A stretch of 64,000 bases of DNA from Xanthostigma xanthostigma (taxonomy: Eukaryota; Arthropoda; Insecta; Raphidioptera; Raphidiidae): positions 47,255,665 through 47,319,664 of the forward strand of contig OY754468.1 of assembly GCA_963575645.1 (NCBI GenBank), read 5' to 3'. The notes under the pieces are model-generated. The model was given only the letters and a program-made list of their open reading frames with translations, did not search any database and was not told the origin of the DNA. Made by a program: the position numbers and the translations under genes. Below are positions 1-64,000 of the stretch, one piece after another (within the stretch, counting starts at the first letter, position 1; the number at the start of each line of letters is the position of its first letter).

Positions 1-427
1 GAAGAAGATTTGCGCCCGTTTTGTTGCGACAGTCAAATATTAAGTGCTGCACATTTTTCATTTTAATATGAGACACTATACTTTTTTTATTTTGCTCTTA
101 ATTTCACTATATTGTTGGCATTGTTTATAAGTGAAAAGATAAATATATTTAATTTTGAATTTTTATAGTAGCTAGAAGATGGTACAACTTTTTGTTAATT
201 TTATATGGAGGGTAATTTTTTTTTCTATTGTTATAAAGCTTAAATGTTAACTAATACCAGTCTGATATAAAAGTCTGATACTGTAATGTTCCTTACTCAA
301 ATATGTAGTTTTTTGATACTGGATATCGTTTTATTAAAATAATATTAACGATTTGTTGAGAAGGAGTCCCCTGGACTCCACCAGATAAATTAAAGTATAT
401 CTAGGCACCAGATTAACTGAGGGTTAA
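1..427. other. AT-rich DNA, nothing recognised
   Basis: No open frame of note, tRNA or inverted repeat was seen in this opening stretch. It is low-complexity AT-rich sequence of the kind found between repeats throughout the window. Confidence 0.5.
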
Positions 428-938
428 AAATAGAAGTTACTAATCTTAAAACATTCATTAGAATAAAATTTACTTTCAATTCACCAAGCAAATGATCAGG
501 TAGAAAAATTAGTTAAAGAATAAATATATACTGCACTATACTTCTTGCTCTTTTTGTTGAATATTTTGACATTCACCCAAAAATCCCACCGAAAAAGTTT
601 CACAAAATAATTAATGTTTTATCCTAACCCAATTGTACTCAAAACTTCCACTAACTTGAATGTCTTACAACTTCACAAATGGTTAATAAACAACACATAA
701 ATAAATTCACAAGACCAACTGTAGATATAATTCTCCATGTTTAGAGGTTGTGTATTATGATCTATTATTTTATCAGGCGAATAAATATTTATACCCTCGA
801 AGTTTGACAGAATACATGTATACCTGCAGTAAACATAATTATATTTGGTGAATTGAATTACCGCTATTTATTCGTAATAATAGCTAACTGAAGAGCAAAT
901 GAACCGAATAAATAATTACTTACGTTCGGTGAATATGG
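428..938 (-). repeat. Dispersed repeat, inverted copy of 53351-53937
   Basis: Read on the minus strand this matches 53351-53937 over about 500 bp, with many substitutions and small indels. The right boundary ends in GTTCGGTGAATATGG, the terminal inverted repeat of the better-preserved copy. The outer 15 or so bases of the other end have been lost here. A short-TIR DNA transposon derivative is the likely class. No transposase is encoded. Confidence 0.6.
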
Positions 939-1361
939 CTATTAGAAGAAGAATCACCAAACATGGGAATTATGAAGCAAAGTGGCTCTGACTTTTTATA
1001 AACGACTTATATAATTAATTCTTTCAGCGGTGACCACGTAAGGTACATAATATAATGTGTACTGTATATTTAATTTTAAGTAAGAAGCGTGTTTTTTGTT
1101 CCATTCATTTCAGTTGGTGTCATGTTGAAGTGTTTTTTGTTACAGCACAATGCAGACTGATGTTTAACCGCAAATCGGTGTGGGTTTTTAATTTTGTTTT
1201 ACACATTTCTGTCTGCTTTGATACGAAGGACGCGAAGGTTGTTAGTTAAATATACGCTTGATTACTTGTAAATGATCATTTTGGTTACACTTCTTTTTGT
1301 TCTATTGTTTGTAGCCAGTATACTGAGTGTTTCACAAAAATTGAAAAGTTAATTTGTCAAA

Positions 1362-1622
1362 AAATAAGTAAAATCCGACTACTGAAAAGTATGAAACAAG
1401 AAAATATTCTCATTTGAGGATAGCCGTGGTCATATGCCACGTACCCTAGCAAAACATTACATTTTAACAGTAGTAAGCGATCATAAGCTCTAGAGCAAAG
1501 TGCATCACGCTATACATCTAGAAAGGCCTCATATATAAAATGGCATACTACCACGGCTTAGATGAGAATATTTTCTTGTTTCATACTTTTCAGTAGTCGG
1601 GTTTTAGTTTTTAAACTTATTT
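1362..1622. mobile_element. Palindromic MITE, family PAL-A, copy 1
   Basis: The two halves are reverse complements. The left half begins near AAATCCGACTACTGAAAAG and the right half ends in CTTTTCAGTAGTCGGGTTTT, with a mirrored block reading ATAGCCGTGGTCATATGCC towards the centre. Other copies are 17559-18315 (split by a hAT element) and 29297-29483 (one arm partly missing). No coding capacity, so a non-autonomous foldback or MITE is inferred. Confidence 0.75.
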
Positions 1623-1627
1623 TTTAT

Positions 1628-1840
1628 TTGTTTTCCATTTGCTCCCCTCTGGGACCAAAATTCAAAAATAAATGTAGCCTATGTTACCCGGGCCATAATA
1701 ACAAATCGATTGACACTTTATTTACCAAAATCGGATTAATAGTTTAGACGCTACGGTGGAGCATCCGTAAATACAAACATGCATTATCTAGGCTGCTAAA
1801 CTCATAACCCTTTCTTTTGGCTTCGCCGTAGTCGAGCAAA
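1628..1840 (+). repeat. Retroposon-like repeat R1, copy 1
   Basis: This block runs from TTGCTCCCCTCTGGGACC to CTTCGCCGTAGTCGAGC and is shared at about 80-90% identity with 29518-29725. The end of the same repeat recurs at about 34623-34678. In both full copies it directly follows a PAL-A palindrome, so the two may be one composite unit. The internal text (AAAATCGG, TTTAGACGCTAC, CTAAACTCATAACCC) resembles 3' ends of insect LINE or SINE repeats, but no class can be assigned. Confidence 0.55.
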
Positions 1841-2324
1841 AAAACTTGACAGGTCAAAAACAATGGAAAAATCAGCCAAATAGGGCCGCAAGTTTGATAT
1901 TCTTGCACTGCGTGCCATGTCTTAGGCGAGCCGACTTTTTTTATAAAAATTATGATCAGTTTAATTCAATTTTTTTAGAAAACAGCCTGTACATCTAAAT
2001 ACATACAATAAAATCCTACAGCTATCTTTAAAATGAAGTGTTTTTCACTTATTATGACAACAAAGAACAGTAAACAGCTCTTTGTATTTATAAAAATAGA
2101 CATCAAGACCCAACATCGTGGCATTGTAAAAAAAATAATTAATTTGTCTAGTTTTTTATTCACTTTTATTTGAGTACGAGGTTTAACTTTTTGTTGTATT
2201 TTTAAAATCAATAAACGTTTAATTATTTTACTGATTTTAAATAGAAGAATTTTTAAAAATTTCACCGAACAATTTAGAAACAAAAATAAAATGAACTTTT
2301 GCGTGGCTCGTGTATTAAAAAAAA

Positions 2325-2900
2325 ACGAGTGTGCTTTAGACCACACGACTGAAGTAAAACTTGTTACTGCCATAATTTGTTATTATTCACCCGAAAATTC
2401 ACAAAATATGAACTTTAAAATGATTTTACAATTTTATTCAATCTAGACGTAGAATATTTAATGTATTGAACAAAATATTAATTTATAAAATTTTTCAAGA
2501 ACGAAATGAACAGTCTAATGTAAGAAGAAGGAAATATAAGCATAAAGATACTGAAAATAAAAGTAATACATTGCAATTACTTAGCTCTCGGTGGATTTTA
2601 AGCGTAAATCTTTATGAAATATTATTTAAAGTAGGTTTACAAAACTTTTCTCTGTCACCCGATAGCGCCACTGGCAAGTAAAGTATGTGTCATTCTATTG
2701 TTAGTAGTATACTGCTTATATTTCGGCCACCTGATGGCGCCACTAACCAGTCAAGTATTTGTCATCCTCTTTCTATCTTCACTAACTTATATCTCCTTCT
2801 CAACTTCCGTTCGCCTCGCCCGATCACACTTCCGTAAATCTCTCGTCAGGCATTCACCAGCTTACTCCCCAAGTCAAGCGTGCGTAAAGAAGTTTAATTC
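2325..2900 (+). repeat. Dispersed repeat with CACACGACTGAAGTAAAACTT terminus region, copy 1
   Basis: The left end reads ACGAGTGTGCTTTAGACC and matches 35226 onward. The right part (CCCGATCACACTT, then CATTCACCAGCTTACTCCCC) matches 35520-35720. Middle sections differ between copies. An open frame of 132 codons on the opposite strand across the left end is compositional and not a gene. Confidence 0.55.
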
Positions 2901-3430
2901 AAAAACCCTCAATTCTTGGATTCCAATTTGAGAGTCAATTGGACTATCTATGAAAGTAATAAACTGGTACAAGATAAAACCTACCGGTTGTCTAAAAATT
3001 CATTTTAAACTTTCGAAAATATTTAGCGAATTGTCGAAGGCCACCTCAGAAGTCCTTAAAAATATATGTTTAAAAAAACGCAGTCATATTGTTCGCTGAA
3101 TTACAATAATATAAAACTTTTTGCTCGCCGCAACAGCTAAGTGTACTTACAAATCAGTCTTTTTGTTTTCGTGTCATTTTGAAGCACTCAACCTTGACGA
3201 CGATTTATTGGTGACAATTGCATTTGACATGATATTGACGGACGCTATGCTCTGTCGTCGCTGTTGTAAAAGAATATTCACGACGACGTATCTTGCATTA
3301 ACTGAGCTTATTGCACTTAATCACAAGCTTAAAGGCGGATATAAATATGCTATTCGAATGTACAAATATATAAATTTTATAGCTTCGCACTCTTAAAGCA
3401 CCCGCGATTTCTAATCGACTTATTAGTAAT

Positions 3431-3830
3431 TAGCGGTCCCGCCCGGTTTCACCCGGGTGCAAAAGAACGAATGAGGGGGACATGAGTACGCACATTCATC
3501 TTAGTTTACCGAGATGAATGTTGTGTCCAAATTTTATGATGATCGGATTTACCGTTCAATAGTTTTTGTCGGACGGAAAAATTTAGTTACATTTTGCTAC
3601 ATTTTTCATTGATGCTCCGCTCCTATTGGTCGTAGCGTGATATTATATAGCCTATAGCCTTCCTCGATAAATGAGCTATCCAACAAAAAAAAAATTCAAT
3701 TCGAGCCAGTAGTTCCTGAGATTAGCGCGTTCAACCAAACAAACAAACAAATTCTTCAGCTTTATATATTAGTCAAATCTTTGATTAACGTCTGAATAGA
3801 ACTCTTCAAATAAATATTTATTTATATATT
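3431..3830 (+). repeat. Retroposon-like repeat B, copy 1 (interrupted in its tail)
   Basis: The head reads CGGTTTCACCCGGGTGC. Next come GATGAATGTTGTGTCCAAAT and CGGAGTTACCGTTCAA-like text, then GCTATCCAACAA, AACAAACAAACAAA and a tail TTTATATATTAG. Other copies are 13574-14175, 19681-20004 and 45150-45378, with a lone head fragment at 19278-19312 on the minus strand. A 48-bp piece of the hammerhead family (3773-3820) sits in the tail, flanked by 12-bp direct repeats. The poly-CAAA stretch and AT-rich tail suggest a retroposon 3' end. Confidence 0.6.
3773..3820 (-). mobile_element. Fragment of hammerhead-like family D inserted in repeat B tail
   Basis: The 48 bp correspond to the one-sided extension of family D (CTTTGATTAACGTCTGAATA and following). 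They are flanked by TTTATATATTAG at 3761-3772 and again at 3821-3832, a perfect 12-bp direct repeat. The insertion is therefore in the tail of repeat B. The length of the duplication agrees with other family D copies. Confidence 0.65.
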
Positions 3831-3842
3831 AGTACAGATTAT

Positions 3843-4094
3843 TGTGAAAAATAACTCTAATTATTTAGAGTGCTGATGATCCAGTTTAAATGTTGGGGGT
3901 TAACGGATGAATCCTGGTGGCATAGGATCGATGAATTAAGCAAATGCTGAAGGTTTTTTTATTGCATTTTATTGTCTCCTAAGATGGCATAAAGTTTTCC
4001 GAAACGTCAGACAATAAAATGCAATAAAAAAACCTTCAGTATTTGCTTAGTTCATCGTTCCTATGCCACCAGGATTCAACCTTTAACCTCCAAC
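3843..4094. mobile_element. Foldback element C with 12-bp TSD and hammerhead-like centre
   Basis: Direct repeats AGTACAGATTAT at 3831-3842 and 4095-4106 flank the element. Long inverted arms occupy about 3891-3977 and 4009-4095, with only a few mismatches (TGTTGGGGGTTAACGG at the left, its near-complement at the right). The loop between the arms reads CCTAAGATGG, a short spacer, then CCGAAACGTC. That resembles a degenerate hammerhead core closed by a TTATTGTCT/AGACAATAA stem. Confidence 0.65.
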
Positions 4095-4375
4095 AGTACA
4101 GATTATGCTATAAAAAAATGGAAATGAGCATCGAGCGAAAATTTAAAACAAGTCGGAAACACCTCATCTTTGAACTAAATTCCTCTATACATACGTCTGC
4201 AGCACCATTTGTAATTTTAATATAAAAATATTGTTAAAAAAATAATTATTTACGAACCAAAATATGATTTAATAAGTTAATTGCGGAGAAATAATTTATT
4301 AAGTAATTAACGTAACCGTAATTTGTTGTAACCGCGTCTTAAGTTCTTAACCGTTACAAAAATGAGTTTTTAAAC

Positions 4376-4930
4376 GCTTTATATTAGTTTGGGTTGTAAA
4401 TATGTGTGTATGTGGGTATGTATGTATGTAACTAACTACCGTAACGGAATCTTTGAGCATAATTTTCACCAATTTCCCGAAGTCTGATTAATTTGAAACT
4501 TTGCATACGTATCAAGGACCGATGACAATGCAATAATTTGATAACAGTTTCCCATTATCCTTATTAGGACCCCCAGGATTAATAAATTCTTTTATAGATC
4601 CTCTGTAGTAAACGCTTTATTTTCACCAATTTCCCGAAGTCTGATTAATTTGAAACTTTGCATACGTATCAAGGACCGATGACAATGCAATAATTTGATA
4701 ACAGTTTCCCATTATCCTTATTATTAAACGCTTTATATTAGTTTGGGTTGTAACTATGTATGTATGTCCGTAACGGAATCTTTGAGCATAATTTTCACCA
4801 ATTTACCGAAGTCTGATTAATTTGAAACTTTGCATACGTATCAAGGACCGATGACAATGCAATAATTTGATAACAGTTTCCCATTATCCTTATTAGGACC
4901 CCCAGGATTAATAAATTCTTTTATAGATCC
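4376..4930. repeat. Local tandem duplication, three copies of a ~105-bp core
   Basis: The block starting TTTTCACCAATTTCCCGAAG and ending AGTTTCCCATTATCCTTATT occurs at about 4463-4567, 4619-4725 and 4791-4896 with almost no differences. Two of the copies share longer flanks including CGCTTTATATTAGTTTGGG. The near identity indicates recent duplication, probably by slippage or unequal exchange of a retroposon-like repeat. Confidence 0.8.
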
Positions 4931-4949
4931 TCACTAAAAAGTGAAAAAT

Positions 4950-5166
4950 AAAATATAGTTTAAAAAAAACTAAAAAACACGCTTTATATCGGACTAAAAA
5001 GTAAAAAATAATTGTTTTAAAATAAGCTTAAAAAGCGTTGGGCGCTCGATGTACGAAAATGTGGAACAAAGCGCCCCACGCTTTTTAAGCTTATTTTAAA
5101 ACAATTATTTTTTACTTTTTAGTCCGATATAAAGCGTGTTTTTTAGTTTTTTTTAAACTATATTTT
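4950..5166. mobile_element. Near-perfect palindromic MITE, 97-bp arms
   Basis: Arms at 4950-5046 and 5070-5166 are reverse complements with perhaps one or two mismatches, separated by a 23-bp loop. Arm landmarks are ACACGCTTTATATCGGAC and ATAAGCTTAAAAAGCG. It encodes nothing. The lack of divergence between arms implies either recent insertion or ongoing arm-to-arm conversion. I could not identify a clear target duplication. Confidence 0.8.
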
Positions 5167-5481
5167 TTTATGATTAACTTGCGTGTAGCGTGTAAACAAT
5201 GGTTGACACTGTTTCACAAATGCAAGATCATAAAACAGGTTTAATTACATTTTAAATCAGTCAATTTTTTTTGTTTTTTGTTGATATACTTTAACTGCTC
5301 CCCTATTTTTTGTGTATCGAATCTACCGTTTTTATTATTGGACTGGGGGTAAGTTATTACATTTTTTGTTGTATAATTAATTTCACATTTACAAAAAAGT
5401 AAGTTCAAAGACTAAAACCCGACTACGGAAAATTTTATTATTTTTATTTTCACGTCAATATGGTTGTCGCAACAATCTGTC

Positions 5482-6235
5482 AAAAGGACACCGCACCAAA
5501 GACATGGGAAAATGTCTTTCGGTGAAATTTGATCTAACTGGGGGGAATAAATCAGTCATTTGATGCTGAAAGTTTCCAATACAACTTGGGTCTGAAAATC
5601 TTATTATATACAGGATGAGTCATTTCGGGTGAAATTAATTTCTAAATTTTTATGATTTTTTTACTGCCGAATCGTAAATTTTTTTGAAAAATCGCAAGAC
5701 AAAAATTTTTCAAGAAATCAATTCCAATTTTTAAAAAATTTTTGCACACGAAAGAAAATGTATTGTAACCATTGAGACATCGAAATAACAGAAAGTGTGC
5801 AAAAAAATTTTAAAAATTGAAATTGATTCCTTGAAAAATTCTGGGAAGGTAAAAAAATCATAAAAATTTGTAAATAAAAATTATAGATCGTGGATAGCCC
5901 GCAAAATACGGTGTTTGGAGAAAAATGTTTAGTAAAATGATTTTCCCATAAAAAAAGTGACCCTGAATGACGTTGAACCGTCGACAAAAGGTCAAAAGTG
6001 ACCATGGCATCCGATGTCTCCCTTCGAACCAATCAACTTTACCCTGAACCATTTTTCGCTTTTATCCTACCCTGAAAAGATAATCTCATCCGAAAATTAA
6101 AATGATTCACCTGTATATAAATGGGATTTTCAGACGTAAGTCGTATTGGAACCTTTTTTCAGCATCAAATTTATTCCCCCCAGTTAGAAAAAATTTCACC
6201 GAAAGACATTTCCCCATGTCTTTGGTGTTCCTTTC
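5482..6235. mobile_element. Foldback element with ~140-bp arms and an inner palindrome
   Basis: The outer arms are at about 5482-5630 and 6095-6235 (landmarks AAAGACATGGG and AACTGGGGGGAATAAAT, mirrored on the right). A second inverted repeat lies inside at about 5690-5750 and 5790-5850. The interior has a 104-codon open frame on the minus strand that spans palindrome sequence and shows no family resemblance, so I do not call it a gene. Confidence 0.65.
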
Positions 6236-6890
6236 AGCGAATACAACTAGATACCTAAGCTACTATTATAAAATAATTTCTCATTAATTTTCAACTTATA
6301 TATACTGTCTCGCAGAAACAGTTCTAGTGTGAAATTGAGGTTTAAACAAAACTTAGAATTTAAGTAAAAGCTGTACTCAATGAAATAAGAAATTTAAAGA
6401 CAATTTTAGTGTCAAAAAATGGTAGACAGGTCTATCGGTCATGGTATGTTCTTTTTTTTTGACCGCTGTGTATGCAATTATCCACGTTGGTGTTCTAATT
6501 CGGCTTGTGGAAGGCGTGAAAATATTACCTTTATTATTTAGTAATGATAGCTTCGGGGTGCCAGCACCAGTACCAAAACCTCGCTCACGAGTAGATTGTA
6601 TATAAAACTTGTATCAATATTGGGTTTACATTTTTGTATTAAATATACCTGTCTTAAATACTCGTAGTCGGATTAAATTGTAGGTATTATATTTTAATTT
6701 ACGATAAAAATGTCAGAACACCTTTAAAGGAAGTGCTATATATAATGTTCCAGATTCTTATTCTTTGTTATTTTATTCTAACGCCACAAAATACCAGGGT
6801 TATATTTTATAGGGCCCCTGCGCCTATTCTCTATTAATATTTACAATTTGTGGTTGTTTTAAGACTGACGCCACAGGCAAAAGCTAGTAA
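6236..6890. other. Unassigned AT-rich DNA
   Basis: No gene, RNA or clear inverted repeat was found. A run near 6789-6830 (TTTTATAGGGCCCCTGCGCC) resembles retroposon tails, but no second copy was noticed in the window. Confidence 0.4.
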
Positions 6891-7310
6891 TAATATAATA
6901 ATAATAATGCGTTTAACGTCCGTTTCTCATAACAGACGCCATTCGCACCATTACTATTTTCCATCTATCACACTTCCCGTTATTTTCTACAATTTTTAAA
7001 CTTCAACTTAATAAATAGCAATGGGCGAATGAAGGAATTTAGGACATTAGGATAAGGTAGGAAAAATTCTGAGCATATAGGAGTTTGACAGGTAATCGGC
7101 CATGGCCTTGAATAAGAAACCATCTCGATATTTATCTGTAATTGTTGAGGGAAACCATGGAAAACCTCAACAAGATGGCCGATACAGGTATTACCGTTTC
7201 TCGGCGAGAGGCAGTGGGAAAAACTCCCAGCCACATCTGCCTCTGCTGGGATTCAAACCAGGTACCTCCCGAATGCGAGTCTAGTGCTCTCACCGCTACG
7301 CCACCCCGCT
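6891..7310 (-). mobile_element. tRNA-headed SINE, copy 1
   Basis: On the minus strand the 5' end starts GCGGGGTGGCGTAGCGG, which contains an A-box-like TGGCGTAGCGGTGAGAGC. It is followed by a B-box GGTTTGAATCC (plus-strand 7248-7259) with the spacing of an RNA polymerase III promoter. A tRNA-unrelated body follows, and the 3' end is an ATT-repeat tail (plus-strand AATAATAATAATG near 6896). Possible target duplications GCTAGTA lie just outside both ends. A second full copy is 28378-28777, and a 3' fragment lies at 56269-56310. Confidence 0.8.
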
Positions 7311-8161
7311 AGTATTATTATTAGTAGTATACGTATCTAGTTTGTAATGCATAATTTTATGACAAGTTGTTAACAATGAGCAATTAGCGAGTTTTAACAG
7401 CCTCAATTTTCAATCGAGGTATACCTATACTACTTTTTTTGTACGTTCCACGTATAAAATAGCTGATTTTCACAACATGATATTATTAATTGTTTTATTT
7501 TTGACAGCTCATATGCGGTTATATTATGTGGACGTCTATCAATAGCAATATTTTTTTTAAATAGATCTGTCATTAAACACTGATTATACGTATGAATAAA
7601 AAAAATAAATTTACTAACCATTTTATGCGGCCAATTTTTTGTCACTGCATTTGAACATGTTTATTGTCACTATTTATGAAGAGTGAATTTAATTTGGTAA
7701 ATTGATAGTAATATTGAAATTAAGAAAAAAAATTATTTTAAGGGATGTAGTAAGAGGTCAAAATGTTTATTTTGTCCAAAAACAAAAGGCTTTAGTTCAC
7801 AAAATAAAGCCGCACTGCCAGTGTAAGCAAATACACTATATTGTCGGCAGGGTTTCGCACTGCGAGCCGAGTTTTTTATATTATGAGAAGGTGGAGGTAC
7901 ATAGTTTTTTTTAACCAGTTACATAATTAAATCCACATAGTGCCTCATTACTTTTTGCGCTAATGTATTTGAATAGACATCATGTATAACACATGTTAAT
8001 ATTTTTTTTGTCTGTCAACATTAATTATCTATATTAATCTTCATACCATTGTATAATGTAATCTCATTTAAGTAACATGGAAGTCTAGTACACTTCAATG
8101 ACGTATCGTTTATGATTGGATACCTACAAAACCTTTTTTACTTAACGTTGGTATGTGAGCC
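7311..8161. other. Unassigned AT-rich DNA
   Basis: Only short, compositionally random open frames occur here. Nothing matched other parts of the window clearly enough to annotate. Confidence 0.4.
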
Positions 8162-8849
8162 GTTTTACGAAGATAATGAAAAAATCTGAAATAAAGTTTT
8201 TTTAATAGATTTTTTTATGACAAAATTTTCTCTAAAAAATCCAAAATCATTAGGAGATTTATACAGTCAAAAATTAAAAAAAAACTTTTATATGTACTCT
8301 TATGGAAAATATGTCAACCTGGCATGCAAACGGTACATTTTAATTTTTTGCAAATAACCAAATAATGTCAGCAGTTCCGAAAACTAACTATGTAAAGCAT
8401 CGATGTTTTACGCATATTTTAATATTTTTTCCAATTTAATTAGGAGACTTTTAATCAAAAAAAAAAAAATTATTAAACCTTACCACTTTTCGATTATGAA
8501 CTTTTATTCTTGACAATTTTAACTGAATTTTCAAATTTTTAATGATTTAATTTTAATTTTTATTACTTCTAATTACTTTTTTTAATTATTCACTAAAAAA
8601 AATATGTAAAATACAGATATTTACATAAATTTATTTTTTCTAACCTATAACTTTGTAAAAAAAATTCAAAAGTTAGTCCATTAAATAAAATACTGAAATA
8701 ATTAATTAATATTTAAAAAAAAATGTTTATTTATGCCTTTATGACAATAATTTATTGGTATCATCGACTTATAACCTTTTGTAAAAATGTATTATGTAAA
8801 AGTTCCCATTTAAAATTCGACTTACTTTTGATTGGGACTGTAACGCATC
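8162..8849 (+). repeat. Dispersed ~0.65-kb repeat E, copy 1
   Basis: The segment from GTTTTACGAAGATAATG to GACTTACTTTTGATTGGGAC is repeated in reverse orientation at 30368-31003 at high identity. A fragment also lies at about 55535-55632 (minus). It contains no open frame. Abrupt identity loss at both ends supports a mobile unit, but no terminal inverted repeat or TSD was found. Confidence 0.7.
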
Positions 8850-9036
8850 AACCTCCTTAAGCGTAGATATCAGTTCTTAGGTGAGCTCGAACCGTTTAAC
8901 GTTTGCGTTAAATATTTATCGGTAACTTCAAATAAATAAAATTGTCGACCAATTTTTTTCAGACTATATATTAGATAGATAGATATTTATTGGTTTAACA
9001 AGAATGTATGTGACAAGTCAGAAATTAATATTAACA

Positions 9037-10205
9037 ATAATTGAATTGGTGAGATTAAGAAGGGAAAGATTCCACATTTTGTTAAAAATAAAGTGAGATA
9101 GCCATTTAATTTAAAAACTGTAGATGCATCTATTGATCTAAACAGAGGAAAGATTCCAACAATCCTAACGTATTGACGAGCCGATGTAGTTTTTACTGAG
9201 ATATAGAAAGAAAACATTCCTGGAATGTTTTCCTTCTTAATCTCAGTTCTCATTTATCTCAACAGAGCGCTCTGGTGTAGCACATACGTTAATTCATAAT
9301 CCAACAGCTGTGATTACTGTTTAGTTGTATTTTGTTTGTTGAAGTAATATTATTTCTTTGTGTTTGACTCGGTTTATGTTAATTATCAATTTCGACTTCA
9401 AGCAGTGGTGGCCTGCATTGTTTAAAAAGACATCAAAAAGTTTGCAGGGAAAGCAGAATTTTCAAATCAGCAAATATAGACACCTAATTTTCAAGGAGTA
9501 AGAGAGAGGATATGTGACCTGTCGTGAATTTATTGATGGTTTTGTCTCTGAAGTGTTTAAACTGTACAAGGGTGGTGAAGTTGCCTTTCCAGCTGATAGA
9601 GCCTATCAAGGAAAAGTTGCTATAAAAATGAAAAAAATCGAGGATGTCGCCAAAGTTATCCATTATATACCTGATGAGTACAAACATTTTTATCAACAAA
9701 TTTTACTGTGGCCAATAACAAATGCTCAAGGGGACGAGGACAGTGAATAATAAATTTTGAAACTTTTTTGAACGTTTGCATTATTATTTTTTTTTGTCTA
9801 GTAATCAATGTTGAACTTTTAAGGAAAAATGTTTTTTTATAACACATTTTTTTAATAAAAGAGGCCAGAATATTTTTTTTTGTATTGTAATGTGTGTTCT
9901 TCACGAATAAATGTTATTTTTAGTTTTTATAAATGGACCTTTTGTTATTTTCTAATAGTGTTTTAAAATGAAATCAAAAAGGAAAATATTTCACCATCTT
10001 TGCATATATATAAATAAAAATATTTTATTAAAATTAGATTTATATAATGTGAACACTATCAATAAGATCATAAGGAATAACTTTGTAATTATAAGTTTTT
10101 TCTTTTAACTGGTAGTTCTTGAGTGAAACAGTTTTTTTCAATTTCCCGAAAATAAGGTCAGATGGAATCTTACCCTTCTTAATCTCACCAATTCAATTAT
10201 AAAAT
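9037..10205. mobile_element. Inner transposon nested in the family D element
   Basis: The ends carry inverted repeats: left AATTGAATTGGTGAGATTAA followed by GAAGGGAAAGATTCCA, and right the near-complement TGGAATCTTACCCTTCTTAA with CTCACCAATTCAATT. Related blocks (GGAAAGATTCCAAC and CCTTCTTAATCTCAG) recur just inside the left end. It contains one small open frame with a coding look (9502-9750). Neither superfamily nor TSD could be fixed. Confidence 0.55.
9502..9750 (+). CDS. Small ORF in the nested transposon, probable 3' exon of an element protein
   Basis: The frame is open from just after a TAA at 9499-9501 to TAA at 9748-9750, about 82 codons. No ATG opens it. A pyrimidine-rich run ending TTTTCAAG at about 9488-9495 could be a splice acceptor, so it may be a terminal exon. 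The product is charged and non-repetitive, with landmarks CREFIDGFVSEVFKLYKGG, FPADRAY and YIPDEYKHFYQQILLWP, and it ends in an acidic tail. It is not a family I can name. The final block is of the kind I associate loosely with C-termini of transposon proteins, which is inference only. It lies within inverted terminal repeats, so a host gene is unlikely. Confidence 0.4.
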   Translation, partial: ERGYVTCREFIDGFVSEVFKLYKGGEVAFPADRAYQGKVAIKMKKIEDVAKVIHYIPDEYKHFYQQILLWPITNAQGDEDSE

Positions 10206-10928
10206 TCATACAAATTCAATTTACCTTTAAAATGAATGTAATTACTGTCCCGGATCGATGATTTGACAAAAATAAAATTATAAATCAATATAACAATAAA
10301 TGACGTTTCTATCTGGGTTTAGATCTTCTTCAGAAATGTCTAAAAATATAAAAAATTAATTAGTAAAATCTACTTATTTTATAATAGAATGCAGAAGTTA
10401 ATTACCTATCGAAAATTATGAAAAATTAATAACAACCGTTTTTTTGTTATATCGATTTATAATTTTATTTTTGTCAATATATATCGTCTGAAAATTTGGT
10501 CGACAATTATTTTATTTATTTGAAGAGTTCTATTCAGACGTTAATCAAAGATTTGAATTTATCGGTAACGGTGTAAGCATGGCCACGTCCAGGTTTTCCA
10601 GATTTTTGCGTAGAATAGATCTTAAGGGGGTCACTGCATGTGACAGCCGGTTTTTTGGACATTTTTTAGGCTTTTTTAAGACCAATAAAAATATCTAACT
10701 TTGAACTTTTTATGGTATGTTTATTAATACTTCAGTAGTGTATAAAAAAAATTTCAATCATAAATCTCCACAAAAACCACTTCGAAGACACCAATATTGA
10801 GAAAAAGGCTGTTGATGGTTTCCATGATTCCAACAGATTGGCTTATCTCAAATAAAAAAAAATTAACGACATTTTAATCTGTAAGCGTGTGGCAATAAGA
10901 TGGACTCGGATGATTAAAAAATATTGAA

Positions 10929-11916
10929 ATATATATCGTCGTTGGTTCTGTAATACCTCTTATGTGCAAAAAGTAAAATTTGCAGGAAAGGCCAAAAAGT
11001 GGTTATTTCAGCAATGGATGGTAAGAACTAGCAATTTCAGAGGTATATTACTAATTCATACTTATCTTCACTACACATGTTTAATTAAGACGAAGTATTT
11101 TCTTAAAAAATATTTAACGTTAATTTCGGATTTATTGGCACATGGGAGGAATTATTTGATACAACTTTTCACATAAGAGTTCCCCTTGTTGGTTACTGTA
11201 AAATTAATTTGGAAGTATTACTAGTGTATAGAGCTTCGTTTCCTGAATCTTTTTCATCTAAAAAAATTGGTTGTCTGTAAAGTCGGTTTACGGACGATAG
11301 TTTTACGTGATAACGTATTCCGTAATACATAACCTAAATTCTACATATAATAATTATAATAATTCGAATCTATGATATTGCATCTTTCGCTTCAAATTTA
11401 GGTTAATTTTATTTATTTAAATTACTCACCATATAATATAATTGTTTTTTTTAACTTTCTTTCTTTCGTATTTATTTTAAGTCTCAAAGATTAGCTGTCA
11501 TAATATTTATAAAACAATTGTTTCACTGTTTATAATATAAAATTCCAAAACCTACTTATTTTCATACGTCAAAAAATTGATTTTTATAATGATAAAATTT
11601 GTAAGAAAACGATTTTTTCGAGAGATGAGACCTAGCTAAAACGATTTTTTGCCCCCCAAAATCCCTTTTCAGTAAATTTCATCCAAATCGTTAGGGCCGT
11701 TTTCGAGAAAAGCACGCACAGGGTCAGGCGGAACGTTACGCGTTACGCGTTACGAACGTTACGTTAGGAACGTTACACTTTTTCGTGCATGCAGCCGGTG
11801 TTTTATCAATTTATAAGATTGGTGATTCATCAATTTATAAGACGTTATCACGTCAAAAACGTAAAATCTGCCAACTATGCACATAAGAGCTATTACAGAA
11901 CCAACGACGATATATT
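10929..11916. mobile_element. TIR element hosting a nested repeat L copy
   Basis: The left end ATATATCGTCGTTGGTTCTG with CTCTTATGTGCA is mirrored at 11878-11916 as TGCACATAAGAG and CAGAACCAACGACGATATAT. That makes a terminal inverted repeat of about 38 bp. Most of the right half is a separate repeat (11256-11868). A 70-codon frame at 10964-11176 has no recognisable domain and is not called. The target duplication is obscured by flanking AT sequence. Confidence 0.6.
11256..11868 (-). repeat. Dispersed repeat L, copy 1, nested
   Basis: One end reads AATTGGTTGTCTGTAAAGTC then GTTTACGGACGATAG. The other reads GACGTTATCACGTC. An ACGTGATAACGT motif stands inverted near the two ends. The interior has CGTTACGCGTTACG iterations next to GTGTAACGTTCC-like text. 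Copies 15388-15598 and 33350-34018 share both ends but differ greatly in internal length. Confidence 0.6.
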
Positions 11917-12354
11917 TAATAATTTCATTAGTACGCCACTGTTGAGAACTTACATTATTGAGAGATATAGGTACTTACATGCTCGGTGACCTGTGGTGAT
12001 CCCCAGAGTGAAATATAAACGTTATATCATGTCGATCTAATATGATTTATGTTCAGGATAGGATTTAGTTCAAACCGAATAATATATCCTTGTCGAAAAA
12101 AATTAAAGCATTGATATGCTTATAAAATTTAAAAAAATCGATAAAAAATCATGGAAAAGTTAAGCTCAGAGTGCTCAGGGAAAGTCAGGGATTTCAGGAA
12201 GTAGCCTGAAAAGCTCAGAAAAGTTCTATGAATTTTTCCGCCATTGTGAAAGAGGGAAAATAATGACGCTCTATTTCTGCATTTTAAGTTTTAACCAAAC
12301 TATAGAAATATTTGTATTTCAAAATGAAGATCTGAATATAACTTTATTTGTCAC

Positions 12355-12845
12355 TAGTGCCCGAATTTCTGGATTTTCACCGTTTTTTCGTCTACTTACT
12401 TTGCAAAATTGAAAATTGGTCTCCACGAAAAGAGCTTTTATTTTAACGCGATAATATATAGCCTATGACCATCCTGAAGGTCCATTTCAAATATTGGTGA
12501 AAACATTCTTGAAATCGGATGAGTAGTTTCGGAGATTACCTCCTCATCCAAACTTACGAACATTACCTCTTTATATGGATTGTACTAAACAGAGAAACAA
12601 AAGAGCTTCTTTTATTGTGTTTTCTTATTGTTTAATAGTCAGGCAATGGTCACGAAAAAACAACATCAATTTTATTATTTCCAGAACTATGCTTCCCATT
12701 TCCGGGAAAAACTAAACAAAATAAAAATCTAGACTAATATGTTAAGTTTGTAAGTTTAAATGTAGGAGGTAATCTCCGAAACTCTTCATTTTGCAACGTA
12801 AGTCGACGAAAAACGGTGGCAATCTACAAATTCGGGTAAAGGCGT
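12355..12845. repeat. Inverted-repeat element with retroposon-like interior
   Basis: CCCGAATTTCTGGATTTTCA with CCGTTTTTTCGTC near 12360 is mirrored as GACGAAAAACGG and ACAAATTCGGG near 12805-12835. GTTTCGGAGATTACCTCC (about 12526) is mirrored at about 12764. The stretch between resembles repeat B style text (ATAATATATAGCCTATGACC). A foldback derivative or two oppositely oriented retroposon ends is likely. Confidence 0.45.
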
Positions 12846-12867
12846 GATCCATGAATAAATACATTAA

Positions 12868-13288
12868 GAGTATTCGTCCCTGCAAATACCCCCTGCACCC
12901 TTCATCTCAAAATCTTTTCCCCTCACCATAAAACGGTTCGCGCTCTCCCGACGCTATTTTTAAAGCTAGAGGGTTCTGGTAAACGCCAAATGAAAGACAA
13001 AGAATCAGACTACAGATCCTTCAGGCGAATTTTTTGAAAAACAGTTTCGCCTACGTGTGAAATATTACGTAACTTATTATTTTTTTCAAAAGGTTGTAAG
13101 TTTTTTCAGGAATTTTTTTTCAAAAAATTCGCCTGAAGGATCTGTAGTCTGATTCCTTGTTTTCCATTTGGCGTTTACCAGAACCCTCTAGCTTTAAAAA
13201 TAGCGTCGGGAGAGCGCGAACCGTTTTTAGGCGAGGGGAAAAGATTTGAGATGAAGGGTGCAAGGGGTACTTGCAGGGACGAATACTC
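12868..13288. mobile_element. TTAA-flanked palindromic MITE, copy 1
   Basis: The element runs from GAGTATTCGTCCCTGCAAAT to its complement and is flanked by TTAA at 12864-12867 and 13289-13292. Arms of roughly 170 bp are near-perfect complements and contain GGTTCGCGCTCTCCCGACGC and AATTCGCCTGAAGGATCTG. The second copy at 54704-55123 is almost identical and also TTAA-flanked. TTAA duplications point to the piggyBac or Kolobok superfamilies. No transposase is present. Confidence 0.85.
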
Positions 13289-13573
13289 TTAATGAACTAG
13301 CGTTTATCACTCTCTTGTTCCACACTCACAACGCTAACTCAGTCCAGCCCTGTAAATTATAAGCGCGCGGATGATGGGGCTTATATTACATTATATTATG
13401 TAGCTAATGTGTATTGGACATGAGCGCCCCTATTGTTCTTTTAGTCAGTCAACACAATGATCCGAGCTTCACCAGCTTGTATTCTCAATCTTCTATACTT
13501 ACACATTCCACTAGGGTTGAACTTATATATTACGAGGGCACTCTCAGCGATTGACAGAATCATATATTTAATA

Positions 13574-14175
13574 ACTAGCGGTCCCGTCCGGTTTCACCCG
13601 GGTGTAAAAGAACGAATGGGGAAGGGAGGAACATGAGTACACACATTCATATTAGTTTACCGAGATGAATGTTGTGTCCAAATTTCATGATGATCGGAGT
13701 TACCGTTCAAAATTTGTTGTCGATAAAAAGCAGTATTTATACTTTTTTTAACTAATAATTTTTTTTTAATTAATTAAATAAAATTTAAATAAATTTTAAT
13801 GTAAGCCTTAGAAGAAAGCAATGTAGAAAATAAAAAATAAATAAAAATGCATTCGCCCAACGTAGGGCTCGAACCCACGACCCTGGTATTGACAGCCTTG
13901 TGCTCTACCGATTGCGCTAGCCGGCGTTGTATTCTTACATCGCTAATATGAGTATATTTAGTGCATTTCACCTGAATAGAAGCTTATTTTTTAGATACGT
14001 TTGGAACATTTTTCATTACTGTTCCGCTCCTAATGGTCGTAGCCTGATTTTATATAGCCTATAGCCTACCTCGATAAATGGGCTATCCAACAAAAAAATT
14101 TTTTTTCAATTTGAACCAGTAGCTCCTGAAATTCAAACAAACAAACTCTTCAGCTTTATATATTAGTATAGATAT
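13574..14175 (+). repeat. Retroposon-like repeat B, copy 2, with ~270-bp insertion
   Basis: The head CCGGTTTCACCCGGGTG and following text match copy 1 as far as ACCGTTCAAAATTTGTTGTC. The middle (about 13725-13995) is absent from the other copies and carries a tRNA-like sequence. Alignment then resumes at ACATTTTTCATTACTGTTCC and continues to the tail TTTATATATTAGTATAG. Confidence 0.65.
13854..13926 (-). tRNA. tRNA-like sequence, probable pseudogene (Lys-type body, GTC anticodon position)
   Basis: The minus strand reads GCCGGCTAGCGCAATCGG (A box) and GGGTTCGAGCCCTACG (B box and T arm), then TTGGGCG for the 3' acceptor. The body resembles eukaryotic tRNA-Lys, but the anticodon loop CTGTCAA would give GTC. 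The anticodon stem does not pair, and the acceptor stem has mismatches. I therefore read it as a tRNA pseudogene or tRNA-derived remnant, not a working gene. It lies in an insertion within repeat B. Confidence 0.55.
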
Positions 14176-14182
14176 AGATTTA

Positions 14183-14340
14183 CTACTTGAATCATTGTCT
14201 ATCTACTCAATGCGCGGTGAGTGAAGGCAACAAAGCGTATCGAAAATATATCTGCGTTTCTTTCTTCGATGTAATTCCCTGATTTCTCCGATGATAGGAT
14301 TGGTTGATGTACTTGCATTCAATCTGAATCCAGCTTCGTG
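14183..14340 (+). repeat. Dispersed repeat O, partial copy
   Basis: GAATCATTGTCTATCTACTC through TTGCATTCAATCTGAAT matches 31722 onward nearly exactly, the reverse strand of about 58000-58160, and 61960-62050. Only the first 150 bp of the repeat are present here. Confidence 0.7.
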
Positions 14341-14729
14341 TGGAGCAGACTTTACTACTAGAGAACCGCTGAACCGTTTTGAAAAATTATTTCACTAAAA
14401 GCCAATTTATTGACGTATAATATAAACTACACTACGGTAACATTTGATGTTGATGCACAAATTATAAATCACCCAACCCTAATGTATAAACATTCCACAT
14501 GTCTATATTACAGACCATGAGTTAACAAATTTGTAATATGCTCTCACCAAATATTTTATATTAGATTAACTCCAGACTTGCCAAATTAACCGTATAGGGT
14601 CAGTCAAATGAATTAAATGATTACAATTAACTCGAGATTATATTTTTTTAAACGCTGCCTTTACATACACAGTCACTTTATACATTTTCAATAAAAAAGA
14701 GACTGCGTATTTTACACTACTCGTAAACT

Positions 14730-14800
14730 GGTCGATTGCCGGATTCGAACTTTCGTTCTTTAGGCAAGTGAATTCTATCAAGCCGCCAACTTATTGTTCC
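14730..14800 (-). repeat. tRNA-like SINE head fragment
   Basis: The minus strand shows AGTTCGAATCCGG (a B-box match, plus-strand 14741-14751) preceded by an A-box-like TTGGCGGCTTGATAG about 35 bases upstream. That layout is typical of a polymerase III promoter from a tRNA-derived SINE. The cloverleaf is not intact, and no second copy was noticed in the window. Confidence 0.4.
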
Positions 14801-15201
14801 ACAGTTGGTTTTTGTAGTATACGCTATACGTACATTACGACACGTTCGTTACATTGCCCTTCCGTGCTAAAAGAAGTTTTTTTTTCAAAAAATCTATTTT
14901 TCACAATGTTAATGAAAAACGACAGTAACCCTATCATTAAATTATTCTGGAATCGAGGAGAGGCCTTAAAACGGATATCGTTCTTTTGGGAGCTTGTTTA
15001 TAATCATCTATAACAAATATGAAAACCAATGGTTTTAAGAATTTCTTCTTAATTTTCATCTAAAATTCTTCATCTCCCTGGACGCTCGTCTACTTATGGG
15101 TTGCAGAAGATATAGGTTGATAACGTGAAACTTGTTATTTTTTTTTTCACGCTGAATTTGAAAAAAAATCACTGGATAGATGTTATTTCAAAAAGGAAAT
15201 A

Positions 15202-15301
15202 CAGTAAAACATGTGTATACTGACCACTTACGGTTATAAAATAGTAGTCATTGTAGTGAGGTAGTCAGGTTTATCGGTGGTCATTTTTACAGGTTTCACT
15301 G
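15202..15301. mobile_element. pogo/Tigger-like MITE, 100 bp
   Basis: TA dinucleotides at 15200-15201 and 15302-15303 flank a 100-bp element. Its ends are CAGTAAAACATGTGTATACTG and CAGGTTTCACTG, with GACCACTT/GGTGGTCA further in. The end consensus CAGTNAAACCTG plus the TA duplication is characteristic of pogo-group Tc1/mariner elements. It is non-coding. Confidence 0.7.
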
Positions 15302-15387
15302 TATATGAAGTTATGGAATACAACATTTCAATCGTTAGTTACTTTTTGAGCAGGACTGATTAAAAAAACCTGCATCTAACTACTTTT

Positions 15388-15598
15388 GACGTGATAACGT
15401 CTTATAAATTGATGAAACACCAGCTGCACGCACGAAAAAGTGTAACGTTCCTAACGTTCCGCCTGACCCTGTGCGTGCAAGCGAGAGCGCAGTATGCTTC
15501 GGCTCAAGTTTGACAGCTACTAAAATTTAGGTTATGTATTACGGAATACGTTATCACGTAAAACTATCGTCCGTAAACCGACTTTACAGACAACCAAT
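15388..15598 (+). repeat. Dispersed repeat L, copy 2 (short form)
   Basis: It begins TTTTGACGTGATAACGTC, passes through GCACGAAAAAGTGTAACG and CCGCCTGACCCTGTGCGTG, and ends GACTTTACAGACAACCAATTT. About 400 bp of the interior found in copies 1 and 3 is missing or replaced. Confidence 0.65.
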
Positions 15599-17558
15599 TT
15601 CATTATGAAAAAAAATGTGTGATCATAATCTAAGGTCATTGTTAAACCAGATTTTCTGACAATACGACGTCCTGTAATCCCGTTGATTGATAAATTCTTT
15701 TCTGCCTCGAAGTGCCTTTCTGGTTGAATATAGCAAACTTCGAGTCGAACGAAATTCATACACCAATTATAAATCTAAAAAACCTCTTAACAACGACGAT
15801 AAACGTCAGCGTTTCGAGTTTGTTTCGATTTAAAACGTACAAATGAATAAATTTTGCGTAATTGAAAGGCATCGCGACATTGTATGACGATCAGCGTTGT
15901 AATCTTTTCAATGAAGAACTGGATCATTCAAAGAACATGGTGATTAAATCGTAGTTATTTACCTTAAGAAAAAAACAGAATTTTATTACTGCCTCGTATA
16001 TGAATAGAAAAATGTACGTTTCGTAGATTGTTGACTCAATGCATGTTTAGTTGATTGTCACGGCCTCACAATGTCCCACTCCCATGAGACATATCACGAC
16101 AGAAACTTGACCGCAACACTGATTTAATAGACACTATTAAAAGATGTACAACGCGGTTTTTCCATTATATGAAGTCACGCTTTTACAATGCTTTTATTAT
16201 ATTCCAGTCAATTGAGATTCTGTATAACTACAGAAAAAGGAAGATGAGACAAAATACATCAAATGTTTCATCAATTCCTTGCGTGAATTTGGAATTCTTA
16301 AATTCCAATCTTCTCTACCTTCCCTCCTCCAGAATTTAGTTCGTCATTGCTTCTTCTATAACCTCCATCAACTACGTCTACGCCCATCCATCTTCCAATT
16401 CAGTATTAATAATATATTCCCATAACTTCCAAGATCATCTCTCCTTACTGACCACAGCCATTCTTTCTTCATCGGAATTTTATCATCGCTTCCTCAGCAT
16501 CCACACTTCAACTAAGTTTAAACTTTCCGTTTGCTGTGGCTACAACATATTTCCATAACTTTCTGAACCATTTCTTTCACTCATTCCTCTCAAAGCATAC
16601 GTATTCTTGTAGACTTTTTCACTTCTTCCAAGATGGTGTCGTCTGCATTCAACTTTGGGCACAAATCTCCGTTAATTATTTCCAATTATTCCTTATCACG
16701 AGATTTCTTTATACACCATTTAACGCAACCTTGGTTTCAAAGAATTAATTTCATGCTATGGAAAATCGCATGTTATGATAAATATTTAAAGAAAAAGGAA
16801 ACCAACATCTTTTCCAACAGGTATTAAGAACCTAAGGCAGACATAAATTAACAATGAGATTGTAATAAGCCCTCCAATTTCTTAGCAATAATTATTGATA
16901 TGAAACTGATTTACTGTTTAAAAGTAAATTTACAGAGAAAAGCAATTTCCAGACAGAAAACGTGTTTGTGGAACATATATATGACAAATAAATTGTCGAC
17001 AATAATATGAAGTAAGTATCTCAGTATATGGAAGTTGGAATTTGAGAAATAATTTTAAACTAGTTCTCTCACTATTTCTATTTTCCATAACAGACACATA
17101 AATAACAAAATAAAAAAGTTGTAGACCACAAAATATTTCGTTATACGATTCGTTACATGAATTTTAATTTGCTACTTGTGAGTTGGTATCTATGATTGTG
17201 TGGTCAAGATAAGTTTCAGTTTTTTAAAACGACGATTAATATTTTTAAAAATTCCACTCACCGCATTCCAAGTATCTATCTTATTCTTTTTAATGTGTAT
17301 TGTATTTTCTCCGTTTCTGTTTAGAACACGTATGATAACTAATTGTTTTAATATATTTATCTCAGTTAAACTAATGCATTTCTTGTTCAGGTTTACTTTT
17401 TCTAAACTCATAAAGGTGTTTCACAGACGCGTGGGAGCCTTTTTGTCGGTATGCGTTTCATCTATTCAGAGGCGTCCACAAAAAAAATTATTAATTTTAC
17501 ATTTTCAGTTTAAATTTTTACCCGAAAAAATAAGTTCAAAAAAAAAATTTTAATTAAC
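15599..17558. other. Unassigned AT-rich DNA
   Basis: Several open frames up to 117 codons occur, for example 17200-17553. All are rich in Phe, Leu, Ile, Lys and Asn, as expected from base composition, and I saw no domain, splice pattern or second copy. Pyrimidine-rich text at 16260-16700 is notable but unexplained. Confidence 0.4.
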
Positions 17559-18315
17559 AATAAGTTCAAAAACTAAAACCCGACTACTGAAAAGTATGAA
17601 ACAAGAAAATGTTCTCATCTGAGGATAGCCGTGGTCGTATTCCATCTCATATATATGAGGCCCCTCTAGATGTATAGCGTGTTCAGTGCCGGATTAAGAT
17701 TCCTGGATGCCCTAAGCATTTCTTGCTTATGGGCCCCATCTCTAATATGTTTAGTTTATAAAAAAAATCAAATTAATGGAAAAAAGTTAAAAAGCATGGA
17801 TTTTTTCAGAAAAAAATTGAATTTTACAATCAATGCTCCCATTGAAAATTTGGCTGTCTATAAAATCGGGAATTTATACAATTAATAGAAAAAAAGTTTC
17901 AAAACTTTAAAACTAGAAAAATTGAACTAATTGAAAAATTTTTTTTTCGTTTTCATTTTCAAAAATAAATTATTATTAATTTTTAACTTTTATACTTACT
18001 TCTAAAGACAGTTTTATATCAGTAAATAACATTTTTGAGAACATGACAAGAAGAAAAAAAAATTGTTGACACGGTTTAGTGAGGTACTTTTCATTTCTGA
18101 ATGGCCCCCTGAGACGTGATGCCCTAAGCAATTGCTTAATTTGCTTATTGGTTAATCCGGCATTGAGCGTGTTGTACTTTGTCCTAGAGCTTATGATAGC
18201 TTACTACTGTTAAAATGTTCGAGTAGGTAGCATATGACCACGGCTATACTCAGATGAGAATATTTTCTTGTTTCATACTTTTCAGTAGTCGCGGGTTTTA
18301 GTTTTTGAACTTATT
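17559..18315. mobile_element. Palindromic MITE PAL-A, copy 2, split by a hAT element
   Basis: Both arms (AATAAGTTCAAAAACTAAAA with CCCGACTACTGAAAAG, and the complement) are complete. Removing 17684-18165 and one 8-bp duplication restores a palindrome of about 267 bp that aligns with copies at 1362 and 29297 through CTAGATGTATAGCGTG and CTCTAGAGCTTATGA. Confidence 0.8.
17684..18165. mobile_element. hAT-like element, 482 bp, TSD AGCGTGTT
   Basis: Perfect 8-bp duplications lie at 17676-17683 and 18166-18173. The terminal inverted repeat is CAGTGCCGGATTAA on the left against CAATGCCGGATTAA (complement) on the right. Subterminal GATGCCCTAAGCA occurs near both ends. An 8-bp TSD and a CA-starting TIR fit hAT. 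No transposase, so non-autonomous. It is nested in PAL-A copy 2. Confidence 0.9.
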
Positions 18316-18329
18316 TTTTATACGTATTT

Positions 18330-18691
18330 TCTTTTTTTGACAATATCTATATATATACTATATATATTATATATATTATATATATAAAATTCTCGTGTCA
18401 CAATTTTGGCCGTGCTAATATCCGAAACCCCTGAACCGATTTTAATAAAATTTGGTAAATGTGTAATGCTTGGTGCAACTTACGCTATAGGATAGTTTTT
18501 ATTAAATATTTTGTACAAAATTACGGTGTTTTCTCAAAAAAACTGTTTTAGTAACATGTTACAACATCTGATAGAATTTACTCAAAAACTATTAGTTCAG
18601 AAGCAAACAAAGTAGCGACATCTGTTAGAATTCGCTCAAAGCTATTAGTTCAGAAGCAAATCTGGTAGAATTTGCTCAAAGCTATTCGTAC
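18330..18691 (+). repeat. AT microsatellite and Helitron- or LINE-like repeat
   Basis: A TA-rich run (about 18345-18385) precedes TCTCGTGTCACAATTTTGG and CTGAACCGATTTTAATAAAA, phrasing widespread in arthropod repeats. GTTAGAATTCGCTCAAAGC is repeated locally three times with small changes. The last unit is the target of the hAT insertion at 18692 and resumes at 19233. Confidence 0.45.
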
Positions 18692-19224
18692 TAGTGATGT
18701 GCCGGATATCCGTATCCGTATCCGCGGATATTCGAGGGAAAAGAAAGATCCGTATCCGTATCCGTTAGTTTTTGGCGGATCTTTTACCTTATTAATTTTC
18801 GATTCATAGATGAAATTTTATATATATAGGTGATTAGGTAATAATAAAAAACTGTTAAATTCCATTCAGATTATTTTTTATTTTTTAAAATCGTATTTGG
18901 CACCTTTATATTGCAAACATTTATCGTAGTAAGTACCATAGCAATAGTACATAACTCAAAGGTACTAAAAAACTATCTTTATAATGAGATATTGCACATT
19001 AATCTTTGGAAAGAGGCAATCTGTTATGAGAGTTAACTCTTAAAGAGGTCAATACCTTTTTCCCAAACAGATAGTCTCTTTCCAAAGGTCGATGTGCAAT
19101 ATTTACCGTCGCGTACACTAAGAAAGTTAAGATCCGTATCCGTGTCCGCGGAGCTTGAAACCAAATATCCGTATTCAGATCCGTATCCGCGGATACACAT
19201 TTTTAACGATCCGGCACATCACTA
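18692..19224. mobile_element. hAT-like element, 533 bp, TSD ATTCGTAC
   Basis: Perfect 8-bp duplications lie at 18684-18691 and 19225-19232. The inverted ends are TAGTGATGTGCCGGAT and ATCCGGCACATCACTA. The subterminal regions are built from repeats of ATCCGTATCCGT and CCGCGGAT on both sides. An inner inverted repeat (GATATTGCACATTAATC and its complement) spans about 18985-19115. Non-coding. Confidence 0.92.
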
Positions 19225-19277
19225 ATTCGTACAGACGCCGGGCCGCCAACAAAATACATTTTGCAGAATTATATCTA

Positions 19278-19312
19278 TCGCACCCGGGTGAAATCGAGAC
19301 GGACCGCTAGTA
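19278..19312 (-). repeat. Repeat B head fragment, reversed
   Basis: CACCCGGGTGAAATCG followed by GGACCGCTAGTA is the complement of the repeat B head. Nothing further downstream in the repeat is present, so it is a truncated copy or a reused head module. Confidence 0.5.
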
Positions 19313-19680
19313 AGTTTATTAATCTTGTCCCGTTCGCGCCGCCGCTGGTTTAGTTGATCGCCGGAGCTTTGTGAATGTGTCGGCGTGGCCTCTGGCCGGT
19401 CTCTATACACACCGATTTACGACTAGATACCATAATACGGTGTCAACACTCATGTTTAAGCGTTTACAGTGTTATGCCGTCTACCGCGGTTTTATGTTAT
19501 AATGTTACCTACCTTACCGACTCTCTTACTCCTTACTTGTTTCTTGCCCATATGCTTTGTCTCGACTTCTTAATTCGTTTCGACTACCATTTTTTTTTTA
19601 TTTCGTAAATAACATCAGAAACTAGTTTTCAAATTATATATTGTGAAAATGTTCACTTCGGAAGTTTTCATATAAGCTTA

Positions 19681-20004
19681 CTAGCGGCCAGTCCCGGTTC
19701 ACCCGGGTAAATGTAGGGGAGGGACATGAGTACGGACGTTCATCTTAGTTTGCCGAGATGAATGTTGTTTCCAAATTTTATGATGATCGGAGTTACCGTT
19801 CAAAAGTTTTTGTCGGACGGACAAATTTTGAGTTTTATATTATATATTTTTTACAGCTTGGGTTATATTATTGGAGTAGGGATCCTTAATTTAAGTCGAT
19901 TAATATTAGTCAAAGCATTGTTAAAATCGGTCCAGTAGTTTTTGAGTTTATTTATTACAAACAAAAATGCAAATCTTTTCTCTTTAATAATGTTAGTGTA
20001 GATT
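19681..20004 (+). repeat. Retroposon-like repeat B, copy 3
   Basis: Head CGGTTCACCCGGGTAA, then GATGAATGTTGTTTCC, GATGATCGGAGTTACCGTTC and TTTTTGTCGGACGGAC. The 3' part differs from copies 1 and 2 (TAAAATCGGTCCAGTAG, ending GTTAGTGTAGATTA), so this belongs to a related subfamily. Confidence 0.6.
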
Positions 20005-20288
20005 AGCGCACCGAAGATGAAACCGACTTGGGAAACTTTGGGACGTCCATCTTTGGTACAACTTATATTGGGTCTATTACAAACCTTCAATTTCCAGTTT
20101 AAATCTGAGAACTGGAACAAAATCACATCCTCAACTTATTATTATTAAAACATTTTTTTACGCGAATATCCACAGGTTTAGGACCAGATGACCTTGGCAG
20201 TTTGAGATGTAAAACAATTGATTGCGGCAGTGGCACGTTTTCAATGAATTTTATTTTTGATGATCAATTTTTTTTGGTAGGATGGTAG

Positions 20289-20612
20289 ATTTCCACTGAA
20301 TGGCTGAGTCAATGGTTATCTAACTGCAATTATTTAGATCTTCTAATATTTTACAGTTATAGTAAAGGTGCGTATATACCTAAACCGAATCTCGTCATTA
20401 ACTTCGAACTGGTTCAATATCGTTCCGCTGACAACTTCGAGTTGAAGGAAACAAATATTGTAGTCAGTGTCAGCGAATTACGGACCGATTTCGTTCTACA
20501 GTGTCTTAAAATCCGAACGGAGAGGTGGAAACACCGAATCTACTCGAAAATTTCAGACAATCGGGATAGTAAGTATGCTTTCTTATTCGAGGATGAACTG
20601 TGCAGTCTAAGG
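20289..20612 (+). pseudogene. 5' part of an open reading frame broken by the foldback element
   Basis: This frame is open for 108 codons from just after a TAG at 20286-20288 to the insertion point. A good splice acceptor, TCTAATATTTTACAG, ends at about 20356, so the true exon may start there. The text looks protein-like (ELRTDFVLQCLKIRTERWKH, YAFLFEDELCSLR). The last codon AGG is the end of the 8-bp target duplication. Reading resumes in the same phase at 23520 after the element (KDWKHIRQLLDVGVDIS). I do not recognise the family. It could be a host exon or a reading frame of an older element. Confidence 0.45.
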
Positions 20613-20713
20613 GGGAGTACCTAAATTGCATACCCACGTACCAGTACGCAGTCTGCGTACCAATCAGCAGTAGCAAAAATGTTTCAATGGACTACCCCAT
20701 GGCTTTAAAATAT

Positions 20714-21440
20714 CTGCGTACCGGTGATTTTCATCACTTTAAGGTGTATATTGTTGCGTACCGACTGAAATATTGGATACTGATAATTTATTTATGTCTA
20801 CAGGGTGATTTCACATCTAGTTCCCACTGAAAATGTCTGCGTACTGGCGATTTTCATCGCTCTAGGGTGCTATACTGTTGCGTACCGACTGAAATCTAGA
20901 AAAATGTTCATTTATTTACTTCTACAGGGTGTTTTCACATCTAGTTCCCACTGAAAATGTCTGCGTACTGGCAATTTTCATCGCTGTAGGGTGTTATACT
21001 GTTGCGTACTGACTGAAATCTTAAAAAATGAACAATTATTTATGTCTACAGGGTGTTTTCACATCTAGTTCCCACTGAAAATGTCTGCGTACTGGCGATT
21101 TTCATCGCTGTAGGGTGTTATGCTGTTGCGTACTGACTGAAATCTTAAAAAATGAACAATTATTTATGTCTACAGGGTGTTTTCACATCTAGTTCCCACT
21201 GAAAATGTCTGCGTACTGGCGATTTTCATCGCTCTAGGGTGCTATACTGTTGCGTACCGACTGAAATCTTGAAAAATGTTCATTTATTTACTTCTACAGG
21301 GTGATTTCACACCTAGTTCCCACTGAAAATGTCTGCGTACTGACGATTATCATCGCTATAGGGTGCTATACTGTTGCATACCGACTGAAATCTTGAAAAA
21401 TGATAATGTATTTATGTCTACAGGGTGTCTACAGTTAGTA
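20714..21440 (+). repeat. Left tandem array, six 124-bp units
   Basis: The period is 123 bp for the first step and 124 bp afterwards. Each unit carries GGCGATTTTCATCGCT, GTGCTATACTGTTGCGTACC and TCCCACTGAAAATGTC. The outermost unit is the most diverged (CCGGTGATTTTCATCAC). Two linker types occur: one with TTCATTTATTTACTTCTACA, one with GAACAATTATTTATGTC. Confidence 0.92.
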
Positions 21441-21944
21441 CAGTGCACTCTGCGCGTAAACTAGCGATATGACGCTATATATAATGAAGACAACCCTAAT
21501 TTGTAGGGTTTGTATTAATCTTCATTATAAATTTATTACAATACATTCAATATAATGAATATTAATGATGAATTATTTGACATATGATATAATGTTACGT
21601 TTTTTATTTGTTATAGTAATTATTATAAAGAATTTAAATATTTATTTTGGTTTTATGCTTGTTTTCTTTTTATATCTTTAATATATGTGTTTATAAATTT
21701 TAAACACAAAATAAATGTTGAGTCTATAGGTACCTACTTAGTTGTTTATGTTATGATAAATCGTATTCTTAGTGCCTATATAAATATAAATAACGTATTT
21801 ACAGAAGTAGTACTGTACAGTTTTAGTTTTTATATTTTTGAAAAAAAAAACATTTTTAGAAAAAAAATCAAGCTAGATGTTTTTTTTCAAAAAAAAACAC
21901 GAAATTCTGAAAAAAACACACGTTTTTTTTATTTGCATCACTAG
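21441..21944. other. Unique centre of the foldback element
   Basis: This is very AT-rich sequence with no second copy in the window. An 85-codon frame (21687-21944) is Ile, Asn, Lys and Phe-rich and runs into the arm, so it is not convincing. No transposase motif was seen. Confidence 0.6.
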
Positions 21945-23420
21945 TGAAAACACCCTGTAGACATAAATAATTGTTCATTTTTTAAGATTTCAGTCAGTAC
22001 GCAACAGTATAACACCCTACAGCGATGAAAATCGCCAGTACGCAGACATTTTCAGTGGGAACTAGATGTGAAAACACCCTGTAGACATAAATAATTGTTC
22101 ATTTTTTTAAGATTTCAGTCAGTACGCAACAGTATAACACCCTACAGCGATGAAAATCGCCAGTACGCAGACATTTTCAGTGGGAACTAGATGTGAAAAC
22201 ACCCTGTAGACATAAATAATTGTTCATTTTTTTAAGATTTCAGTCAGTACGCAACAGTATAACACCCTACAGCGATGAAAATCGCCAGTACGCAGACATT
22301 TTCAGTGGGAACTAGATGTGAAAACACCCTGTAGAAGTAAATAAATGAACATTTTTCTAGATTTCAGTCGGTACGCAACAGTATAGCACCCTAGAGCGAT
22401 GAAAATCGCCAGTACGCAGACATTTTCAGTGGGAACTAGATGTGAAAACACCCTGTAGAAGTAAATAAATGAACATTTTTCTAGATTTCAGTCGGTACGC
22501 AACAGTATAGCACCCTAGAGCGATGAAAATCGCCAGTACGCAGACATTTTCAGTGGGAACTAGGTGTGAAAACACCCTGTAGAAGTAAATAAATGAACAT
22601 TTTTCAAGATTTCAGTCGGTACGCAACAGTATAGCACCCTAGAGCGATGAAAATCGCCAGTACGCAGACATTTTCAGTGGGAACTAGATGTGAAAACACC
22701 CTGTAGACATAAATAATTGTTCATTTTTTAAGATTTCAGTCAGTACGCAACAGTATAACACCCTAGAGCGATGAAAATCGCCAGTACGCAGACATTTTCA
22801 GTGGGAACTAGGTGTGAAAACACCCTGTAGAAGTAAATAAATGAACATTTTTCAAGATTTCAGTCGGTACGCAACAGTATAGCACCCTAGAGCGATGAAA
22901 ATCGCCAGTACGCAGACATTTTCAGTGGGAACTAGATGTGAAAACACCCTGTAGACATAAATAATTGTTCATTTTTTAAGATTTCAGTCAGTACGCAACA
23001 GTATAACACCCTAGAGCGATGAAAATCGCCAGTACGCAGACATTTTCAGTGGGAACTAGGTGTGAAAACACCCTGTAGACATAAATAATTGTTCATTTTT
23101 TAAGATTTCAGTCAGTAATCAACAGTATAACACCCTACAGCGATGAAAATCGCCAGTACGCAGATATTTTCAGTGGGAACTAGATGTGAAAACACCCTGT
23201 AGAAGTAAATAAATGAACATTTTTCTGGATTTCAGTCGGTACGCAACATTATAGCACCCTAGAGCGATGAAAATCGCCAGTACGCAGACATTTTCAGTGG
23301 GAACTAGATGTGAAATCACCCTGTAGACATAAATAAATTATCAGTATCCAATATTTCAGTCGGTACGCAACAATATACACGTTAAAGTTATGAAAATCAC
23401 CGGTACGCAGATATTTTAAA
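21945..23420 (-). repeat. Right tandem array, twelve ~124-bp units
   Basis: Unit landmarks (CGCCAGTACGCAG on the plus strand) fall at 22041, 22166, 22291, 22415, 22539, 22663, 22787, 22911, 23035, 23159, 23283 and 23406. Periods are 125 bp for the first two steps, 123 for the last and 124 for the rest. Linker types alternate: GACATAAATAATTG with CAGTCAGTACG, versus GAAGTAAATAAATG with CAGTCGGTACG. Units are far more alike than the flanking ends, which implies recent expansion or conversion. Confidence 0.92.
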
Positions 23421-23519
23421 GCCATGGGGTAGTCCATTGAAACATTTTTGCTACTGCTGATTGGTACGCAGACTGCGTACTGGTACGTGGGTATGCAATT
23501 TAGGTTCTCCCGTCTAAGG

Positions 23520-23885
23520 AAAGATTGGAAACATATCCGACAGCTTCTGGATGTTGGCGTCGATATTTCCTATCTGCTGTACGCGGCTCTACATTTTATC
23601 CGTCCCTGCTTTTCCGATTACCCTATTTCTGGAAAGGTTCGATTCAAGTCTGCACCCACCTTTAATAGCAACATTCATAGTTATAACGCAAAGAGCCATG
23701 GTCCAGCCGCTGGAGCGACCGGTGTGTACGGTCAGTTGGTTCGAAGAGTATACGGGTGGTCGTTCGACCACACCATACCAGGGGGCCCCGCTGGTACTCT
23801 TTCTAGAGCTCGTGACTGTGTGCGTGAGACTGGCCTTCGCCCCCGGGCACTGTGCCCCGTCATTAGAGCAGCAGAGGCGCCCTAA
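23520..23885 (+). pseudogene. 3' part of the open reading frame broken by the foldback element
   Basis: This frame continues in phase from 20612 and stays open for 121 codons to TAA at 23883-23885. The first third is protein-like (KDWKHIRQLLDVGVDIS, YLLYAALHFIRPCF). After about 23640 the base composition becomes GC-rich and three frames are open at once, so the true exon may end earlier. A GT at a splice-donor-like site near 23637 (GAAAGGTTCG) is one option. Family not recognised. Confidence 0.4.
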
Positions 23886-23900
23886 TTGCCCCACACAGAC
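23640..23900. other. GC-rich island of unknown nature
   Basis: About 260 bp stand out from AT-rich surroundings, with restriction-like palindromes (GGGGGCCCC, CCCCCGGGC) and open frames on both strands, including 101 codons on the minus strand (23589-23894). The coding strand, if any, cannot be decided from composition. It could be an exon, a piece of an older mobile element, or non-coding. Confidence 0.35.
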
Positions 23901-24006
23901 AACTCCATCTCAGCTATTATTCACACCTTTTACCTTTATATATACGTGAATCAGGGCTGCAATTGGAACGATCCGATGGTCAGTTTATTTAGTGACGCAA
24001 AGTTTG

Positions 24007-24530
24007 TTTTAATAATTGCTTTAACAAATATCATTCATTTTGAGTAGCTTTGGATAATCTGAAAAAGAGCTAAAAATCATGACTTTGAAAGAAATATTTT
24101 AATTCTCTTCAATCTGTACCTATTTCTTTTAATTCATGGTTCATTTAAACCAAATAAATTGAACGTCAATAGCCTCAGCTAGCGAAAATAGATATTTGAT
24201 ATTTATTCAGTCAGTCGAGAATTTACAAAATTGACATTGTCATTAAACACAAAATAAAACATTAAGTTTTAATAATTGCTTTAATAAATATCATTCATTG
24301 TGAGTAGCTTTGGTTAATCTGAAAAAGAGCTAAAAATCATGACTTTGAAAGAAATATTTTAATTCTCTCCAATCTGTACCTATTTCTTTTAATTCATGCG
24401 GTTCATTAAAACCAAATAAATTGAACGTCAATAGCCTCAGCTAGCGAAAATAGATATTTGATATATATTTAGTCAGTCGAGAATTTACAAAATTGACATT
24501 GTCATTAAACACAAAATAAAACATTTAAAA
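24007..24530. repeat. Tandem duplication, two copies, period ~260 bp
   Basis: TTTTAATAATTGCTTTAA starts each copy (24007 and 24267). The copies differ at about ten positions up to the shared end ATTGTCATTAAACACAAAAT, after which short AAAACATTTAAAATACAAT units repeat twice. No coding content. This is a simple segmental tandem duplication. Confidence 0.9.
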
Positions 24531-24892
24531 TACAATAAAACATTTAAAATACAATCATATACACATTAAAATTTAGAGGATAAAAACTCACCAACACTAT
24601 AAAAACATTTTAATAATAAAAAAAACATTTTAATTTTTTTTTTAAATTTAGATAGACATGTTCTTTAACTTATTTAAATCAACATTTTTTTCTATAAGTA
24701 GTATTTTTAAAAAGAATCTAGGAAAATCGATTTTTGAGATTTTTATAGAAATATTGAGATTTTCGATAAATTATAAATTCTATCAGATATTTTTATAATT
24801 ATCGAAAAAAACATTCTGATTCTAATTAGCACAGGCGCACTTCTGTATCTTTATTTGGTTTTTGATGTTTGGCATTGAAAGTTTCTTAATTT

Positions 24893-25135
24893 CAAATCTT
24901 TCATTAACTTATGATTAGAATTCTTCAATAAATAAAATTATCGACCAGTTTTTCAGACAAATATTGACTAAAAATAATAATTAATACATTGACGTTTCGA
25001 TCCGAATTTGGATCTTATTCAGAACTGATCTAAAAAATATAAAAATAATTAATAATTAATTTCTAATTCGTATTTCAAAATATTTAAGTTTTTAAATTAT
25101 TATCAAACATTGAAAAAATTGGTCGATAATTTTAT
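24893..25135. mobile_element. Hammerhead-like family D, copy with degenerate core
   Basis: The arms AAATTATCGACCAGTTTTTC (about 24935) and AAATTGGTCGATAATTTTAT (about 25115) are complementary. The one-sided extension TCTTTCATTAACTTATGATT lies on the left. Between them, the minus strand at 24991-25022 reads CTGAATA, a GATCC/GGATC stem-loop, then GAAACGTC. That is a hammerhead-like core with a changed G in the first box. No clear TSD was found. Confidence 0.55.
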
Positions 25136-25153
25136 TAAATCTAATATTACTGT

Positions 25154-25195
25154 ATATCTGATGAAGCTGCTGTGACAGCGAAACAATTGTCATAT
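25154..25195 (+). ncRNA. Hammerhead-ribozyme-like motif
   Basis: In order: stem I strand ATAT; box CTGATGA (25158-25164); one extra A; stem II GCTG, loop, CAGC (25166-25179); GAAA (25180-25183). A two-base stem III follows (AC, loop AATT, GT), then C at 25191 as the expected cleavage nucleotide, then ATAT to close stem I. This is the layout of type I hammerheads with a very short stem III, as known from Penelope-like elements. The extra A after the first box is non-standard. It lies 20 bp beyond family D arm sequence, so it may be part of the same element. Confidence 0.5.
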
Positions 25196-25205
25196 TTTTA
25201 TAATT

Positions 25206-26518
25206 AAAGTGAAAATCTTTTTTAACTTAATTGTGTTATTTATTTTATTTGATAATTTTATTTATTTCTTAATTTCAGTTCGCAAAATTGTGCTTTATAG
25301 AAAAATAAATCCTGATTCTAAGCTTTTTACCACTTCTTTTCGTTACAATGGGATAGTCACACGTATCAAAATTTGATAAAAAACGAACTTTTTCGTTTTT
25401 AACTTCTTTCCTTTCAAAACAAGAATTAAAGAAATATACACTCTATATAATTTAAATGCTGGCCATAATCCGACATTTGATGACGTAGAATGTGTAAGTA
25501 TAGAAAGAGATGTATATAAATTATATTACTTGTGGTTCGCACCAGATCATTGTACGTGACACAGTATACATCTGGTTCCTAAACAACTATCTACTCGACA
25601 CAATTTTATCTCTGTTTAAATTTCCAATGAAAATACGCACTTCTGCGAATTTTTATACTATACAGAAAAAATTCTAAAAAATGTTTTTCATAATCTATTT
25701 GTAAAAGAAAAAAATGTGGGACGACTCAATTTACAGCCCTGCTAAATACTAATATTATACCAACATATCCGCTCAGTGCTGATGATCTCAAATCTCAATG
25801 TCTTTATTATTATAATGCACATATCTATGCATAACTTATATTTATTTTGCCGTTTCAACCCAAGAAAATGTTACTGTATTTTTTTTTTGTAATTGGTTAG
25901 TATTATTTAATAATTGTAGAGGTGAGTTCGATTTCAAAAATTATCTTTAATATGAAAATTTTGTTAGAAAGTTTTTATACAATATATACGAACGACATGA
26001 CTGCCATAGCCTGGGACTGTGTTGCTGGGGTGATTTCAAGTCAAAAATGTCTAATGAATACCCGGAAGCTATCCTAACTGAGCTAGAAGCATTTGAAATT
26101 TTAGATAAGTAGTAATAGGAATTCCCTATTAATTTAAAAACCATTTTAAAAAAATCGCTTTATTGAATTAGTTGCTCAAAATGTCCACCCAGTTGCTGTA
26201 TCCATAGTCTAGCTCTTCTCAGAATATACCAATACTATGTTATACGTAATTTTTAATATAATTAATTAGTTCTAAAATGTTTTAATATGATTTACACTTT
26301 AAAATGTTTAATCTACAGACACGACACTTACAAATAAACTAATGAATACCCCTTTTATTCATAAATCATACAAGTTGTATTAACTTGTGTATCCTTGGAA
26401 AGCGACCTTGCCTCTAATAATATACAGACTGAACTGTAAAAATGTCTGGATTTCATCTCAAAATTATAATTTAATAACTAGTAAACTACGTTTTTGCGTG
26501 ATAGACCGTGTGAGAAAG
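25206..26518. other. Unassigned AT-rich DNA
   Basis: There are no long frames, RNAs or repeats shared with the rest of the window. The 65-codon minus frame at 25947-26144 has no family resemblance. Confidence 0.4.
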
Positions 26519-26532
26519 TGGCTCCTATTTAA

Positions 26533-26635
26533 TAAATAAAATTATCGACCAATTTTTCAGACAGTATTAGTGTCTGAAAAATTGGTCGATAATTTTATTT
26601 ATTGAAGAGTTCTAATCAGACGTTAATCAAATATT
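26533..26635. mobile_element. Hammerhead-like family D, minimal 103-bp copy, 14-bp TSD
   Basis: Perfect direct repeats TGGCTCCTATTTAA lie at 26519-26532 and 26636-26649. The element is the two arms (AAATTATCGACCAATTTTTC and complement) separated by about 12 bp, plus the extension GAAGAGTTCTAATCAGACG on the right. The core between the arms is deleted. The long duplication is strong evidence that this arms-plus-extension unit is the mobile form. Confidence 0.85.
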
Positions 26636-26670
26636 TGGCTCCTATTTAACTAGTTTTAAAACATCGCAAC

Positions 26671-26922
26671 TATCGGCGTAGCAAGAGGGGGGCCAGATGG
26701 ACCTGGCCCACCCTAGAATAATAAATGGTTCACGTACAAATAACAAGATAAATCAACAATAATCTACATATTTTCTTTGTCGTGAAACTTCTCCAGAAAG
26801 TCGTGATGATCGATTTCGCTTGTATGAACAGTTTTCAAATTATGTGTTAATTGCAGCTGGTGATGATAGGCAGAGTTGAAAATTCCCCCCCCCCCAGGAT
26901 AAAATCGTTACTGTGCTTATGA
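26671..26922. mobile_element. hAT-like MITE, 252 bp, TSD ATCGCAAC
   Basis: Perfect 8-bp duplications lie at 26663-26670 and 26923-26930. The ends are TATCGGCGTAGCAAGAGG and CGTTACTGTGCTTATG, with G-rich and C-rich subterminal runs. It is homologous in inverted orientation to 46629-46885, which has its own different TSD. Non-coding. Confidence 0.85.
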
Positions 26923-26944
26923 TCGCAACATACTTATTATCAAA

Positions 26945-27099
26945 TCTTTGATTAACGTCTGAATAGAACTCTTCAAATAAATAAAATTGTTGCCAATATT
27001 TTTCAAACCATATAATGACATAAAATTTTATATTTTTATATTAATTTTTTGTCAATATATGGTCTGAAAAAAATTGGTCGACAATTTTATTTATTTGAA
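26945..27099. mobile_element. Hammerhead-like family D copy, ~13-bp TSD
   Basis: TACTTATTATCAA (26932-26944) and TACTAATTATCAA (27100-27112) flank the copy with one mismatch. The left part is the extension GATTAACGTCTGAATAGAAC, then arms AAATTGTTGCCAATATTTTT and AATTGGTCGACAATTTTATT. The interior palindrome is AT-rich and has no clear ribozyme core. Confidence 0.75.
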
Positions 27100-27450
27100 T
27101 ACTAATTATCAATTGAAATAGTATATTACATCACAAAGGCCGAAAGTTGAATTTTCGGCCCTGCGCGTCATGAGCCTGAAATTTCAACTTTTAAGGTCCG
27201 TGTGGTGTATACGATTTTTCTTCATACCCGCTCTAAAGTACGTACAGGGACGAAAGATTGACATTTACTCCCAGTGAGAACGGCGGGAGGAAAAAATTTC
27301 TCATGCGTATTTATACTCGTAACTAGGGTTACCGCTGTCATTTAATATAATAAATAACTGCTATAAGGAACGAAAGTACGTACTTTCGATCGAGGTATGA
27401 AGAAAAATCATTTTCTATAGTCAAAGAAATTCACAAATCTCTTTTTAATA
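27100..27450. other. Unassigned DNA
   Basis: Moderately complex sequence with GGCCGAAAGTTGAATTTTCG (27137-27156), a short palindrome, and repeated GTACGTAC-like text, but no gene or delimited repeat. Confidence 0.35.
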
Positions 27451-27458
27451 GTTTCTGA

Positions 27459-27856
27459 TAGAGCTGTAACAAACCGTATGTATTCGTTACTGAGTAACGG
27501 GTACATCGTCTGACTCGAAGTAACGAATCGTTACTTACAAATTCGTTTCGTTACTCGCATGTTTCGTATCCATGTCAGACCGACTCTTTTGATACGGTTA
27601 TATGAACACAATGTGTTATACTTATTCATAAAGTACGAAGTCATGACTCATGTCGTATCACATAATATGCGACGGGCTTTGGTGCGAACTTGCGAAGCTA
27701 CTTGCTTATTGCTTGATGCTGTTAAGTACACCATTTATTGTATGTCGTATGAAAAGTACCGAGTAACGTAACGATACGAAAGTAACGGGTACCTACTGGT
27801 TCTTTAAGTAACGAAACCATACGGGTACACAATTTCTCGTTACTTTTACAGCTCTA
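27459..27856. mobile_element. hAT-like element, 398 bp, TSD GTTTCTGA
   Basis: Perfect 8-bp duplications lie at 27451-27458 and 27857-27864. The inverted ends are TAGAGCTGTAA and TTTACAGCTCTA. Subterminal sequence is dense in GTAACG/CGTTAC words on both sides (for example GAGTAACGGGTAC and GTAACGATACG), likely transposase-binding iterations. An apparent 70-codon frame inside is not convincing. Confidence 0.92.
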
Positions 27857-28377
27857 GTTTCTGACAAACAAACACGCAATATTTTCCTCTTTGAAATATT
27901 TCAAGACAATTTACATAAAATAAAAGTTGTGATTGACTATTTTAAATCCACTCGGTATAAAATTAAACTGGAAACGTGATAAATTACAGCAAATTCCCAT
28001 AAAAGTGTGAATCATGCTTTATTAATTTATAAACTATCCATTGTTGGAGCATTCAAACACAACTCATTACAATATTTCATCTTTTTAAAGCCGGTTTCCA
28101 GTAGAAACCGCAAATAAAGTTTTATTTGAATCAAATGAGATTTTCAAGATAAAATTCATTTTATTCAAACGTCAACAAATCATAAAATTGTTATACTGAA
28201 TTATTAAGAAGTTATTTTATATTCTACTAGTTGTTTTTACCCGACATTGTCCGGGAATGATCAATACAATCGAGGTAATACTGCTCTTAACTTCGTTCGA
28301 ATTGATAAACTATATACTCGCGTCGCTAGTCCGGTCAGGTTAAATGGAGAAATTAAAAAATTCAATTTAATAATAAG

Positions 28378-28777
28378 AATAATAATAATAATAATGCGTT
28401 TAACGTCCGTTTCTCGACTTTATGTCATAACAGACGCCATTCGCACCAATACTATTTTCTTCCAACCACACCTCCCGTTATTTTCTACAATTTTTAAATT
28501 TCAACTTAAATAGCAATGGGCGAATGAAGGAATTTTTAGGAGATTAAGGATAAGGTAGGAAAATTTTGAGCATAGGAGTTTAACAGGTAATCGGCCATGG
28601 CCTTGAATAAGGAACCATCTCGATATTTATCTGGAATTATTGAGAGAAACCATGGAAAACCTCAACAGGAATTACCATTTGCGACAGGCAGTAGGAAAAA
28701 TTCCTAGTCACATCTGCCCCCGCCGGGATTATCTCCCGAATGTGAGTCCAGTGCTCTCACCGCTACGCCACCCCGCT
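28378..28777 (-). mobile_element. tRNA-headed SINE, copy 2
   Basis: Aligns with 6891-7310 along its whole length apart from small gaps. The head GCGGGGTGGCGTAGCGG is intact, the B-box is damaged by a deletion around GGGATTATCTCCCG, and the tail is an ATT repeat. The body words GCAATGGGCGAATGAAGGAA and TAATCGGCCATGGCC are shared. Confidence 0.8.
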
Positions 28778-29296
28778 CGGTAAAAAAAAAGTTCAATTTA
28801 TGACCAAGAATTCTTGAAATGGAACGCTTATTGATAATATTTTTTTCAACGATTGATTGCAGTGTGGACAAAGCTTTATAAAGGATTTATAAATCGCAAA
28901 ATAGCGATTCTCAACTCCACGACATTCTCAGAAATTAAAGCATTTTTAATGTTTAATGATTCACATAAAATGTGAAATGAATTTGTTTTGAAAGGAAATT
29001 GTTCAAATATTTTACAAGGCTGAATTTAACTTTTTTTTGTTACAGTTAAAAGCAGTGGCGACTCATCTGCAAGGTAAGAAAAGTGCCGACTTTCTGTTTA
29101 ATTTTTTGCCACAAATGCATTCAAAAGACTGTTAGGGGCTATAACGACATCCTTATACTAATTAAGAATCTTTTTTTCTTTGTTTTCGATGATCAGAAGA
29201 GTTGAAATCGTGTCAACCAGGTTCAATTTTTTTACCCCCCCTCCCCGTTTACCAGCCTGTAACTTAATGAATTTTAAAATTATTATTTTTTGTGAA

Positions 29297-29483
29297 ATTT
29301 TACAATACATTTCAACAGTAGTAAGTGATCATGAACTCTAGGGCAAAGTGCATCACGCTATACATCTAGAGTGACTTCATATAATATATGAGATGGCATA
29401 CGACCACGGCTATTCTCAGATGATAATATTTTTTTGTTTCATACTTTTCAGTAGTCGGGTTTTAGTTCGTGAACTTATTTTTT
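29297..29483. mobile_element. Palindromic MITE PAL-A, copy 3 (truncated arm)
   Basis: Begins inside the left arm at CATTTCAACAGTAGTAAG and runs to the end TTCGTGAACTTATTTT. The outer left arm is missing. R1 follows directly, as in copy 1. Confidence 0.65.
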
Positions 29484-29517
29484 ACTTAAATTTTTTTTTT
29501 TTGAACTTATTTTTTAT

Positions 29518-29725
29518 TTGTTTTCAATTTGCTCCCCTCTGGGACCAAAATTCAAAAATAAATGTAGCCTCTATTACCCGGGTCATAATAACGAATCGAT
29601 AGACACCTTATTTATCAAAATCGGATGAACAGTTTAGGCGCTACTGTGGAACATCCGTAAATACACACATACATAGACTGCTAAACTCATAACCCTTCCT
29701 TTTGACTTCACCGTAATCGGGTAGA
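29518..29725 (+). repeat. Retroposon-like repeat R1, copy 2
   Basis: TTTGCTCCCCTCTGGGACC to CACCGTAATCGGGTAG aligns with 1628-1840. Shared order with PAL-A in both places argues for a composite repeat. Confidence 0.6.
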
Positions 29726-30367
29726 AAGGGATAAAAATATTGTTTAGTTTTTCTTAGACTACAAAACCCCTTAAAAACTAGAAATAAAAGAATTAAAGAT
29801 TTACGGAGCACATGCGTTTAAGCATATATACTCTTTTTGGCACTAAACATATCGATATAACTTAATAATCTTCACGTTTCATACGATAATTAAGTTCGAG
29901 CGCGTTATACCGCTATTGCGGCTGTTCAGAGGCTTGTAATGCGGCCAGTTTACCGGTTTGAAGCCGCGGCAAAAGGGCTGACTAATTACAGTCAAATGTG
30001 TTTGCCGTGACCACCGGAGTACATAACTCCGCCGAGCCACCTACAAAATGCATTATAATATCCTGTCAAACTGGGTGTTTGACTACTCGAGATTTGGAAC
30101 TCTTTACTAAATCACGTTACGTAACGTAGAGATTGGGTACTATAGTGCCCAAATGACAGTTGAAGCCATCAAACAAAGATATGTTAAACTAGAATAGATA
30201 GATGAAGGAATCTTCGGTGCCTGCCATTGAGATATTATTTAATTTACATCCATGTGTTATCTTCATTTTAGTTTTATTAGATTTGTTTATAGTCTACTTT
30301 TATTCTCTATTTTAATTTAAAATTGATGTTCGTAGATTTACAAGTCTAGCTCTTTTGAGGCTGGAAA
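29726..30367. other. Unassigned DNA
   Basis: Includes a slightly GC-richer part (about 29900-30060) without a clear frame. No repeat partner was found in the window. Confidence 0.35.
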
Positions 30368-31003
30368 CATTTCGTCCCAATCAAAAGTAAGTCGAATTCT
30401 AAATGGGAACTTTTCCATAATAAATTTTTACAAAAGGTTATAAGTCGGTGATACCTATAAATTATTGTCATAAAGGCATAAATAATTTTTTTTTAATATT
30501 AATTAATTATTTCAGTATATTAGTACTTAATGGACTAACTTTTGAATTTTTTGTACAAGGTTAGAAAAAATAAATTTATGTAAATATCTGTATTTTACAT
30601 ATTTTTTGCAGTAAATAATTAAAAAAATAAATTAGAAGGAATAAAAATTAAAATTAAATAATTACAAAGTTGAAAAATCAGTTAAAATTGTTAAAATTGT
30701 CAAGAATAAAAATCCATAATCGAAAAGTCCTAAGGTTTAATAATTTTTTTTATTGATTAAAAGTCTCCTAATTAAATTGGAAAAAATATTAAAATATGCG
30801 TAAGACATCGATGCTTACATAGTTAGTTTTCGGAATTGCTGACATTATTTGGTTATTTGCAAAAAATTAAAATGTACCGTTTGCATGCTAGGTTGACATA
30901 TTTTCCATAAGACTACATGTAAAAGCTTTTTTTAATTTTTGTCATAAAAAAATCTATTAAGAAAACTGTATTTCGGATTTTTTTCATTATCTTCGTAAAA
31001 CGC
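30368..31003 (-). repeat. Dispersed repeat E, copy 2 (inverted)
   Basis: Reverse complement of 8162-8849, from GTCCCAATCAAAAGTAAGTC to CATTATCTTCGTAAAAC, with most differences being single bases or homopolymer length. Confidence 0.7.
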
Positions 31004-31721
31004 CTCAATCTCCCTACTAATAGATCTTCCAACAGTATACGGTACTTAGAAGAAGGTATATGACGTCAATTCAATTTCAACGCTAGGTTTCTGGTATAGT
31101 GCCCGCGGTGAGATTTGAAGCCAGGCACGTCATCAATAATATGCTAGTGAACGCCTACTTGCCCGCAGATAGTAGCGTGTGGAATAAATTCAACATATTA
31201 GACATGCGGTAGAATAATAATAAACACTCGAGGCACATGGATCTCCGAAACAGCCAATAGCAAGCTAGAAGAGGGTGCAATGCGTCACGTCACTATGACG
31301 CGGTGGCTTCATCTTTCGCTGCAGCTACTATAATATTATAAATGCAAGAGTATTACATACATTATCTTAACAATCGGAGATTTTTTTAGAGTTTGTTATC
31401 TTTCAATCAGGAAAAAAAACATTTCTAGCACCTTTTAAAATATTCTCATAATCGCACGTAAAACATAACGCACGTCAAACGTAGCATCACCATTAATGTG
31501 AAACGAGCGCGCAGTTCAATCGATTTTACTTGAGGCCGTACAGTATAAATAATTAACTCGTCAACCGTCTATATTCATGAAAACATCAATCAAAATTCTT
31601 CACCTTATACACATAATATTACCTATAGTAAGTTCATATGTGTGTATATATTAAAATACAAAGTATACCTCTACTTGTATGATATGTGGTAGTTGGTCAT
31701 AATCATATATCTATTAATTAA

Positions 31722-32068
31722 CTATATGAATCATTGTCTATCTACTCAATGTGCGGTGAGTGAACGCAACAAAGCATACCGAAAATATATCTGCGTCTCT
31801 TTCTTCGATGTAATTCCCTGATTTCTCCGATGATAGGATTGGTTGATGTACTTGCATTCAATCTGAATAAAGAATCTCTGTTTCAAAAACTTTGTCTTTT
31901 TCTATGACGTTAACATGCGCGTATACCCAGCTTTTGGCCCAGGAGGGGGGTCCCCCGCGCTTGTTTTGCCCTCCTGGATACGCCAGTGCTTACGGCGTAA
32001 AAAAGACAGAAGTATATTTTTGCCTTTGCACCCTAATAGTTCGAGTGCGATTTTATTCCTATGCTCAG
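31722..32068 (+). repeat. Dispersed repeat O, copy 2, left part
   Basis: GAATCATTGTCTATCTACTC through TTTGTCTTTTTCTATGACG and CTAATAGTTCGAGTGCGATT matches the complement of 57868-58165. The repeat resumes at 32840 (AAAAGTATATGAC) after the 9-bp-TSD element. A GC-rich insert at about 31927-32000 (CCAGGAGGGGGGTCC and CCCTCCTGGATACGCCAGTG) is absent from the other copy and looks like a hAT-type end. Confidence 0.7.
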
Positions 32069-32077
32069 TTTAGAATG

Positions 32078-32830
32078 AGTAGTATTTAAACGAGTGACTG
32101 TACCTAAATTACAATTTTGGGTGACAAAAATAATCAATTTGGGTTACTGTATTACTAAGTAAGCGACTGACTGCGCATAACGAGAAAATAATAGTTGGGT
32201 GACTAAATTACTAAGTGACCAACTAAATTACTAAGTGAGCGACTAAATTACTAAGTGAGCGACTGAATAGAACTGCGTTTTCTAAAAAATATATATTTAA
32301 TTGACTGTCAATTAAATATACATTTTTTAGAAAACGCAGTTCTATTCAAACAATTAACTATTTAATTCGCATACCCCGATATCATTCACCCCGGAATTGT
32401 TTTTTTAAAAACTCAACATTTACTCCTTCCCGTTTCATTGCGAGACAATTCGCATACCCTTTTATCGTTCACCCCGGAATTACAATTCGCATACCCGTTT
32501 ATCGTTCACCCCGGAATTATTTTTTTTTAAAACTTCACCTTTGCTCTATCGCGTTTCACTGCGAGACAATTCGCATACCCCTTTATAAAAAAAGCGGTGG
32601 TTTTCAATCTTCATGAAAATGTGAGTTTTAAGTTGTAGTCTCAAAGTGAAAAAAAAAATAAAAAGTAAAAACAAAAGAAGATATCTGCTTCAAAATTACC
32701 GAAGGCATTCTAGTCGCTCACTTAGTAATTTAGTCACCCGACTATTATTTTAATATCTCAAGTTATTAAAACAGTATCTCATCATCAGTCACCAAATTTG
32801 TTTTTTTATTCGACCGTTTTATAATTCCCC
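32078..32830. mobile_element. 9-bp-TSD family, copy 1, 753 bp, TSD GTTTAGAAT
   Basis: Perfect duplications lie at 32069-32077 and 32831-32839, inside repeat O. The ends GAGTAGTATTTAAAC and GTTTTATAATTCCCC form a weak inverted repeat. Internal modules include tandem ACTAAATTACTAAGTGAGCG units, a palindrome TTAATTGACTGTCAATTAA, and three iterations built on AATTCGCATACCC plus TTCACCCCGGAATT. The opposite-strand copy is 37088-37986. A 9-bp TSD suggests Mutator-like or Merlin-like transposition. No transposase. Confidence 0.9.
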
Positions 32831-33349
32831 GTTTAGAATAAAAGTATATGACTTTTTCAGACTCGTACTAGCAATACAGAGAGCATTAAGCATATGGTAT
32901 AAACAGTATTTATTTTGGAAGCAGATAAACGACGGTTCGTACTAATATAGGTCCCACTGTACATATGATTGTATAATATCAATTGATTACACACTGTATT
33001 GACAGTTAAAAAGTGGTTTTAAATTAACGCGGCTTCCGAGATTCATTATGTTATTATAATATTACCTACACATCAATCAGTGTTTGTGTTGGCTGCCCTC
33101 GAACACATTAAATTAACTTATTGTAGTCATTATTAGGTTATTCTTCTTGGAATTTGCTCTTTTCAAAAACAGTGGCGTGCTGATATGCAATCGTATCACC
33201 GAATTACCACGACAATGATAAAATAGAACAGTTCTTTATTTGTAGAGCTGTGGCAGAACGGGTAAAATGCCACGATCCCCTGGCCTGAGGAGACCCCCCG
33301 GCCCGAGAAGCCGTTCTGACAGGAGGAACCTGGAATTACAACGTGAAGC

Positions 33350-34018
33350 TTTTGACGTGATAACGTCTTATAAATTGATGAATCACCAATCTTATAAATT
33401 GATAAAACACCGGCTGCATGCACGAAAAAGTGTAACGTTCCTAAAATCCTAACGTTCCTAACGTTCGTAACGCGTAACGTTCCGCCTGACCCTGTGCGTG
33501 CTTTTTGTTAATTTCTCGCTCAATTTAAATCAGATCGGTTTGAAACCAGTCTTAAACGAAAGAGGAGAACATTTTACATAGATTTCGTATAACAGAATTT
33601 GCCTAAACAGTTTTTTTATACAAATTTATATAGAAAAATAGCTGTATAAATGCAATGTTGTCTAATGCATGGCGCGACGCGGTCGGTCGTCTTTGTTTGC
33701 CGTACATGGAAATTAGAAAATAACGTATGTCTTGTCTTAACATGAAAACGGCTGCATTTCTAATGTTTAATTCAATTTTTTGACATTAGTATTTTGTGAA
33801 ATGCAACGCCTTCTAAGTTAAGTATTGGAATAACTAATTATTATTAGAACATAATACTTTGACAGTTGCAAACGTCACTTTTCACATTTCTTATCATTCC
33901 GACACCGAGGATAAGCGGATTGAAACCAAATTTTGGGAGGTTTAGGTTATGTATTACGGAATACGTTATCACGTAAAACTATCGTCCGTAAACCGACTTT
34001 ACAGACAACCAATTTTTT
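33350..34018 (+). repeat. Dispersed repeat L, copy 3
   Basis: Starts TTTTGACGTGATAACGTC and ends GACTTTACAGACAACCAATTT. The left end contains an extra ATCTTATAAATTGAT duplication, also seen in copy 1. The CGTAACGCGTAACG iterations match copy 1 on the opposite strand. The middle (about 33515-33930) is not shared with copy 2. Confidence 0.65.
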
Positions 34019-35225
34019 TATATCAAGGGAGGGCCTCAGCCTCAGGTGGTATAGTTACTTCACTGAATCAAATGTTTTATTAAAAGTTAAAACTGTCATT
34101 TTGCCTAAACATTCAAGGACACTAAGAAATTTATATTATTAATTCATAAGAATAATAATATAATCGGTATAATTAATGGAATTAAATAATAAAAATAATA
34201 ATGTAATGCATTTTTTGTTGTAATAATGAAATAATAAAAAAAATAAATAATAAAATGTGACATTAACATAATTAATGAATGATTAAACAATGTATTTGTG
34301 CAAAAAGTGTATAAAATGTAAAAAATAACGTACCGTTTGACAGTTGGCAATAAATTGTTGTGTGTCACGTCAGTTGCTACGCGAGGATATAGCGTATATA
34401 ATCTTTATATAGAGAACATTGACTGTCAATCACAATCTGCCTACAAGAAATTAATTAAATCAATGTGTTCCATAAACAAGCCAATCTGAGGCTAACCGCA
34501 CAATGCCAAAATATCAATATTGATTTTTGAACCGAAAGTTATATATTTATCTGTCTTGTGACTACCTTCTTTTTAAGAAGATTATGCCACATATTTTTAT
34601 TACAGATATTTATAAATATATGCCATACATACATAGACTGATAAAAGTATAACCTTCGTTTTTTTCGTAGTCAAGTAAAAATAAACAATAATTTTTGCAC
34701 TACGAGAGTTAAAGAAACTTTTTCAATTTATTATTTAAAAATAATAAATAGAAAATATGAACTGATATTTACTCCAAGTAAACTTAGCTTTTAGTGATAT
34801 TAAATAATGTAATTAAGAAGTTTTTGAAATGTTTTTTTGGGAAACTCAAAAAAAATATGTCATATTATAAAGACTTGACATCAGAATAATATAACATTAT
34901 ATTATATTCAGTAAGGTTACTGTTTTTCCTGCGCATTGATGTCTCCGACGATAAAATTATTAATAACGTATTCTTTCAAATATTTTTTTTTTATTTTTGA
35001 TAAATGTACACTTTTTTTACAAAATCTCTAAAATCAGACTGTTCCTTGTTTCTGAGATTTCTCCGCCCAAACAGACGGACAGATTGTGCTTAACTGCTTA
35101 AGTATCATTTTTAATTATTTTTATTAATAATTTCCTCAAAAAGTACGGTTATTGAAATCTTTCAAAAATTATTAACCATTAAAACATTTCCAATTCTGAC
35201 ATTTTATTATTACAATAATATAAAA
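34019..35225. other. Unassigned AT-rich DNA
   Basis: AAT-rich microsatellite-like sequence (34145-34260), then unremarkable AT-rich DNA. A tail fragment of R1 (ACATACATAGACTG to CGTAGTCAAGTAAA) lies at 34623-34678. Confidence 0.4.
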
Positions 35226-35736
35226 ACGAGTGTGCTTTAGATCACACGACTGAAGTAAAACTTCTTTAGCTCCATCTAAATGTATGTAGGTATATATATG
35301 CTTATCTATGCGCATAATATATACATGTAAAGAAATCACCGTTTGCGTAACGCTAGCAAACTCGCAAACAAACTACTGACTATGATATATATATATATAT
35401 TTCATGCACTGGCTATGAGAGGAAGAGAGAAAGAAAATGTGCGCGCGCACTGCTCTCTCTTGCTCCTACAGTGTGATACAGACAATAGGCCTGCACTGTG
35501 TCTTAGATATACGAAGCGTAACTGCCTCGCCCGATCACACTTTTCGTAACGCTCCCGATCACACTTTTCGTAACGCTCTCGTCACGCATTCACCAGCTTA
35601 CTCCCCAAGTCAAGCGTACGTAAACGTAACTCTCCCTTCCGTTCGCCTTGCCCGATCACACTTTTCGTAACGCTCTCGTCACTCATTCACCAGCTTACTC
35701 CCCAAGTAAAACGTGCGTGTATAAGTTTTACTTCAA
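35226..35736 (+). repeat. Dispersed repeat, copy 2 of 2325-2900, with internal tandem
   Basis: Left end ACGAGTGTGCTTTAGATC. GAAGTAAAACTT near the left is mirrored by AAGTTTTACTTC at 35723-35734. The CGATCACACTTTTCGTAACG segment is repeated three times at 35532-35680, with CATTCACCAGCTTACTCCCC twice. Includes a TA microsatellite at about 35382-35400. Confidence 0.6.
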
Positions 35737-36302
35737 TAACAATGTGAATGACAATTTATTATATTGTTACTACATCAGTGTGTCACATACAGTTTAAATC
35801 TTTCGCAATGCAATGTACATTGTTTTTGTAAATTCGTTTACTTGTAGTTTTTGCAAAATTATCTTTGTGTGTTGTATTTATATATTTTTATATGAATAAT
35901 GTAAAAGTAAATCTTGTTGTGACAGTTCGAAACTGTGTTGCGAAACTCGAGTTGTTGATGTTGTGATTTGTTACAGTTGTTGTTACTCGTTGTGGGGTGC
36001 TTAAATAACTTTGCAACTGATTTGTTGTCAATTCAGACTAATCTGAATTACAATAATTTATGCGTCCTGCGAGATTACGCACATTTATCAACCAAGCGAA
36101 AGTTTTTAAGTGAATATAAGGTACTGAAATTAATTAACAAATATCAATTCACAAATAAATAATAATAATAAGAATGACAATAGTGACAGCTCCTCAGCTA
36201 AATGTCGATTATGAAAATTCAAATATTCTTTGAATCGCGCTGTATAAAAAATTGTCTAATAAATCTATATGTAAATACGGGAAAGGACCCCGCACAAACC
36301 TT

Positions 36303-36893
36303 AATATATATTAATACGCTAAGGCTAAAGATGTTTGCCTCCCTTTTTAGAAAAAACCGCACAATTTATCTACATAAATTATATATCATTTTACAGATAA
36401 TTGCTTGCTCTACTGACATCGACAACTAAAAAATGTATTATTGCTTTTGTTTTTGTAAATTAATTAAAATACAGCAACGCTGAACAACGTCTGCCATCAG
36501 ACGGCTTTAATTTTAAAACAACGTCAACACTTCGATCTGTCATCTGGCCTTCATATATGTAATACAACAGACGCAATACTGCATACTGCCATCTGACGGC
36601 TTTAATTTTGAAACAGCGAGCAGCGCTGAACAACGTCACAACAATGCTGCATGATGCCATCTGACGGCTTAGCTCAACGCTTTTGCTACTTGCGCCTCTA
36701 TATGACAATTTTAGTAAAATATTTCTTCGATCTGTCATCTGAGCTTCATATTGTAGTACAACAAAAAGAAGAACGTTATAAGCAGTGTGCAAAATTAGAA
36801 ACGAATTGAATGCAATCATATTTAAAAAATAATTTTGTAAAGTGATAATTATTATACTTATTTAGTGTGAATAATTCGCACAGGTCACACTAG
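36303..36893 (+). repeat. Dispersed ~0.6-kb repeat V, copy 1
   Basis: From ATTAATACGCTAAGG to GAATAATTCGCACAGGTCAC. The interior holds GCCATCTGACGGCTTTAATT and close variants three times, next to CTGAACAACGTC words. Other copies are 39329-39919 (plus) and 47679-48323 (minus). The 119-codon minus frame at 36460-36819 lies wholly inside the repeat and is not conserved as a frame. Confidence 0.75.
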
Positions 36894-38010
36894 TTGATCA
36901 AAAATGGTTTTATTTTATAGTTTAAAGGTCACTAAAAAAAATGTCCATGGGCGCATAACCTAAAAAACAATTGATTTTTAGCTACAGAAATCTCGCTAAA
37001 CATATCTGTATAGCTAAAAATCTATTGGACTTTAGGCTATGCGCCCATGGACACTTTTTCTTAGTGACCTTTAAACTATAAAACAAAGGGGAATTATAAA
37101 ACGGTCGAATAAAAAAAAATGGTGACTGATGATGAGATACTGTTTCAATAACTTGAGATATTAAAATAATAGTTGGGTGACTAAATTACTAAGTGAGCGA
37201 CTAAATTACTAAGTGAGCGACTAAATTACTAAATGAGCGACTAGAATGCCTTCGGTAATTTTGAAGCAAATATCTTCTTTTGTTTTTACTTTTTATTTTT
37301 TTTTTCACTTTGAGAGTACAACTGCTTAAAACTCACATTTTCGCATGAAGATTGAAAACCACCGCTTTTTTTGATAAAGGGGTAGGTATGCGAATTATCT
37401 CGCAGTGACACGCGATGGGGCAAAGGTGGAGTTTTTAGAAAAATAATTCCGGGGTGAACGATAAACGGGTATGCGAATTGTAATTCCGGGGTGAACGATA
37501 AAGGGGTATGCGTATTGTCTCGCAGTGAAACGAGAAGGGGCAAATGTGGAGTTTTTAAAAAAACAATTCCGGGGTGAACGATAACGGGGTATGCGAATTA
37601 AATAGTTAATTGTTTGAATAGAACTGCGTTTTCTAAAAAATGTATATTTAATTGACAGTCAATTAAATACATATTTTTTAGAAAATACAGTTCTATACAA
37701 ACAATCAACTATTAACAAAATGCCGCTCAGAATAAATAAATCATTTGCCAAAGTTTGAAAAAAATGCAGGACGTAACGTTGACACTCAAACAAATATTAG
37801 GTCGCTCAAATATTATGAAGTTTCCCATTTTGTATTTTAAGTAACTCAAATGGATGTTTGTAGGTTGCTGTTCTGTTGAGATCTCGTCACGCGCAGTCAG
37901 TCGCTCACTTAGTAATACAGTAACCCAAATTGATTATTTTTGTCACCCAAAATTGTAATTTACAGTCACTAGTTTAAATACTACCCTAAAACAAAACCAT
38001 AATCGATCAA
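36894..38010. mobile_element. Palindromic MITE interrupted by the 9-bp-TSD element
   Basis: The left arm TTGATCAAAAATGG with TATAGTTTAAAGGTCACTAA and CCATGGGCGCATA is mirrored to 37087. Removing 37088-37995 joins ACTATAAAACAAA to ACCATAATCGATCAA, the exact complement pattern of the left end. Original size about 209 bp. Confidence 0.8.
37088..37986. mobile_element. 9-bp-TSD family, copy 2, 899 bp, TSD TAAAACAAA
   Basis: Perfect duplications lie at 37079-37087 and 37987-37995. It begins GGGGAATTATAAAACGG and ends AGTTTAAATACTACCC, the reverse orientation of copy 1. It has extra tandem ACTAAATTACTAAGTGAGCG units and an additional block near 37740-37910 absent from copy 1. Iterated AATTCCGGGGTGAACGATAA modules recur three times. 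The 85-codon minus frame at 37286-37543 is made of these iterations. Confidence 0.9.
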
Positions 38011-38645
38011 TTTAACCAAGAACCAATTCCGATAAGGTTTGTGCGGGGTCCTTTGTCACTAGAAATATTCGCTTTAAAAGTAACGGATGATATTCAGCGG
38101 CAACTTAAGGAGCGTCGTTTAGTCACTCTGAAACTTGAGTTCTTTGACTAGCAGGGAATTCCTTATCCGCTAAATTACCTGCAATGGTATTCGTCTGGCG
38201 TACACACGGCGTGGGAACGTCAAATATTGTCACAGACATTTTGCAATTCCATTCTTAACTGTTCTTTATTTTTTTTTAATATTTCAGATTTTTTAAATAA
38301 CACTGAAACAATTAATTGCTTTATAATTTGAACGTCAAAGTTTAGACATCATAAATATTTTTTTGTGATAGCCGCATTGGAAGTGCATTACATACCATCA
38401 GATTGACTTTTGTATGCCAGTGACGTAATACAAAAGTCGCGCATGCGCAGATCAGAAGTAAAGTATAGTCACTTAGGAAAATCTTTTCGAATCGAATTTA
38501 AGCGAAAGTGACGCCATACTACACGATTATTGCAAACTACATCTGACAATATCCATTTAGCTACGGTGTTTTTGTAAATATTTAATGTTTGTTCAATATA
38601 CTTATTACAAACAGTACTATGTGACAAAATCCTGACAGTTGCGAC

Positions 38646-39136
38646 TAGATATGAGCGCCGATGGGTAAAGGAGCGGCGGCGGCGCGCCGACTTTTTGAGG
38701 TCGGCGGCGGCGGCGTAGTCGGCGGCGTGACCTTAGGAGCATTTTTTAATGATGGGCAGGATACAATAAAACAAAACATGTAGTTTAACAATCAGAATTA
38801 TTATTTATTTAACACAAATTATTTTTATAAGGAAATGGTTTCTAGCCTGGAGCTAAAATATTTTTGGCACTTCGATTGGCAGAAAAAAATCATCGTTGTC
38901 ATAAAGTTCTAATAACAATTAACAAGAAAAAAAATCTTAAAGAAAACAAAGATGTTTCTTTTAAGTCATTAAAAATATAAAGTAGTCTTTAAAAATATGT
39001 TTTCAACATTTTTAGTTTTCTACATGCACGTTTAAACGTATGCCTTTTCGCTCGGCGCGCCGTTACATTTTCACGGCGGCGGCGGCGGGGGGGAATCGTC
39101 GGCGGCGACGGCGCGCCGGCGCGGCGCTCATATCTA
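38646..39136. mobile_element. hAT-like element, 491 bp, TSD GTTGCGAC
   Basis: Perfect 8-bp duplications lie at 38638-38645 and 39137-39144. The inverted ends are TAGATATGAGCGCCG and CGGCGCTCATATCTA. Subterminal sequence is GGCGGC/CGGCGGCG repeats on both sides around an AT-rich middle. Non-coding. Confidence 0.92.
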
Positions 39137-39328
39137 GTTGCGACACGAGTCGCAAGAGCCAACTTTCTGCCATATAATAACATAACCTACTATTCAATAC
39201 TACTGTTTTGTCAAACAAATACACGATATAGTAACACACAGGTGTGATTCCGATCTAATATGGATTGAAAGCGTGACGGAAGTAACAATGGGAGTGATTC
39301 GAAAAGATAACAACCGCAATACTAGTAT

Positions 39329-39919
39329 CATATATATTAATACGCTAAGGTTAAGATGTTTGCCTCCCTTTTTAGAAAAAACCACACAATTTCTCCACAT
39401 AAATTATATATCATTTTACAGATAATTGCTTGCTCTACTGACATCGACAACTAAAACATTTGTTATTGCTTTTGTTTTTGTAAATTAATTAAAATACAGC
39501 AACGCTGAACAACGTCTGCCATCTGACGGCTTTAATTTTGAAACAACGTCAACACTTCTATCTGTCATCTGACCTTCATATTGTAATACAACAGACACAA
39601 TACTGCATACTACCATCTGACGGCTTTAATTTTGAAACAGCGAGCAACGCTGAACAACGTCACAGCAATGCTGCATGATGCCATCTGACGGCTTAGCTCA
39701 ATGCTTTTGCTACTTGCGCCTCTATATGACAATTTTAGTAAAATATTTCTTCGATCTGTGATCTGAGCTTCATATTGTAATACAACAAAAAGAAGAACGT
39801 TATAAGCAGTGTGCTAAATTAGAAACGAATTGAATACCTGCAATCATATTATTTAAAAAATCATTTTGTAAAATGATAATTACTATACTTGTTTAGTGCG
39901 AATAATTCGCACAGGTCAC
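39329..39919 (+). repeat. Dispersed repeat V, copy 2, flanked by ACTAGTAT
   Basis: ACTAGTAT occurs at 39321-39328 and 39920-39927, consistent with an 8-bp duplication. The ends are CATATATATTAATACG and GCACAGGTCAC and are not inverted repeats of each other. Sequence identity to copies 1 and 3 is very high, including the triple CCATCTGACGGCTT motif. Confidence 0.75.
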
Positions 39920-40639
39920 ACTAGTATAGAGTAATTAATTAACTCGCTAACAGATGTCAGTAAAAATAAACGTAAAGTAATATACGGACTATTTGAACAT
40001 CTCTATATAATACCATAACGCGGTCGTCTTAACAAACTATGAAAGGAATCTTTTAGCTTCTAGGTACGTCGAAAATATTTTTAATTTTAATTTCTCTTTG
40101 ATTTGGAATGCCTTTGATGGTTTTTATAATAAAAACAATTTTAGTTTGTAAAGTTTGTTTAGTAAGCTTATGAAAATATTGCTAAAAGTTTTCCTTTTAT
40201 TGTTAAAAGACTGAAAAAAATAACACTATGAGATTTTTTTAATTATTCCTGAAATTTTTCGTTTAACTACATTTTTTTAAGAAAACCAAAAAAAATCCCA
40301 AAAACTCAAAACTAAAAGCATATAGATTAAGGTATAGGTTATTTAAACTGAAATTTAAAATATATCTGAAATAATTTTCTGGTTAGAGCTTTCGTAATCA
40401 CATTCTTTTAGAAGTTGATAAGAACTGAGAAGTTTTCCAGGAAAAAAAACACGCATACTTTATATTTAATTTACAGCGTGTAATATCGTAAAAGTCGATT
40501 CTTATGTTTTTAATAACGGTTCACTTTGACATTAAAATTCAATTTTAATATTTCATTTTTCTACTTAATGTAAAATTGAATGTAAAATGTATTACAAATA
40601 TAATGATATATAACTAATTTTACTAGAGTCATGAACTTA

Positions 40640-40860
40640 GTTTTTAACGGTTTCGTACTTTAAAAGGAAAAAAGGAATACTTATAGGATCACTTTGTTGT
40701 CCGTCTGTCTGTCTGTTAAGACTCTGGGAATCTTGGGCATTCAGTAATGCTATAGCGTACTTCTCATTGACCTAGAACCATGAAATTTCATATAAGGGAA
40801 AAATTCGAAAATCATAAATTTCTGATTTTATACCTATACATACTTATATAGAGTTATTAC
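40640..40860 (+). repeat. LINE- or SINE-like tail repeat
   Basis: TATAGGATCACTTTGTTGTC with CGTCTGTCTGTCTG and GACCTAGAACCATGAAATTT is a phrase common in insect retroposons. Only one copy was noticed in the window. Confidence 0.35.
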
Positions 40861-40929
40861 GTAGCAAATTTAATTTTTATGAAATAACGGTAGGTACTTA
40901 AGGCGCGAGTTCTATACTCGCACTTGTTC

Positions 40930-41770
40930 GTCTTTTTTTAAAGGAGTGTCTAAAAACATTGCAAAAATCGAATTCTTTAATATACTTTTGACATTGAGAA
41001 TACTTACAGAAAAAAATACGCTGAATTCAATAAGTGTAAGGAATCGTCTGTATCTCTTTTAGTTTGGAAACCACGGCTATTTTAAGGTTTTTTTATAATT
41101 TTCTGAAAACTATAAACGCCAATAACTTCTAAACCAAAATACGTTCAGACGTTTGTTTGTGCTCATTGGAGTCAGCGTGTTTTTTTCTATAAGCATGATG
41201 ATTTTGCAAAAGTTCCAAAAAACTTTGATTTTCGTCAAAAATCAAAATTCCAAAAAACTTTGATTTTCGTCAAAAATCACATTTTTTTAAAGGGGTACTT
41301 ATGCCTTGAAAAAATTGCACAAATCGAATTCTTTAGTATACTTTTGATATTGAGAATACTTACAGAAAAAATTACGCTGAATTCAATGAGCGTAAGGAAA
41401 CGTCTGTATCTCTTTTAGTTTGGAAACTACGGCCATTCGAAGGTTTTTTTATGATTTTCTGAAAACTATAAACGCAAATAACTTCTAAACCAAAAGATAT
41501 ACAGACGTTTGTTTGTGTTCATTGGATTTAGCGTATTTTTTCCTATAAGCATGATGATTTTACAAAAGTTCCGAAAAACTTTGGTTTTTGTCAAAAATCA
41601 CACTTTTTTAAAAGGGTATGCCTTGAAAAAATTGCAAAAATCGAATTTTTTGACATACTTATGAAATTGAAAATGCTTACAGAAAAAAATACGCTGAATT
41701 CAATGAGCGTAAACAGACGTCTGTATCTCTTTTAGTTTGGAAACTACGGCCATTCGAAGGTTTTATATTT
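40930..41770. repeat. Tandem repeat, ~2.5 copies of a ~335-bp unit
   Basis: AAAATACGCTGAATTCAATG with CTGTATCTCTTTTAGTTTGG recurs at about 41015, 41365 and 41690. The linking text CAAATAACTTCTAAACCAAA and GCATGATGATTTT also recurs. Units are diverged at several percent, so this is an older array than the foldback units. Confidence 0.8.
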
Positions 41771-42782
41771 TTTGTTATATAATATAGGCCACCGGGCGGT
41801 CACAGTATATTGCTATTATTGTCGTATAGAAGTACTATAGATAGATAGATAGATAGATATATATTTTTTCGCGTAGCCACAAGGGACGCGAACGTCAAAA
41901 ACAATACAATATTGTATAAAATAAAATACATGATTATAACTAATACGAATAATTGAAGACGAAAGTCATGTGGTCACAGAACTATATAAAACTCGGAAAG
42001 TGGCCTCTTATACACGGCGTTATATGGGAGAGAGGCAAAATCAATGTATAAGAATCTGTTAGAGATGTGCGGAATCTAGCACAGAAGAGAATCTCTAACG
42101 AGATTCTCCGATATCGACTATACAATGCGCCAATTTTGTCAAATTATGTCTCGAAACTCAAAACAGCCCATGAAATCATTATTTCGATCCGAATGATCGT
42201 CTGGCGTGACAGACAAACGCACTTTTTGCAAGAAATGCGTTTTTTGCAGTTAGGTACTCCGAGGGGATAAGAAAATGTTCCACGTGTGAAGCTGGATTCT
42301 GGAGTTAAGTTGAGATAATTATGATCCATTTTATTCATAAAAATTCGATAGGTGCAAACGAATGTTCGTGAATTTGATGTTAGGGACCTCTTATAAAGTT
42401 GATTTTTAATTACATCAATTACGCAATTAAATTTATTGTTTTATATTCTTATATATTGTCTAGACCTAGGTCGTCCATAAAAATCTATAAAATTTGCGTG
42501 GGTTTTCTAATATTAATTCCTACATTTACATTTTATAACGAAGGTAGGTATAATAAAATATTAAAAATGAATTAATTATTGAGTAAAACACGATGATAAC
42601 AGAACAGTCTTATTTCTTCAAAATAGCATTTATTATTTATTTATTAACCTGAAGATTTTTGTAACACCACGTCTTAAAAAGCTACGCCGTCACTGGTGTA
42701 CCCTTCTGGTCATGTGGAGAAACAGAGGCAAGATGGCAGCGGAGCGTATGAACTAGGAGTAGTGTTCATTTTAAAAAAAACT

Positions 42783-43130
42783 TAAATTAATAAATGTATT
42801 GAATTAAATAATATTCATGTTACAAACTTACGGTAATAAATATGTTGAATTAAATAATATTCATGTTACTAACTTACGTTAATAAATATGTTGAATTAAA
42901 TAATATTCATGTTACTAGCTTACGTTAATAAATATGTTGAATTATATATTATTCATGTTACAAACTTAAGTTAATAAATATTTTGAATTAAATAATATTC
43001 ATGCTACTAACTTACGTTAATAAATATGTTGAATTAAATAATATTCATGTTACTAACTTACGTTAATAAATATGTTGAATTAAATATATTCATGTTACAA
43101 ACTTACGTTAATAAATATGTTAAATAAAAT
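42783..43130. repeat. Tandem repeat, ~58-bp unit, six copies
   Basis: TAATAAATATGTTGAATTAA with ATAATATTCATGTTAC repeats about six times with single-base changes. A GATA microsatellite lies further left at about 41842-41863. Confidence 0.85.
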
Positions 43131-43751
43131 AATAATAATTGTTACAAAAGAAGTTTGTTTGTGTGAACGTACGTACGTACTTACGTGGTCATTTATTCCT
43201 AGCACAAAATCTCCAGAACAAAAAATGATATCTATTTCGTTATAGGGTGCCAACCAACGTGTGTTGACGTCAATATTTTAATTTGACAAAAATAAAATTC
43301 TATTATTATAACGGTGAGCCGGCTCTGTGTTTTATTGGAACAATGAAATATTTCTACATGGTTAACACATTTACGAACACTTAAAAAATTTCATTCATAA
43401 TATTAATAAAAGCCGGAAATTCGTCAGCATGACTTTTATGTACTGCCAACTTGAAATTAAATGTTAAATCATGAAAACGTAAAAAGAAATACCAATTTGA
43501 GTTTTTTTCCGTGCTTAAAAAAATAATATACATTATAATAGACGCTAATGATATTCGCTGACGAGCGTCTATAATCTACAATTTATCTTTAAACTATAAA
43601 ATAAGTAATATGTTTTTTTTACTGTAAATATCTCAAGAGTAGAATAATAGAACAATAACTTCCGCAATATAGAAATTTATGGTCATTTTATTTTATTATT
43701 TGACCATCTATTTGAGGTGACTGAAAACCTATACTACCCATATAGTGCGAG

Positions 43752-44087
43752 ATCCTAGAAATATATACCCTCATCTGTTATATTTTGATGATGACAAAGA
43801 TTATATTATGTTAGATAATAATATATGCATTGATAAATCGCACATGAGTTGCCTAGATAAATCGCGTACAGATGCTGTTAAATTAAATAAACTCTAGTTG
43901 ACTTTTTTGGATCAACTTCCCCGATTTGTTAATCATAAAAATCGAACCTAAGATGAGAAAATATGACACAAGGAATTGGAACATACCATCGATTCTATAC
44001 ATAAATATAGATAATTCACATAAACATACCTTGTAAATAGTTGTGTTCTGTGATACAGATGAGGGTATACATTCCTAATACCGGATC
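43752..44087. mobile_element. Small foldback repeat
   Basis: ATCCTAGAAATATATACCC with TCATCTG (43752-43777) is mirrored as CAGATGAGGGTATACATTCC at 44056 onward. The arms are about 30 bp and diverged. The interior is AT-rich and non-coding. Confidence 0.5.
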
Positions 44088-44265
44088 TTAGACTATTACA
44101 ATACATATAAATACAATGCATATTTTTTTCAATTAAAATCTTAATGTTCCTGTTTATGACTACAAATAAATCATAATCTTACCACAAAACAGTTTAACAA
44201 TTATTCGCGTTGAACTGCCTTATACGTAGACGTCTCAAGACAAGAATGTCACTCAAAACCGTGAA

Positions 44266-44466
44266 TATATTCAACAATCAGAGCGCAGATTATAGAATAT
44301 AGACGCTCGACAACTGAGGATGTTAGGGAACAATCAGTATATCTTATTTGTTCTGTTCGGTTTAGGGGGGGGGATAGAATATGACGAAAAATAATTTCCA
44401 GGCGGCACTGAGCAATATTTTTTCTAGAAAGGGGGCGGTAGACCAAATAAGTTTGGGAACCACTGA
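44266..44466 (-). mobile_element. hAT-like end (CAGTGGTTCCCAAACTT), partial
   Basis: The minus strand starts CAGTGGTTCCCAAACTTATT and continues CTACCGCCCCC, the terminal phrase of a widespread hAT MITE group. The far end was not located, so the copy is probably truncated. Confidence 0.6.
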
Positions 44467-45149
44467 TCATAAAGCATTTTTAAAGAATTTGAACAATTTT
44501 TCATTTCAATTTTGATGACAAAGGCAAACAGTTTATTTTCTTTTAGAAGGGGAGTTAGTGATGTTATTAGAAGGGTTGAAACGCTGTAGCATTTTTTTTT
44601 GTAATTTTAATAGCTGAATAAATTAAAAGCGTCAAATAAAAATATATTTTATACTATAGCTTTTACTCGCGACTTTGTCGTATTTATGTAGTTTTTTTTT
44701 AATTAAATTTAACATTTAATATATTTTTATGTGAACATCTTTAGTAGCCTCTCCCTCAACTTCTACGAAAGTCATTCGCTGCAATATCGCTGAAGTGATG
44801 CAAAACTTCAACCGTGAACCATATTCCCTAAAAGTAATGAATATAATTTAAAACACTGACTTTTTTACAAGGTTCAACGATTATAAAAACATGTCAAGTA
44901 TGGTAAACGTTTTTGTGTCACCTGTATATAATTTAATATGCAGCAGGAAGTATCTAAAAGCATGCCCGACATCTCTATTAGCACTGTCTCGGAATTCGTC
45001 ATATATATTTTTTATATGAGCACTGCCTACGTAAACGTACATATGAGTTATTTAAAATTGACTAACTTTATCTAAGAGATTGCCCAATCGAATAAAACAT
45101 CAGGGCTATAAAAAAGCTCTGCAGACCCTGCAGATCAAATTTGAGGTAT

Positions 45150-45378
45150 AATGATCGAAGTTACCGTTCAAAAGTTTTTAACGGACGGACAAATTTTGAG
45201 TTTCATTTTGCAAAATTTTTCATTGATGCTTCGCTCCTATTGACCGAAGCGTGATATTATATAGCCTATAGCCTTCCTCGATAAATGGGCTATCCAACAA
45301 CAAAAAATTTCAATTTGAACCAGTAGTTCCTGAGATTAGCGCGTTCAAACAAACAAACAAACTCTTCAGCTTTATAAA
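45150..45378 (+). repeat. Retroposon-like repeat B, copy 4, interrupted in its tail
   Basis: A 5'-truncated copy starts at ATGATCGAAGTTACCGTTC and continues to CAGCTTTATAAA. The tail seems to resume at 46086 (TGTATATTAGTATAGAT) after the foldback element. Confidence 0.65.
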
Positions 45379-46085
45379 TTAGTGGAAAAAATTAAGGGAT
45401 CAAAAAAAAATTTCACATTTTTTGAGGTTTTTCAAGTGACTGTATTTCCCTTAAAAATTGTCGTACTGTAATTTTAAAAAAAGAATTTTAAAGCTCGAAG
45501 TTTCTAGTTTTGAGATCTTATGATGAAAATTTTTTTCAAGCAGCGTGTTCCGCTCAATCCTAAAGAATACCGAAAAAAAATTTTTTCGAAATTTTTTCGG
45601 TTTCGAACTTGGAAAAAAATTTTCCAGCTTAACCACTATATGGATCGTTTAACTTGTTCATTCATCTTTAATTTGCTTTTTTGAAAAGTTCGATACGACC
45701 ACTTCTCGCTGAGATATCGAACTTTCAATGGAAAAGGATCTTTTTGTCTTTAATCTTCAATATCTCAGCAACCGCTGATCGCACAAGAAAATTAAGGATG
45801 GTTTTGAAATCTTGAATAAACTTCCCACAAAAATCAGCTAAGGTTTTTTGAAAAAAAAAAAAATTTTTTAATTCTTTACATTAATTTGAAAAATTAAGAA
45901 AAAAAGGGCTTTTGATGGCTTTTGGGATAATCAGGCGCCAAGTTGAAAATATCGAGAAAACCAGTAATGTTAAGTGTGCCTTTTACAGTTTAAGATCTCA
46001 AAACTAGAAACTTCGAGCTTTAAAATTCTTGAAAAACCTCAAAAAATTTGGAATTTTTTTTTGATCCCTTAATTTTTTCCACTAA
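45379..46085. mobile_element. Foldback element in repeat B tail
   Basis: Ends TTAGTGGAAAAAATTAAGGG and its complement. Arms of about 100-140 bp share GAAGTTTCTAGTTTTGAGATC. The interior carries retroposon-like text (GATATCGAACTTTCAATGG). A 61-codon minus frame is inside the palindrome and not a gene. No clear TSD beyond A/T bases. Confidence 0.7.
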
Positions 46086-46628
46086 TGTATATTAGTATAG
46101 ATAGGTATAAGAAATACATTTCCATCATTAATAGGACTATCTATTTTTATTTGTGTCAATAATATGAATAAACGCGTTTATTGGACCCCTCAATACTCGT
46201 ATGTGCAACCCTACTGGCATTTGTGTTTTACAAAAACATATGCATCACAAATTGAATTATAAGGTATCCAATTTTAAATGTTTTCCTCTACGGTTAGAAA
46301 AAAGTGAGTCTTCAGCAAGAACATTCTTCTCTTAATAAGTGTGGATAATTAGGGCGTCGTTGAATCGCAATTGAAAACCGAACAAATGTTTATTTTAACA
46401 TTTTTTTTTATTTGCTTGAATTCTGCAACGCTTCAGTGAAGTTAGAGTAATGCAAAAAAAATTCGTATCGACCATTTTGTAAAATTTTAATAAGTTTAAA
46501 TAAAAAATAAATCGATTCGTCAAGACTTGCGATCTGTAGAGCTCGGACGTAGAAACTTCACTACGTACAGACGAACCGACAACTTACTGCTGTTCGCGAC
46601 TTTCAATAACACTTTTACGATTTATATG

Positions 46629-46885
46629 CATAGGCGTAGCAGTGATTTTATCCTGGGGAGGCACATTTTTGATTCTACCTATCATTACCAGCTGCCACTT
46701 ACATATAATTTGTAAACTGTTCATTATACAAGCGAAATCGGTCAACACGACTTTCTGGAGAAATTTCACGACAAATAAAATTTATAGATTTATCTTGTTA
46801 TTTGTATCCGTGAACAATTAATATTCGCCAGGAGGTTTCTAGGGTAGACCAGGCCCACCTGCCCCCCTCTCTTGTTGCGCCAATG
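46629..46885. mobile_element. hAT-like MITE, 257 bp, TSD TTTATATG
   Basis: Perfect 8-bp duplications lie at 46621-46628 and 46886-46893. Ends CATAGGCGTAGCA and TGTTGCGCCAATG. Aligns in inverted orientation with 26671-26922 (shared GAAATTTCACGACAAA-like and TTTATCTTGTTATTTGTA-like text). Confidence 0.88.
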
Positions 46886-46893
46886 TTTATATG

Positions 46894-47678
46894 AACTCGT
46901 AACAATTAAAAAAAATTCCCTTTTCGAAAAACTGTGATTTGAATGGATTACGTGCGAAATTAACTTAAATATAACCACTTACATAAGAGAGACGATAGAG
47001 AGCTGGTCGTACGTGCAATAGAGTAGAACTATAAAGACGTAATGCGATGATTTAAAAGTGATAAAAAGTAAATTTAAATGAGTTGCTACAAAAACAGAAG
47101 ATTTTCAGGTAGGTGTAGAATACCACACCTTTAGCACAGTTATAAAAGTTTTTATATTGGGAATTAACACTACATTAATTTTATGGCTAATGGTTTCCTG
47201 AAGAACATGTCTACCAGGGAGTAGGTACTGAATAATTATAATATTTTGTTCTCATGATTTTTGACAGTTCATTAAATACATAGAGAAAATTTATGTTTAT
47301 GAAAGAATTCTAGCACCTATACATTAATTAGTTGGTATTATTTTTTAGATATTTATATGATAGGACAATGTTGTAAATAACATTGATATTTTTGTTTTGG
47401 CTTTTATTAAATTTCTGAACGCGTAATATATTAACAATACCCTGTACTTTTAGAAGTTTATCTATTTGAAGCAATCGTACGAAAACAGTTCTTTTTTGAC
47501 AAAACACCGTCATAGTTCAGCCTTTTGGTACAAAATATTTACAAATTATATACAAAAACCGTTCCTCGTTTATCGCTCTTTCTATTAGTGAAAACCGTAT
47601 GAAAATCCGTTTGGTAGTTTTTGAGTTTATCGCGTTCAGATAGACAGACGCGACTGGAGGATTTTGTTTCATACTAGA
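46894..47678. other. Unassigned AT-rich DNA
   Basis: No gene or shared repeat was recognised in this interval. Confidence 0.35.
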
Positions 47679-48323
47679 GTGACCTGTGCGAATTATTCAC
47701 ATTAAATAAGTATAATAATTATCACTTTACAAAATTATTTTTTAAATATATGATTGCAGGTATTCAATTCGTTTCTTATTTTGCACACTGCTTATAACGT
47801 TCTTCTTTTTGTTGTATTACAATATGAAGCTCAGATGACAGATTGAAGAAATATTTTACTAAAATTGTCATATAGAGGCGCAAGTAGCAAAAGCGTTGAG
47901 CTAAGCCGTCAGATGGCATCATGCAGCATTGCTGTGACGTTGTTCAGCGTTGCTCGCTGTTTCAAAATTAAAGCCGTCAGATGGCAGTATGCAGTATTGT
48001 GTCTTAATGTATATATTATGTAAATAAATAATTCAACTCAATTTAATGAATCAAAATTTATTGCAAGTATTCAATTCGTCTCTAATTCAGATCGAAGTAT
48101 TGACGTTGTTTCAAAATTAAAGCCGTCAGATGGCAGACGTTGATCAATAAGTTTAATAATTAATTAATTTACAAAAACAAAAGCAATAATAAATTTTTTA
48201 GTTGTCGATGTCAGTAGAGCAAGCAATTATCTGTAAAATGATATATAATTTATTTGGAGAAATTGTGAGGTTTTTTCTAAAAAGGGAGGCAAACATCTTA
48301 ACTTTAGCGTATAAATAAATATG
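47679..48323 (-). repeat. Dispersed repeat V, copy 3 (inverted)
   Basis: Begins GTGACCTGTGCGAATTATTC and ends TTTAGCGTATAAATAAATATG. A 100-bp segment near 48000-48060 (TATATTATGTAAATAAATAA) is extra relative to copies 1 and 2. Confidence 0.75.
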
Positions 48324-48997
48324 ATTTTTATAGACTTCAATAAATTATTTGCATCCAAAATGTGTTTTTAATTAATCACGATAAAACTTCAAACGCGCAT
48401 ACAATGATAGTACACGCATCCTGCAGTATTTAATAATTATTTTCTTTGTCAAAATGTAGGCATCTATTTTTTAAACCTTTAAAACAAGCAAAAAAACCAC
48501 ACCGAAGCTCTTTCACGACAAAAATAATTTCATGATGATACAATAGTGTATTGTAATACAAAAAAAGATGCTTAAACGCACGGATGAACAAAACACACTT
48601 CTTAGAATATTTCAATGAAAATCAACTTAAATAAATTTAAATTCTAAGAAAACGTCTATAGAATTCTATAGACAGATAAAGAAATCCAAACTCTTTTCTA
48701 TCAAATCACTTAGTAAACTGTATTGATGACACCCAATTCTCAGAATGAAGATTTTTATATAAAGTGAATAAAAAATGAGTGTGAAATTCGGCAAAGAAAG
48801 ACATAAATCGTGCGGGAAATTAGGTGTGAAGTCAGATATAAATGTGTGATGATTAGACACGATCAAATTATATTAGGTTTTTATATCAATAAAAGAAATA
48901 GAATTGATTCAATGCATTGTTGATTTTGACGGTGTTCTTTTATCCGTGCGGGTAGGTCGACTTTGACTGTTTGCTTTCAGTGTACCTACTAGTATTA

Positions 48998-49579
48998 ATA
49001 GACGATCGAACTTGGTACGGACCGGACAGCGGATATGGTCCGCTCCGTACCAAATCTGCTCGTCTAGACAGTAGTCTGCGTGTCCGCGCGGTTCGATGGT
49101 TTGCACATCGTACTTGGTCCGGCTCGTACTTAAACAAGTACGATTGAACTTGATACATATTACATATAACCGTATAACGACGTCATTATAATTCAAAACG
49201 TTGTGCAACATGGCAGAAATTTTGACAGATAAGTTATATTGTAACAGAGAAGCGCGTAACAACGTTCTAGAAATTCTTCGGGAGTGTTATTCAAAACATG
49301 ATCTTCACTATCAAGCGATTTTATTAACTTCATATGACTTAATTCATCACGATCTTTCAAATAAAATTTTGCCCACTCCTTTCTTTTCTTCCTTGTTGTT
49401 TGTGGCGGCATTAACGTTGCCGCTAGAACAATCGCAATTTTCGCGCGCTCAATCGGAGGCATGATGTTCACGACCTGTGTACACAAGGAGACTGACAGAT
49501 TCGGTCGTCTGTTGCAACCAGCGAACTTGATCCGCCGTACCATGTCCGCTCCCGGCCCGTACCATGTTCGATCGTCTAT
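48998..49579 (-). mobile_element. Internally deleted PIF/Harbinger-like element
   Basis: The inverted ends are ATAGACGATCGAACTTGG and CCATGTTCGATCGTCTAT, followed inwards by GTACGGACCGG- and CCGGCCCGTAC-type blocks. Iterated GGTACGG/CCGTACC words occur in both ends. The element retains the start of a nuclease-like frame on the minus strand (49193-49462). Flanks TTA (left) and CAA (right) are compatible with a mutated 3-bp TSD. Confidence 0.65.
49193..49462 (-). pseudogene. N-terminal remnant of a Harbinger (HARBI1-like) nuclease
   Basis: From ATG at 49460-49462 the frame runs 89 codons to TAA. The product opens with a hydrophobic helix (RAKIAIVLAATLM), then a basic block RKKRKEWAKFYLKDRDEL and HMKLIKSL, then NNTPEEFLE. 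The order hydrophobic start, basic W/F-rich block, and F-centred segment matches the N-terminus of Harbinger-family DDE nucleases. Those proteins are about 350-400 residues. Here the catalytic part is absent, and the frame runs into unrelated sequence ending CCTTF. The coding sense agrees with the terminal inverted repeats around it. Confidence 0.55.
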
Positions 49580-49940
49580 CAAACCTTTAAATCCAGTAGC
49601 AGAATACAGTCACGGACAAAACATTTTTTTATTAAATATTCATAAAAATATAGATTTGATTTTTAAGGTTCTCAGTCGATTGCTAAACACATAGGTAGAG
49701 CTTGGGCACGCCGATAAATTTTATGATAGCTTCAGAAATTCGGTACAATATCATATAGATTTATTCTATAAAATAATTTAATTTTCGATTTTGATAATGG
49801 AATGTTAAATGACAAACGCGACTAGATTGTGTCTTTTTAATATTCCTTGGTAATTTCATAGAAGTCTGTTGACGACGACAGATGTGCGCGCAAGTTTTTA
49901 CCTATACCTATCTACCTACCTTGGGCTGCTCATTGTGAAT

Positions 49941-50060
49941 ATGGAGTTTAAAATTGATATTGATATGGATTTATTAATTAGCCTTGTTCATAATAGGCCA
50001 GTGTTGGGACAAGACTTTAGAAAATTACAAAAATAAACAAGCAAGACATAACGTACTTGC
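49941..50060 (+). pseudogene. Frameshifted MADF-domain fragment
   Basis: From ATG at 49941 the frame gives an acidic start then DLLISLVHNRPVL. A shift of frame near 50011 is needed to continue as WDKTLENYKNKQARHN. Together this is the beginning of a MADF (Adf-1-like) DNA-binding domain, whose hallmark is a LI-x-LV-x-x-RP-x-LW-D start and a Y-K-x-K/R-x segment. It ends after about 40 residues. MADF proteins are encoded next to the nuclease in some insect Harbinger elements. The Harbinger remnant ends 360 bp to the left, so the two may have a common origin. Confidence 0.45.
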
Positions 50061-51400
50061 ACTTCTTCGCCCTTCAAGTATAGAATTGATATCGATAACA
50101 ACGGACGCGCTCACGTATATTAGCGGATCGTGTACAAAGGTAACCGTTTCGCGTCGGCCCGTTACCCATTAACTAAAAGAGCCCTTAGCTTTATACGTTT
50201 GTTGGAAGGTTTGGATAGGATTAGTAATTAAAAATACCGGAAACGTTTGTTTTAAATAGTATTTATATAAAATGAATGATATACATATACAATTATACTT
50301 TTCGAATATTAAAAATTACAATTTTATACACATAGAAATAAGAAATTACACGTTGTCACAATTTTCAATAATACAATGAATCAACAAAATGTAATTTTAC
50401 AAAATTTTCTAAAAATTAAATATATCAAAAATATCACTTTTACTGGTTGTAAATAGCCGAAATTTTATCTCGTTTTGGATATTAAATTGTCATCTATAAA
50501 ATTTGAAAGATTTTTTAATTCATCATAAACCTTAGTTTCGATTAGGTAATATTAAACATTTTGACAATGTTAAGTCTTTGAAATTACTAACAATAATTTT
50601 TTTATATTTCCTAACATATACTCAAATTTTATTTTAACTTTAGTAAACATCATGTCATATTATTTAACATAAAAAAGCTACTACATAATATGTTCTGTAA
50701 ATAAGTAATGTTTTTTCAAAATGACTATTTTTGTTGATTCACTTACATACATTTTTAAAATTAGATTAAAAAATATATTTACAAATTAAAAAATATTTTT
50801 ACAAATACGATCATAAATAAACTTATCGAATTAATTATATTAGCGCATATTATTTTAATATTATAAACAATAGAACATTTATTATATTTTTATATATTTA
50901 CAAGAAATTGGTGACTAGTTGTCCAGTATATTATAAACAAAATAGAAGCAAGTATCGAGATTTAAATTAATTTTTAAAATGGCAATAACTCCGGTGTATT
51001 ATTTGTATATACCGTGTGATCATGTGACAGTGGTCCATATTCATTTGATGAGTTCTGTAAAATGATTTTCTATAAACTGAACAAAAAAAAATTAAATCCA
51101 GTTTCACTTCTTTTGAAATTATTTTCTTGAAAAAAAATTACATTGTACACTTCACGATACCATTTTAAAATTCGATCATCAAATTGACATACTAAAATGA
51201 ACACACGGTATAAAGATTAATGATACAGTGTACGAACGCGTGTCCTGCTAGGATGAGCTCATTTGTAGAGAAGTCCTGCTAGAAGGACAAATGCTTGCTG
51301 ATAAACAACCCTTCAAGCAGGAATCTTTCGTCCTGCTGGCAGTATAGGTTGATAAAAACACACGATCCCTAATGTACCGTTTTGCGTTGCAATTTATAAA
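50061..51400. other. Unassigned AT-rich DNA
   Basis: Very AT-rich from 50220 to 51240. TCCTGCTAGAAGGAC and TCCTGCTGGCAG words recur at 51240-51345, perhaps the end of a small TIR element. No gene. Confidence 0.4.
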
Positions 51401-51413
51401 ATACACACACTCT

Positions 51414-51739
51414 GCAACCAGCCCCGGATCTACGATTTTTTCAAACCGGAGCAAAAACTTGATAATGGCGCCGCCTCTCTCCAGCGTTTGAGATAAATTA
51501 ATTAAAAATAGCTCATATAATGGTTGACATTTTTCGTGAACGGGAAACCGTCAGAAAACATGCAGTTTGAGTAAATCGAAGTAGTTAGTAGATTGGGTGT
51601 GATTTTCAACCATATTATATTATGATTTTGGCGTCCCCTTGAAACTGCCACTCGGGACGGGTGCCCCGATTTGCCCCTCCCCTCCCTAAATCCGGGGCTG
51701 ACTGTTGCAGTCAGCCCCGGATTTAGGGAGGGGAGGGGC
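51414..51739. mobile_element. hAT-like ends with a perfect 31-bp-arm hairpin
   Basis: CAACCAGCCCCGGATCTACG (51417) and AATCCGGGGCTGACTG (51689-51704) look like the two ends of one element. A third end, CAGTCAGCCCCGGATTTAGG, starts at 51708 and faces away. This makes a perfect hairpin at 51673-51739 with 31-bp arms and a 5-bp loop GTTGC. A tip-to-tip arrangement of two termini of the same family is inferred. Confidence 0.55.
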
Positions 51740-52232
51740 TGTATTACAAGTATAAAATTATTGTATGAGCTCAACGAAACAGTCCATTCCTAAAATTTGG
51801 CCCGATTAATCATATAAAAATTTATATCTATAAAATTGTCCTGAATAGCAGTTTTGAAAGTGCGGCGGCTCTTCTGCAGTAGTGCGCTGTACACTCTATC
51901 ATTAAAAATAAAAATCAAATATTTCGAAAATTTTAAAATACAATTATACACTATTTTCTAATTTGTCACCTTTTCGTACGCGAAACAATCAGTCTTTTCG
52001 TTTAAAACATATATTTCTTTGTTTATAATAATATTTACTATTAATATTATCTAATTTACAAATAATACTGTGTGTTGATTCGCTTGACGAAACTTCATTT
52101 TAATAAATAATAATCTATTTACAAATTCTAAAATATGTTATAAATTAAAATCACTTTTAAATATTATTTTATAATTTAAAAATTGGATTTAAATTATAAA
52201 TCCCAAAATACTGGTGTTTAAAAATAGTCTAA

Positions 52233-52665
52233 AGGCCACTGCACACGAGGCTAGAAACGCTGCTAGGAGTTCTGCTAGCCGGTAGGCTGGGTACGAAGCT
52301 GGAAATAACGTCACTGCGTGCTGCCTTGCTAACTCAGGTTTTAAAATTAGAACAGGGGCTATTTTCCCTGCTAGATTTGCGGCTAGGTATGAGCAAGAAC
52401 CAATCAGAAAGCAGTATCTTCACGTGGGCACTTGAAAAAACACCCACATGGCGTCATTCTGCCCGACAACAGACACGTTTTGCTCTGTGTTTATATTGGA
52501 ACTGTCACTGCGCGCGCACCAGATCTATCCACAAAATACGCTTGAAAAATAGTCTCATGTGAAGCGAGCACTTAACAGCAATCAAGAAAACCAGCCCTAG
52601 AAAACTAGTATAGGCAAATCTAGCAAGGAATCTAGCAGCGTTTGTAACCTCGAGTGCAGCGGCCT
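52233..52665. mobile_element. PIF/Harbinger-like MITE, 433 bp, TSD TAA
   Basis: TAA at 52230-52232 and 52666-52668 flanks ends AGGCCACTGCACACGAGG and CCTCGAGTGCAGCGGCCT. The subterminal GCTGCTAG/CTAGCAGC and CTTGCTA words are iterated. A 3-bp TAA duplication with long imperfect TIRs fits PIF/Harbinger. The 78-codon frame inside (52326-52562) has no resemblance to a nuclease. Confidence 0.75.
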
Positions 52666-53350
52666 TAAGTATTACTAAATTACTCACATAAATAAGACAA
52701 CAACGCTTAGTACACTAATGATCTCAGTTGTCGGGCGTCTATAATCCGCTTTTAATCTTTACTGGTGCCTCCCCTTAAAGATTAGATTATATTATAGCTG
52801 AAGTCATCAGCATCTATTCCTCTCAAAGTGTCTGTTAGACTGACTCAGAAAAATCTTTTGATTGTACCGGAAAGGCAGGGTAAAATTGATTCTTGAATCT
52901 GCATACTATAAAAACCGACTGCAAAACAATAAGCTAAGGTAGTCACGAGGTAGAGCACTTGCCTTGTAAAATAGTCCCTTTTTACATGAGCACAGTAACC
53001 TCTCAAATTTTAAACCCATTTTTAAACACCCTGTTATATACAAAATAAGCTTTTGGTGTACCAATTTTTTTTAAACACTGGTTATAAAAACATTTTTTTT
53101 CGAAAAAAAATCCCTTTATGCATGTAACATTTTTCAAAGAAGATTTTTATATAAATTATTGAACAGTTTGTCAACTAACATTCACATAAGCTTTTTTTAT
53201 TATTTATCTTTCTGATACAAGTTTTTATACTGACGCAATTTGTCGTTGGATTGCTTATTACTTTATTTTATTTACGAAAGAATTTTTTCAAATTACTTTT
53301 ACAAACCAATCTCACTCCCGAGGTTCGGGTAACTCTACCCAATCAACACA

Positions 53351-53937
53351 GTCCATATTCACTAAACGTAAGTAGTTATTTATTGGGTTTATTTGTTCTT
53401 CAGATAACTATTTCCTCTGAATAAATAACGATAATTCAATTATTCAATTCACCAACCATAATTATGTTTACCGCAGGTACAAATCTATTCTGTCTTTCTT
53501 CAAGGGTATAAATATTTATTCGCCTAGTAAAATAATAATGGCCGCCACATAGATCATAATACTAAACCTATAAACGTGGAGTGTTATATCTAGAGTTTGC
53601 TCATGTTAATTTATTTATGTGTTGTTTATTAACCTTTTGTGAAGTGTATAGTTGTAATACATTACAGTTAGTGGAAGTTATGTGTGCAATTGGGGTTAAG
53701 ATAAAACATTATTATTTTGTGAAACTTTTTTTTGACGTTTACGCTAACGCCATCGGTCGGATTTTTGGGTGAACGTCAACATATTCAACAAAAAGAGCAA
53801 GGAGTATAGTGCATTCTTTAACTAAGTTTACTACCTGATAAATTGGTTGGTGAATTGAAAGTAAATTTTATTGTAACGATTAAACTTGTTCCAAGATTAG
53901 TAACTTCTATCTTTAATAGTGTTCGGTGAATATGGAC
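53351..53937. mobile_element. TIR element just downstream of wingless, intact copy of 428-938
   Basis: Ends GTCCATATTCAC and GTGAATATGGAC are exact complements. The interior matches 428-938 inverted, including TTTACCGCAGGTAC, AACCTTTTGTGAAG and AAAAAGAGCAAGGAG-type text. It ends 97 bp beyond the wingless stop codon. TTTATT at 53867-53872 is a minus-strand AATAAA, so the wingless 3' UTR may end in this element. Confidence 0.7.
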
Positions 53938-54034
53938 ATACGACGTACCTAAAAGTAATCATAGAAACGCAATGATGGTACAACTTGTCCATAAATAAAA
54001 AAAAAAAACTTTCAACAATAAAATTCGAAACAGT

Positions 54035-54616
54035 TTATAAACAAGTATTAATCGTCTTTTTAATGCGACACAATTTGCATTTCACCTCGCAACACCAGTG
54101 AAATATACATTGACATCTTTCAACGACAGTCACTTCTTGTGTACGATAGCCTCTGCCACAGCACATTAGATCACAACCATCGACACCTATTGATGATTCG
54201 TTGCATTGTCTTCCATGGGTCCCAAGGATTCCCAGCCTCGCGTTCTTCTCGCAGAAATTAGGCGATGGCTCTAAATAAACCAAATCTTTTTTACCTGGTG
54301 GCTTGTGCTCGGGATTGTAAGGTTTCAGCTGGAAATTGTATCGATTTCTTTTCTTGCCTTCGCCTCGTTTGCGCGGACCGTGAATACTGTTTGAGTTGAT
54401 GCCGTGGGTGCTAGAAGCACTGTTGACACTATGGACGTTGCTTGACCGGGAACTTCCGGAATTGCTGACCAATACACGCGACGCACCGTCAAAACGGTCT
54501 TTTAATTGGTCGCCAATTTGACGGAAGCTCGGCAAACGCATCCAACAAGTTTTTACCGTGCAGGAACCTGACATCCCGTGACATTTGCATTCTTGACGCA
54601 TGCCTTGTAACACGTG
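54035..54616 (-). CDS. wg: wingless (Wnt1), terminal coding exon
   Basis: This exon encodes the last 193 residues of the secreted Wnt1 ligand, which signals through Frizzled and Arrow/LRP6 to beta-catenin. The start is fixed by the acceptor TTTCTTTTGTTCCAG just upstream (minus strand), so the first codon is His in [19 protein letters not shown]. The Ser in GMSGSC (exon residue 16) is the Porcupine palmitoleoylation site. Residues 37-46 are the [10 protein letters not shown] block typical of Wnt1. A Ser/Asn-rich then basic insertion (about 50-85) precedes [18 protein letters not shown] and [15 protein letters not shown]. The C-terminal cysteine-rich domain is complete ([36 protein letters not shown]), with an NES glycosylation sequon, and ends TCL before the stop. 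Earlier exons lie beyond position 64000. Confidence 0.96.
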
Positions 54617-54703
54617 CTGGAACAAAAGAAAGTTTGTTTAATTAACTCGAAATAAAAATAAAATGCAATGCTGGATTAGTAGATCTATTCATAGTGGCCT
54701 TAA

Positions 54704-55123
54704 GAGTATTCGACCCTGCAAATACCCCCTGCACCCTTCATCTTAAATCTTTTCCCCTCGCCTAAAAACGGTTCGCGCTCTCCCGACGCTATTTTTAAAG
54801 CTAGAGGGTTCTGGTAAACGCCAAATGAAAGACAAAGAATCAGACTACAGATCCTTCAGGCGAATTTTTTGAAAAAAAATTCCTGACAAAACTTACAAAC
54901 TTTTGAAAAAAATAATAAGTTACGTAATATTTCACACGTAGGCAAAACTATTTTTCAAAAAATTCGCCTGAAGGATCTGTAGTCTGATTCTTTGTCTTTC
55001 ATTTGGCGTTTACCAGAACCCTCTAGCTTTAAAAATAGCGTCGGGAGAGCGCGAACCGTTTTTAGGCGAGGGGAAAAGATTTGAGATGAACGGTGCAGGG
55101 GGTGTTTGCTGGGACGAATACTC
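54704..55123. mobile_element. TTAA-flanked palindromic MITE, copy 2, in wingless intron
   Basis: TTAA at 54700-54703 and 55124-55127 flanks the element. Ends GAGTATTCGACCCTGCAAAT and complement. Near identical to 12868-13288 along arms and loop. It sits only about 85 bp upstream of the wingless acceptor, so it is in the transcribed intron next to the likely branch-point region. Confidence 0.87.
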
Positions 55124-55534
55124 TTAACTGTCAACATCGTACGTTCTGTTGGCGAGTGTCTATAAGCTATAATTCAAAAACTACTGAACCGATTTGAAAA
55201 ATCTTTCGCTGTTGGAAAGGCTACTTCTTCTAGAATCTAGAGTAACACATCTTATATGTTATTACGCTTTAATAAAAGGGGAATGATCAATGAACGGAAA
55301 TGTAAATAGATAGAAGCTGGCTGAACTATAAGCTATAACAGCGAAGGGTTATTCAGATCAAGAAGTTGAATTGCACATTTTAGTAATCCAACCATGTTCA
55401 CGTGAGATCAATTTCTTTATTAATATATGAAATAGTATATTGTGCAACTAGTGCGACAATGCCGCACGAGTTGCACATACTGTTTTTTATTACGAATTAA
55501 ATTACATTGAAATTAAAATTTTATTACGAATTAA

Positions 55535-55632
55535 AAAAAGAAATTAGAAGTAATAAAAATTAAAATTAAATCACTAAAAAGTTGAAAATTGTTAAAATTG
55601 TCAAGAATAAAAGTCCATAATCGAAAATTTTA
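55535..55632 (-). repeat. Dispersed repeat E fragment
   Basis: AAATTAGAAGTAATAAAAAT through GTCCATAATCGAAAA aligns with the middle of repeat E (30620-30730). Only about 100 bp remain. Confidence 0.5.
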
Positions 55633-55848
55633 ACCTCAAATCTGCTTCAAATGACAGCTTGTTTCGTTGACATTAACACCGTTATTATTTTGTTTTTTTC
55701 TCTGAATTTGCGTGCGGCAAACAATAATTTCAGTGCGACAAACAATATTAATTGACACATACTGAATAAATACATGTAACTAGAAATGTTGCAATCAGAT
55801 TATTAAGTGAAACTTTTTTCCAGATTCATTATAAATTCTAAAAATAAA

Positions 55849-55883
55849 TCCATTGAAATGTTTCGAAACATCATCTTCATCAA
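55849..55883 (-). ncRNA. Hammerhead-like or retroposon end motif, degenerate
   Basis: The minus strand reads CTTGATGAAGATGATGTTTC followed by GAAACATTTC. The boxes CTTGATGAAG and GAAAC resemble the hammerhead-like cores of family D, but the first box has an extra T and stem II is weak. Probably a decayed copy. Confidence 0.3.
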
Positions 55884-56268
55884 GATAACAAACGCCGTCA
55901 TAATATTCACAGGTAGTTCACACAGGTACCTTCGAGATTATGAGAGCAAAGTTAAGAAATAATAAAATTCTGTGGTTTAAAAAGCGTGAAAACAACTCAT
56001 TCTTGACATTGATATGTGTCAAAATGGATGACATTTAGCAATACAGATCTGTTCCACGCCTCGGCATTAATATGATAACGTTTTATGACGTTTAATATAC
56101 AGAGTGAATCATTTTAATATTCATATATAAAAATCGGCCTATTTACTCTCCGTTTATCGAAAATGACAGTGTCCTGTTTTTAGTAGAAAACCGCACGAAA
56201 ATCTGTTGAAGAGTTTACGCGAATCTATTGCATTTGGCAGACAAGCTGCAAATGGAGGCCTTTTTTAT

Positions 56269-56310
56269 ATAATAATAATGCGTTTAATGTCCGTCTCTCG
56301 GCATTTCTAC
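56269..56310 (-). mobile_element. tRNA-headed SINE, 3' fragment
   Basis: AATAATAATGCGTTTAATG with CCGTCTCTCGGCATTT matches the 3' terminal 40 bp and ATT tail of the SINE at 6891 and 28378. Heavy 5' truncation is typical of LINE-driven retrotransposition. Confidence 0.6.
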
Positions 56311-56554
56311 ATTTTTTCTTCAACCTAATAGATACGGGCGTGAAGGGTATTAATTATTATTAACACTGATCTTTATACAAAATAAAATAAATAAATAAAA
56401 CAATAAAATTTCTCTCAATCACAACGCTAAATATGTCTGATTACAACGAGATTTAAAATGTAATTCAACTTGTTTGTTTCTTAAGCAACTTAAAACAAAA
56501 CAAAGGTCGACAATGTAGGTATTGAAGTTGACTCTGAAAGTACCCAACATTATG

Positions 56555-56792
56555 TATTCGGAACCCAAAGGAATGGTGAGACCTCTGGTGAGAAATGCGC
56601 TGAACTGTCCTAAGCGGGGTTTTTGACAGGTAAACTATGGAGGCATAAGGTAAACATTAATTTAGAAAAGCATGATTGACGCTAGCCTCTATCATGCTTT
56701 TCTAAATCAATGTTTGTCTGTCAAAAACCCCCCTTAGGACAGTTCGACGCATTTCTCACCAGAGGTCTCACCATTCATTTGGGTTCCGAATA
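56555..56792. mobile_element. Foldback MITE, ~238 bp
   Basis: ATTCGGAACCCAAAGGAATG with GTGAGACCTCTGGTGAGAAA is mirrored to 56791, and the hairpin tip pairs AGAAAAGCATGATTGACG with the complement. The left arm carries about 20 extra bases (near 56631-56650). No coding content. The TSD is unclear. Confidence 0.7.
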
Positions 56793-57867
56793 ATAGTTCA
56801 ATATTAAAGTCGGAAGAACTATGAAATCAATTTTGAAACTGATGAAATTTTCCAGGAAACTTCTTGCCGAATTACTATCTATCTCACCGGAAATTACGGA
56901 AAAAAATCTGGAAGAAAAAATTGACAGAGATGGGGCATGGAGTTTGTATTACGCGTTGGAAGCAAACAGATTTTTATCTTAAATTGGCCCACCTATTACA
57001 TTAGCGAACCTGTATATTACCTATAATATCAGTCGAATGAGATGGACGTTGGTTTGGAAAGACCACCCAGTTGCATACGTTATATTACTGGTTGCATTTG
57101 CATTAAATATGTGTAAGAAACGAGAAATTATATCAAGCGTCTTTTTCAAAATCTTGCTACTATTATTTATTTTCTCTATAATAAACAGTTAGCCTGGTTG
57201 TATATTATTACAGTCGAACTTATGTATTTTCAACACCATCTAATTTCAACTGATTTTTCTCACGTATTTTCAAGTTTTTGGTCTCTACTTCACCCTCGCT
57301 GCTCAGCCAATGAATAAATACGTTTGATAATGATTAACCTCAAAATAATATAACTTTTTCTGATTGATCTATGACTGCCACGGTAGGAGGATGGAAGAGC
57401 AGTTGAAAATACATGAGTCTCTTAGTCCAGACAGGTTGAAAATACTATATTGCCGCTCAACAGCGGAGTCATTTTTCTTTCATTAGAATAATTTAAGATT
57501 TTCTTTGCTTTTTGTTTAAATATGTACAAAATATGACGTACAACTAACGACATATATCAGTACAATTTAATGTTTGACAAAAATGATAGTTACGACTTAA
57601 TATTTTTTTATTTCATTCAATTTATTATGTAATACGGTTACCAAAAGCTTTAATATAAGAATATTTTATTAATAAGTTTAATAAAAAGAAATTTATTCAT
57701 GGGATAGCTTTTATAGTTGCAAAAAATGTGTGACTTTTAGGTAATCAAATTCCAATAGCATAAAATCATTGACCCATTAAGATTCAACACCAATAATATT
57801 ATAAAGAATAGAATTACGATCGCGTAGGTAGCAATAAAAACGTAGGGTAAATGATTCAAATAAAGGT
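56793..57867. other. Unassigned intronic DNA
   Basis: GTTGAAAATACATGAGTCTC and similar GAAAATAC words recur loosely around 57200-57450, but no unit could be delimited. No exon-like frame. Confidence 0.35.
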
Positions 57868-58165
57868 GCATCATAACCATATACTTTTATTTTATACTGA
57901 GCGTAGGAATAAAATCGCAATCGAACTATTAGGGTGCAAACATATACTTCTGTCTGGGTACGCCATGTTAACGTCATAGAAAAAGACAAAGTTTTTGAAG
58001 CAGAGATACTTTATTCAGATTGAATGCAAGTACCTACATCACAATCCTATCATCGGAGAAATCAAGTAATTGCATCGAAGAAAGAGACGCAGATATATTT
58101 TCGATACGCTTTGTTGCGTTCACTCACCGCACATTGAGTAGATAGACAATGATTCATATAGTTAA
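57868..58165 (-). repeat. Dispersed repeat O, copy 3 (inverted)
   Basis: Reverse complement of 31722-32068 plus the part after the interrupting element. It shows the uninterrupted junction between CTCAGTATAAAAT and AAAAGTATATGG, confirming the empty target of the 9-bp-TSD element. It also lacks the GC-rich insert found at 31927-32000. Confidence 0.75.
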
Positions 58166-61100
58166 TTAATAGATATAATATGATCATAACACACATCATA
58201 TTCAGTAATATTACTAGGTATTGTAACGGGAACTTTTTCAGTATCGTTGCTCGCTGCTATCTCGGAGGTTTTTTCGGATGTGAGGATGCATTTCTAGAAT
58301 TCTGAATTTCTGTTTGGACAGGCATCATCTGAAAACGGCTGGATCGATTTTAATTAAACTTGGTACACTATGAGTCAATACGTAAACGTGTAAAACTGTA
58401 TATCTACTCGAACACTATCGTCAAAACCGACATCAAAGCGGTAAATTCGAAAGTACTTTATGCAATAAGCGCGCGCTTAAGGCCTCAATACTCTGCAAGC
58501 GACCTCAGAAGTCAAACTTCTAATGCTGGAGAAATATTACTAACGGAAAATGGATAACGCATCAGTGAAACGAGTTCCTAACTCCAAAAAAGTTTTTAAT
58601 TCTCCGTTTTTCCACGCGTGTTTTTTTTAATTTTATGTTTTGATTATTGATTGGAGAATTTTGATTTCAACCAACTATTGACACTGATTTACTTACGTTG
58701 GATATATCAAATAGTAGACTCAATCCGTATTTCTGAGTACTTTTGAGTAAATTTCAGAGGTAAGTAGCGTACTATTTTTTATAACTTTAATTCATTGTAA
58801 ATACAAAGTCTATATCTGTTGGTTGAAATCAGGGGCATTGTATGTTCAAGAAGTGAATCGTTAACCTTTTAGTCTTTTTTTTTTTTTGTAATAAAGTTAC
58901 GTTCATTAAATGCATGATATTAATTCTATTATATAGCTTAATAATATAATATCATTAAGTTTTCTATGCGTCAATAAATAATTTGAATATGACAAAATTA
59001 ATTAATTACATTAACAAAATATACAAATGATATCAAGTTCGTTAGAAACATATACAAATAACTACACTTAAAAAACAACTTTCTAGTCTGGAATAATGTA
59101 CACATTATAATATAGTGTTTTTGTATTTATGATGTTGGTATTTTATATTATTATATTATACTGTATCTATATCTGTAGTCGTCAGACAAAAGCACTTATG
59201 TCGAATTTTCTGTATCATAATATTATAGTATCAGGAAACACATCGTTTTGCACGGGACATTAAAAACGATCGGATGGTATTGCACCATCACAGGTTAAAT
59301 AGAATTTAAATGTACACTGGGGAATGAAATTCGTTCAACTCGTTGTTCGTGATGCTCGTGTGGCAAGACATTGCATTGAAGTTTGTGATTAGAACTGTTT
59401 TCTCTTATAATTATACCGAAAATGGGAAAATAGGCCATTAAATAAACTGGCATATGAATTCTTTATTATTATTTTTTTACTAATAATCTGACATAAGTCG
59501 TTTTGTTTCTAGCCACATTTACATAGATACTGGTGCTATGTAATGAAGTTGTACATGTCAGTGGCGTACAAATGATAATTTCTAATGTTTTTATTTCGAA
59601 GGAAACCCGGTTTGCTTAATTAACTTGCAATTTAAAAAAAAAGTACAGATCAACTATATAAAACACGTTTTCAAAAATCGGTTTAAAATAAGGCTAAATT
59701 CAAATATGTACTTAGAACAATGAATGGTTTTTGCAATAAAGAATGAACTGGTTTGGGCAATTTTTATTCAAAATATGGTACTTATATTGTTGACTTTTTG
59801 TGAATTTGAATCAATCTAAAAATGGTTCAATTTTACAGAATCGATTTCTCGCGAAATTAATCTCGATATAACTATTTGTATGGGCGAAACTCAACTCAGG
59901 CGCGCAAGACGTAATATAGAACATGTCGGTTGCGGTGTGTGCAGTTCATAAACGTTTCAAGTTTTCTTTAAAACCTAAAAATATTAGAATTATATATAAA
60001 CTGCATTGTTAGCATGCATGATGTTGAATAAAATATTTTAAAAATCTTGTTTGTATAATTAAATCACAATCAATTTTAACCTGCTAATTCAAAATAAAAT
60101 AAAAAAAAATAAAAAAGGGAGCTTGCGTTTTAAAGCGAAAATGGCAATAATAATAATGATATCATTATATGTATATTTACCTACGTACAATTGTGCATAT
60201 GTGTCGCATGGATACAAATAACAGCATTAATTAGACATTATTTTTGAAATTTTTTTCGCACTTTCGCTAGGTGTAATGGTACGGCATTGCAGGATGTTGT
60301 AGAGCAACTCTCGATGAACAAAAGCACGTTTGAAAAATTGGTCTACGCTGGCCCAAAACTTTTTCAGGGACCCTTTTCGGAAGGGCCTTTTTTCGGTTTT
60401 TTCAAAGTTTCTCAAAAAGTATAACATCGATCATACTGAAATTTTGTATGCATATTGAAGCTTATAAAACACATATTCTATTAAAGTTTCAAGTCTTCAT
60501 ATTTAATAGAACGGAAGTTATGGAATTTCGAAAAAATGGCCCAAAAAAGCGATTTTTTGCAATTTACTAAAAAACTACTGGTCCGATCGGAGCTCACAAA
60601 AACCCATTCGATTCGTCTTTTTATTGCGCATTTTTTATTTCCCTACACTTAATTTGTCAAATGCATAGTTTTCCCGTAAATCGCCAAAAAGTGATATGGA
60701 CGATTTTTGCCATTTTTTTTAACTATCGTGCGGTGCTCCGATTGACGTTTAAACTTAATGTTACTTATATTCGTATTATCTAACAAAAAAAATACAAAAT
60801 CGACGTTCGCAATTGCATGTGACGGATTTGCTAATTCTGCGCGGCTAACCGATCATGTTGCTAATTCGCGGTAATATCGTTTAGAAAAGATAGCTGCAAG
60901 CTATTGAATACGTGCGATAAGAAGAGGGGGGAAAACGATCAGTAGCGGCGTTCTTTATTGTTTTCAGTGTCAATCGTTAACGACATCTGCACTGGCTACT
61001 GATGCGTCTTTGTTAGAAACTCGTTTGTGCGCTACTGTCTTCTCTAAACGATACTACCCTAACTGCCCCTTCAGTAGACGGAAATTAATTAAGAAAGCAC

Positions 61101-61541
61101 GCCAGTGGGTATGGTTCAGCATTGGTCTTGTCCACATAACCTAAGTAGTCAGATGGTAGCAGGCCGTGGAACTAATGACAAGTCAGCTGTCAGAAGATCA
61201 TAATGGACAGCTCAATTCATATATGTACCTACTATATAAACCAACATATTTTGTATATTATATAGTCGTATGTTATGAAAATAGTTATAAGTTTGAAAAC
61301 GTAATACTCTTTAACCCTAAAACAATGCTCATAAAATTTTTGATTCAACGGCTTATGAAAGTCGATGGCAAATTTTTAAAACGGTTCTGTAGCCTTCTGA
61401 GAAACGATAATTTAATTGTCAGTCAGTTTGGATCAAATCTTGCAAGACGATTTTGAACAACTCCACTTGATCTATTACTTTGAAATTTTGCATACTAATA
61501 TCGTATCGATGACAATACAATCTGAAAGCATGACCTCAAGT
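58166..61541. other. Unassigned intronic DNA
   Basis: GGCTGGATCGATTTTAATTA (58340) and ACTACTGGTCCGATCGGAGC (60585) look like retroposon ends. ATCGTTTAGAAAAGATAG (60883) is mirrored near 61045, a possible 160-bp foldback. No frame has domain resemblance, including the 96-codon frame at 61166-61456. Confidence 0.35.
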
Positions 61542-61612
61542 CATTGTAAACTGACTATTCTGACTGCAGTATCAATATAATATACTGCAGTCAGAATAGT
61601 CAGTTTACAATG
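61542..61612. mobile_element. 71-bp perfect hairpin with CAAGT direct repeats
   Basis: Arms at 61542-61572 and 61582-61612 (31 bp each, starting CATTGTAAACTGACTATTC) are perfect complements with a 9-bp AT loop. CAAGT occurs immediately outside on both sides (61537-61541 and 61613-61617), which could be a 5-bp duplication. Confidence 0.6.
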
Positions 61613-61959
61613 CAAGTTTTACAACACCCTAGGGTTGCCACGTTTGGGCTCATTTTTGTAGGCAGATAGTTCTGATAATAATACACCCATAGAGTAGGTG
61701 ACTAAAACGTAAATAATAAAATACAAGTGAAAAACCATTAAAAAACAAACTTCTATTAAAATGGACTTAAAAGAAGAAAATAAATAAAATCATTTTATCA
61801 TTGTTGAGCTGACCTAAAAGGTTGTCGCGAGATATGTTCATAAAAAAACCATAATTTAAACTTCACGCGAAAAGCTATAAGGTTAGGCCAACAATGATAA
61901 AACAATTTTATGTGATTGTTATTTTGTTCATTTTAGTCATATTATAAGTATATTACTAT

Positions 61960-62235
61960 ATGAAGCATTGTCTATTTCCTCAATGAGCGGTGAGTGAAGG
62001 CAACAAAGCGTATCGAAAATATATCTGCGTCTCTTTTTTCGAAGTAATTCCTTGGTTATTCCGACAATATATATTATATACGCGTATATTAACATGGAGT
62101 ATATCTCTCTTATTTATGTCTTTATCTATGGCTTTAACCAATCAGAACCAACGAGCGCTTACGACTTGAAAAAATACAGAAGTATATAATGGTTCGATTG
62201 TGATTTTATATAAAAAAGTATATGATTTTAGTACA
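61960..62235 (+). repeat. Dispersed repeat O, copy 4 (diverged)
   Basis: GAAGCATTGTCTATTTCCTC through GAAAATATATCTGCGTCTC matches the other copies. Later landmarks (ACAGAAGTATATAAT, TTCGATTGTGATTTTAT, AAAAGTATATGATT) recur in order with an altered middle. Confidence 0.6.
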
Positions 62236-62449
62236 TTTTAATAAAAGCTTGTTTTTGAAAACGTGTTTATTTTGATCATGTCTCAAAGTCGTGTCTTCAA
62301 CTTCAACTGGATTTATATTGTTAAGGAGAAATTGACTCTGCATCATCTTCGGAAGTCTTCAGAACACCCGCTATAAAATAATATATCCGTATTGATACAC
62401 AATATTATAATACGTATAAACTGACAGAGATATCGGTCCGTATTAATAT

Positions 62450-62700
62450 CACACAGGGTCGCTCTGGCACGCTCGACGTATCAGACCTCTGGTGCTGCCG
62501 TCCTGGTCCTCATCATCATCTTTATAGATATTATATTGTTGTGTGTGTGTGTGTTGTTGCGTTCGTTCAGAGGTGGTGTCACGTTCAATATCGTGTGATA
62601 TGTGGTCGAGCCGGTCCCTCTCTTTCTCTTGGATCGCCGACGCCCCCTCGGGCGCTCTGCCTCTGCCACGAGACCGAATACGTGAGAACGACTCAGGCAA
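62450..62700. other. GC-richer patch with open frames on both strands
   Basis: Composition shifts for about 250 bp. A GT microsatellite (62538-62555) divides frames of about 80-106 codons on both strands. The minus frame gives a hydrophilic product rich in Arg, Asp, Glu and His repeats, the plus frame a Cys-rich one. Neither matches a family I know. An exon, promoter or enhancer is possible. Confidence 0.3.
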
Positions 62701-62863
62701 AAAATATCAACTCGGACTTGAAAATTCAATACAATTTATGTATACGTCAAATGACATACTTGAATTCGGTAAAATAAGAATAGAGTTCGTTTTTTTTAAG
62801 TTTTTTTTTCGGACAACAATTTTCATTTCTTGGTGGGAATACGTTATTGAATATTACTATTAA

Positions 62864-64000
62864 TTTTTGTAGCAATTGGCTACTAACTTTATCAACTTAT
62901 CCTAGACAAGTAAACGAGGACCTCCTAAACATGACACTTGTTTAAGGATGTATTCCTTAGGCTCTCCCTTGTGTGTGCCCGTGCGTATACTATACTCTTG
63001 ATTGCTTCTCTGTGTGAATGCGTTATATATTGGTAAGTTACTTTACAGGGAGAAATTTAGTTACAGGGGTAAATTACGACGGTTAATTATTTTTTTTTTA
63101 TATGATAGTTAAAGAGATGGTGACAGAAATGGTCAAGGAGCACTTGGTGGCAAAAACGCTCTCTTTCGTGTAGTCTGAGTCCCCCTCTACATATCCGCTT
63201 AGTGGAGTAGGAATCCAGCGCGTTGCAGTACGACGCTGGGGCACTTGAAAAAATGGCAAAATTCAAAATTCATCTACAAAATGACAGAACAGCATCTGAT
63301 GAACCTCCTAATTGCAGAAAAAATATTTTATCCCAATTTAGCCCTCTATCTCTTTAACTATGAGTGTAGATATAGAATTTAAAATTTTAAAATAAGAAAT
63401 CGACTAGTCCGGGACTTGTACCCGGAACTTCAGTACCTATATACAAAACAAATCTTGTAAATTTTATTTTCGGACAGCTTAGTTACCGGTACCCAAGTTG
63501 AATAAAACGAACGGAAAAATAAACTGTTAAAGATAAAAGAGGAATTCGGGAACATGTTTAAAACTAAGAAAGATCATAAAATCAAATCATTGAAATTTCG
63601 TTAGTCCATAAAAATGCATAAATTCTGACAGGATCTTAAATCAACAGTTGAGTCTATAAATTGTTATTTTTATATTACCATTTTAAAACTATGTATTTAA
63701 CGATTTGATTCCGTGGCTTGTTGATTAAGTTTACACAAAATAAGAATTTCACATGGTTATATTTTATTCTTCTTGATTAACGCATTCTCTCAATAATTAA
63801 TAAAAAATAAGTTTGTATCTAAAGGATTAGGTATATGAGAATGCTAGAATACACATTTTAATAAAAAAAAAACGGAAAAATATAACATAAATCCAGATGT
63901 TTGGTTGGAACAAACGAGCAGCTGTCTATATAGTCTGTTTGTATACGATTCAGTTTCGTGGTTTTTAAGAAATCAGTTACAGTTAGTTATAGATTTTTGC
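62864..64000. other. Unassigned intronic DNA
   Basis: No gene was recognised. A GTACAAGTCCCGG-like word on the minus strand near 63411 resembles a B-box, but no A-box was found at the right distance. Confidence 0.35.

Follow-up and report, generated by a model that had tools for sequence, protein, structure and literature searches.

A probable non-autonomous Mutator transposon with foldback-type arms built of a 124-bp unit, and its transposase-coding relatives, in Xanthostigma xanthostigma

The window, a stretch of 64,000 nucleotides, contains a 2,899-bp element at 20613–23511 that is very probably a non-autonomous, internally deleted cut-and-paste transposon of the Mutator (MULE/IS256) superfamily, with foldback-type TIRs and a transposase supplied in trans from 15-kb relatives. 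An earlier note on this DNA had held that the element could not be placed in a superfamily; it can be assigned to Mutator because its ends and arrays are shared by relatives that code for a MULE transposase, and the TSDs in the family are 8–9 bp long. The family ties a large-unit array foldback to an apparently intact candidate transposase within one genome.

The element, its copies and its composite center

The element is bordered on both sides by the 8-bp TSD GTCTAAGG (20605–20612 and 23512–23519), and its termini read GGGAGTACCTAAATTGC on the left and, as reverse complement, GGGAGAACCTAAATTGC on the right. Each end consists of a 94-bp terminal domain, which starts GGGAG(T/A)ACCTAAATTGC and is followed internally by an array of a 124-bp unit. 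The left terminal domain (20613–20706, plus strand) contains the palindrome GTACGCAGTCTGCGTAC, and its counterpart lies at 23418–23511 on the minus strand. TRF found 5.8 copies of the unit in the left array (20707–21428, plus strand, 91% matches) and 11.9 copies in the inverted right array (21944–23417, minus strand, 93% matches), in agreement with the six and twelve units counted before, and the outer inverted repeat extends over 821 bp (97%; 20613–21433 and 22691–23511). The element thus has the long, tandem-repeat TIRs that mark foldback structure, and its description as a foldback-type element with matching ends and an intact 8-bp TSD was right.

The ends were searched in the 623-Mb assembly (28 contigs) with window positions 20600–20800 as query. 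They are found at eight genomic places, which correspond to six elements with both ends and two fragments with a single end, measuring 110 bp (contig C10, 5.87 Mb) and 103 bp (C4, 46.17 Mb). Two of the two-ended elements are short, the window copy on C5 and a copy on C3. The other four are long and comprise C1a (C1, 46.57 Mb), C1b (C1, 5.41 Mb) and two copies on C10 (11.48 and 12.66 Mb); the C1 relatives measure 15.3 and 15.7 kb. A genome search with a single 124-bp unit gave at least 147 matches, every one within the six two-ended elements.

Intact, readable TSDs are present in four of the six two-ended copies, and all four differ: 9 bp in the C3 copy (GGTATATTG), C1a (ATCAAAATG) and C1b (CAAAAATAC), and 8 bp in the window copy. 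The 8-bp length given by the earlier note therefore holds for the window copy but not as the usual length. That note had also counted copies lacking 8-bp TSDs as evidence against its reading; the three 9-bp duplications refine that reading rather than refute it. An assembly artefact, which it had considered for the inverted arrays, is hardly tenable: the whole structure recurs on C3 with a different TSD and one difference in 2,899 bases, so that it is not due to chance and hardly a local error. The C10 copies are less well preserved. The one at 11.48 Mb has lost its final 18 bp, and the one at 12.66 Mb lacks a TSD, its flanks sharing a direct duplication of ~125 bp (95%; L017 413–541 and L018 from 7819). 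In addition, 57 bp of the right flank of the 12.66-Mb copy recur inverted in the left flank of the 11.48-Mb copy (L014 426–482), which together with the duplication points to rearrangement between the C10 copies. No tRNA was found in the three C10 loci in which it was sought. Inside C1a, a near-palindromic stretch of ~575 bp (L009 2280–2854) lies between the left array and a PHD-finger reading frame; as seen via the comparison with C1b, it is 92% alike to its own reverse complement.

The central 0.5 kb of the window element, previously called unique, proved to be composite. It comprises 39 bp (21431–21469, plus strand) that match, at 97%, the inner flank of the arm in the long relatives, and a filler of ~480 bp (21465–21943, plus strand) that is a piece of another dispersed repeat, matched at five places with 84–90%, at one of the five over partial length. 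The filler joints show 4–5 bp of microhomology (CGATA on the left, ACTA(G) on the right). Such joins are in keeping with the capture of filler by template switching that is described for FB4 and animal Pack-TIRs (PMC8277862). Judging from the junctions, an interior of ~10.8 kb would have been swapped for a fragment of the other repeat, most simply through gap repair that was interrupted and switched template at the microhomologies. Between the short and the C1 copies the arms agree at only ~93–95%, which means that these particular C1 copies are not the source of the short form. The repeat that served as filler source (L036–L039; C1 26.0 Mb, C4 28.58 and 10.59 Mb, C1 77.5 Mb) has copies that are 97–99% alike and carries 40-bp and ~125-bp tandem arrays.

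Elsewhere in the window, a wingless/Wnt-1 exon lies at 54035–54637 on the minus strand, ~30 kb from the element, and indicates an insect host. Among the 120 of its 349 matches that were listed, identity peaks at 87% in a match spanning 43% of the query; where coverage is 90% or more, the maximum is 77%. TRF also reported a 46-bp tandem array of 8.1 copies (42778–43148) and similar 20-bp and 37-bp repeats at 32201–32586 and 37179–37518, ~5 kb apart, the 37-bp repeat being in opposite orientation. An Rfam scan of the 64-kb window gave zero matches.

The predicted transposase of the long relatives

The earlier note had proposed a search for copies with a transposase-coding center, and the C1 relatives are such copies. 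The minus strand of C1a (L009) encodes a predicted MULE protein of 908 aa in three exons without an internal stop. Its two introns (327 and 785 bp) are bounded by GT..AG, and the splice joins agree with the relatives P0002, P0004 and P0007, which are single proteins across those joins. The predicted order of domains is a CG-1/WRKY-like DNA-binding domain, a MULE transposase, a SWIM-like motif and an Ulp1-type C48 protease. Pfam scores exceed the curated cut-offs for CG-1 (PF03859; 27.9 versus 23.5 bits), MULE (34.0 versus 27.6 bits) and Peptidase_C48 (43.7 versus 20.7 bits), and CG-1 is above its cut-off in four of the seven relatives scanned. No Pfam model for SWIM matched the predicted protein; the motif CxC..CxH at residue 572 is SWIM-like in our reading of the sequence, as are D256/D319/E435 the putative catalytic triad and the C48 residues the putative protease site. 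The modelled catalytic part is best matched by ISCth4, a member of the IS256 family. The protein P0024 likewise unites a MULE region (18.0 bits, below the cut-off) with C48 (64.1 bits), and a PHD-finger reading frame follows 3′ of the transposase stop codon. For plant MULEs, an association with C48 and SWIM is already on record, and MuDRF is a Repbase name.

A genome search with the transposase gave 15 matches, of which the two C1 copies alone are full-length; the C1 transposase is apparently an intact candidate partner of the short elements. The C10 copy at 11.48 Mb is without the N-terminal part and that at 12.66 Mb contains a stop. Two distant relatives (29–31%) lie at 9.86 and 11.33 Mb. 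Outside the two C1 copies, every match is on C10, where gene fragments are present at 9.04, 12.107 and 12.685 Mb (L026–L033), the latter two resembling an inverted duplicate pair. The SWIM/C48 exon alone, used as protein query, yielded 3,472 candidates and none at E ≤ 0.001, and 84 pattern matches in viral contigs with the transposase alignment included zero relatives.

Mutator superfamily members have TSDs of about 8–11 bp, mostly 9. The window family combines a MULE-type DDE transposase with TSDs of 9, 9, 9 and 8 bp in the four two-ended copies where they can be read. Galileo elements have similarly long, internally repetitive TIRs (PMC3688188), which would suit a foldback from a different superfamily, for instance a Galileo-like P element, that is moved by an unrelated transposase and in whose long copies the MULE gene is merely nested. 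We regard this as extremely unlikely. The gene is present in all four long copies (damaged in both on C10), and in its surroundings an unsystematic look revealed no terminus of a second inserted element. When the two main reading frames were compared with Pfam (E ≤ 1), neither a P-type transposase nor a THAP domain turned up. Moreover, 8–9 bp TSDs fit insect MULEs; those of Aedes aegypti show the same lengths (PMC5225508).

The Phantom subclass of MULEs is characterized by an N-terminal FLYWCH zinc finger (PMC3169594), which the window family does not show: at E ≤ 1, Pfam identified CG-1 but not FLYWCH. FLYWCH has a WRKY/GCM1-like fold, and so does CG-1.

Recent movement and the function of the arrays

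C1a and C1b align over 15,314 bp with 0 mismatches. The only difference is a single 372-bp gap, the length of exactly three 124-bp units, which sits close to the inner end of the longer array. The two copies lie 41 Mb apart in opposite orientation and have different TSDs. Together with the near-identity of the window and C3 copies, this suggests that the family moved very recently, and copies that are identical but for whole units suggest that unit number can change in the interval between two transpositions. Gene conversion between old insertions could also produce near-identical copies; it is possible for long inverted repeats and arrays, and the C10 copies do have rearranged flanks. Conversion would, however, need to stop at both ends, twice: the identity of the C1 pair is full-length and reaches flanks with different, intact 9-bp TSDs at 41 Mb distance, and the C5 and C3 copies are on separate contigs. 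It is accordingly a very improbable source of the similarity. The assembly holds no empty site for the window insertion, and only the element's own two flanks were recovered; this says little, because the assembly represents one haplotype at best.

Under recent Mutator transposition, the CG-1 domain would bind sites that recur across the terminal domain and the units of the arrays. DDE catalysis would excise the element and reinsert it with the 8–9 bp TSDs that are seen, a mechanism taken over from the superfamily. Array length would shift by whole units between otherwise identical copies, as in the C1 pair, and the short form, once made, would have transposed again in trans to give the near-identical C5 and C3 copies with their different TSDs.

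The arrays may act as transposase-binding platforms. In Galileo, transposase sites are located near the end and within the tandem repeats (PMC3688188). In the window family, the terminal domain and the majority unit each contain two copies of the motif GCGTAC. It is counted 38 times in the arms versus 12 in the remaining 61 kb of the window, although the high number in the arms is due to repetition itself. The total of 6-mers shared between terminal domain and unit was reached by 1 of 2,000 shuffles, and the best single one by 43 of 2,000. Two candidate 7-bp sites are present in 131 and 124 of 136 units. Their conservation over these units is at the 42nd and 65th percentile, and the GCGTAC sites show no sign of special conservation, being no better kept than the rest of the unit.

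That the candidate sites are not conserved above average is what would be expected if the arrays were passive, having expanded in tandem through slippage or unequal exchange, and contributed neither to transposase binding nor to the efficiency of transposition. We give this alternative a chance not far short of even. Unit number per array varies widely among copies (2.6–27.8), with arms reaching ~3.5 kb, and Tetris arrays likewise change by single units (PMC4079207). Against passive arrays stand the sites within the Galileo repeats and the shared 6-mers that only one shuffle matched, although the same excess would arise if terminal domain and unit had a common origin. The whole-unit differences between otherwise identical copies make the role of array length testable.

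Comparison with known systems

Mutator transposases have DNA-binding domains in common with regulators of the WRKY/GCM1 type, and a CG-1 domain in transposases fits this theme. The family provides sequence-level evidence that transposases can carry CG-1, the domain with which CAMTA regulators bind DNA, a lead of wider interest. A structural link between the CG-1 fold of CAMTA transcription factors and transposases has been drawn (PMC9252788); CAMTA proteins have the same domain but are host regulators, not transposases. In the same genome, CG-1 exons on C2 look CAMTA-like in our reading. Among open-licence literature, covered by titles and abstract openings, we found no description of a CG-1 domain in a transposase, and the Cg-1 of the Tm1 work is a nematode gene, not this domain (PMC3169594). 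It is conceivable, though rather doubtful, that an animal MULE lineage with a true N-terminal CG-1 domain bridges WRKY and CAMTA, that CAMTA owes its DNA-binding domain to a shared transposase ancestor, and that the 124-bp arrays are multi-site landing platforms whose length tunes mobility.

Among elements with array-like arms, Galileo, named by the earlier note, resembles the window family in its long, internally repetitive TIRs with sites near the end and in the repeats, but belongs to a different superfamily, P, and has a THAP domain (PMC3688188). FB4/NOF of Drosophila melanogaster, likened here by description alone, is a foldback with TIRs of ~700 bp and TSDs of 9–10 bp; it is regarded as probably a MULE and shows filler capture by template switching (PMC8277862). 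Tetris of Drosophila virilis has long TIRs of ~220-bp tandem units with an outer flanking domain, TSDs of 8–10 bp (8–9 bp in complete copies) and alleles one unit apart, but its coding partner was not known in the 2014 paper (PMC4079207). Tetris units also form satellite arrays (PMC4079207), whereas the unit matches found here all lie inside six elements. Tm1, a Mutator/Foldback family of root-knot nematodes, has a MULE transposase within composite repetitive TIRs, 9-bp TSDs and both non-autonomous and transposase-coding forms (PMC3169594). It differs in its ~14 bp unit and its 496-aa transposase with FLYWCH, and a section heading of that paper states no evidence of recent movement (PMC3169594).

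A close setting is provided by Muta1 and the other MULEs of Aedes aegypti, an insect in which 14 families are described with 8–9 bp TSDs, tandem-repeat TIRs, near-identical copies and, in non-autonomous members, heterogeneous interiors (PMC5225508). The subterminal tandem repeats, present in 10 of the 14 families, have units of 9–15 bp compared with 124 bp here, and Muta1 itself differs in measuring 3.2 kb with 145-bp TIRs (PMC5225508). The Aedes transposases comprise 416–554 residues, with FLYWCH in 13 families and SWIM in one (PMC5225508), whereas the predicted protein of the window family has 908 aa with CG-1, a SWIM-like motif and C48. In the literature searched, we found no description of the family of the window element, nor a prior one of long copies differing solely by whole units. 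Taken together, the kind of element is already known from insect MULEs with tandem-repeat TIRs, while the 124-bp unit, the arms of up to ~3.5 kb and the CG-1–MULE–SWIM–C48 architecture appear to be new.
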